34,881 bases of DNA from contig JACZTB010000015.1 of NCBI GenBank assembly GCA_022573895.1, positions 1-34,881 on the forward strand, given 5' to 3'. The stretch is from Nitrososphaerota archaeon. GTDB lineage: Archaea; Thermoproteota; Nitrososphaeria; Nitrososphaerales; Nitrosopumilaceae. Each line of letters opens with the position of its first letter. Position 1 is the first letter of the stretch. The notes beneath the pieces are model-generated. The model did not search any database. It was not told the DNA's origin and saw only the letters and a list, made by a program, of their open reading frames with translations. Below are positions 1-34,881 of the stretch, in pieces. The position numbers and the translations under genes were made by a program.

Positions 1-241
1 TTTTGAGTTGGTTGTTTACTGATTCAGATAGATTGATCAACTCATATTCTATGTGAGATCTACTGTAGATTTTCTTTTCTATCTCACCTGCTTCAACTAG
101 TGAACTGATTTCTCTATAAACCATTTTCTCATTGCCAACTTTTTCTATGACTCTTTTAGCAAGTTCAGTTCCACGTATTTTTCCATTTTCATTTAGGATT
201 CTAATAATCTCTGTCCTAATAATTCCTAAATTTTTACTCAT
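1..241 (-). CDS. Winged-helix DNA-binding protein, C-terminus beyond the window
   Basis: The minus-strand frame opens with ATG at 241 and stays open to the window edge, about 80 codons, so the C-terminus is missing. The readable part begins MSKNLGIIRTEIIRILNENG and continues through a helix-turn-helix pattern (RGTELAKRV, then a recognition-like stretch MVYREISSLVEAGEI) to a wing-like KKIYSRSHIEYEL. This is the layout of small archaeal winged-helix regulators. A strong Shine-Dalgarno site precedes the start, and the gene lies 13 bases after the stop of the upstream small gene, so the two are probably one operon. It may regulate the divergent promoter region at 492-567. The regulator call is inferred from the fold pattern. 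Confidence 0.7.
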   Translation of the reverse strand, partial: MSKNLGIIRTEIIRILNENGKIRGTELAKRVIEKVGNEKMVYREISSLVEAGEIEKKIYSRSHIEYELINLSESVNNQLK

Positions 242-244
242 TTG

Positions 245-252
245 ATCCTCCT
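245..252 (-). promoter_or_regulatory. Shine-Dalgarno site of the winged-helix gene
   Basis: On the minus strand AGGAGGAT lies 3 bases before the ATG at 241. It fixes that start and fits translation of a second gene in a transcript, where a leaderless start is not possible. Confidence 0.7.
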
Positions 253-254
253 AA

Positions 255-491
255 TTATTTTTGATATTTTTCTAGTACTGCTTTTTCTCCAATCTCATTA
301 ATCTCTCTTACTAATTTTTCTAAAATTTCTACTCCTTTTTTAATTGGTTCTTTTTCTAAATTCTTGTATTCTAGTTTTTGTTTGAGCACTATTTTTTCAT
401 TATTAACAAAACTTAGTAAGCTTACATTTTCTCCCATATTGAGATTAATAAAAAAATCTACATATTCTAAGGCTGATTGTATACCCATCAT
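255..491 (-). CDS. Small hypothetical protein, first gene of the winged-helix operon
   Basis: This 78-residue protein (start MMGIQSALEYVDFF) is not recognised. It has a hydrophobic, mixed first half and a charged helical second half (EKLVREINEIGEKAVLEKYQK). It has no cysteine motif or membrane segment. It lies directly upstream of the winged-helix gene with 13 bases between them, so it is probably co-transcribed and could be a partner or ligand-sensing subunit; that is only inference from position. Two adjacent ATG codons are possible starts, at 491 and 488. Confidence 0.6.
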   Translation of the reverse strand: MMGIQSALEYVDFFINLNMGENVSLLSFVNNEKIVLKQKLEYKNLEKEPIKKGVEILEKLVREINEIGEKAVLEKYQK

Positions 492-515
492 TCCTAATTT
501 TTCCCTCTAGTATTT

Positions 516-534
516 GTTTGAAACACATTCAAAC
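516..534. promoter_or_regulatory. Perfect inverted repeat between divergent genes, candidate operator
   Basis: GTTTGAA and TTCAAAC (7-base arms) flank ACACA. The repeat sits between the start of the minus-strand operon (491) and the plus-strand gene (568). It lies directly before the TATA-like TTTATTTA of the plus gene and about 25 bases from the minus start, where that gene's TATA box would be. A protein bound here could control both directions. The winged-helix protein of the operon is the obvious candidate, by inference. Confidence 0.45.
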
Positions 535-567
535 TAGGTTTATTTACGATTTCAACAACATTTGATT

Positions 568-822
568 ATGAGTAGCTGCGATAGGCGTGTTCGTGCTTAC
601 AAAAATGGTAAAACTTTTGATCAATGCAGAGATATTGCCGAATTTATGAATCCAGATTTTAAAAAACAAATTGAAGCGAAAGGAAAAGTTCTATGGACTG
701 AAATATTGAAGCAAGTTGATCATGATGAGATAATCTACAAGCTAACTCTAAAATTTTTAAGACGAGATGGTTATGATATCGGAAATAATAAGATTCCTGA
801 AGTCAAAAAATTTAATTTGTAG
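568..822 (+). CDS. Hypothetical protein, 84 residues
   Basis: The ATG at 568 is preferred over the in-frame TTG at 562 because a TATA-like TTTATTTA is centred about 25 bases upstream, which predicts a leaderless transcript starting at this ATG. The protein begins MSSCDRRVRAYKNGKTFDQC and is mostly charged, with no membrane segment; two cysteines lie near the N-terminus. I do not recognise the family. It is divergent from the winged-helix operon and its 3' end overlaps the end of the convergent membrane-protein gene by 11 bases. Confidence 0.6.
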   Translation: MSSCDRRVRAYKNGKTFDQCRDIAEFMNPDFKKQIEAKGKVLWTEILKQVDHDEIIYKLTLKFLRRDGYDIGNNKIPEVKKFNL

Positions 823-1642
823 GTTGTATCTTACAACTTCCATCAGCGTTTCGTAATTTCTTCGCCAATACATATGGTATAATGATCAATATTGGTATTG
901 ATATCGCAATAAATAATGTCTGTAATTGTGTTAACGCAATTGATAATGCAATTCCGCTTGCAGTCCCAACAAATATTGACAGAAATGTTCCTGCGCAAGT
1001 GGGACATGCAATGAAAAGTCCTGTAGCTGCACCAATAGTACTTACTCCTTTTTCTTTCTTTGAAATCATGTAAGCACTGACAGCAATTGATGCATTCAAT
1101 CCAACTAGATATGATACAACTATTTGTAATACTAAATTAACTGGAATTATCTGTAAACCTACATGTTCTGTCAAGTAGACGATTATCTTTGGCATATATC
1201 CAGGACTGTCACAACATGGTGCGATAAAACCAGATGGAATTGTTGCACCATAATGAATTGAAAAGTTAACTTCAGGTTGATATACTAGTGTACCTGATGC
1301 CATAGAAAAGAATAAACCATATCCAATAAACGTGGCAACGAAGATTTTGCGTGACTTTGAATTCCATGTTGCCAATGCAATTATTGTTGTTAGGTCTTTT
1401 CCTTTGCTTTCAACTTTTTCCCTATGATATCGATACATGCCAAAAGCAATAGCGCCAAATGCTGCAACAAGTGTTATGTAAAATCCATAGGCAATTCTCT
1501 GTATGGAATTTAGTGCATCGGGTGTAATGAGCTCTGGATCCTGATACCTATGATAAAGTAAAAACAAGATTGTAATTATCACAAATCCAAAAACAATCAT
1601 CTTCTTTCCTGTGTTTGTACTTTTAGCTGATTCTTCTTTCAT
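812..1642 (-). CDS. Polytopic membrane protein with CC and CPTC motifs
   Basis: This 276-residue integral membrane protein has about six hydrophobic segments, near residues 14-30, 50-70, 100-118, 160-195, 203-236 and 240-260. Two cysteine motifs stand out: APCCDSPGY near residues 141-149 in a loop, and CPTC at 213-216 inside or next to a membrane segment, followed by a glycine/serine-rich helix. Such pairs could bind metal or cycle as disulfides, but I cannot assign a family. A hydrophilic lysine-rich N-terminus (about 14 residues) precedes the first segment. It lies 35 bases downstream of the CBS-TrkH gene on the same strand. Confidence 0.75.
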   Translation of the reverse strand: MKEESAKSTNTGKKMIVFGFVIITILFLLYHRYQDPELITPDALNSIQRIAYGFYITLVAAFGAIAFGMYRYHREKVESKGKDLTTIIALATWNSKSRKIFVATFIGYGLFFSMASGTLVYQPEVNFSIHYGATIPSGFIAPCCDSPGYMPKIIVYLTEHVGLQIIPVNLVLQIVVSYLVGLNASIAVSAYMISKKEKGVSTIGAATGLFIACPTCAGTFLSIFVGTASGIALSIALTQLQTLFIAISIPILIIIPYVLAKKLRNADGSCKIQPTN

Positions 1643-1677
1643 AATTTAGAACTTTTTTTATGAAATTAAATCCTATC

Positions 1678-3504
1678 TTAGGCAAGTCTAGGAACAAAGA
1701 TGTAGATAATTGCAATTATCTCCAGCCTTCCAAATATCATCAAAAACCCAAGAACGATTTTTGTTGCAGGATCTGTTTCTGTATTAATTACACCTGCTGA
1801 TAGCCCTCCAGTAGTAATCACTCCTACTGCCTCAAAGAATGCAACTTCGAATGACACATCCTCAATTGCCGCAAGATGCAATCCTGTAATTACCGCGATT
1901 GTAGGAAATAGTGCAATAATAATTAAAGTAGAAATGACTTCCTTTTTTGCTTGAGTTGATAGATTTTTTCTTTTTACCTTACTTACAAGAGCTCTGACAT
2001 CTTTCAAGTGGAACAGTCTAAATATTTTCAGACCACCTGCAGTTGAGAATCCACATCCGCCAATAAACATCAAAATTATCAAAATGGTGTGCGCTCCACT
2101 ATTGAGTCCCGCAAGACTTCCCTGTTGCAGTCCTGTAGTGGTACTAGCTGATATAGAATAAAATACGCTTTCCAAAGGTTCCAGACCACTAACTGCCACA
2201 AATAAGATAGTTGCACTACCTAAAATTGCAAAGTATGTAAGAACTTCCTTTCCAAGTTTTGGTGAAAGAAATTTTTTCCTAACAAATGCATAGTGAAATG
2301 TAAATGGCAATGCCCCAAGTATCATTGCACCCATCAAGACTATGTGTTCTTGCCAAAGTAAATCTTCAAGAATTGTTGATGTGGGGATGAATCCACCTGT
2401 CGAAAGTGTACTCATAGCCAATGAGAAATTATCAAGTATATCTCTTTCACCAAAGAAATACAATAATGTTGCAACAATTACAATGTAAATTGCAAAAATA
2501 ACTGTGATGGTTAAGAACAGTTCCTTCATGTGAAGTGTTTTTCCTGATATGAAACCGCGCATGGATTGCAGTTTTGATTCTGGATAAAATGCTGTAATTA
2601 CTAAGTAAATGAAACTCATACCTCCTACAAGCTGCGTGTAGCTTCGAAAGAAGGTGAAACTCTGAGAAAGATTCTCTGGCTCATCAAATAATGAAATTCC
2701 CCCAGTTGTAAATCCTGCAGCACTTGAAAAGAATGCATTTGCAAAGACCTCCCCACTATTTTCATCAATTGGAAATACGTACAGATACGGGATAGTCCCA
2801 AACAGTGATAGCAAAAATAGACTCAAAAAGACCAGGATAGATGCTTGCTGGAGATTGAGACTTGATTTTTCACCATAAGAGTTTAGAAAGAATCCAGTAA
2901 TTAGCAAAAGAACTGTAGTCAGATAAATTCCAGTAGCAATTACTGTATCATCTAAAACTGTTGCAACAAGAGCAGGTACAAGCAATAAAACTCCGGCAAA
3001 TTGTAACACAAAACCTAGATTACCTAGAACTGCCTTTACAGGTGGACTCAAAAGGCGAGGAGTAGTAGCAGTAGCATTTCTGATTACATTTGCAATGGTT
3101 GTCTGATAGATTATGCCGATAACTTTTTTTTTCTTTGATAGTACGGGAAGTTTTCTGATGTCGTTGTCCCTCATTTTGCGTAAAGCATCTTGCAATGTTG
3201 CCTTTTCATTAATTGTAATAAGTGGGGTACTCATAACTTCTTTTAGTATAGTAACTTCAGCGAAAACTGTAACATCGCTAACTTTACTTAGAATATCTTC
3301 ATCTGTGACAATTCCGACTGGAAAATTATTCTCATCAGTAATAATTATGTCATCTGTTTCATAACGACGCAACATTCTAGCTGCATCTCTAGTTTGTGTA
3401 TTTGGGCTGAGAATAAGTACATCTTTGTCCATGTACTGTGTGACATATTTACTTAGAACGTATGAAATAGCACGTTCTGGATTTGTCGACATTAAGCTAC
3501 ACAT
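1678..3504 (-). CDS. trkH: TrkH-type potassium transporter with N-terminal CBS pair
   Basis: The C-terminal part (about residues 150-608) is a TrkH/KtrB-type cation channel subunit. It shows the four pore loops of the family: TTGG at 266-269, STGG at 368-371, TTGL at 456-459 and TTGG at 564-567, each between membrane helices. The N-terminal part (about 20-142) holds two CBS motifs (for example DEDILSKV and RKLPVLSKKKKVIGII). CBS pairs usually bind adenine nucleotides and gate transporters. In classical Trk/Ktr systems gating is done by a separate TrkA/KtrA ring; no such gene is in this window, so the CBS pair may do that job (inference). An internal ATG five codons in (MSTNPERA) is an alternative start. 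Confidence 0.88.
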   Translation of the reverse strand: MCSLMSTNPERAISYVLSKYVTQYMDKDVLILSPNTQTRDAARMLRRYETDDIIITDENNFPVGIVTDEDILSKVSDVTVFAEVTILKEVMSTPLITINEKATLQDALRKMRDNDIRKLPVLSKKKKVIGIIYQTTIANVIRNATATTPRLLSPPVKAVLGNLGFVLQFAGVLLLVPALVATVLDDTVIATGIYLTTVLLLITGFFLNSYGEKSSLNLQQASILVFLSLFLLSLFGTIPYLYVFPIDENSGEVFANAFFSSAAGFTTGGISLFDEPENLSQSFTFFRSYTQLVGGMSFIYLVITAFYPESKLQSMRGFISGKTLHMKELFLTITVIFAIYIVIVATLLYFFGERDILDNFSLAMSTLSTGGFIPTSTILEDLLWQEHIVLMGAMILGALPFTFHYAFVRKKFLSPKLGKEVLTYFAILGSATILFVAVSGLEPLESVFYSISASTTTGLQQGSLAGLNSGAHTILIILMFIGGCGFSTAGGLKIFRLFHLKDVRALVSKVKRKNLSTQAKKEVISTLIIIALFPTIAVITGLHLAAIEDVSFEVAFFEAVGVITTGGLSAGVINTETDPATKIVLGFLMIFGRLEIIAIIYIFVPRLA

Positions 3505-3605
3505 AGTTGGGGTTTTTAAATAATTTGGGGTTACTCACTAGTCTTAGTTGTTAAAAAATAACTTAGCATTGATTTTTTTGCAATTTGATCTCAATTGTTG
3601 CTATC

Positions 3606-3615
3606 TTTATAAATA
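3606..3615 (+). promoter_or_regulatory. TATA box (BoxA) of the DUF151 gene
   Basis: TTTATAAATA matches the archaeal BoxA closely. Transcription would start near 3635, which favours the ATG at 3643 over the ATG at 3631 or the TTG at 3622. Confidence 0.6.
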
Positions 3616-3642
3616 CTGAACTTGGAGTTTATGCGTAATACA

Positions 3643-4068
3643 ATGAATATTGATCAAGCACAAGAGCCTGATTATGAATCAGTTAAAATTGATTATGTTG
3701 GATTTGTTGATCCTTATGCAGTTGAAGGAATGGTTGTACTGAAGGCAGACGATGGAAAAGAATTTCATATGAGAGCATTTTCTGGCGAAGTTGTAAAACA
3801 CATCTCAAGTTTTGGTGAAAATGAAGGAGAACCCGTGCCCTCAATCTATAAGATGATTGAAGAGATTTGTGAGGAAAACGAATTGGTTCTAGTCAAAGTA
3901 AAAATCTACGAGAGTGGTCAAGTGTTACGAGCAAATCTGTACTTTACAGGTAAAAAAGATCTTGTATTGAGAAATTATCGTGCATCAGATGCCATGGCAC
4001 TTGCATCATTTTATAATATTCCAATTCTTGTTAGAAAGAATCTACTTAAAGAAACTATGGATGCATAG
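3643..4068 (+). CDS. DUF151 / bifunctional-nuclease-family protein
   Basis: The protein of about 141 residues carries the DUF151 (BFN) pattern. It has an N-terminal beta region (KIDYVGFVDPYAVEGMVVL), a central segment where helix alternates with strand, and the family's best signature near the C-terminus, RASDAMALASFYNIPILVRKNLL, given here only as the landmark YRASDAMALA then PILVRKNLL. Family members in plants and bacteria have been linked to nuclease activity; the archaeal role is unknown. Three in-frame starts exist (TTG 3622, ATG 3631, ATG 3643). The last is chosen from the TATA distance. It is divergent from the trkH gene. Confidence 0.8.
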   Translation: MNIDQAQEPDYESVKIDYVGFVDPYAVEGMVVLKADDGKEFHMRAFSGEVVKHISSFGENEGEPVPSIYKMIEEICEENELVLVKVKIYESGQVLRANLYFTGKKDLVLRNYRASDAMALASFYNIPILVRKNLLKETMDA

Positions 4069-4284
4069 AATTAGAATCCCTTTATCTATGTCAGTAACTG
4101 CTTGTAAAATAAATTCTTGATTTTATTTTTAAACATGCTTTATAATTCGGCAAACTCATCATCTATCAGTTATAGCTTAGTTTATTGATTAATCATCAGC
4201 AATTTTTATTGTTATTTGTATGGTATATTCTTATTTTATTAAAAAAACCATAACCTTTTTGATGTGAAAAAATAACTTTGTAGC

Positions 4285-4533
4285 ATGGTTAATTTTGAGA
4301 AACTCTACAAAAAAGTGGCATTACAAGTAATTGAAAGATGTCATGGAGGAATTAAAATCAAAAAACATGGGAAGATTATTGAAATGTATGATCCAATAAA
4401 TCATATCTGGAGTAAGAGTCTTGTGGGTCTTATAATAAAGGAGGAATGCAAGAACGCAAATCTAAGAGATTGGGAAATTGCAAATGTTCGAAGTTATGTA
4501 ATTCAGGAACTACTTTCAAAATCTAATAACTAG
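4285..4533 (+). CDS. Hypothetical protein, 82 residues
   Basis: The gene begins MVNFEKLYKKVALQVIERC and contains YDPINHIWSKSLVGLIIKEECK, rich in lysine and isoleucine and predicted helical. There is no membrane segment or recognised motif. It follows a 216-base spacer that is very AT-rich, and it ends in a 4-base overlap with the convergent zinc-ribbon gene. Codon use looks like its neighbours. I do not recognise a family; a short DNA-associated or regulatory protein is possible but unsupported. Confidence 0.55.
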   Translation: MVNFEKLYKKVALQVIERCHGGIKIKKHGKIIEMYDPINHIWSKSLVGLIIKEECKNANLRDWEIANVRSYVIQELLSKSNN

Positions 4534-4790
4534 TATGTCACTTTTCTAATCAAATAAGGTTCTTTTAGCATTATACTGTCATCTTTTTTTGATGATAATT
4601 CTACATTTCTGAGATTGTGATTTGTAACTATGATTAGTGCTTCACAACGAGAACAAAGAATTGTCTTTCCATCAGACCTTTCTTCTTTGATGATGTCTTT
4701 TTCTAACCTATCTTCTTTTTTACAAGTAGGACAAAGTTTGGGCTCTTTTGGTATGATGATGATCTCTTTGATGAAAATAATTCTAGCCAT
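4530..4790 (-). CDS. Zinc-ribbon protein, 86 residues
   Basis: Two cysteine knuckles are visible, CPTC at residues 19-22 and CSRC at 46-49, separated by 23 residues, which is a zinc-ribbon arrangement. The N-terminus (MARIIFIKEIIIIPKEPKL) is strand-like. The C-terminal 35 residues are charged and have no recognised motif. Zinc ribbons of this size in archaea are often nucleic-acid or protein contact modules; the partner is unknown. It is convergent with the 4285-4533 gene. Confidence 0.6.
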   Translation of the reverse strand: MARIIFIKEIIIIPKEPKLCPTCKKEDRLEKDIIKEERSDGKTILCSRCEALIIVTNHNLRNVELSSKKDDSIMLKEPYLIRKVTY

Positions 4791-4996
4791 ACTATTTGAA
4801 TCTTAATTGGCCAAAAAAGAGTTTGTATTGTCAATTGGCATCCAGCAATTCTATCTCAAACATCAAACCGTTTTAATTATTTGAGACAAAACGTTGAGTA
4901 TTCAATATATTTCTCAATCTAGCCAATTAACAAAGATAAACAATTTTTACTGGAAATATGTTTTTGGATTTTTTAGACACTTTTTTTAGAATATTC

Positions 4997-6088
4997 TTAT
5001 GTCACTATTTCATCAAGGCGACCTTCTTCTTGGGCTTGTTTAATCTCCATTGCGATTCTTCTTCCAACCCCAAAGGTTTCTCCATACTGATACTTTGTGT
5101 AAGGACTTGTGGTTGCAACAATTGGATTTCCGGGAACCCGTAAAGACACATCATATACTATTAACTCTAAATCTTTCGTAATTACACTTTGAAGTGAAAA
5201 TGGACCAATGATTCCTGGCGCATATTCTTTTTTGACTGTTGCCACAAACTTATCTCCCATCTTGATTACTTTTTCCAGCAGCGATTCTCTAATACTTGCA
5301 GGCGTATGGCCTACCTCAATATTTTGTACATCTATGTTAATGTCTAGTTGTTGTTTTGCAGGTAGTGCATTGTAATCATGTATGTTTGTTTGTAGTCTCC
5401 TCTCAATTCCAATAAAATCAACTTGGTCTGAAATTGGTGTATGAAAGAAGTTAAAATTCATGTAAGTTCCTATTACTAATTCTTCAATGCTTGATTTTTC
5501 TAGATCTTTTCTTGAGATAATTCCTTTTTTGATTTTAACCTCTGATTTTTCCTTGTAATCCTTGTAAGATAAAACAGTAAAAAATGCTCTTTCTAGCGGT
5601 CTATTTTTTTCTTGAACCTTTACTATGCAAGGCCTGTTGATTCTTTTTGGATCTTTAAATAATTTAGGATATTTAATTCTGGCTTTCTCTAAAAGATAGT
5701 ATTGTCCTTTCTTTGCAGTTCTCTCTTCTGCTTGGAATAGTTTTCTATTTCCAAAAATTGGTACTTTGAATGTGTTCTCTATTATTTTGTATCCAAGATA
5801 TACAGTAAGTGATCTGTGGGGGATGATGATTGTATTTGACTCGCGTAACTTTTTCTGAATTTTGACTGAAGCCATGTCTTTGAATTTATTTAATATTACA
5901 ATCTCATCTGCAATCCTTCCAAACCTTTGATATGTGACTTCTCTTCCTTTTTGACAAAAAACAGTAGTCTGAAAACCCTCATCTTTTGCACCATCCATCA
6001 CCTCTAGAGCAGAATGGCTTCCAAGAACTCCAATTCTAACATCTGAATAGTCATTTACTATCTTCTTAATCTCAGAACTCTTAATCAC
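4997..6088 (-). CDS. purP: Formate-dependent AICAR formylation enzyme PurP
   Basis: PurP makes FAICAR from AICAR, formate and ATP in archaea, replacing the folate-dependent transformylase. The 363-residue length fits the family. Landmarks are the N-terminal VRIGVLGSHSALEVMDGAKDEGF, the CQKGRE and RFGRIADE segments, the ATP-grasp region with PCIVKVQ, GPFSLQ near residue 288, and the C-terminal YDVSLRVPGNPIV then SPYTKYQYGETFGVGRR. It stands alone, divergent from ubiX, and is about 3.3 kb from the purS-purQ-purL-purF cluster, so the purine genes are dispersed but nearby. Confidence 0.93.
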   Translation of the reverse strand: MIKSSEIKKIVNDYSDVRIGVLGSHSALEVMDGAKDEGFQTTVFCQKGREVTYQRFGRIADEIVILNKFKDMASVKIQKKLRESNTIIIPHRSLTVYLGYKIIENTFKVPIFGNRKLFQAEERTAKKGQYYLLEKARIKYPKLFKDPKRINRPCIVKVQEKNRPLERAFFTVLSYKDYKEKSEVKIKKGIISRKDLEKSSIEELVIGTYMNFNFFHTPISDQVDFIGIERRLQTNIHDYNALPAKQQLDINIDVQNIEVGHTPASIRESLLEKVIKMGDKFVATVKKEYAPGIIGPFSLQSVITKDLELIVYDVSLRVPGNPIVATTSPYTKYQYGETFGVGRRIAMEIKQAQEEGRLDEIVT

Positions 6089-6185
6089 ATTATACTTAGA
6101 TTATGGGATCTAATATAGCTAATTTTCAATTTACAAGATCGAAGAAAACCACAAGATTTTTTTTAACCGATATTGGATTTTAGAT

Positions 6186-6332
6186 GTGCTGTATTCTTTT
6201 GAGTTGCAAATGATGGGGGTAATCTTGTTAACTGCAATGACTGTAGGTGGAATCTCATTGTGGCTTAAACGAAGAAAAGAGAGGAAAAAGTTAGAGGAGA
6301 CTGCAGAAAATGATGAGGCCCAAAATCTCTAG
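6186..6332 (+). CDS. Small single-span membrane protein
   Basis: A 48-codon frame starts with GTG at 6186 (or ATG at 6210). It encodes one hydrophobic helix (MMGVILLTAMTVGGISLWL), followed by a strongly basic stretch (KRRKERKK) and an acidic tail. By the positive-inside rule the C-terminus would be cytoplasmic. A T-rich TTTTTTTAACC element about 24 bases upstream could be the TATA box, giving a leaderless GTG start. Composition is non-random, but size and lack of a known family limit the certainty. Confidence 0.45.
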   Translation: MLYSFELQMMGVILLTAMTVGGISLWLKRRKERKKLEETAENDEAQNL

Positions 6333-6388
6333 TATTAACAAACTCCTCTATCTAATACATAAAATACTCTAGTCTACAAGATTAATTA

Positions 6389-6946
6389 TTGAAACTAGTG
6401 ATTGGTATTACCGGTAGCACTGGAGTAATTTATGGAATCAGAATGCTAGAGATACTCAAGAAACTTGATGTTGAAACTCATTTGATAATGTCAGAGTGGG
6501 CTGAAAAATGCATTTCAATGGAGACTGAATACACAATTGAACATGTAAAATCACTTGCAACTAATACTTCTGGTGAACAAAACATGGCATCGAGTGTTTC
6601 AAGCGGAACTCATAGAGTTGACGGAATGATTATTCTACCATGTAGTATGAAAACATTGTCTGCAATTGCAAATGGTTATGATGATACATTAATTGCAAGA
6701 GCAGCAGGTGTCACAATAAAGGAATCTAGAAAATTAATTTTGATGGTAAGAGAGACTCCCCTTTCTGCAATTCATTTGGAAAATATGCTAAAGTTATCTA
6801 GATTGGGGATTGTAATTTTACCACCTGTGACAGAGTTTTACACAAAACCCAAATCAATTGATGACATTGTTAATCATGGAGTAGGAAAGTGTCTGGACCA
6901 GTTTAACATAGAGCACAATTTATACCCCCGATGGGGTACTCTTTAA
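6389..6946 (+). CDS. ubiX: UbiX-type flavin prenyltransferase
   Basis: UbiX joins a dimethylallyl group to FMN, making the prenylated flavin used by UbiD-type decarboxylases. The sequence shows the N-terminal FMN-binding loop (GITGSTGVIYGIRMLE), the SSVSSGTHRVDGMIILPCSMKTL region split around residues 70-93, and the late motif RETPLSAIHLENMLKL. The 185-residue length is typical. The start is TTG at 6389, with a TATA-like ACATAAAATAC about 27 bases upstream, so the transcript is probably leaderless. No UbiD gene is in this window. The next gene follows after 7 bases, so the two are probably one operon. Confidence 0.9.
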   Translation: MKLVIGITGSTGVIYGIRMLEILKKLDVETHLIMSEWAEKCISMETEYTIEHVKSLATNTSGEQNMASSVSSGTHRVDGMIILPCSMKTLSAIANGYDDTLIARAAGVTIKESRKLILMVRETPLSAIHLENMLKLSRLGIVILPPVTEFYTKPKSIDDIVNHGVGKCLDQFNIEHNLYPRWGTL

Positions 6947-6953
6947 ATCACCA

Positions 6954-7382
6954 TTGCCAAAATTCTCTTTAGAAAAAATAGTTAACGCAAAAATAGAAGA
7001 TGTCTATGAAATACTGTCAAATTATGAAAACTATCCAAAATTAATTCCTCAACATTTTCCATTTGTTAGAGTACGTTCAGTTAGAGGAAACATTTCAGTG
7101 GTTGAAGAGCATATGAATCTTGGAGATAAAGAACTATTAATTATGGCAAAGCATATAACTGAAAAACCAGTCTTACACGAGATTTTTATTATTGGCGGTG
7201 ATATCAAGGGGAGTCACTTTAAGCAACAATTTATCAAAGTTTCAGAAGGAACAAAAATTATAGTTGATGTGGATTTGAAACTAAATGGTAAGATGAAGAT
7301 GTCATACATGTTTGGAACAAATAAGTTTGAACAAGATTATGCTATAATTTTAGATGATTTTACAAAAATTGCTGAGAACTAG
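6954..7382 (+). CDS. SRPBCC (START/polyketide-cyclase-like) protein
   Basis: The 142-residue protein has the fold pattern of coenzyme Q-binding/START-like proteins. The opening is KIVNAKIEDVYEILSNYENYPKLIP, with landmarks VYEILSNYENYPKLIP and the central GDIKGSHFKQQF, and the C-terminal helix QDYAIILDDFTKIAEN. The hydrophobic cavity of this fold binds lipids, quinones or polyketides. It starts with TTG 7 bases after ubiX, so a ligand related to prenylated flavin or quinone metabolism is a reasonable guess. It overlaps tatA at the 3' end by 4 bases. Confidence 0.75.
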   Translation: MPKFSLEKIVNAKIEDVYEILSNYENYPKLIPQHFPFVRVRSVRGNISVVEEHMNLGDKELLIMAKHITEKPVLHEIFIIGGDIKGSHFKQQFIKVSEGTKIIVDVDLKLNGKMKMSYMFGTNKFEQDYAIILDDFTKIAEN

Positions 7383-7585
7383 TCTGATTTTATTTCTTTA
7401 TCCTTGGCGATCTTGTCTATTTCTCCCTTAAACTCTTCGAGTTCTTTTTCACTTTGTATTTTTCCTTTCTCAAACTCTCCTTTGGCCTTACCGAAGGTTT
7501 TTGCAAGTTCTGGAATCTTCTTTACACCAAAAATTAACACACCAATAACTACAACTAAAATGACGATCTCTGTGCTTCCAATCAT
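7379..7585 (-). CDS. tatA: Twin-arginine translocase subunit TatA
   Basis: The 68-residue protein has the TatA layout: a short N-terminal hydrophobic helix (STEIVILVVVIGVLIFG), the conserved hinge and amphipathic helix start (KKIPELAKTFGKAKGEF), then a charged tail. TatA forms the translocation element with TatC for folded, cofactor-bearing proteins. It is 28 bases downstream of tatC on the same strand, so co-expression is likely. Rieske or copper proteins of this lineage are plausible substrates, though no Tat signal peptide is seen in this window. Confidence 0.93.
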   Translation of the reverse strand: MIGSTEIVILVVVIGVLIFGVKKIPELAKTFGKAKGEFEKGKIQSEKELEEFKGEIDKIAKDKEIKSD

Positions 7586-7613
7586 TATAAGACAATATTC
7601 TTTGATTTCAGAT

Positions 7614-8405
7614 TTAAGTGTTCAACTTTTTGCGCTCTTTACGCTCAATGACTATCATGCCTGTCACATAAAGCACAATCATTGGAATGGCAATGAACCA
7701 CATTGTTACACCACTTCCATCTGGAGTAATTACTGCACCAAAAATTACAATTACTACAATTGCATATCTGATATTCTTTCTCCAAAAGTCTGAATCAACC
7801 ATTCCTGATACAGATATTGCATACATTACAAGTGGAAGCTGAAATGAAAATCCAAATGCCAACAAAAATTGCAAAACAAAAGTAACAAAATCCATTATGT
7901 TAAGAAAAGTTACAAGTCCTGCAGATTCCCCATATTTGTACAAAAATTCTAAAATATATGGGATCACAAAATTATAAGAAAAGATACAACCTACAAAAAA
8001 TAGTCCTAATGCTGGAATTGAAATACTTCTGCTAACATGGATCTCATTTTCTTTTAGTGCCGGTTTGATGAATCCAACTAACTCTCTGATAATAACTGGC
8101 ATTCCAACTACAATTCCTACAAGCGCTGCAATGTATATTTGGGCAAAGAAAGCTTGTCCTGGCGCTGTCTGAATTAATTGAACATCTTCTGGAACCAGGC
8201 TGGTTTTCATGTGTGTAGTAATTTGCGCTGCAATGTTGTGTAGTGGTTCAGGTGTTGGATAGTACAAAGTAATTTGTCCTACCTGAATTGGCTCTGCATG
8301 AAAAGTTAGAATAAACACAGTTATGATCCCGATAACTAGCACAATTCTAAGTAATCTTTTTCTTAGTTCTTCGAGGTGCCGATTAATTCCATCTAGCTCT
8401 GACAT
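7614..8405 (-). CDS. tatC: Twin-arginine translocase subunit TatC
   Basis: The 263-residue protein has about six membrane segments and the N-terminal TatC signature HLEELRKRLL at residues 10-19. Other family features are the proline-rich first periplasmic loop, the segment FIKPALKENE and the C-terminal GVTMWFIAIPMIVLYVTGM helix. TatC recognises twin-arginine signal peptides. It precedes tatA, and both are read away from the purine cluster. Confidence 0.93.
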   Translation of the reverse strand: MSELDGINRHLEELRKRLLRIVLVIGIITVFILTFHAEPIQVGQITLYYPTPEPLHNIAAQITTHMKTSLVPEDVQLIQTAPGQAFFAQIYIAALVGIVVGMPVIIRELVGFIKPALKENEIHVSRSISIPALGLFFVGCIFSYNFVIPYILEFLYKYGESAGLVTFLNIMDFVTFVLQFLLAFGFSFQLPLVMYAISVSGMVDSDFWRKNIRYAIVVIVIFGAVITPDGSGVTMWFIAIPMIVLYVTGMIVIERKERKKLNT

Positions 8406-8432
8406 CTATTATCTTTGTGTTTTATGCTATAT

Positions 8433-8897
8433 CTATTTGCCGGGAATTGGTAATAACTTTGCCTCTGGCAGTCCTGCTTCTTTTTGCTGGTCTGTAGTGT
8501 AATCCTCAAATTCTAAAGAAATTATGGCTTTGGTATTGAATTTTGTTTCCATTTCCTTTGCCAAATCTCCAATATCTTTACCGGAATAGATTTCTTTTGA
8601 ATCTTTTAGGAATATTCTTTCCCCTTTTGTCATTTCTTTACCATTGAATTTTCCTTTAAGGAAACTGGTAATTAATGGAAGTTCTTCTCTGTCAATATTG
8701 TTGTAATAGTAACAAATTCCTTTTACTGATTCATAGTCATATGCAGTACCGTTTCTATACATGAAAACTCCAATAAAATGAGCCTCCACTTCTGGTTCTC
8801 TGATACATTTAATTTCCCAGTTTAGCAATTTATTTTCATCATAAGCAAAATTATCCATCTCATCTGATGTAATCTTCCAATATCTAGATCTTGCCAT
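8433..8897 (-). CDS. Hypothetical protein, 154 residues
   Basis: The protein begins MARSRYWKITSDEMDNFAYD and contains EVEAHFIGVFMYRNGTAYDYESVKGICYYYN (landmarks AHFIGVFMYRNG and ICYYYNN). It is soluble, aromatic-rich in the first half and charged in the second, ending in LLPIPGK. I do not recognise the family. Its stop is 27 bases before the tatC start on the same strand, but the AT-rich region upstream of it looks like its own promoter. Codon use resembles its neighbours. Confidence 0.6.
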   Translation of the reverse strand: MARSRYWKITSDEMDNFAYDENKLLNWEIKCIREPEVEAHFIGVFMYRNGTAYDYESVKGICYYYNNIDREELPLITSFLKGKFNGKEMTKGERIFLKDSKEIYSGKDIGDLAKEMETKFNTKAIISLEFEDYTTDQQKEAGLPEAKLLPIPGK

Positions 8898-8965
8898 TAT
8901 ATTATAATGTGAAATATTCTGATATAAATTCCAATATCTCTTAAATTAGTAAAAATTTGGTATCT

Positions 8966-8975
8966 TCTTTTATAT
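8966..8975 (+). promoter_or_regulatory. TATA box of the ribbon-helix-helix gene
   Basis: CTTTTATATC is centred 25 bases before the ATG at 8996, which predicts a leaderless transcript and decides the start codon. Confidence 0.6.
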
Positions 8976-8995
8976 CAAATAAACATAATTTCTAT

Positions 8996-9151
8996 ATGGG
9001 CGATAGAATAACCATTGTACTGGATTCTTCAAATGCTGAGAAACTTCGTAACATTCAAGCAAAAATGATTAGAACTTCTCCAAAATCTATCAGCTTTTCA
9101 CGCGTTTTGAATTTAGTTGTGAGTGAAGGTCTCAAGAAATTCAAGACATAG
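8996..9151 (+). CDS. Small ribbon-helix-helix DNA-binding protein
   Basis: The start ATG at 8996 follows the TATA distance; the frame is open further upstream (ATG 8957 region) but that part overlaps the promoter. The 51-residue product has one beta strand (DRITIVLDS), a helix (NAEKLRNIQAKMIRTS) and a second helix (SFSRVLNLVVSEGLKKF). That is the CopG/Arc ribbon-helix-helix pattern, except that the strand is followed by serines and asparagine. Such proteins bind DNA as dimers. A similar C-terminus is found in the partial gene at the right window edge. Confidence 0.65.
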   Translation: MGDRITIVLDSSNAEKLRNIQAKMIRTSPKSISFSRVLNLVVSEGLKKFKT

Positions 9152-9338
9152 TGCGAAAACAAAAACTACTCAAGGACTGACTCTATTTTTAATTAGGTAC
9201 ATAACCGATTTCGTGCTGGTAATATCTAAACAACACCAGTCCTAAGAATCTAATATTGATGTATAATTCAAAATAAGTAGAAAAGCACAAAATTATTCGG
9301 AAGATAGATTAACCACGATTTAAATTTGCAAATTGTTG

Positions 9339-9599
9339 ATGGCGACTTTTAATGTTCATGTAACCATTGAAAATAAACCTGGCATCAGTGATCCTGAAGG
9401 CGACACCATTCTAAATGACCTAGTTCTTAAAGGAGCCCACAAAACAGTTTCTAAAATCAAAACTGCAAAGATGCTGAAATTTACAATCAAAGAAAAAGAT
9501 AAAAAGGCTGCTCGATCAAAAATACAAAAGATCTGTGACGAACTACGAATATACAATCCTATGGTGAGTACAGTGACAATAGATGTTTTTAATGCCTAG
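9339..9599 (+). CDS. purS: FGAM synthase subunit PurS
   Basis: PurS is the small structural subunit that joins PurL and PurQ into the formylglycinamidine ribonucleotide synthase complex. The 86-residue protein fits the family: an N-terminal strand (ATFNVHVTIENKPGISDPEG), the D-P-E-G-D segment, and a C-terminal region ending in NPMVSTVTIDV. ATG at 9339 is chosen over two in-frame TTG codons at 9333 and 9336. It is the first gene of purS-purQ-purL-purF and is 49 bases before purQ. Confidence 0.9.
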   Translation: MATFNVHVTIENKPGISDPEGDTILNDLVLKGAHKTVSKIKTAKMLKFTIKEKDKKAARSKIQKICDELRIYNPMVSTVTIDVFNA

Positions 9600-9648
9600 A
9601 CTTTTTAAATTAGATTCAAATTAAATATCGCTAAATGCAAATACAATT

Positions 9649-10329
9649 GTGAAGGTTGGAGTTGTAGTTTTTCCCGGCAGTAATTGTGATCGTGATATGT
9701 ATCATGTTCTAACTGATGTCTTTAATTTCGATGCACAATACTATTGGCATGAGAAATCCCTTCCAAAAAATATCGATGCAGTAATTCTTCCAGGCGGATT
9801 CTCTTATGGTGATAGACTTAGAGCAGGAGTAATTGCTGCACACAGTCCAATCATCAAGGATGTTCAAAAGATGGCAGAAAAAGGAATTCCAATTTTAGGT
9901 GTCTGCAACGGATTTCAAATTCTTGTAGAATCAGGTTTACTTCCCGGAGTTTTACTCAAAAACGAGTCTCTAAATTTTATGTGTAAGTGGACAAATTTGA
10001 TTGTAGAAAACAACAAGACACCATTTACAAATCAATTTAAACTACATGCAAAAATCCCAATACCAATCGCAAATGGTGAGGGCAGATATTTTGTTGATGA
10101 CGATACACTAAAACAATTAAAGAAAAAAAATCAAATTGTATTTAGATATACTCAAGTCGTAAACGGCTCTTCAAATAGAATTGCGGGTGTATGTAATGAA
10201 GAAGGAAATGTTGTTGGTATGATGCCACATCCAGAAAGAGCAGTTGAATCTGAGATTAATCCAGTTGATAATAAACCATCTTCTCTTATCTTTGAATCCT
10301 TATTGGTAAAAATGGGTGTAACTAATTGA
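9649..10329 (+). CDS. purQ: FGAM synthase glutaminase subunit PurQ
   Basis: PurQ releases ammonia from glutamine for PurL. The 226-residue class I glutamine amidotransferase shows FPGSNCDRDMYHVL at the start, LPGGFSYGDRLRAG, the nucleophile Cys86 in GVCNGFQIL, and His194/Glu196 in MPHPERAVE. The start codon is GTG. The stop overlaps the TTG start of purL by 4 bases, which implies translational coupling of two subunits of one enzyme. Confidence 0.96.
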   Translation: MKVGVVVFPGSNCDRDMYHVLTDVFNFDAQYYWHEKSLPKNIDAVILPGGFSYGDRLRAGVIAAHSPIIKDVQKMAEKGIPILGVCNGFQILVESGLLPGVLLKNESLNFMCKWTNLIVENNKTPFTNQFKLHAKIPIPIANGEGRYFVDDDTLKQLKKKNQIVFRYTQVVNGSSNRIAGVCNEEGNVVGMMPHPERAVESEINPVDNKPSSLIFESLLVKMGVTN

Positions 10330-12491
10330 GTCTTGAACCACAAGAGTTAGCTGAACTAAAATTAAACATTGGTAGAGACCCCACTTCTACTGAATTACAG
10401 ATTGTAGCTGCAGAGTGGTCTGAGCATTGCTCTTACAAATCATCAAAAAAACATCTTAAAATGCTACCAATGAAAGGACCTCTTGTAATTCACGAGAAAG
10501 GATATGATTCTGGTGTCTTGGATGTTGGCAATGGTTATGTTGTTACTGCACACATTGAAAGTCATAATCACCCATCTGCTGTTGAACCCTATGGAGGAGC
10601 TGCAACTGGTGTTGGTGGCGTAATTAGAGATATTTTATCAGCAGGTACAAGGCCTATTGCAATCCTTAACGGATTGCGTTTTGGAAATATAGAAACAGAC
10701 AAGCATGCAAGATGGCTTTTCAAAAATGCAGTTACTGGAATTGCTGACTATGGAAACTGTTTAGGCGTTCCAACGATTGGAGGAGAAGTAGAGTTTGATG
10801 ATTGTTATCACAACTATGCACTAGTTGATGTAGCGGCAGTTGGGTTTGGCAAAAAAAAGAATTTGATTAAAAATCATGCCACAAATGGTGACTTGGTTGT
10901 ATTACTTGGAGGTTCTACAGGACGAGATGGAATGGGTGGTTCTCAGTTTGCTTCAGATTCTTTAGAATCAGAAGATCGTTCTGCAGTTCAAATTCCAGAC
11001 CCCTTTATCGAGAAATTAATTATAGAGGCAATCTTGGAGGCAAGAAAGCAGAAACTAATCAATGCCATGAAAGACCTTGGAGGTGGCGGATTATCTTGTG
11101 CCGTTTCGGAAATTGCTAATACACTAGAAGTTGGAATAGAGATGGATGTTGACATGGTCCATACACGTGAATCAAATATGCATCCAGATGAAATTATGAT
11201 ATCTGAATCACAAGAAAGAATGTTAATTATCACAAGCAAAACTAAATTAAAAGAACTGCAAAAAATTTGCAAGAAATTTCGCATTTCATGCTCTGTAATT
11301 GGTCATGTAAAATCCGATAACCAGATGCATGTGAAAAAAGGAAAAAAAACATTTGCAAATCTTCCAACAGATGTTATTGTAAATGCAACTCTTCTCGACT
11401 TGCCATCAAAAAAACCTGTATATTTAAAAACAATTGAGAAAGAAAAAAAACTCAGACCAATTTTTGATTATTCTAAAATAATGATGAATTTTCTTGCTGC
11501 ACCAAACATTGCAAGCAAAATTTGGGTTTATGGACAATATGATCATGAAGTTGGCATTAGAACTGTCATAAAGCCTGGACATGATGCATCAGTTTTACGA
11601 TTGGATAACGGAAAATTTCTCTCTGTAAAGATTGACGGAAATCCAAAACAGTGTTACATCAATCCAAGAGAAGGTGCAATAGGTTGCTTTGAGGAAGCAT
11701 GCAGAAATGTTGTCTGTACTGGTGCAAAACCAATTGGCATGCTAGATCATCTTCAATTTGGAAATCCAAAAGATCCTGAAATATTTTGGACATTTTTAGA
11801 ATCTCTGAAGGGGTTGACAGATTTTGCTAACCATTTCAAAATTCCATGTATTGGAGGCAAGGTCAGCTTGTACAATGAAACTCCTGCAGGACCAATAAAG
11901 CCAACTCCACTGATTGGAGTCTTGGGTCTGATTGACAAAAAACCTCTCATTCCTCAAAGAATTTCAGATGGCGATTGTCTTGTAATTGTTGGAGATACCA
12001 AAGATGAGATGGGGGGTTCTGAATATTTTGAATACATCCACAAATTCATTGGAGGAAAATGCCCCTCTGTCAACTTTGTAGAATCAAAGAAAAACATGAA
12101 AGTTGTATTGAAAGTTATTCAAAGCCAACTCCTCAAATCTGTACATGATTGCTCAAAGGGCGGACTGGCAGTTGCAATATCTGAACTTTGCATGACAAAC
12201 CAAATTGGTTGTAGAATATTATTAGAAAATGTTCCTGGTGAGAAACTTGATGTTGACAGAATTCTATTTTCTGAAAGCCATTCTCGCTATCTCTTAACAT
12301 TAGACAAGAAAAATCTCAAAAAACTAGAGACTATGCTCAAAAAGAGCAAAGTTTCATTCAAACTTATTGGCAAGTTTAGAGGAAAAAAAATTCAATTCAC
12401 AAAGGGAACAAAGTCAATCATTGATCTAAGAGTTGATATTGCGCAAAAAACTTGGTTAAATTCGTTAAAGGACTTGGTACTTCATGGTTAA
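10326..12491 (+). CDS. purL: FGAM synthase large subunit PurL (small archaeal type)
   Basis: This is the ATP-dependent amidation subunit that converts FGAR to FGAM. The 721-residue length is that of the small PurL, which needs separate PurS and PurQ, both just upstream. Landmarks are EWSEHCSYKSSKKHLK, ESHNHPSAVEPYGGAATGVGG (two halves of the ATP site) and LGGSTGRDGMGGSQFASDS. The second half repeats the fold (GCFEEACRNVVCTGAKPIG, HDCSKGGLAVAISE). The start is TTG, overlapping purQ, and the end overlaps purF by 8 bases. Confidence 0.96.
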   Translation: MSLEPQELAELKLNIGRDPTSTELQIVAAEWSEHCSYKSSKKHLKMLPMKGPLVIHEKGYDSGVLDVGNGYVVTAHIESHNHPSAVEPYGGAATGVGGVIRDILSAGTRPIAILNGLRFGNIETDKHARWLFKNAVTGIADYGNCLGVPTIGGEVEFDDCYHNYALVDVAAVGFGKKKNLIKNHATNGDLVVLLGGSTGRDGMGGSQFASDSLESEDRSAVQIPDPFIEKLIIEAILEARKQKLINAMKDLGGGGLSCAVSEIANTLEVGIEMDVDMVHTRESNMHPDEIMISESQERMLIITSKTKLKELQKICKKFRISCSVIGHVKSDNQMHVKKGKKTFANLPTDVIVNATLLDLPSKKPVYLKTIEKEKKLRPIFDYSKIMMNFLAAPNIASKIWVYGQYDHEVGIRTVIKPGHDASVLRLDNGKFLSVKIDGNPKQCYINPREGAIGCFEEACRNVVCTGAKPIGMLDHLQFGNPKDPEIFWTFLESLKGLTDFANHFKIPCIGGKVSLYNETPAGPIKPTPLIGVLGLIDKKPLIPQRISDGDCLVIVGDTKDEMGGSEYFEYIHKFIGGKCPSVNFVESKKNMKVVLKVIQSQLLKSVHDCSKGGLAVAISELCMTNQIGCRILLENVPGEKLDVDRILFSESHSRYLLTLDKKNLKKLETMLKKSKVSFKLIGKFRGKKIQFTKGTKSIIDLRVDIAQKTWLNSLKDLVLHG

Positions 12492-13917
12492 GGAGAATTG
12501 TGGCGTAGTTGGAATCTTTAGTCTGAGCGGAACTAATGTTATACCAATGGTAATTGATGCACTAAGAGCACTACAACACAGAGGCCAAGAAGCGTGGGGT
12601 CTTGCAATTCCAAATAAAACACCACTAAAGAGATTGGGACTAGTTTCTGCGGCGTCATCAGAATTTAAAACAATTACAGAAGAATATGCCTCTCCGTCAG
12701 TAATTGGACATGTACGTTATTCCACTATGGGGCGAAGTTCCCTTGAAAATGCACAACCTCTCAAAGTAAAGGATCTTTGTATTGCTCATAATGGAACAAT
12801 TGCAAATGTTCAAGAACTATCAAACCTTGTTGGAGGTTGTTCATTTACACCACAAAATTCTAGTGATACCCTTGTTGCAGCACAAAGACTAGTTATGCTA
12901 ATCTCTGAGAATGGCCAGATGGGCAAAGCATTATCAATTCTTAAAAACGAGATGGTTGGCTCTTATTGTTTTACATTTATCACTGATGATAATTCTGTTT
13001 ATGCTGCACGTGATCCAAAAGGATTTCGTCCAATGGTTTTAGGGCATAAAAAAGTCGACAATACTTACATTATTGCATCTGAATCTTCGGCACTATCTGC
13101 AGTTGGAGCTGAACTACAACGAAATGTAAATCCTGGTGAATTAATCAAGTTAAGCAAAAATGGATTAGAGACAGAGCGCTTCTCTGATGAGACTACACGT
13201 GCACACTGTTCTTTTGAATTTACTTACTTTGCACATCCATCTAGTAAGATGGAAGGAACCAACATCTATGTTGCAAGAAAAAACATTGGTAAATTTTTGG
13301 CAAGGAAATTTCCGATTAAAGATGCAGATTTAGTAATACCTGTACCTGACTCTGCAAGACCTGCTGCATTAGGATATGCACAAGAACTTGGCGTGCAATT
13401 TGATGAAGGCCTGCTTAAAGACAGATATAGTAAGAAAGGACCGCTGCGGAGTTTTATTGAACCACATCAATCAGACAGAATAGAGATTAATAGATGGATT
13501 ATTCCAATTAAGGAAATAATTGAGGGAAAACATGTTGTTGTAATTGATGATAGTCTAGTCAGAGGTACAAGTTCCAAGGCAATTATCAAAGCATTACGAC
13601 GATCAGGTGCAAAAAAAATTAGTATGGTCATTACATACCCTCCAATCAAATTTCCATGTTATGCTGGAATTGATTTTCCATCACAAGAAGAACTTGCAAC
13701 ATTTTCTGATGGAAAAGAAATGACTCCAGAACAAACCACTGAGATGGTAAGACAAAACATCGGTGCTGACTTTTTGGGATACAATGATGCTGAAAACCTT
13801 GCAGCAGCAGTTGGCATTCCAAAAGATTCCATGTGCTTCACATGCTCTACTGGCAACTATGATTCTCTTGGAATAAAGCCTGAATTTAGAAGCAGGAAAG
13901 AGATGAAGGGCGAATAG
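12484..13917 (+). CDS. purF: Amidophosphoribosyltransferase PurF
   Basis: PurF makes phosphoribosylamine from PRPP and glutamine, the first committed purine step. The 477-residue protein begins MVKENCGVVGIF, where Cys6 is the N-terminal nucleophile exposed after removal of a five-residue propeptide. The glutaminase domain shows HRGQEAWG and GHVRYST. The PRPP loop is VVVIDDSLVRGTSS at residues 351-364. A C-terminal cluster of cysteines (CFTCSTG) resembles the iron-sulfur-type PurF. It overlaps purL by 8 bases and closes the four-gene cluster. Confidence 0.96.
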   Translation: MVKENCGVVGIFSLSGTNVIPMVIDALRALQHRGQEAWGLAIPNKTPLKRLGLVSAASSEFKTITEEYASPSVIGHVRYSTMGRSSLENAQPLKVKDLCIAHNGTIANVQELSNLVGGCSFTPQNSSDTLVAAQRLVMLISENGQMGKALSILKNEMVGSYCFTFITDDNSVYAARDPKGFRPMVLGHKKVDNTYIIASESSALSAVGAELQRNVNPGELIKLSKNGLETERFSDETTRAHCSFEFTYFAHPSSKMEGTNIYVARKNIGKFLARKFPIKDADLVIPVPDSARPAALGYAQELGVQFDEGLLKDRYSKKGPLRSFIEPHQSDRIEINRWIIPIKEIIEGKHVVVIDDSLVRGTSSKAIIKALRRSGAKKISMVITYPPIKFPCYAGIDFPSQEELATFSDGKEMTPEQTTEMVRQNIGADFLGYNDAENLAAAVGIPKDSMCFTCSTGNYDSLGIKPEFRSRKEMKGE

Positions 13918-13948
13918 AGGATTTTTTTAAATAGGCGGAATTGGATTT

Positions 13949-14233
13949 ATGAACATGCAAGCAATCTGGAATGATACTGTAATTGCCGAAAGTGATGAAA
14001 CAGTTGTAGTTGAAGGAAACCATTACTTTCCATTTAATTCAATAAAAAAAGAATATTTTCAAAAAACTGATCAGACCACCATTTGTGGTTGGAAAGGAAT
14101 GGCAAACTATTATTCAGTCATCATAAATGGAAAAACTAACAAAGATTGTGCTTGGTATTATGTAGATCCAAATGATGCTGCCACAAAAATTAAGGGAATG
14201 ATAGCCTTTTGGAATGGCGTTAAAGTAAAGTGA
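13949..14233 (+). CDS. DUF427 family protein
   Basis: The 94-residue protein matches the short DUF427 pattern: AIWNDTVIAESDETVVVEGNHYFP at the start (landmarks AIWNDTVIAES and VVEGNHYFP), the central TICGWKGMANYYSV with the conserved CxWKG, and the C-terminal AWYYVDP. The function of this family is not established. The start is ATG at 13949 with the T-rich TATA-like TTTTTTTAAATA about 23 bases upstream, so it has its own leaderless transcript although it lies just 31 bases after purF. Confidence 0.85.
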   Translation: MNMQAIWNDTVIAESDETVVVEGNHYFPFNSIKKEYFQKTDQTTICGWKGMANYYSVIINGKTNKDCAWYYVDPNDAATKIKGMIAFWNGVKVK

Positions 14234-14268
14234 TCAATCTTATTTATTAGAAAAACAACATACCTTCT

Positions 14269-14655
14269 GTGAAACAGTATACTGTAATTCTTGCTGCAGG
14301 AATTGCTGTAATTGTAATAGTGGTAATATCTTTTGGCGCTGATCTTGTAAAATTATCTGTCCCAACCCAAGAATATGATATCTTTGTTGACCCTATTTTA
14401 GATAAGCAAAGTCTCTTTGTTATGGGGCGAGTAATAATTCAAAATACTGGCTCTCAACCACTAACAAATATCCATGTGAACTTTGGGGCAGGAGATACCC
14501 TTGATCTTGCAACTCTTAAAGCGGGACAAAAAATCATACTCTCCCCTCCTCCTGATAATCCCATGGAGTTTGTGATGATTAGTGCAGATAATGACATCTT
14601 TGTAAGCAAAGCATATCGTGAGATGCCAAAGATGGTTGGCATGATGGGCTCCTGA
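14269..14655 (+). CDS. Membrane-anchored exported beta-domain protein
   Basis: An N-terminal hydrophobic helix (YTVILAAGIAVIVIVVISFG, residues 4-23) is followed by an outside domain with alternating strands: YDIFVDP, QSLFVMGRVIIQNTGSQPLTNIHVNFGAGDTLDL (landmarks FVMGRVIIQNTGSQPL) and LKAGQKIILSPPP. The wording resembles immunoglobulin-like or CARDB-type domains. It ends methionine-rich (MPKMVGMMGS). The GTG start follows a 35-base gap after the DUF427 gene. The function is unknown; a cell-surface role is inferred from the anchor. Confidence 0.6.
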   Translation: MKQYTVILAAGIAVIVIVVISFGADLVKLSVPTQEYDIFVDPILDKQSLFVMGRVIIQNTGSQPLTNIHVNFGAGDTLDLATLKAGQKIILSPPPDNPMEFVMISADNDIFVSKAYREMPKMVGMMGS

Positions 14656-14698
14656 CCTTTCCTATGAGTTAAATTAAATTAAAATCAAGTGTGATTGT

Positions 14699-15523
14699 TT
14701 GAAGTTTCTTAACAGTGGTAAGGTAAAGGACATTTATGATGTGGATGAAAAAACAATTCTCTTCAAGTTCTCTGATAGAGTTTCTGCATATGATGTCAAA
14801 TTTAACCAAGACATTCCAAAAAAAGGTGAGGTTTTGTGCAAATTTGCAGAATTTTGGTTCAACAAGTTATCTGTAGCAAACCATTTTGTACGACGTGAAT
14901 CTGATACTGAGATTGTTGTAAAAAAGATGAAGATGCTTCCAATAGAGTGTGTTGTTAGAGGCTATTTCTATGGAAGTTTGGCAAACAGATGGAAGAATGG
15001 TAAAGTTACTGTATCTGAAGAGACTGATACTACATTAGCTGCAAAACTACCCAAACCAATTTTTGATCCTAGCACAAAATCAGAACATGACATTTCTATT
15101 GATAAAGCAAAAGCACTAGAGATGAATTTGGTTACTGAGGAACAGTATGACTGGTTAGAAAAAACTTCGATTGAAATTTATAAAAAAATGGCAGAAATTG
15201 CTGCTGGTGTTGGTTTTATTTTAGCTGATTTGAAATTAGAATTTGGAATTTTGGATGGAAAAATTACTTTGGGTGATTCTATTGGTCCTGATGAGTATCG
15301 TTTATGGCCAAAAGATTCCTATGAGGCAGGAAAAATTCAAGAAGCATATGACAAACAACTTTTGCGTGACTGGTTAGCTGCAAATGGCTATCAAAAACAA
15401 TTCGATGATGCACGTAATGCAGGAAAAGAACCTGTTGCCCCTGATATTCCTGAGGAGATTATTACAAAGATGACTCAGCGCTATGTCATATCATATGAGA
15501 AACTAACTGGAGATACTCTTTAA
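14699..15523 (+). CDS. purC: SAICAR synthetase PurC
   Basis: PurC joins CAIR and aspartate using ATP. The 274-residue protein shows the N-terminal GKVKDIYDV, FSDRVSAYDVKFNQ, the CVVRGYFYGSL motif, LADLKLEFG, and the late DSIGPDEYRLWPKDSY. The start is TTG at 14699, with a TATA-like AAATTAAATT about 25 bases upstream, so it appears leaderless and separately transcribed from the purS-F cluster. Confidence 0.96.
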   Translation: MKFLNSGKVKDIYDVDEKTILFKFSDRVSAYDVKFNQDIPKKGEVLCKFAEFWFNKLSVANHFVRRESDTEIVVKKMKMLPIECVVRGYFYGSLANRWKNGKVTVSEETDTTLAAKLPKPIFDPSTKSEHDISIDKAKALEMNLVTEEQYDWLEKTSIEIYKKMAEIAAGVGFILADLKLEFGILDGKITLGDSIGPDEYRLWPKDSYEAGKIQEAYDKQLLRDWLAANGYQKQFDDARNAGKEPVAPDIPEEIITKMTQRYVISYEKLTGDTL

Positions 15524-15543
15524 TCTGCAACTATTGATAGAGT

Positions 15544-15649
15544 ATGGAATCTGAAGATAAAAAAAGAACTTGAAACACTATTGAACATACAAAATATACA
15601 ATTATCAGAATTTACATCCAAGTTTGCAGAGTTTACCATATTAGCATAA
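15544..15649 (+). pseudogene. Small frame broken at a run of seven A
   Basis: ATG at 15544 opens MESEDKK and stops after nine codons. If one A is removed from the A7 run at about 15559-15565, the frame continues as KELETLLNIQNIQLSEFTSKFAEFTILA (landmarks LETLLNIQNIQLSEF) to TAA at 15647-15649. A TATA-like CTTTAATCTG lies about 24 bases before the ATG, overlapping the purC stop. The helical, amphipathic look of the repaired product suggests a former small gene, but a 34-codon frame can arise by chance. Confidence 0.3.
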
Positions 15650-15709
15650 GAATGAATTTAATTAATCACAACTGTCTGTCACTCATTTATTGCAAAATCA
15701 ACGTAATAC

Positions 15710-15844
15710 TTGAAAAACAAATTAACTGATACTAAACAAATTACAAATGCTGAATCAACTTTTGAAATAATGAATTTAGTTTATGAAATATTTGATAACC
15801 AACTAAAATCAAACAAGCAAATAGTTACTGCACAAAACTCTTAA
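15710..15844 (+). CDS. Possible small protein, 44 residues
   Basis: A TTG-initiated frame encodes a polar, helical product (KNKLTDTKQITNAESTF then MNLVYEIFDNQLK). A TATA-like TCATTTATTG is centred about 24 bases upstream, which fits a leaderless start. There is no known family. The rest of the 660-base stretch from 15524 to 16183 has very AT-rich sequence, a GCAATA/TATTGC inverted repeat at 16025-16043 and two ATCAGTTA direct repeats at 16044 and 16064, twenty bases apart, but no convincing gene. Confidence 0.3.
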   Translation: MKNKLTDTKQITNAESTFEIMNLVYEIFDNQLKSNKQIVTAQNS

Positions 15845-16149
15845 TCTGTACATAACATCTGTCTTTCAACTCGAATTTTATTTTTGATCAAAGTCACCTG
15901 TAACTCTTTTTGCTCATTACAAAGTTGTTAAAGGGAATATTTTTCCAAAACTGCCTTTTTTATTAATTTACGAAATTTCTAATACCTATACCAAAATTAT
16001 TTTACTAATACTATATTCATTGTAGCAATATTACTTTTATTGCATCAGTTATCCTATTTTTGTATCAGTTACAATCATTTTGATAGCACTATGACTTTCT
16101 TTGAAATAAAGAAAAAATGATGCGATTAGGCAAAAAAATGTGATACAAG

Positions 16150-16162
16150 GATCTTTTAGATC
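16150..16162. promoter_or_regulatory. Inverted repeat at the promoter of the ArsR-like gene
   Basis: GATCT-TTT-AGATC is a perfect inverted repeat with 5-base arms, centred about 28 bases before the ATG at 16184, so it overlaps the likely TATA box. A regulator bound here would block transcription. Autoregulation by the downstream winged-helix protein is an inference. Confidence 0.35.
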
Positions 16163-16183
16163 AGATTATAAGATAATTTTAGT

Positions 16184-16687
16184 ATGTCTACATTATTAGA
16201 AAAACCAATCAAAGTAAACCGTATTGTTACGACAAGTATCGAGCATGCACGTGCAATTGAAGACCCTGCACGAGCCAAAGTTGTGGAAATTCTATACCAC
16301 CAATCCCTTTCTGCAAACCAGATTACAACTGCGCTAAAAAAAGCAGGATTCAAAAAAGCATTGACAACTGTCCGCCATCATCTAGAAATTCTAAAAAAAT
16401 CTAAATTAATCGAGATTGTAAGAATTGAAGAATCTAGAGGTGCAATTACAAAATATTACAGTACCTCAACAAAGTTATTGGATTTTCAGACTCCAGAAGA
16501 CTTTGATTCCAAATATTCAAAGATAATTGACAATACATCGACAAAAATCGCAAAGATTCTCAAAGATCTAACACCAAAAACTGCCAAATCAAAGGGTAAA
16601 AAATCTAAAGAGTATTCTCAGTATCTGGTCATGGAAATAATGAACCGCGCCATGACAAATGTACTTGAAAATTCTGAAAAGAAATAA
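16184..16687 (+). CDS. ArsR-like winged-helix regulator
   Basis: The 167-residue protein has an N-terminal winged helix: HARAIEDPARAKVVEILYH (helix 1-2), LSANQITTALKKAGF (helix 3), then the recognition-type helix ALTTVRHHLEILKKSKLIEIV and a wing region ITKYYSTSTKLL. That is the ArsR pattern, without an obvious metal-binding cysteine. The C-terminal 80 residues are lysine-rich and helical and could form a dimer contact. It lies 12 bases before an oxidoreductase gene and probably shares its transcript, so it may control it. Confidence 0.8.
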   Translation: MSTLLEKPIKVNRIVTTSIEHARAIEDPARAKVVEILYHQSLSANQITTALKKAGFKKALTTVRHHLEILKKSKLIEIVRIEESRGAITKYYSTSTKLLDFQTPEDFDSKYSKIIDNTSTKIAKILKDLTPKTAKSKGKKSKEYSQYLVMEIMNRAMTNVLENSEKK

Positions 16688-16699
16688 TAACGAAAAATA

Positions 16700-17104
16700 T
16701 TGGAAGAAAAATCTGTAAAATTATTTTCTGAAAAAAATCTTGTTTTTATTGCAACAATCATGAAAGATGGCTCTCCACAAGTATCCCCTGTTTGGGCAAA
16801 TTATGAAGATGGATATATTTTGATAAATACTGTTGAAGGAAGATTAAAACACAAAAATGTTCTACGTGATCCTCGTGTTGCAGTATCTGTTGTATCAAGA
16901 GATAATCCACTTGATATGACAACAATTCGTGGAACTGTTGAAGAATTGATTCCAGATTATGAATACAAACATGCAGACAAACTTACACAACAATACATGA
17001 GTCGTGAACATTATCCATTCAAACGTGATGATGAAAAAAGAGTGATTCTAAAAATCAAACCAAACAAAGTTTTTGTTTTGCCTGAATTGAAGATGAATGA
17101 ATAG
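16700..17104 (+). CDS. Pyridoxamine-5'-phosphate-oxidase-fold flavin/F420 oxidoreductase
   Basis: The 134-residue protein has the split-barrel pattern of PPOX/FDOR proteins: LVFIATIMKDGSPQVSPVWANYEDGYILINT (landmarks IATIMKDGSPQVSPVW), then GRLKHKNVLRDPRVAVSVV and the TIRGTVEELIP strand. Archaeal members often use F420 and reduce quinone-like or other small substrates. The TTG start is 12 bases after the regulator gene. The substrate is unknown. Confidence 0.82.
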   Translation: MEEKSVKLFSEKNLVFIATIMKDGSPQVSPVWANYEDGYILINTVEGRLKHKNVLRDPRVAVSVVSRDNPLDMTTIRGTVEELIPDYEYKHADKLTQQYMSREHYPFKRDDEKRVILKIKPNKVFVLPELKMNE

Positions 17105-17116
17105 TAATTTAGAATG

Positions 17117-17138
17117 TTTCTAAATTCGAGTTTAGAAA
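17117..17138. repeat. Palindromic element, copy 1
   Basis: Arms TTTCTAAA and TTTAGAAA are separated by TTCGAG. It lies 13 bases after the oxidoreductase stop, between two convergent gene ends. Three further copies lie at 19301, 19941 and 20011. Confidence 0.7.
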
Positions 17139-17187
17139 TGTATTAAATTAATAATATTAAAAAATAGAAAAAAGTTGGTAGGACAGA

Positions 17188-17481
17188 TTAACGTCGACGT
17201 TTAGCTGCCTTTCTTTTTGGAGCTGCTCGACGTGTAGCTGCCTTTCTTTTTGGAGCTGCTCGACGTGTAGCTGCCTTTCTTTTTGGAGCTGCTCGACGTG
17301 TAGCTGCCTTTCTTTTTGGAGCTACTCTCTTACGAGTTGCTGCACCTTTTCTAGCTGCTGCTTTTCTCCTACGAGAAGCTTTTGCCTTTGTTGCTGCTGC
17401 TGCTTTTGCTGCTGCATTTCTCTTTCGAGTTCGTGCTGCTTTTTTAGCTGCTGCCGCTCTATTGGCTTTAGATGTTGCCAT
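17188..17481 (-). CDS. Histone-H1-like basic repeat protein
   Basis: The product of 97 residues from MATSKANR is almost entirely alanine, lysine and arginine. It has three regions: AAAAKKAARTRKRNAAAKAAAATKAKA at the N-terminus, then a mixed arginine-rich middle, then near-identical 11-residue repeats RRAAPKRKAAT to the end. Composition matches H1-tail or KAA-type DNA-compacting proteins. The ATG at 17481 is preferred over the longer frame starting at 17505, because it gives the typical MATSKANR start. It would act on DNA in the nucleoid; binding is inferred. Confidence 0.8.
   Translation of the reverse strand: MATSKANRAAAAKKAARTRKRNAAAKAAAATKAKASRRRKAAARKGAATRKRVAPKRKAATRRAAPKRKAATRRAAPKRKAATRRAAPKRKAAKRRR
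17195..17326 (-). repeat. Four tandem 33-base units inside the H1-like gene
   Basis: Four copies of a 33-base unit (each opening CGACGT on the plus strand) run without gaps and are nearly identical. The length is a multiple of three, so copy number can change without breaking the frame. The first and last copies carry small differences. Confidence 0.85.
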
Positions 17482-17585
17482 GACTTTTTTCCAAAAGTTA
17501 TACATGTTATATTGTAGAAGTCACACATAACTACGTTGAATATAGAAAAATTTGACACTTTTTTTTGATTTTCTAAAGTATTCGA

Positions 17586-18071
17586 TCAACAATTTGTTAT
17601 ACAAACAACAGCTGTATCAACAGTTGATTGTTCTTTTTGTGGTCTTATGATTATCTTGTATTGTTTTTCTTCATCAAATGGAATATCAAACTGTGTAGTT
17701 ATCTCAATTGGTTTGTTTGGTTCTAACCATTCTATGAACAAGTCTTTAGAAGAAAATTCCCCATAAACTGCTTTATGTTTTTGTTCTTTTTCATCAACAA
17801 TGTAAAATTGTCCGCCTGTAAGCCGTGTTTTTTCATTACTGATGTTCTTTGCAGTGATTCCAATCTTTACAAACGTGTTTTCAGGTACAACTTCCTTACT
17901 TCCTTTATGTGTTCCCTCAAATGTAATGACATATTCTACTGGTCCAACGGTAACTATCTCTCCTGCAACTGATGTGATGTAGTTTGTTTGGTATTGTGTA
18001 TACATGTACATTCCAGCTGCCATTGAAACAATTATTGCAGTAAATATTATCACTGCACCAATTTTTACCAT
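17586..18071 (-). CDS. Membrane-anchored DUF4352-like exported protein
   Basis: An N-terminal hydrophobic helix (VKIGAVIIFTAIIVSMAAGM, residues 2-21) anchors an extracellular domain with Ig-like strands: EYVITFEGTHKG, FVKIGITAKNISNEKTRL, FYIVDEKEQKHK, and IEWLEPNKPIEITTQFDIP. The pattern of a helper strand pair plus NxS-type turn resembles DUF4352/telokin-like domains, whose function is mostly unknown. The last residues contain two cysteines (VVCITNC) that could form a disulfide outside the cell. It is convergent to nothing nearby and has its own upstream AT-rich region. Confidence 0.65.
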   Translation of the reverse strand: MVKIGAVIIFTAIIVSMAAGMYMYTQYQTNYITSVAGEIVTVGPVEYVITFEGTHKGSKEVVPENTFVKIGITAKNISNEKTRLTGGQFYIVDEKEQKHKAVYGEFSSKDLFIEWLEPNKPIEITTQFDIPFDEEKQYKIIIRPQKEQSTVDTAVVCITNC

Positions 18072-18154
18072 AAAAACTCTGAATTATTTTGATATATAGT
18101 TGAAACGGAATTTTTAAAAAAAAACCAGATCTAGTGTAACAAATTGCACAGAAA

Positions 18155-18228
18155 GGGTGGGGTATGAACTTGTTATTTTCAGATAGAATGACATAAAATC
18201 AGCGAAAATTTGACTAAAAACCCCATCC
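18155..18228. repeat. Inverted repeat GGGTGGGGT / ACCCCATCC
   Basis: Nine-base arms (18155-18163 and 18220-18228) pair with one G-T wobble across a 56-base loop. It is one of several G/C-run pairs in an otherwise AT-rich 18072-18570 gap with no confident gene. Confidence 0.4.
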
Positions 18229-18300
18229 TATTTGAAAAATAAATCATTCATGTATACATCATCTTCTGAATAATATTACTAACTTTTAATCTGTTTCTGA

Positions 18301-18546
18301 GGGGTTTAGCTTTTACGCACAACGCTAATAGTTTGGGTATGTTTAGCTGGTAGAGCATGGTGGTTTGATGGTTGCATTTCATATCTAGGCACATTCGTTA
18401 AACCCCCCCACAAATCACCTAATTTTGAAAAAATTACATTACGCCTAAATGATCTAAATTACAAGGGGGGTTTAACGCTTAGGCATAATTTTAGAAAACT
18501 AGTCATTTTAGAAAACTTGTAACATTGGAATAAGGGGGTAAACCCC
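18301..18546 (+). ncRNA. Candidate structured RNA with nested G/C stems
   Basis: An outer stem of 8 pairs (GGGGTTTA 18301-18308 with TAAACCCC 18539-18546) encloses a perfect 13-pair stem (18396-18408 with 18465-18477, CGTTAAACCCCCC and its complement). Between them lies an AATTTT/AAAATT hairpin at 18421-18435, and a 12-base direct repeat TTTTAGAAAACT is seen at 18489 and 18506. A TATA-like AATAATATTAC is centred about 27 bases before 18301. Four G/C-runs of one motif alternate in direction in an AT-rich background. This suggests a structured RNA, but an alternative is a degenerate mobile element with inverted ends. It does not match SRP RNA or RNase P RNA landmarks that I know. Confidence 0.4.
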
Positions 18547-18570
18547 GTCCTGAAACGATAGATTTGGAAG

Positions 18571-18723
18571 TTATTCTCTTTCTAATCTAATAATGATTTT
18601 ACCTTTTTTGGCAGAATTTACCACTTTGAGAGCTCTATCCAATACACCCTTCCCAAATCTTGACAACTCTGTCGAAGAAATGGTAAATTCTCTTGGTTTT
18701 GATTTTGAGGTTTTTCTTTTCAT
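18571..18723 (-). CDS. Small basic protein, 50 residues
   Basis: The frame runs from ATG 18723 to TAA 18571 and encodes a lysine-rich N-terminus (MKRKTSKSKPREFTISSTEL) and a helix-strand C-terminus (LDRALKVVNSAKKGKIIIRLERE; landmarks DRALKVVNSAKKG and IIIRLERE). A TATA box (CTTATATCC on the minus strand) is centred 25 bases before the ATG, so a leaderless start fits. It may be a small DNA- or RNA-binding protein. No family is recognised. Confidence 0.55.
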   Translation of the reverse strand: MKRKTSKSKPREFTISSTELSRFGKGVLDRALKVVNSAKKGKIIIRLERE

Positions 18724-18744
18724 AATTTAGGATGGTGAGTTTTG

Positions 18745-18757
18745 GATATAAGACGCA
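18745..18757 (-). promoter_or_regulatory. TATA box of the 50-residue gene
   Basis: GTCTTATATCC on the minus strand lies about 25 bases from the ATG at 18723. Confidence 0.55.
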
Positions 18758-18783
18758 CGTAGAACTGATAAATCATCTATTTT

Positions 18784-19233
18784 TTAGAACGTCTTCATCA
18801 AAAACCTTGCAGCTTTTTCATGCATTTCAGAAACTCTATCCATTGCATCAAAAACAGTTTGTTGATTGATGTTTTCTTTGTCATCTAGTACAAAATAAAC
18901 TCCAATCTTTTGTTTTCCATCCTCTGTGATCATTTTATTAATTGCATGAATTGAATTGCAAAAATTAACTACTTTTTTCTCAAATATTCCTTTTTCTTCT
19001 TTATTAAATCTCAAATATCTTGCAATTTGATTATTTTTCATAGTTACTTTGGCCCCTATTACTAGAATTCCTGGTTGTGCTTTTGGCTCAAATATTTCTG
19101 TAGGGATCCCATACTGACCTGCATGCCTTACTAGAATTTGAAAAGAGTTCACTTTATTTTTTATTTCTTCAAAAGAATGACCCTCGTGTGTTAACCATCT
19201 TTCAATATTCTCTTGCATTTTGGATGAATTCAT
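18784..19233 (-). CDS. DUF2299 family protein
   Basis: The 149-residue protein shows the archaeal DUF2299 pattern: an N-terminal helix (MQENIERWLTHEGHSFEEI), FQILVRHAGQYGIPTEIFEPKA, GILVIGAKVTMKN, and a C-terminal helix SEMHEKAARFLM. The fold suggests a two-domain alpha/beta module related to type III secretion chaperone-like folds; the role in archaea is not known. A TATA-like AATCATATAG about 25 bases before the ATG suggests a leaderless transcript. Confidence 0.7.
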   Translation of the reverse strand: MNSSKMQENIERWLTHEGHSFEEIKNKVNSFQILVRHAGQYGIPTEIFEPKAQPGILVIGAKVTMKNNQIARYLRFNKEEKGIFEKKVVNFCNSIHAINKMITEDGKQKIGVYFVLDDKENINQQTVFDAMDRVSEMHEKAARFLMKTF

Positions 19234-19300
19234 GATAAAACATTTGAAACAGTACTATATGATTCTAAATTCAAATGATTACTACTCTAAATTTATGATA

Positions 19301-19323
19301 TTTCAAAATTCGAATTTAGAAAT
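19301..19323. repeat. Palindromic element, copy 2
   Basis: TTTCAAAATTCGAATTTAGA followed by AAT is the same element with one arm substitution. It lies between the stop of the 19362-19589 gene and the DUF2299 promoter, that is, at a 3' end on the minus strand. Confidence 0.6.
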
Positions 19324-19361
19324 ATTAAAAATCTACACCCTGGGCCCATTAAGAAATATAT

Positions 19362-19589
19362 CTATGTATTTACATTAAAACCAGAATCTATTTCTGGTAC
19401 TGGCGACCCAATTATTATAATTGTTATAATGTCTCGTATTAACAAAACTAATGAAAGATAAATGCAATTTTTTGCTTTTTCAGGATCATCATGACGTAAA
19501 ATAAAAAATGCAATAAATCCACCAATTACTCCAAAGAATATTGGTACCAAAAACCACTTGTTACTTCTTGCTTTTTCTGGATATGACAT
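19362..19589 (-). CDS. Small two-span membrane protein
   Basis: The 75-residue protein has a basic N-terminus (MSYPEKARSNKWF) followed by two hydrophobic helices, about residues 12-30 (FLVPIFFGVIGGFIAFFIL) and 42-60 (IYLSLVLLIRDIITIIIIG), with RHDDPEKAKN in the loop between. It ends in a polar tail. The function is unknown. The family looks familiar from other members of this lineage, but I cannot name it. It lies 12 bases after the zinc-ribbon gene on the same strand. Confidence 0.65.
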   Translation of the reverse strand: MSYPEKARSNKWFLVPIFFGVIGGFIAFFILRHDDPEKAKNCIYLSLVLLIRDIITIIIIGSPVPEIDSGFNVNT

Positions 19590-19601
19590 GATTTTTCGTA
19601 A

Positions 19602-19850
19602 TTATTTTGCAGTTATTGTTTTTTTCTGTATCTGTGTAATCTCTATTTCTACTGTTTCTAGTGGATCATCAACTTGATTACGTCTAATTGAGAACATTTT
19701 TGGTTTTTCAAAGTCATCAGTACAATCAGGGCATGCATAAACTAAAACTCTATGTTCGTTTGGTGCCTTTGGATTGGACAATCTGGGATAATACACCAAT
19801 CTTGCACCACAATCAACACAATATCTGTTGGCCCTTCTAGTTCTGACCAA
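19602..19850 (-). CDS. Zinc-ribbon protein, 82 residues
   Basis: CVDC at residues 11-14 and CPDC at 40-43 form a zinc-ribbon pair with the intervening arginine-rich strand region YYPRLSNPKAPNEHRVLVYA. The N-terminus is basic (MVRTRRANRY), which fits nucleic-acid contact. The start is TTG at 19850, supported by a strong Shine-Dalgarno site. It is the first gene of a two-gene unit with the small membrane protein. Confidence 0.65.
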   Translation of the reverse strand: MVRTRRANRYCVDCGARLVYYPRLSNPKAPNEHRVLVYACPDCTDDFEKPKMFSIRRNQVDDPLETVEIEITQIQKKTITAK

Positions 19851-19856
19851 TGTAAA

Positions 19857-19862
19857 CCTCCT
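19857..19862 (-). promoter_or_regulatory. Shine-Dalgarno site that decides a TTG start
   Basis: AGGAGG on the minus strand lies 6 bases before the TTG at 19850. No ATG is well placed, so the site sets the start. Confidence 0.65.
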
Positions 19863-19940
19863 GCATCATTCTAGATGTGCGATCATCTATTAGATCTATA
19901 TTGTCTAATAGAATGAACTAATTACTATCAACCGATCAAT

Positions 19941-19964
19941 ATTTCTAAATTCGAGTTTAGAAAT
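19941..19964. repeat. Palindromic element, copy 3
   Basis: Arms ATTTCTAAA and TTTAGAAAT flank TTCGAG, identical in core to copy 1. It sits between the tRNA gene and the zinc-ribbon gene, where only copy 4 lies closer to the tRNA. Confidence 0.7.
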
Positions 19965-20010
19965 ATAATTGATTTAACATATTTATTCTCAACTTATATT
20001 AAAATAAAAT

Positions 20011-20033
20011 GTTTCAAAATTCGACTTTAGAAA
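20011..20033. repeat. Palindromic element, copy 4, directly after tRNA-Asn
   Basis: TTTCAAAATTCGACTTTAGA followed by AAT begins 7 bases beyond the 3' end of the tRNA on the minus strand. Its location directly after a gene end supports a terminator-like or 3'-processing role for the family. Confidence 0.6.
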
Positions 20034-20039
20034 TAAAAG

Positions 20040-20114
20040 GCGCCGCCCATCAGACTTGAACTGACGACCATCCGATTAACAGTCGGACGCTCTACCACGC
20101 TGAGCTAGGGCGGC
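20040..20114 (-). tRNA. tRNA-Asn (anticodon GTT)
   Basis: The minus strand folds as a full cloverleaf: acceptor GCCGCCC with GGGCGGC, D-arm GCTC/GAGC with loop AGCGTGGTA, anticodon stem TCCGA/TCGGA with loop CTGTTAA and anticodon GTT, T-arm GTCAG/CTGAT with loop TTCAAGT. The discriminator base is G. CCA is not encoded. There is no intron. Confidence 0.97.
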
Positions 20115-20187
20115 AACATGTATGTACCTTGATAAAAGTGATTTAATCTTTACGACTATTCCAATAAGACCCAAATCTAATTGCTGA

Positions 20188-20475
20188 TTAGTTAAATTTA
20201 GAAAAAAATTCTTTGATTTCTTTTGAATGGTTTTCTACTAATTTAATAATTTCTAGATGTTCATCAGCTGTGGGTTCTCTATGATGAACAATTTGAAATG
20301 CACTAAGTGCAGAACCAACCATTTCTCCAACAAAAAATCCACACAAAAAATCACCGATACTTGTACAATCCCATATTTCTTCAATTCTGGGTGAAGCTCC
20401 TGATGTTTTGTATAATTCTAATGTTTGTTCAATTAAGTCTGTTGTTTGTTTTGTAAATTCAGGATCAAGGGTCAT
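20188..20475 (-). CDS. Hypothetical protein after rpl6
   Basis: The 95-residue protein (MTLDPEFTKQTTDLIEQTLE) is helical and acidic, with a hydrophobic middle GDFLCGFFVGEMVGSALSAF that is too polar to be a clear membrane span. It is 17 bases after rpl6 on the same strand, so it is the last gene of the ribosomal cluster. In other archaea rpl32e and rpl19e would follow here. The family is not recognised. Confidence 0.6.
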   Translation of the reverse strand: MTLDPEFTKQTTDLIEQTLELYKTSGASPRIEEIWDCTSIGDFLCGFFVGEMVGSALSAFQIVHHREPTADEHLEIIKLVENHSKEIKEFFSKFN

Positions 20476-20492
20476 AGGAAAAATTAGAAATT

Positions 20493-21050
20493 TTATTTTT
20501 CAATGCCTTTTTTCTTATCATAGACATAAATACCGTCTAAGAAAACTCTATGGTCTTTATTTTTTACTTTAGTTTTTTGCTCAATGTTTGCTGCAGTTTG
20601 AGTAATGTCTGTCCAAACTTCACCAGTAAGAATTACATCTTCACCTTTTGGAATTACTTTGGTATTTCCAACAATTTTTGTAATCCTTGGTGCACGTTCT
20701 CCTTGGAAGTTTTCTATTAAAATTTTCTTTCCATCTACTTTTACTGTTACTGGAAAGTGTGTAAAGACAATCTTCATCTTAATTGTATATCCTTCTACTA
20801 AACCTTCACAAATATTTCTAATAATTGATCTTGCAGTATGCAAAATAGAATAATCTCTTTTTCTAAAACCAGTTGCCTTTAAGAGAATTTTTCCTTCTGT
20901 AATCTCAATATTTACTGGGATTTTACTAAAACTCTTGAAGGTTTTACCTAATGGGCCTTCGAATTTAAGCATGTATTTATTTTGTGTAACCTTAACTCCT
21001 TCTGGAATAATTACTTCCTCTTGAAATTTTTCAACTTGCTCAGTAGACAT
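20493..21050 (-). CDS. rpl6: Ribosomal protein uL6
   Basis: uL6 is a large-subunit protein near the factor-binding site. The 185-residue length fits archaeal uL6. Landmarks are IIPEGVKVTQNKYMLKFEGPLGK (landmark VTQNKYMLKFEGPLG), LHTARSIIRNICEGLVEGYT, and the C-terminal KNKDHRVFLDGIYVYDKKK. It overlaps the rps8 end by 11 bases. Confidence 0.96.
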   Translation of the reverse strand: MSTEQVEKFQEEVIIPEGVKVTQNKYMLKFEGPLGKTFKSFSKIPVNIEITEGKILLKATGFRKRDYSILHTARSIIRNICEGLVEGYTIKMKIVFTHFPVTVKVDGKKILIENFQGERAPRITKIVGNTKVIPKGEDVILTGEVWTDITQTAANIEQKTKVKNKDHRVFLDGIYVYDKKKGIEK

Positions 21051-21432
21051 ATCCTATCAAAAATCCCCCAATCCCTTTATCCACTGCTTCATGATGAGAC
21101 ATTACTCCTTGATTTGTTGTAACTAGGAGCATCCCTCTATTGTATGCTGGCAAGTATTGTTGTTCCCAGCTGTTAAATTCATCTTTTTTTACTTTGAATC
21201 TAGGAGAAATTGCTCCACATTTTGTTATTTTTGCCAATAGATTGATTTTGAATTTCCCACCTCTATTATCATTAATATGTTCAAACTCTCCAACATATCC
21301 TTCTTTTTGAAGGGTTTGTAGAACTTTAACTCCTATTTTTGAAGTTGGAAGAACTATGCATTTATTTTTCCTTCTTGTTTCATTATTGTATAATGTGACA
21401 AATAGATTTGCTAAAATGTTAGTTGCTGGCAT
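21040..21432 (-). CDS. rps8: Ribosomal protein uS8
   Basis: The 130-residue small-subunit protein binds 16S rRNA in the central domain. Landmarks are NILANLFVTLYNNETRRK, VLQTLQKEGYVGEFEHI, LAKITKCGAISPRFKVK and the C-terminal GVMSHHEAVDKGIGGFLIGYVY. It follows rps14 with 4 bases between and overlaps rpl6 by 11 bases. Confidence 0.96.
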   Translation of the reverse strand: MPATNILANLFVTLYNNETRRKNKCIVLPTSKIGVKVLQTLQKEGYVGEFEHINDNRGGKFKINLLAKITKCGAISPRFKVKKDEFNSWEQQYLPAYNRGMLLVTTNQGVMSHHEAVDKGIGGFLIGYVY

Positions 21433-21436
21433 TATA

Positions 21437-21616
21437 TCACATATTTTTCCTAAATCCTAAAGACACTGCTACTTCTCTGAAACATCGTCTGCATAGCATT
21501 AAATTATATTTTTGTATAACTGCTGTATAATCTCCACATCTTTTACACCATCTTGAACCTCTACCAAAGTCATGTTTTTTTCTTCCAGTAAATTCGTATG
21601 ATCTATCTTTTGGCAT
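21437..21616 (-). CDS. rps14: Ribosomal protein uS14 (zinc-binding type)
   Basis: This 59-residue gene is short but clear. It begins MPKDRSYEFTGRKKHDFGRG and carries the zinc-binding cysteines C24-x2-C27 and C42-x2-C45 (RWCKRCG and LCRRCFRE). It ends LGFRKNM. The start ATG shares one base with the rpl5 stop codon. It binds the small subunit head. Confidence 0.95.
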   Translation of the reverse strand: MPKDRSYEFTGRKKHDFGRGSRWCKRCGDYTAVIQKYNLMLCRRCFREVAVSLGFRKNM

Positions 21617-22137
21617 TATTCCACCGTCACTCCAAACTCTTTTACTAGATAATCCTTTGCTTCTTGACTTGTAATGATATGAGATTTTCCAACACTTGCT
21701 TTATGTTTACTTCTTTTTCTAATTCTATAACCTGGTCGACTTAACGCAATTGAAATTCCAAGGCCCAAAATTCCAATTTGTGGTTCATATTTAACATCTG
21801 GGATATCTATATGTTCATTAATTCCAAATGAATAATTTCCAAAATTATCAAATGATTTACCTTTAACAATATCTCCTTTTGCTTCTAATAGTCTTTTTAG
21901 TAATGCTTTAGCATCTTCTCCTCTAATTGTTACTGATACTCCTATAGGTTCTCCTTTTCTAATTCCCCAATCTCTTTGTGTCTCTTTTGCATTACGTGCA
22001 CATGATTTTTTTCCTGAAATTTGTTCAAGTGCTCTCTTTGCAATTTCTATTGCATCACCTGATTTACCTACTCCCATGTTAAGAACTACTTTATCTAAAG
22101 AGATTTTTCTCATTGGAGATTCTGTTGTTAGAGACAT
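21616..22137 (-). CDS. rpl5: Ribosomal protein uL5
   Basis: The 173-residue protein binds 5S rRNA. Landmarks are KISLDKVVLNMGVGKSGDAIE, ISGKKSCARNAKETQRDWGIRKGEPIGVSVTIRG (landmark IRKGEPIGVSVTIRG) and the FGINEHIDIPDVKYEPQIGILG region (landmark FGINEHIDIPDVKY). It follows rps4e after 4 bases. Confidence 0.96.
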   Translation of the reverse strand: MSLTTESPMRKISLDKVVLNMGVGKSGDAIEIAKRALEQISGKKSCARNAKETQRDWGIRKGEPIGVSVTIRGEDAKALLKRLLEAKGDIVKGKSFDNFGNYSFGINEHIDIPDVKYEPQIGILGLGISIALSRPGYRIRKRSKHKASVGKSHIITSQEAKDYLVKEFGVTVE

Positions 22138-22141
22138 ATGA

Positions 22142-22858
22142 TCACTTTAATTGAATTACTGGCTCCTCTTTTCCTATTGCCATTATGATGTCAGTTGGAA
22201 TCTCTATTTTTCTATCACCTAAGACAAGAACAGCTTTTTTTGGAAGAATGAATGTTCCTTTTTCCATAGTTTCAATCTTACCTATTTGTCCTGCGTTAAT
22301 TCCTTGTGTTACCAAACATTGACAACCGGATTCTAATTTGATTACCTCAAGAATTTTCAGATCTGGAATTTGTATCAGACAGCTATCTCCAACATTTACT
22401 TTAATATCAGAAATTAATGAACGTCCATCATGGAATCCTATTTGCATTTTTCCTTTGTTAATTGTAGTTTTGCTAACTATTCTAACAAGTTTTTTTGATT
22501 TTTCTGATTCCTTAATCTTAATTGGCGTTAACAGTTTTTTTTCTGATGAAACAAGTCGATAAATATCTGGTACATTTTCTAATTCTACTACATCCATTAA
22601 TCCAATTGCATGGTGAAGTGATTTTCTTACAACTCCATCAATTTTTACTTTACCTGAATATATTGCAGTTTTTGCTTCTCTAAGAGTTTTAACTATTTTT
22701 AGCGTGTCTCTTAGAAATACTGCAGTAGGTACAGAATTGTTCTTTTTGTGCGGACCAGGCCTAACTGTGATTACAAATCTCTTACTTTTTCTTGTAATTC
22801 CCCAAAACTGTGGCGCCATTTGACGTTTGAGTTTTTTACTTCCTGCAAGACTCACCAT
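22142..22858 (-). CDS. rps4e: Ribosomal protein eS4
   Basis: eS4 is an archaeal/eukaryotic small-subunit protein. The 238-residue protein shows an S4-type RNA-binding domain and a KOW region. Landmarks are LKRQMAPQFWGITRKSKRF, RPGPHKKNNSVPTAVFLRD, VKIDGVVRKSLHHAIGLMDVV and NAGQIGKIETMEKGTFI. It overlaps rpl24 by one base. Confidence 0.95.
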   Translation of the reverse strand: MVSLAGSKKLKRQMAPQFWGITRKSKRFVITVRPGPHKKNNSVPTAVFLRDTLKIVKTLREAKTAIYSGKVKIDGVVRKSLHHAIGLMDVVELENVPDIYRLVSSEKKLLTPIKIKESEKSKKLVRIVSKTTINKGKMQIGFHDGRSLISDIKVNVGDSCLIQIPDLKILEVIKLESGCQCLVTQGINAGQIGKIETMEKGTFILPKKAVLVLGDRKIEIPTDIIMAIGKEEPVIQLK

Positions 22859-23325
22859 TATTTCTCATTTCCCTTTTTTTCAGTTTTATCTACCTTTTTT
22901 GTTTCTTTAAGATCTTCTTTAACTGGTTTTTCTTTAAGATCTTCTTTAACTGGTTTTTCTTTTGGTTGTTTTCTTGGATCTTTACCTTCCAGCTTTGCTA
23001 TTCTCCATTTATCTCCCGTATTGAGTGAAGTTACTATAAGATTTGATGTATGAATATAAACGTCAAATTTTTCCCCTTTTGTTTTTTCTTTCTTTATTCC
23101 TTCAATAGTTACACTACTTTTTTGCGTAGATATCTTTAAAATTTTACCGTCAACCCCTTTGTATTCTCCTCTGACAATTGTTATACTATCCCCCTCAGTT
23201 ACACGAACACTTCTCTTTCCATATTTTTTGCGTAGATTTTTTGATAATGCACTCCCAAGTTGTTTGCTCCTCATCTGGTATGTTGCACGATAAATCATTT
23301 TGTTGCGCATTTTAGTTGGTTTCAT
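22858..23325 (-). CDS. rpl24: Ribosomal protein uL24 with charged C-terminal repeat tail
   Basis: The first ~115 residues are uL24, an assembly-initiating large-subunit protein: [40 protein letters not shown] and the KOW motif [15 protein letters not shown]. The C-terminal ~40 residues are a lysine/glutamate tail with two copies of a nine-residue unit (KEKPVKEDL) encoded by a 27-base tandem repeat. The start ATG lies 4 bases beyond the rpl14 stop. Confidence 0.94.
22904..22957 (-). repeat. Two tandem 27-base units in rpl24
   Basis: Two near-identical units, opening at 22904 and 22931 on the plus strand, code for the repeated lysine/glutamate motif. The length is a multiple of three. Confidence 0.8.
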
Positions 23326-23329
23326 TTTT

Positions 23330-23752
23330 TTATACCACCATTGATGCCAAATTAGCTACTCTTGGCCATTTTTCTGAAGCTTCTACCGCAACCGGTCCTT
23401 TGATATCCGTTCCTCTTGTTTCTCCTTCTGGAGTAATTAGAACTGCTGCATTGTCCTCAAAACAAACTCGAACACCATTTAATCTACGAATTGCATATTT
23501 TTGTCTGATAATTACTGCACCATGTACTTGCTTTCTTAATTCTGCAGGCCCTTTCTTTACTACAACATTACAAAAATCTCCTACTGCTGCTGCAGGAAGT
23601 CTAGATACTCTAGTTTTATGTCTTGGAACATTGATTATCTCTAAAATTTTAGCACCAGAATTATCAGCACACACAATTTGTGCACCAACTGGAAGTACTC
23701 GTGTGACATATGGTCTAAATTCTTCTACTCCTTTACCTGCTTGTTTTGCCAT
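23330..23752 (-). CDS. rpl14: Ribosomal protein uL14
   Basis: The 140-residue protein binds near the subunit interface. Landmarks are [42 protein letters not shown], and [32 protein letters not shown] (landmark [18 protein letters not shown]). It overlaps rps17 by one base. Confidence 0.97.
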
Positions 23753-24075
23753 TATGATTTAACCTCTACTACAACATATGATATTGATTTTGCTATTGGT
23801 CTGCATTCTGCAGTCAAGACAAAATCTCCAGATTCAACATCAATACAATTTGGTACATGTGCATGAATCGTGCTTTTACCTCTTGCATATCTCTTAAATT
23901 TAGTAAAGTAAATTGCTGATTCCTTTTGTAATGTGATTGTCTGCTTTGCTTTACTGCCTGTGACCTTTCCATCAAATAGTTTTCCTCTTATTGACAAGCT
24001 TCCATGAAATGGACAATTTTTGTCTGTGCATTTTCTTTTTGGTTCTTTTACTTTTAGTCCGATGTTTACGGTCAT
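23752..24075 (-). CDS. rps17: Ribosomal protein uS17
   Basis: The 107-residue protein binds 16S rRNA. Landmarks are the N-terminal CTDKNCPFHGSLSIRGKLFDG (landmark CPFHGSLSIRGK), TFKRYARGKSTIHAHVPNCI and GDFVLTAECRPIAKSISYVVVE (landmark AECRPIAKSISYVV). It overlaps the rnp1 gene by 4 bases. Confidence 0.96.
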   Translation of the reverse strand: MTVNIGLKVKEPKRKCTDKNCPFHGSLSIRGKLFDGKVTGSKAKQTITLQKESAIYFTKFKRYARGKSTIHAHVPNCIDVESGDFVLTAECRPIAKSISYVVVEVKS

Positions 24076-24338
24076 GCTTTACTCCCTATTCTATCAAATG
24101 GTCTTTTTGTAATTTTAGAGCCATCAATTACTATGTCTTGATTTTTAATTGAGAATTTCCAACTATTTTTTGATTTGGCAATTGATTTAATTCCATTCTT
24201 TGTTTTTATTCTAAACATTGATTTTGTTTCATCAACAATTATCCCATTTAATCCTATTATTTGTGAATTTGATGATTGAGTAATTTCAGTGTGTAATCCA
24301 ATGAATTCATGAGATGTAATGTTGTCTACTGTAATCAT
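24072..24338 (-). CDS. rnp1: RNase P protein component 1 (Rpp29/Pop4)
   Basis: This 88-residue protein is the archaeal Rpp29, a subunit of RNase P that binds its RNA. Landmarks are EFIGLHTEITQSSNSQIIGLNG (landmark FIGLHTEIT) and the strand pattern IVDETKSMFRIKTKNGIKSIAK. Its position between rpl29 and rps17 is the normal archaeal location. It overlaps rpl29 by 4 bases and rps17 by 4 bases. Confidence 0.93.
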   Translation of the reverse strand: MITVDNITSHEFIGLHTEITQSSNSQIIGLNGIIVDETKSMFRIKTKNGIKSIAKSKNSWKFSIKNQDIVIDGSKITKRPFDRIGSKA

Positions 24339-24541
24339 TTTTCTCTCCTCATCTCATTTACTCTAGTTAGCATTCTTGCAATGTCGTGACGTACTGGTTT
24401 TAGTTTACCACTTTCTTTTCTTAGTGTACCTTTGGCTCCATCAACTCTAAGTTTAGTAAGTTCACTTCTTGCTTCTTGAATTTTACTTTTAAGATCTTTT
24501 TCATTCAATTGTTTAATGGTTTTCATGCTAATTCTAGTCAT
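24335..24541 (-). CDS. rpl29: Ribosomal protein uL29
   Basis: The 68-residue protein forms two long helices at the exit tunnel. Landmarks are [20 protein letters not shown] and [20 protein letters not shown]. It overlaps rps3 by 4 bases and rnp1 by 4 bases. Confidence 0.95.
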
Positions 24542-25335
24542 TTTAATCTGTTCTCCTCTTCTTCTAATGTTTCAATGCTTTTCATTTTTTCTTCTTCAAT
24601 AGCAATTTGCTCTGTCTCTGATTTTACTTCCTCTGTCTCTGATTTTACTTCCTCTGTCTCTGATTTTACTTCCTCTGTCTCTGATTTTACTTCCTCTGTC
24701 TCTGATTTTACTTTCTCTGTCTCTGATTTTACTTTCTCTGTTTTTTCTTCTCTCATTTCAAATTCTGGAATGAGCTTTTCTTTTCTTGCAATTCTAATTC
24801 TAATTCCAATTAATCCCATTTTAGTTTTTACATGAGCAATGTCTTGCTCAACAATAATTTCTGCATGATGTCCTGCTCTTGGTAAGATTCCAACCGTATG
24901 TTTTTCAAATGCTGAACGGTCACCTCTAAGTTTTCCAGAAATTGTAATTTGAACTCCCATTGCCCCACTTTCCATGATTTGTTTTAATGTCCACATTGTT
25001 GCTCTTCTAAAGGCAGTTCCACGCTCAATATGTGAAGCCATTCTGTTACACATCACGCCTGGAACTAGTTCTGGCTTTTCAATTTCTACTACTGAAATTT
25101 GTGGGTTCTTTAATCCAAAGTCTGTTGCAAGTTTTTCAGTAAGGGCTCTGATTCCAGTACCTTTTCTTCCTATAACGATTCCTGGTCTTGTTACATGTAA
25201 TGCAACTCTAGTTCCTGTTGGTGTTTTTGATATTTCTGCATGTGAAAAACCTGCATCTTTAATTGCTTCTCTTAGATAATCTTTGAGAAGCATCATGTTG
25301 TAATTATCTTTGATTACATTTTTGACTGCTGACAT
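24538..25335 (-). CDS. rps3: Ribosomal protein uS3 with acidic repeat tail
   Basis: Residues 1-196 are uS3, a small-subunit mRNA-entry protein: the KH region ([18 protein letters not shown]), [10 protein letters not shown] and the C-terminal domain with [37 protein letters not shown] (landmark [12 protein letters not shown]). Residues 199-240 are six 7-residue repeats TE(K/E)VKSE, followed by a 24-residue acidic end. The tail is unusual in length and highly repetitive; it does not affect the conserved core. It is 2 bases after rpl22. Confidence 0.95.
24616..24741 (-). repeat. Six tandem 21-base units in rps3
   Basis: The unit TCTGATTTTACTTCCTCTG plus two bases repeats six times on the plus strand and encodes the acidic tail. 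All units keep the reading frame. Confidence 0.85.
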
Positions 25336-25337
25336 TT

Positions 25338-25796
25338 CTAAATTTCCTGTGCTATCAATTCTACGTGAACTAATACATTGTTCTTTGGAGTTGCTCTTCC
25401 CATTGCTCTTGGAATAAATCTTTTTATAATTACTCCTTTGTGAACAGTTGCGTTAATAATTTTTAATCTATCTAAATCCATTCCTTTGTATTCTGCATTT
25501 GATTCTAAATTATCTAAAACTTTGATGAATTCTCTTGCTGTTTTTTGTGGATAACGTCCTGACATCATTCCAGGATCTGATTTATGTCCTACTTGATTTT
25601 TGAATCGTCTAAATGCGACTGCTCTGTCTTTGCGAATAACTGCTTGTAAGTAATCTCTTGCTTTTTCAATTGACAATCCTTTGATTGCAACTGCTACTTC
25701 ACGTGCATGTTTGTGTGATATTTCTTTTTCTCTTAATGAAGCACGTACATGTCTTGTTACATCGTAATTTTGGAAAGCGTAACTGAATCTACCCAT
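25338..25796 (-). CDS. rpl22: Ribosomal protein uL22
   Basis: The 152-residue protein lines the exit tunnel. Landmarks are [59 protein letters not shown] and the C-terminal [22 protein letters not shown] at 25796 is chosen. A GTG at 25805 in the same frame overlaps the rps19 end and is less likely because the next three residues are not conserved-looking. Confidence 0.94.
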
Positions 25797-25801
25797 ATTA
25801 A

Positions 25802-26197
25802 TCACTTTAATGGCACATAAAGACTGGATCTTGATGCACCTACACCCGGTGCTCCATGTGAAACTTTCTTGTTTGTTATGACATATTCTCCCAAGTAATG
25901 CCCAATCATTTCTGTTTTAATTGTGACTGGCGCAAATTCCTTTCCTGAAAAAACATTTACTGTAACATCTACCATGTACGGTAGAATGATCAAATCTCTT
26001 AGGTGAGTTTTGATAGGATTCTTTAATTTACCTGCTTTTGCAGACTTTATCTCTTCAATTAGTTTTCTCTTTCCATCAGTTATACCTCTGGTTAGAGATC
26101 TTCTTTGCCTAGAGTTGAATAATTGGAATAATTTCTCTAGAGATGTGTTTTCTAACTCCTCCTTTGGAATCCCTCTGTATAAAAATTTCTTAACCAT
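25802..26197 (-). CDS. rps19: Ribosomal protein uS19
   Basis: The 131-residue protein binds the small-subunit head. Landmarks are FLYRGIPKEELENTSLEKLF, IKTHLRDLIILPYMVDVTV and MIGHYLGEYVITNKKVSHGA followed by GVGASRSSLYVPLK. It is separated from rpl23 by only 44 bases, where rpl2 is normally found. Confidence 0.95.
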   Translation of the reverse strand: MVKKFLYRGIPKEELENTSLEKLFQLFNSRQRRSLTRGITDGKRKLIEEIKSAKAGKLKNPIKTHLRDLIILPYMVDVTVNVFSGKEFAPVTIKTEMIGHYLGEYVITNKKVSHGAPGVGASRSSLYVPLK

Positions 26198-26241
26198 TCT
26201 TTTTGTCCTTTGTTAATGTACTTCGAGTTTTATGGTCCATA
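26198..26241 (-). promoter_or_regulatory. Short spacer at the missing rpl2 position
   Basis: The 44 bases between rpl23 and rps19 hold a TATA-like CATAAAACTC (minus strand, near 26224-26237) about 30 bases before the rps19 start. It could be an internal promoter placed where rpl2 was lost or never inserted. Confidence 0.3.
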
Positions 26242-26508
26242 TTATAGCATTCCTATCTTTGTTGCCAAATCCCTAGCTTTTGCTGTATTTTCAAACTGAA
26301 CAATTGCCTTTTTGCCATAAATTGTTCTTGCAGTGTTAACATTGGTAACTTTTTCGTTGAAAAGTATTTTTACGGCCTCAGCAATTTGTGGTTTGGTTGC
26401 TGAACGTTCTACAATGAAACAAACTTTACTTTCATTTTCTACCATTGCAAATGTTTTTTCTGTAATGTATGGCTTGACAATAATTCTATTTGCTTGATCT
26501 ACATTCAT
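26242..26508 (-). CDS. rpl23: Ribosomal protein uL23
   Basis: The 88-residue protein sits at the tunnel exit and is a docking site for targeting factors. Landmarks are VKPYITEKTFAMVENESKVC (landmark PYITEKTF) and KILFNEKVTNVNTARTIYGKKA (landmark VTNVNTARTIYGKK). It overlaps rpl4 by 4 bases. Confidence 0.95.
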   Translation of the reverse strand: MNVDQANRIIVKPYITEKTFAMVENESKVCFIVERSATKPQIAEAVKILFNEKVTNVNTARTIYGKKAIVQFENTAKARDLATKIGML

Positions 26509-27317
26509 TGTATTTTCACCATTAACTCCAGATGTGTTGATTTAATTTTTCCAATTTCTTTTATTGCTGATTTGGTATATACTGTTAATCTAATTGGATC
26601 AGAACCTGGTGCCAAGTCTAATACGCTTAAATCTTTAACATTTTTTGCTTCTACACCTGGAAGCGACCCTACTGCTTTTCTTATGTTTGAAGAATCTATT
26701 GTAACAAACAAAACACTCTTTCCAACTTTCTTACTCCTTCCTCTAAGTCTTGATTGTCCAGAACGTATTTTTCTTGATTCTAATCTTTTAACGTCTTGTG
26801 ATAACTTTAGCGCATCTAACACTTCAGAGATTTCACTTGCTTTCGAAATTGATTCAATATCATCTGATACTATTATTGGAAATGATTCAATACCTTCAAC
26901 TTTATGGCCACGTGATTCTATAATATCTTTTGATGCTGTAGCTGCAATTGCAGAACACAATGCTAGTTTATTTTCTTTTTTATTTAATTTCTTGTAAATT
27001 ACCTTTTCAACAATAGGCGGATGTGCTTGTCTCCCTCCTCTAGTTGATGCAACTTCTGCACCTTGACCTTGTCTTCCACCTCCTCCTCCTCTCATTCTGG
27101 CAACACGAGATACACCTTGACCTGTAGGAGGATCATTAGTATCTGCCACTACATCCATACCTGCAGTTGGGTGTCTTCCTTGTGGTTGGAATTTATGTGA
27201 AGTTAGATTAGTGAAAGCCTTATGAATTAAATCTCTTCTAAATGGAGTTGAAAAAACAAGTGGAAGTTCTACTTCTCCATCTTTTGTTCCAGTAGTTGTA
27301 TATGCAGTTGTCTTCAT
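26505..27317 (-). CDS. rpl4: Ribosomal protein uL4
   Basis: The 270-residue protein has a tunnel-facing loop. Landmarks are VELPLVFSTPFRRDLIHKAF, the glycine/arginine-rich loop RVARMRGGGGGRQGQGAEVA and KVIYKKLNKKENKLALCSAI. The first part of the loop is unusually glycine-rich, but this is normal for archaeal uL4. It overlaps rpl3 by one base. Confidence 0.96.
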   Translation of the reverse strand: MKTTAYTTTGTKDGEVELPLVFSTPFRRDLIHKAFTNLTSHKFQPQGRHPTAGMDVVADTNDPPTGQGVSRVARMRGGGGGRQGQGAEVASTRGGRQAHPPIVEKVIYKKLNKKENKLALCSAIAATASKDIIESRGHKVEGIESFPIIVSDDIESISKASEISEVLDALKLSQDVKRLESRKIRSGQSRLRGRSKKVGKSVLFVTIDSSNIRKAVGSLPGVEAKNVKDLSVLDLAPGSDPIRLTVYTKSAIKEIGKIKSTHLELMVKIQ

Positions 27318-28309
27318 TATACTACTAACTCCAAAATGTTTGGTTTGTTAACTTTGGCTGGAACATTTCTGATTTGACTTCTTAGTTTGATTAATCTTCT
27401 ATATGTTCCAGGAACTGAACCTTTTAGAACAATAAAATCTCCTTTAACTAATCCAAAGTGTTTGTATCCTCCATCTGGATTAATTTTAATTTGATTATCA
27501 TCTGTATTTCCTATAATCATAATTCTTTTATTATATTCAATTCTTTGATGGAATCCCATTTGTCCTGCTCTTGGAACTGTATACATTACACTTTGTGGAG
27601 AAATTGGACCAAGTGAACCTACCTCTCTAACTGTTTTTCTTGATTTATGTTGTTTCTTTTTTACACCCCATCTCTGAATGACACCTTGCCATCCTTTACC
27701 TTTAGTAATTGCAGCAACATCTACACTTGAACCAAGTTCAAAAATTTGTTCAATTTTAATTTCTTTTCCAAGTAATTCTTTAACATGAGTAAATTGTTTT
27801 TGTATGTCTCCTCCGCTAACTGAAGCTTCAAAAATATATGGTTTCTTTTGTTCTAATCCAGCTGCACGTGGAGAAACTGCAATTATTGCAAAGATTTCTT
27901 TGATCTTTCGTAATCTTTTTTCTGCATTTTCTAAAGATCCCTCTTTATTTTTTAATGTAATTTCTTTTGCAATGTATTTTGGAATGTCTTCTGCATATAC
28001 ATCAAATTCAGCATGTAATCCATTATGATCTTTTGAATATCCTCTAATTCCTAAAATTAGTATTGGTGGTGTTACTAAGACCGTTCCAAGACTTACAAGT
28101 TGTTTTCCTGCATTTGGTGTCTTTTCGCGATCATCAATACTTACAATCTGGACACAACCTGCTTTGAAGCCACAATGAGCTAAAATTTTTGGTTCATCTG
28201 TATCTAATTTTGGCCATGCTCTAATTCTCGCCTCCATACTTTTAGCACGCCCTCTAGGTGAGTATGCAAGACTTCCTCTACGTGGTTGATGGTGTTTACG
28301 AGCGCCCAT
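27317..28309 (-). CDS. rpl3: Ribosomal protein uL3
   Basis: The 330-residue protein begins MGARKHHQPRRGSLAYSPRG and carries KGKGWQGVIQRWGVKKKQHK, SPQSVMYTVPRAGQMGFHQR and the C-terminal KGSVPGTYRRLIKLRSQIR. It is the first gene of the ribosomal cluster and follows a promoter region with palindromes. uL3 helps start large-subunit assembly. Confidence 0.97.
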   Translation of the reverse strand: MGARKHHQPRRGSLAYSPRGRAKSMEARIRAWPKLDTDEPKILAHCGFKAGCVQIVSIDDREKTPNAGKQLVSLGTVLVTPPILILGIRGYSKDHNGLHAEFDVYAEDIPKYIAKEITLKNKEGSLENAEKRLRKIKEIFAIIAVSPRAAGLEQKKPYIFEASVSGGDIQKQFTHVKELLGKEIKIEQIFELGSSVDVAAITKGKGWQGVIQRWGVKKKQHKSRKTVREVGSLGPISPQSVMYTVPRAGQMGFHQRIEYNKRIMIIGNTDDNQIKINPDGGYKHFGLVKGDFIVLKGSVPGTYRRLIKLRSQIRNVPAKVNKPNILELVV

Positions 28310-28343
28310 GACTAAGTCGCATCATCGATTGCCCTCTATTAAA

Positions 28344-28355
28344 CCATATAAGATA
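28344..28355 (-). promoter_or_regulatory. TATA box of the ribosomal-protein cluster
   Basis: TATCTTATATGG on the minus strand is about 40 bases before the rpl3 ATG. The transcript would start near 28325 with a 16-base leader. Confidence 0.55.
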
Positions 28356-28357
28356 TC

Positions 28358-28389
28358 GTTAACCAATTCAAAAATTTTGGTTAACCAAA
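28358..28389. promoter_or_regulatory. Palindrome plus half-site before rpl3
   Basis: TTTGGTTAACCAAA (28376-28389) is a 14-base perfect palindrome. A second GTTAAC core at 28358-28363, followed by CAA, has its centre 22 bases away, about two helical turns. Both lie just upstream of the TATA box, where a regulator or activator could act on the cluster. Confidence 0.45.
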
Positions 28390-28403
28390 CATACTTAAAA
28401 TAA

Positions 28404-28514
28404 TTATGGCTTGAACAAATCTGATGCCATGTTCCAAATAGTAATTGCACCAATTATAATTCCTGCTACCCCAATCATAATTGCAAATAATAAGAAATTT
28501 TTTCTTTCTGGCAT
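28404..28514 (-). CDS. Tiny single-span membrane protein, 36 residues
   Basis: From ATG 28514 to TAA 28404 the product is MPERKNFLLFAIMIGVAGII then IGAITIWNMASDLFKP, that is, a short basic start and one long hydrophobic helix. It begins one base after the stop of the SPOUT gene, so it is co-transcribed. Membrane-anchored small proteins at this position are plausible, perhaps related to the secretion machinery, but no family is recognised. Confidence 0.6.
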   Translation of the reverse strand: MPERKNFLLFAIMIGVAGIIIGAITIWNMASDLFKP

Positions 28515-28515
28515 G

Positions 28516-29328
28516 TTATGATGCTCTTTGAGCATTAATTATCGCTAATGTTCCAAGTAATGCTTCTTCTAGACGTATCGTTTGAGTAGCTTGATCTGGG
28601 AAAAAATTTAGTATCTTTGCATTTTGAACATTTTTCATCTTTCCACCCAAGATTTCATGAACTCCTTTTTCAGGAGAGCCAAATACTATCAGTGTCGGCT
28701 GATCTGATTTTGTATATTTGGAAACCTGTTCTTTTGTTACAATTTTTCCTTTTCTAGATGTGATAATGATATTTCCCTTCCACTCAATTAATAATGAAAA
28801 CAAGTTTGCTCTTTCTTTGATTGAATATCCCCAATAAGCAGGAACTTCACTTTTGTCAATTTCTTTAACTGAAAATTTCGGATGACCTTCTTTGAATTGA
28901 ACTGTAACTCTTTTTCCTATTGAAGTCTTACCAAAAAATGCTATTAGTTGATTTATCCCAACATCAACAAATTTTTTTCCTTTTATACTAACTACAATTC
29001 CTTCTCTTATGTCTCCTCTGTTGATCTTTTTTGGATTTGCTGGTGTTATGTGGCTAGGAATTTTTAGCGGATGAAGCACTCCTGCAAATTTTAAGTCATT
29101 CATTTTAGGAAATAATCTTCTTCTCAAAAACTGTGGTGTTTCTAAATATTTCAGAATCATAACAAGCAAACTTCCATCTTGTTTGTTGTTTCCGTCTTGG
29201 TAGACATAGATTGTATCTATTTTAAAAATAGAGCAAGCCCTCGCTAGAACTGATATTTTTCTAGTCTTGTCTATCTTGAGTGAATCATCAGATAGTGCTG
29301 ATTCAGGAATAGCGACTGATAATTTCAA
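28516..29328 (-). CDS. SPOUT-type RNA methyltransferase (DUF171/COG2106)
   Basis: The 270-residue protein resembles the archaeal putative RNA uridine-N3 methyltransferases found next to rpl3. It starts MKLSVAIPESALSDDSLKID and has the segments KTRKISVLARACSIFKIDTI and YLETPQFLRRRLFPKM. A middle OB-like domain (REGIVVSIKGKKFVDVG) follows, and the C-terminal SPOUT knot shows LIVFGSPEKGVHEIL and FFPDQATQTIRLEEALLGTLAIIN (landmark TQTIRLEEALLGTL). The exact target is not known. Confidence 0.88.
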   Translation of the reverse strand: MKLSVAIPESALSDDSLKIDKTRKISVLARACSIFKIDTIYVYQDGNNKQDGSLLVMILKYLETPQFLRRRLFPKMNDLKFAGVLHPLKIPSHITPANPKKINRGDIREGIVVSIKGKKFVDVGINQLIAFFGKTSIGKRVTVQFKEGHPKFSVKEIDKSEVPAYWGYSIKERANLFSLLIEWKGNIIITSRKGKIVTKEQVSKYTKSDQPTLIVFGSPEKGVHEILGGKMKNVQNAKILNFFPDQATQTIRLEEALLGTLAIINAQRAS

Positions 29329-29360
29329 TGTAATTTAATCTCACAAGCAGTTAAAAGTAA

Positions 29361-30098
29361 TTATTTTTCGTCATGTGGGTATTTTTCTTTGGCAATTTTT
29401 GCAAAGTTTACAATCTGCTCATTAGAAAGTATTTCATACAAACCTGTTTCTGTTTTAATATGTGCCATTTTGATGTGATTAGTTCCTTCCTTATCTTCAC
29501 TTGATAGATAAATTCCTGCTACAGCTAATGCTGAAGCGTCATCTAATGAAAGATCATTTTTGTAAGTTTTTTCTAAAAAGTCAGTTACCTGATCAGAACT
29601 TGCGCCAATTGCAATTGCGTCATAAGAGATGTATGTTCCACTAGGATCAGTTAGATACAACTGTGACACTTTGTTCACTACTCCTCCTAGAATTAGCGCA
29701 ACACCAAAAGGTCTTACACCTGCATATTGTGTAAATTGTTGACATTGATCAGCCAGATGCTTTGCAATAGTTTCAACTTCAACTGGCTCATCATAAATCA
29801 TTCTGTTACTTTGAGAAAAGAATCTTGCATTATCTACCTGACTTCTTGCATCTGGAATGTATCCTGCAGCTGCGACTCCAACATGATCGTCAATTTGGAA
29901 AATCTTTTGTGAGATTTCGGAAATCTGTAATTTTCTTGGTTTTTCTTCAACCGCGAATACTATACCATCTTTGCATTTTACACCAACTGCAATTGTTCCT
30001 CTTCTAACCGTTTCAATGGCATACTCTACTTGGTAAAGTCTACCATCTGGTGAAAATACCGTTATTGCTCTATCATAACCTTGTTGTTGAGGAAGCAT
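29361..30098 (-). CDS. psmA: Proteasome alpha subunit
   Basis: The 245-residue protein is an alpha-ring subunit of the 20S proteasome. It has the N-terminal gate and alpha signature YDRAITVFSPDGRLYQVEYA, then RRGTIAVGVK, GVAAAGYIPDARSQVDNAR and PFGVALILGG. It lacks the catalytic N-terminal threonine of beta subunits. It has an AT-rich promoter (TAAATTAAAC, minus strand) about 30 bases upstream. Confidence 0.96.
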   Translation of the reverse strand: MLPQQQGYDRAITVFSPDGRLYQVEYAIETVRRGTIAVGVKCKDGIVFAVEEKPRKLQISEISQKIFQIDDHVGVAAAGYIPDARSQVDNARFFSQSNRMIYDEPVEVETIAKHLADQCQQFTQYAGVRPFGVALILGGVVNKVSQLYLTDPSGTYISYDAIAIGASSDQVTDFLEKTYKNDLSLDDASALAVAGIYLSSEDKEGTNHIKMAHIKTETGLYEILSNEQIVNFAKIAKEKYPHDEK

Positions 30099-30243
30099 TT
30101 GATTCCAATACTTTGAAAGTTTAATTTATTGGTTGCTTAAATTGACAAAAATTTAAGACTAAAACGAATATCATTGCAGGCACAATTCAAAGTGAATTTT
30201 TCAAAAGAAATTTTTTTAATAAAATAATTAACAACGAAACCTT

Positions 30244-30333
30244 ATTCTCTACCCAAAATTCAACCTTAAAACAAGATTTCTGTCTGAGATAGTAAAGATC
30301 TGTGATTTTAGGTTCAACTCCACGGGGAAGAAT
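30244..30333 (+). ncRNA. Candidate imperfect hairpin RNA
   Basis: A stem of about 17 pairs joins 30262-30279 with 30296-30314 (AACCT with AGGTT, AAAA with TTTT, CA with TG, AGAT with ATCT, then wobble and A-T), with three single-base bulges and a 16-base loop. An outer stem ATTCT 30244-30248 with AGAAT 30329-30333 and CC/GG inside may extend it. It lies in a gap and has no coding frame. This is a candidate only, and a chance fold cannot be excluded. Confidence 0.35.
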
Positions 30334-30714
30334 GCCTCTAGAGGTTCTAGTAAAGTTCTTGTATATTATACGCAAAAATAGTTTAAAAAGTAAACAAAAA
30401 CCTGATCCAAATTGGATGGGATTTGACCTTATAGAGTCTCTTTTTTGGTTCCATTTTACAATTGAAATTCCTAACTCATAAATCATTCTACTTGTTGGGA
30501 TTTGAACCAATTTAGTAAATCTTGCTCACGGATTAAATTTTCATGCGTAGCCAACTTTCACTAAACGATACTTGATCTATCAGACTATACTTTACCAACT
30601 GAAATGGGATAAAATGAGATACCTTCCAACTATCTTGGAATAGTATAGTTATTTTTTGCTGATATAGTATTGGTTATGTTTACTTGGAATACTAAATTCC
30701 TAAAATAATAGAAT

Positions 30715-30722
30715 AGGAGGAG
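30715..30722 (+). promoter_or_regulatory. Strong Shine-Dalgarno site of the half-DPSL gene
   Basis: AGGAGGAG lies 8 bases before the ATG at 30731, unusual in a region where most genes look leaderless. It supports real translation from a leadered transcript. Confidence 0.7.
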
Positions 30723-30730
30723 AACCTGAG

Positions 30731-30979
30731 ATGGATTTTGCTAGCCTTCCTAAAGTTGGAGGATGTGGTTACAAAGCACCTCCTAAAGAATCAGGTGATT
30801 TGAAACAATTAATTCAAAATGTAATTGATGCAGAAAGATGTGCTATTGGTTACTATAACAAAATGACTGAAAAATACAGAGACAAAGATTACGTCACTTA
30901 TGAGTTGTTCAAGACAGTTTTGCTGGATGAAGTAAGTGATGAAGATGAATGGGAAGATCTTTTAGTCCAACAACCCTAA
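30731..30979 (+). CDS. Half-length DPS-like ferritin-family protein
   Basis: The 82-residue protein aligns without gaps to the second half of the DPSL protein at 32420-33013. Shared landmarks are the GC near residue 11, the AERCAI helix (E35, C37) and a closing helix DEVSDEDEWEDLL. The first two helices of the four-helix bundle are absent, so it may dimerise to build a bundle. The ferroxidase glutamate E35 and E67 are kept, but the histidine of the DPSL EExxH-type site is aspartate (D70) and the second cysteine of the disulfide pair is threonine. The role is uncertain: an iron-binding or regulatory paralogue. No first-half coding exists upstream. Confidence 0.75.
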   Translation: MDFASLPKVGGCGYKAPPKESGDLKQLIQNVIDAERCAIGYYNKMTEKYRDKDYVTYELFKTVLLDEVSDEDEWEDLLVQQP

Positions 30980-31072
30980 GCCTTCTTTTTAACCCAATAA
31001 AGATCATAGGTTGATGAATAGAAAATATTCTAGTTTAATATACATAAAAGAAATGAATCTCTAATTAATGTA

Positions 31073-31366
31073 ATGTTAGATAGAAGGACTGAAATGTTAC
31101 AAATGGTTTTGGATTTAAGAATAAAGGAACTTCCAAATTTGTTACTTGTTACAAAAAATGGAATGAAAAAAGTTTGGAAATATCAAGATGAACATACCTT
31201 TCTTTATGGTTGGTGTATTGGAAGACTAGAAAATATTCTTTATAAAGAATTGAAGGATTTGGGTGGAACAAGGACACCAGAAGAAGATTGGTTTATTATT
31301 AGAGATCTTATGCAACTGCGACGACAACAAATAACTAAAATTATAGACGATGTATTAACTAATTAA
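31073..31366 (+). CDS. Hypothetical protein, 97 residues
   Basis: The protein starts MLDRRTEMLQMVLDLRIKEL and continues with a helical, amphipathic pattern (FLYGWCIGRLENILYKELKD; LMQLRRQQITKIIDDVL). It is soluble, with one cysteine and a WCIGRLE segment. A TATA-like TTTAATATAC is upstream. It is transcribed toward the convergent basic-protein gene. No family is recognised. Confidence 0.6.
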   Translation: MLDRRTEMLQMVLDLRIKELPNLLLVTKNGMKKVWKYQDEHTFLYGWCIGRLENILYKELKDLGGTRTPEEDWFIIRDLMQLRRQQITKIIDDVLTN

Positions 31367-31393
31367 CATTTGAAGCAAGATTGCACTAAGGAA

Positions 31394-31678
31394 TCAATTC
31401 TTTTGTTTGTTTTTTAGGTAGCGTTGTCTGTCATATTCTCTTTTCCTTTCTTTGGCTTCAGGTGTTGAATAATATTTTTTTGCATGTTTTCTTGCGTATT
31501 CATTAATTTCTTCTCTATGGGTTATGCGATATTTTTTGTTGCGTTCTCTTCTCAGTTTCTTAGATTTTGGTCTTGAATTGTATTCTTTTCTGAATTCTCT
31601 TTCCTGTTCTTTAACTTCAGGTCTTGATCTGTATTCTTTTAGGTATTTTCTTCTTTTTTTATCAGTCAATTTTAACAT
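31394..31678 (-). CDS. Basic repeat protein, 94 residues
   Basis: The protein is highly charged and repeats a short motif three times: EYRSRPEVKEQ, EYNSRPKSKKL and KYYSTPEAKER. The segments between are lysine/arginine-rich. Similar basic, tyrosine-spaced repeats occur in phage and plasmid proteins and in HNH-like nuclease N-termini, but no catalytic motif is seen. It is the last gene of the DPSL row and has its own TATA-like TAAAATATC at the end of the thioredoxin-fold gene. Confidence 0.6.
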   Translation of the reverse strand: MLKLTDKKRRKYLKEYRSRPEVKEQEREFRKEYNSRPKSKKLRRERNKKYRITHREEINEYARKHAKKYYSTPEAKERKREYDRQRYLKNKQKN

Positions 31679-31716
31679 CTACAACAATCTTCAGTGAGCC
31701 TTTACATCTAGATATT

Positions 31717-31986
31717 TTACCAGTAGGCACTTGGACTTTCTTCATCGTATGTCTTACTCTTTCTAATAGAAACATAGTCTTTTATCCCGTTAAATCCACT
31801 GAATACGCCATCAGGTGCAAAAACTGACGGGGTAATTGTAGTTGGAACTTCACCACAACAACTTTCTTCGAATTTCTTGATATGATAAGTCACATAGACT
31901 ATTCCTGCCTTCTCAAATAACTGAACCGCATCATTTGATTCCTTGCCATCATCGATAAAAAGAACAGGCTTTCGTTTTTTTACCAC
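31717..31986 (-). CDS. Thioredoxin-fold protein without CxxC
   Basis: The 89-residue protein begins VKKRKPVLFIDDGKESNDAV, then a strand-helix pattern and the cis-proline segment TTITPSVFAPDGVFSGFNGI typical of glutaredoxin/GST-like folds. The active-site CxxC is replaced by DDGKESND, so classical disulfide reduction there is unlikely; a CC pair (EESCCGEV) lies mid-protein and could act instead. The GTG start fits a TATA-like TTTTTATTTA centred about 25 bases upstream. The neighbours are Rieske and DPSL genes. Confidence 0.65.
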   Translation of the reverse strand: MVKKRKPVLFIDDGKESNDAVQLFEKAGIVYVTYHIKKFEESCCGEVPTTITPSVFAPDGVFSGFNGIKDYVSIRKSKTYDEESPSAYW

Positions 31987-32025
31987 ATTGCTTTTTTTAT
32001 AATTCTAAATAAAAACTTGATCGCA

Positions 32026-32385
32026 TTATTGTTTTGGTCGGATTTCAAGGTATACCTCATTTTCCTTTATCTCTATATCATACATAATTAGATCCCCCGA
32101 TGCTCTCCATGCTGGATTTTGTTCTACCCATGTCTCACTTTTTTTCCAGGATTTCATATTAGTCAATTTACCTGTTAATACATCAAATTCATAATCATGC
32201 ATGTAACATACAACATTGTTACCTTTGTAGACCCCCTTGTGCATTGATGCACCCCTGTGTGGACATGAATTATCACATGCAAATAATTTACCATTTTTCT
32301 TGCCTACAAGAATTTCTTTTTTTTCTATGACGAATTTATTCAGAGAATTTTCTTGAATCTCGGAAACATTACACACTCGAAACAT
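32026..32385 (-). CDS. Rieske [2Fe-2S] ferredoxin
   Basis: The 119-residue soluble protein has the Rieske cluster ligands C41-x-H43 (CPHRGASMHKG) and C60-x2-H63 (CYMHDYEFD), 16 residues apart. It has no signal peptide or membrane helix, so it is a cytoplasmic electron carrier. A TATA-like AATTTATAAAATC lies about 25 bases before the ATG, so it can be transcribed separately, though the DPSL stop is only 34 bases upstream. It may pass electrons to or from DPSL (inference). Confidence 0.9.
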   Translation of the reverse strand: MFRVCNVSEIQENSLNKFVIEKKEILVGKKNGKLFACDNSCPHRGASMHKGVYKGNNVVCYMHDYEFDVLTGKLTNMKSWKKSETWVEQNPAWRASGDLIMYDIEIKENEVYLEIRPKQ

Positions 32386-32419
32386 AATTAATAAAAATAA
32401 AAAGGGATTTTATAAATTT

Positions 32420-33013
32420 CTATAGGTGTTGTAGACCGCCATGTCCCATTGTGTGTGGAGATTGACCAACAAATGCTCTTCTAAAGTGTCCAGAAGGTCT
32501 CTTTGTAAGTAATTCTACAAACCATGCTTCATGTTCTATCTCTTCTTGCATTATAGCCTGAGCTATATTGTAAGTTCGGTGATCTTTATTTGCGGTATAG
32601 TCACATACTTCGCCCCATGAACGAATTGCACATCTTTCTGCTGCAAGAAGAACTGTTAAAATCGTTTCTACGTCTTCCCAGTCGTCTGGCAGAAATGCAT
32701 CAGGACAACCTGCAAGGTCTGCAAAATCTCTAACGTCTCTTGGAAGGTTTCCTCCAATCTCATAGAGTCTTGGAACCATTGCTTCAAAGTGATTTCTGTC
32801 TTCAATTCTAGCATCTTCAACTATTTCTTTAATGCCTTCACCATCTCTACCTGTACAATGCATTCGAAGTATTGTGTAGTAATAATATGTAAAAAATTCA
32901 GCACCAACTCCTGCCAAAAGGAGTTTTCTGAGTTTTTCCACATCAATACCATTTTTTTCTATAACTTCTATTCCTACAAGTTCACCAATTTTTTCCTTGT
33001 AATCTGTAGTCAT
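32420..33013 (-). CDS. DPS-like thioferritin (DPSL)
   Basis: The 197-residue protein matches archaeal DPSL oxidative-stress ferritins, which form 12-subunit cages that oxidise iron with peroxide. Landmarks are [36 protein letters not shown], the second half [16 protein letters not shown] and [24 protein letters not shown]. Likely metal ligands are E39, E71/H75, E126, E158 and H161. The DPSL disulfide pair is C128 and C137. Unlike the paralogue at 30731, all motifs are kept. It has a TATA-like AATTAAATAAAG about 28 bases upstream. Confidence 0.9.
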
Positions 33014-33110
33014 GTGGAAACTATTCAGATGGAGCTTTATTTAATTGGATCATTTATTATAAAAATCTCGCTTAAATTATTTTAAATAATAATAAATTCA
33101 TTTTATATTA

Positions 33111-33407
33111 TTGGAAATTTCTGACGATTTTCGCAAAGAAATAGAAATTATTCTAAAAAATTGGATTAAACTAGTACAAGATCTGGACCCCAAATTCTTG
33201 GAAATGTTGAAGTTTCAACTTGATTATGAAAAACGACTTGAAGATCTACGAACTTTTCTTAGAAAAGAAGTGGATAATGACATTGAAAAGGCTTTTCATT
33301 CAGAGTTTCCAAACGAACAATACACTTCTAATGTAAAAGAGAAAATAGATAAAATAACTTCAAACTATCATGATAATCTATTAGAAGCAATAGAAAAATT
33401 AGAATAG
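33111..33407 (+). CDS. Coiled-coil hypothetical protein, 98 residues
   Basis: The protein is acidic, predicted helical throughout (DDFRKEIEIILKNWIKLV; MLKFQLDYEKRLEDLRTFL), and could form a coiled coil. The TTG start fits a TATA-like TTTAAATAAT centred about 26 bases upstream. There is no known family. It lies divergent to DPSL and upstream of the frameshifted zinc-ribbon gene. Confidence 0.55.
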   Translation: MEISDDFRKEIEIILKNWIKLVQDLDPKFLEMLKFQLDYEKRLEDLRTFLRKEVDNDIEKAFHSEFPNEQYTSNVKEKIDKITSNYHDNLLEAIEKLE

Positions 33408-33512
33408 GCTATCTGGAAATAAAATCACAATCTATTTCATCAAATCTACCAAGCTTAACTTTCTTCGAATCTAGAAGCTTAAGTTCATAAATAATACTTG
33501 CTTTCAAAAAGT

Positions 33513-33847
33513 ATGCTTGATGAAAATGATCTGTTAAACAGAATAATTCAGGTGAAAAACTTGAAAGAGAATTGTTTCAAGTACCTTGAAGAGTCATCAT
33601 CTAAATTATTAACTCATAAAATTATTTTCTCCATAGCAAAACTATCTTCTGAAAAAATGGACCCTGTCAAACTTGCAGCAATTTCTGAAGACATTTTTGG
33701 AAACAGTGATAAATCAAAGCAAGATCTGATTCGTTTAACCATGGAAAAATCACTTTCAAAGTGTGGAATTGTGGAAAAGAATTATGGCAAAATCAAAGAG
33801 TTTGTCCTCAGTGTGGACGTGATAGAGAACAAGATGATCCAGAATAA
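33513..33847 (+). pseudogene. Zinc-ribbon gene with a -1 frameshift
   Basis: ATG at 33513 follows a TATA-like TTCATAAATA by about 25 bases. The first 84 residues (MLDENDLLNRI to LTMEKSLSKC) are read in one frame. At 33762-33764 (TGT) a one-base step back opens a different frame that encodes WNCGKELWQNQRVCPQCGRD, then REQDDPE and a TAA at 33845-33847. Together they give a complete double-knuckle zinc ribbon C-x2-C ... C-x2-C, which the unshifted frame does not. The unshifted frame continues to 33872 without a motif. A lost T (TGTTGG to TGTGG) would explain it. It could be real loss, a sequencing error or programmed frameshifting. Confidence 0.55.
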
Positions 33848-33868
33848 TCATGTCTCTTTTCTTGGTGA

Positions 33869-34660
33869 ATGAAAATGAAAGAAGAAATTATTCTTGATTC
33901 AAATTTTAAAGTGGCTATGGATAAACTTGATGTCCTCAAAGACAAGCTTGCCCTATCTGATGTACTCAAGGAAAAAGCTGTACATATGTACAAAAAGATC
34001 ATTGAGAAAAATACCCTGAAGGGTAGATCAATTGATGCTATGGTCGCAGCAGTAATTTATGTTGCATGCAGGGATTCAGAGACATCTCACAACCTAAATG
34101 ATATCACAGAGGCCACAGGTCTCAGAAAAAAATCAATTCCAAATAATGATCAACTAGTTCTGTTTTACAGTAATCTAAACTCAATATCACAAATGATATT
34201 TCTGACACTAGTTACTTCGGGATTACGAATAGGTGAAGTTCTATCTTTGGATATAGATGACGTTGATTTTGAGATAAATATGATTGATGCATCCAAAATA
34301 CACAAATCACATACAAAATCTTCTTGGATTAGCTTTATAACTCATCAAGTATCAGAGTTAATTCAAATCTATGTTGAATCATTACATGGTACAAAGTTAT
34401 TTCCAGTATCATACAAGATAGTTCAAGAAAACTTTCAAAAAGCATCAAAAGAGTCAGGAATCAAGATAAAACCACATCTACTAAGGACAATATTCACTGA
34501 GAAATGCACTCAAGCTGGAATCGAAGAAAAGTACATTGATGCTTTTTGTGGTAGAATGTCTCAAAATATCATCAGAAAGCACTACACAGACTATTCTCCT
34601 GAAGCTATGAGGAGACATTATGACAAGGTAGAACCGTTTTTGAGATTGTCCTTAGAATAG
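33869..34660 (+). CDS. TFIIB cyclin repeat fused to a tyrosine-recombinase catalytic domain
   Basis: The 263-residue protein has two clear parts. Residues about 14-90 are the first cyclin repeat of an archaeal TFB: LSDVLKEKAVHMYKKIIEKN, then KGRSIDAMVAAVIYVACRDS, which matches the TFIIB signature. Residues about 91-263 are the catalytic domain of an archaeal integrase: Arg120 in TSGLRIGEV, a likely Lys at 146-150, HxxR at 203-206 (PHLLR) and Tyr239 in IIRKHYTDYSPE. The zinc ribbon and second cyclin repeat of TFB and the N-terminal core-binding domain of the integrase are all missing. The break lies inside the last cyclin helix. No stop or frameshift interrupts it. Confidence 0.85.
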   Translation: MKMKEEIILDSNFKVAMDKLDVLKDKLALSDVLKEKAVHMYKKIIEKNTLKGRSIDAMVAAVIYVACRDSETSHNLNDITEATGLRKKSIPNNDQLVLFYSNLNSISQMIFLTLVTSGLRIGEVLSLDIDDVDFEINMIDASKIHKSHTKSSWISFITHQVSELIQIYVESLHGTKLFPVSYKIVQENFQKASKESGIKIKPHLLRTIFTEKCTQAGIEEKYIDAFCGRMSQNIIRKHYTDYSPEAMRRHYDKVEPFLRLSLE

Positions 34661-34819
34661 ATGATCTTTCAGGGATAAAGCCACACCATAATCTGTAGTA
34701 TGATTACGCTATTTTTGGTATGAACTAAGCTTGTATACTTTACATAATCCTTAGGTAGATTACGTAAATTTTGTGAATCGTACTATTTTCAGTATTCCTA
34801 AAATTTTGACGATCTTTTT

Positions 34820-34881
34820 CTAGTCTTGCTTCAAACCTTTGCGTACAATATCATTCAAAGTCCTAGAGAAATTAACTGAGC
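34820..34881 (-). CDS. Ribbon-helix-helix protein, C-terminus only
   Basis: From the right window edge the minus strand reads SVNFSRTLNDIVRKGLKQD and stops at TAG 34820-34822. The pattern SFSRxLN-x-V-x-x-GLK is the same as in the 8996-9151 protein, so this is probably a related small DNA-binding protein. Its N-terminus is beyond the window. It is convergent with the TFB-integrase fusion, with 159 AT-rich bases between and no visible gene. Confidence 0.55.
   Translation of the reverse strand, partial: SVNFSRTLNDIVRKGLKQD

Follow-up and report, generated by a model that had tools for sequence, protein, structure and literature searches.

A TFB-integrase open reading frame in a Nitrosopumilaceae genome: a probable in-frame join of gene fragments beside integron-like cassette arrays

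The fusion ORF near the right-hand end of the window joins a TFB cyclin repeat to the catalytic domain of a tyrosine recombinase. We propose, with a probability of about 75%, that it is an accidental in-frame join of gene fragments and that its integrase half is a remnant of IntB, the putative recombinase of a cassette system in the family Nitrosopumilaceae. IntB is the name given here to the integrase family of the window's catalytic half. The window, the whole stretch of DNA analysed, is the complete contig C22 (34881 bp) of a 1.8-Mb MAG that comprises 92 contigs and is 97.7% complete.

The fusion ORF and its fragments

The original prediction described one uninterrupted frame with a TFB signature and all core catalytic residues of a tyrosine recombinase, and translation, Pfam and PDB comparisons agree with it. 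The 263-aa ORF has no internal stop. Pfam places a TFIIB match at residues 14-91 (E 8e-16, model positions 6-83 of 92), a Phage_integrase match at residues 104-243 (E 1e-12), and an archaeal phage integrase match (PF16795) at residues 105-246 (E 3e-8, above its cut-off). The PDB matches include the TFIIB core chains 1d3u/1ais (~9e-14) and the XerC-like 4a8e (2e-5). The catalytic set R, K, HxxR, Y is retained as R (GLRIGE), K (TKSSW), HLLR, and Y (HYTDYS). The usual H/W position is occupied by R (CGR), as it is in all 13 aligned relatives, and in three IntB members K takes the place of the H of HxxR.

Both parts of the protein are incomplete. An archaeal TFB has a zinc ribbon and two cyclin repeats; compared with a 316-aa TFB, the zinc ribbon, the B-linker and the second repeat are all missing here, and NF001658 scores 70 bits against a cut-off of 384. 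Even the single repeat is cut, as it lacks the final 9 of the 92 model positions at the junction. The homology of the integrase to its closest relative begins at about residue 87-91 of the fusion. The first ~130 residues of IntB, including the N-terminal core-binding domain, are absent, and the tfb fragment stands in their place.

The DNA upstream of the junction is itself composite (Table 1). In the mosaic ORF, the first ~95 aa match ~204-aa proteins, and the remainder is DNA of the zinc-ribbon gene read out of frame. The same genome has an intact paralogue of the ~204-aa gene (75% identity, C86:55323-55598), and the gene is intact in relatives too. The zinc-ribbon gene is whole in G116, G000:C88 and other genomes; in G116 the tfb sequence stops at a point other than that in the window. 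The best intact TFB relatives of the tfb fragment within the family are 53% identical. The flanks of the 195-bp block shared with G116 are unrelated on both sides, and the two copies belong to two species.

Table 1. Features at the end of contig C22 and at the head of contig C63.
Feature	Position	Strand	Basis or remark
Mosaic ORF, 124 aa	33498..33872	+	directly 5' of the fusion ORF; ATGA overlap with the fusion start
5' fragment of ~204-aa gene, function unknown	33513..33779	+	sequence match
3' part of conserved 33-aa zinc-ribbon gene (MKPQSCRNCGKELWQNQRVCPQCGRDREQDDPE)	33767..33848	+	5' end replaced here
195-bp block	33767..33961	+	99.5% identical to G116:C10 1072-1266
tfb fragment, cyclin repeat 1 only	33849..34138	+	Pfam and sequence comparison
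Fusion ORF	33869..34660	+	263 aa, TFB cyclin repeat and IntB catalytic domain in one frame
IntB catalytic domain, C-terminal ~175 aa	34128..34660	+	82% DNA identity to G130:C126 from 34128
Dyad site 1, CATAATC-TGTAGTAT-GATTACG	34687..34708	+	27 bp past the IntB stop
Dyad site 2, CATAATC-CTTAGGTA-GATTACG, type A2	34743..34764	+	pattern match
Conserved segment after type A2 sites next to IntB in other genomes	34743..34822	+	comparison
Overlap with contig C63 start	34756..34881	+	98%, 127 columns
C63 sites	319 GTATATGA; 515 TGTAGTTA; 925 TTACTATG (degenerate)

Only short imperfect homology was observed at each fragment junction. A search for dyad or att sequences gave none that was convincing at 33767, 33849 or 34128, the last of these lying next to 34130-34145, where a shared core sequence had been expected. 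We take the TAATC at 33849 for a coincidence of the zinc-ribbon stop codon. Within the MAG (97.7% complete, 92 contigs), we found no second copy of the integrase N-terminal half, and a 25-aa remnant was all that was found of a lone tfb 3' half. At least 17 full-length TFB genes are present in the 1.8-Mb genome G000. TFB genes occur near 4 of the ~36 loci fetched for their sites, approximately as many as the number of TFB genes per genome predicts, and we do not claim an enrichment of TFB genes near the arrays.

The IntB family and the origin of the join

A search of 250 genomes of the Nitrosopumilaceae family with the integrase part as query gave 15 IntB loci in nine other genomes, all MAGs, which come from several submitting projects. 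Fourteen of these loci encode full-length proteins of 302-322 aa with a helical, core-binding-type N-terminal domain, and one is frameshifted. One intact copy lies on NORP47 contig NVWC01000029.1 (66-974), and Y281 and Y284 are the candidate catalytic tyrosines of IntB. The AlphaFold model of IntB (mean pLDDT 88, pTM 0.59) matches the folds of XerA (the best, 5hxy), integron integrase, lambda Int and Cre. VchIntIA (2a3v) does not match it better than XerA does. The best NCBIfam model is NF040815 (5e-22), whose cut-off of 220 lies above the score of 78.7. The integron integrase model TIGR02249 gives 40.5 bits against a cut-off of 265 for the IntB of L095, and 25 and 30 bits for two other IntB proteins. 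No dyad arrays were found with distant IntB relatives in other families, and the viral contigs searched contained neither IntB nor the TTACTATG site.

None of the IntB relatives at the 15 loci carries a TFB part. A whole-protein search of genome contigs gave no second TFB-integrase fusion, and a search of viral contigs did not find the exact tfb-int junction. The original prediction is right that such a protein belongs to no known class; the combination was found only in this ORF. We read the fusion as accidental because the relatives have a native N-terminus without TFB, the fragments end abruptly, and no reciprocal half was found. Comparison of the sequences suggests that the ORF is most likely a join of broken gene pieces. 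The 5' half of the integrase gene would have been lost and replaced by fragments of the ~204-aa gene, the zinc-ribbon gene and tfb, most likely through illegitimate recombination where short stretches of imperfect homology occurred. A series of truncated fragments, with one junction in frame by chance, is the simplest account. As its core-binding domain is missing, the fusion protein is probably not a working recombinase. Its intact catalytic half, with a dN/dS of ~0.34-0.41 versus G130, would nevertheless fit a gene still in use as well.

An assembly chimera, in which a misjoin at the fragile end of C22 has combined pieces from several strains of a MAG, is an unlikely but serious alternative. 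Just 221 bp lie between the fusion ORF and the contig end, a block with 99.5% identity to G116, another species, has different flanks there, and many contigs end at or close to array sites. However, sequence overlap and synteny with G174 both lead from the end of C22 into C63. In this single-contig genome, the proteasome gene of C22 (29096-30128) directly adjoins genes found on C63 from 3438. On account of the 127-bp overlap and this synteny, the tail of C22 and the head of C63 form one island (the truncated integrase gene, TGTAGTAT, CTTAGGTA, GTATATGA, TGTAGTTA, and a degenerate TTACTATG), and therefore the integrase half and dyad sites 1 and 2 are correctly placed. G174 has no such island at that place, and its own array lies a few genes away. 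Furthermore, the adjacency of the zinc-ribbon gene and the tfb fragment is seen again in a second assembly, and it is improbable that three misjoins would arise within 400 bp in the absence of long shared words.

The original prediction favored an SSV-type (suicidal) integration, in which an element entered a tfb gene, split its integrase, and left a tfb'-intC hybrid at one boundary. The part of this claim that holds is a recombination hybrid with its break inside the cyclin fold; the split mechanism is not supported, and we consider it highly improbable. The tfb fragment does meet the C-terminal part of the integrase in frame, and PF16795, reported as a Pfam domain of suicidal integrases (PMC8371274), is above its cut-off in the fusion; the one full-length IntB examined scores below that cut-off. 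Moreover, the relatives keep intact genes of 302-322 aa within assembled chromosomes, so that integration normally leaves the IntB gene unsplit. The probable IntB sites are located 3' of the integrase gene, outside it. The tfb gene is also cut at its 5' side, where it is joined to another gene fragment, and the expected intN-'tfb partner was not found in the genome.

The zinc ribbon of known TFBs and their second cyclin repeat serve polymerase recruitment and BRE reading. A functional fusion, in which the cyclin repeat would substitute for the core-binding domain and steer the recombinase to TBP- or promoter-bound DNA as had been suggested, can claim the uninterrupted frame, the retained catalytic residues and an ATGA overlap that could couple translation to the upstream ORF, but it deserves next to no credence given a single case with no fused relative, an upstream ORF that is itself a fragment mosaic, half a TFB core with neither zinc ribbon nor second repeat and hence no BRE reading, and a junction inside the repeat.

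Dyad sites, spacer types and cassettes

The dyad pattern first found, CRTAATC-N8-GATTAYG, follows the IntB stop in the window and occurs near most of the relatives. A logo of 126 sites gives the consensus TTCRTAATC-N8-GATTAYGWA, with sharp arms, a variable spacer and flanks at background. The sites are 22-26 bp long, with two inverted 7-bp arms around an 8-bp spacer. In the window's own genome, a slightly looser pattern gives 30 sites versus 1 for the reversed pattern; the 12 array-bearing genomes contain 135 sites versus 0 for the reversed pattern, and the majority of the 250 genomes of the family lack such sites. At least three sites are present in 6 of the 10 genomes with IntB and in 6 of the 240 without it (p 6e-7). 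In eight loci, the distance from the IntB stop to the first site is 17-342 bp. No matching site was found at four IntB loci (two in G209, G149:C10 and G098:C29), and no IntB above threshold was found in the site-bearing genomes G174, G115, G117, G118, G131 and G010. Rfam gave nothing in the window end, and only tRNAs in six array loci. From position and co-occurrence, we infer that IntB acts on the dyad sites. The site arms differ with the IntB copy in L091, L097 (G008) and L103 (G150), where GGTAATC or CTTAATC replaces CGTAATC, sometimes with a 7-bp spacer, which suggests that enzyme and site co-vary.

The 8-bp spacers recur as distinct types, including CTATACAA (24 times), TTACTATG (20 times) and TGTAGTTA (17 times), with both strands counted. 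Along the arrays they follow the order (C/G)TTAGGTA, CTAGTAGA, GTATATGA, TGTAGTTA, TTACTATG, CTATACAA. Among adjacent pairs of type A, 43 of 50 follow this order, 4 are equal and 3 run against it, a descriptive count, since these data also served to define the order. In 62 of 72 adjacent typed pairs the two sites point the same way, and ordered arrays are present in the single-contig genome G174 as well. The flanks of same-type sites show ~33% identity between arrays, which is background, except for ~80 bp downstream of the A2 / (C/G)TTAGGTA site. This conserved segment, present in the window after site 2, is a possible attI-like platform. Because the flanks of same-type sites are unrelated, shared ancestry of the neighboring DNA does not account for the spacer order. 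Recombination at matched addresses could explain it.

Breaks in homology coincide with the sites. The ends of homologous blocks lie within 15 bp of a site in 17 of 113 cases, versus 1.93 expected (p ~1e-11), although the blocks are not all independent. In G098 (NORP47), contigs C11 and C32 share 99.7% identity for the 1924 bp before a TGTAGTTA site, after which their cassettes differ. A 439-bp cassette common to G131 and G115 starts at a site, and in G131 the following site marks its other end. A 541-bp body occurs at two places in G130. A body of ~180 bp is flanked by GTATATGA and TGTAGTTA in C63, in the window's own genome, and by the same types reversed in G131; the breaks lie within the spacers. 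Mobile cassettes bounded by probable recombination sites, as in an integron array, are present in these genomes. The recurrence of typed, ordered spacers speaks for recombination between matching spacers, but some bodies lie between different types. Since one cassette body occurs between different spacer types, strict spacer matching is not the whole rule.

The dyads could also be regulator-binding operators or MITE-like repeats, as palindromes near gene starts and ends could serve in this way. We regard this as very unlikely: the homology breaks coincide with the sites, the spacer types are ordered along the arrays, the site flanks are unrelated, unlike those of MITEs, and the sites come after a tyrosine recombinase gene and resemble the core sites of such enzymes.

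The IntB genes stand at the array head, and the cassettes carry one to few genes. These encode methyltransferases, P-II, HxlR, a PAS histidine kinase, a cupredoxin, NYN, SIR2, an OLD/GajA-like ATPase and a serpin, and several appear defence-like. In L142 (G010:C73, 1920-9433), an OLD/GajA-like ATPase, an HNH protein, a SIR2 protein and an NYN nuclease each lie between dyad sites, and this run looks like a defence-gene array. The serpin of L156 (G047:C13, 7519-9048) contains a Kunitz/BPTI domain (serpin E 6e-121) and lies between TTACTATG and CTATACAA sites. In L093 (G009:C53, 9010-11899), adjacent HATPase (HATPase_c_3) and caspase-domain genes lie just past CTATCTAA, the last site found in G009. 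The elements with IntB encode a further integrase as well, and one of the loci has a primase-helicase. A second integrase-like protein of 506-580 aa is encoded beside two IntB arrays, L085 (C63, 1876-3396) and L087 (3015-4757), and in G130 the ORF of the second integrase-like protein overlaps a tRNA gene.

We propose that an IntB tetramer would pair two sites and exchange strands across the 8-bp spacer, and that sites with matching spacers would recombine best. Exchange at matched addresses of two arrays, or with an excised circle, would swap cassettes while keeping the address order. Matching spacers thus presumably favor exchange, by one of these putative routes. The arrays appear to form an integron-like, spacer-addressed cassette system in which IntB would be the dedicated recombinase. 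The chances are evenly balanced that it is a distinct archaeal gene-shuffling system, with ordered spacer-coded sites and its own recombinase, in which cassettes are swapped slot by slot across elements and species with the order left unscrambled.

Comparison with known systems

Ammonia-oxidizing archaea rank with the most abundant microbes of the sea, and little is known of how they acquire and exchange accessory genes. If the proposed system is real, such exchange could take place through a cassette platform that has coded sites and a recombinase of its own, and the recurring spacer types would make natural candidate orthogonal recombination sites. Reading the ORF as a fragment mosaic beside such arrays explains away the TFB-integrase fusion.

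A cassette system in marine ammonia-oxidizing archaea has apparently not been described previously. Our search of open-access papers turned up no account of such arrays in thaumarchaea. The IntB arrays lie in elements with another integrase, one of them with a primase-helicase, and can be compared with the integrated elements of thaumarchaea (PMC6563490). The passages of that survey considered here describe no cassette arrays and note that thaumarchaeal counterparts of elements like integrons may await discovery (PMC6563490).

IntB resembles the recombinase of archaeal XerA/dif in its best NCBIfam model and its best fold match. However, it scores below the cut-off of that model, its sites form multi-copy arrays instead of a single chromosomal dif, and they are absent from most related genomes. 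With integrons, including archaeal integrons (PMC9668308), the system shares a tyrosine recombinase beside a platform-like site, small diverse cassettes, and the occurrence of arrays without a recombinase. It differs from them in that IntB falls outside the IntI family by TIGR02249, the gene points toward the array, the spacers are typed and ordered, and the sites are 22-26-bp dyads, apparently unlike the long folded attC sites.

The closest known system in its working is that of the pdif (dif) modules of Acinetobacter, which are likewise bounded by short two-arm sites with variable spacers (PMC13141974). Recombination between pdif sites of identical or nearly identical spacers has been seen, with exchange via cointegrates (PMC13141974). 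The pdif modules use the host XerC/XerD and reside on plasmids; the two arms of their sites differ, the spacer measures 6 bp, and the orientation alternates. The IntB sites have neither distinct XerC/XerD arms nor alternating orientation. Instead, the IntB arrays combine symmetric arms and an 8-bp spacer with one prevailing direction, a conserved spacer order, and a dedicated recombinase gene at the head.
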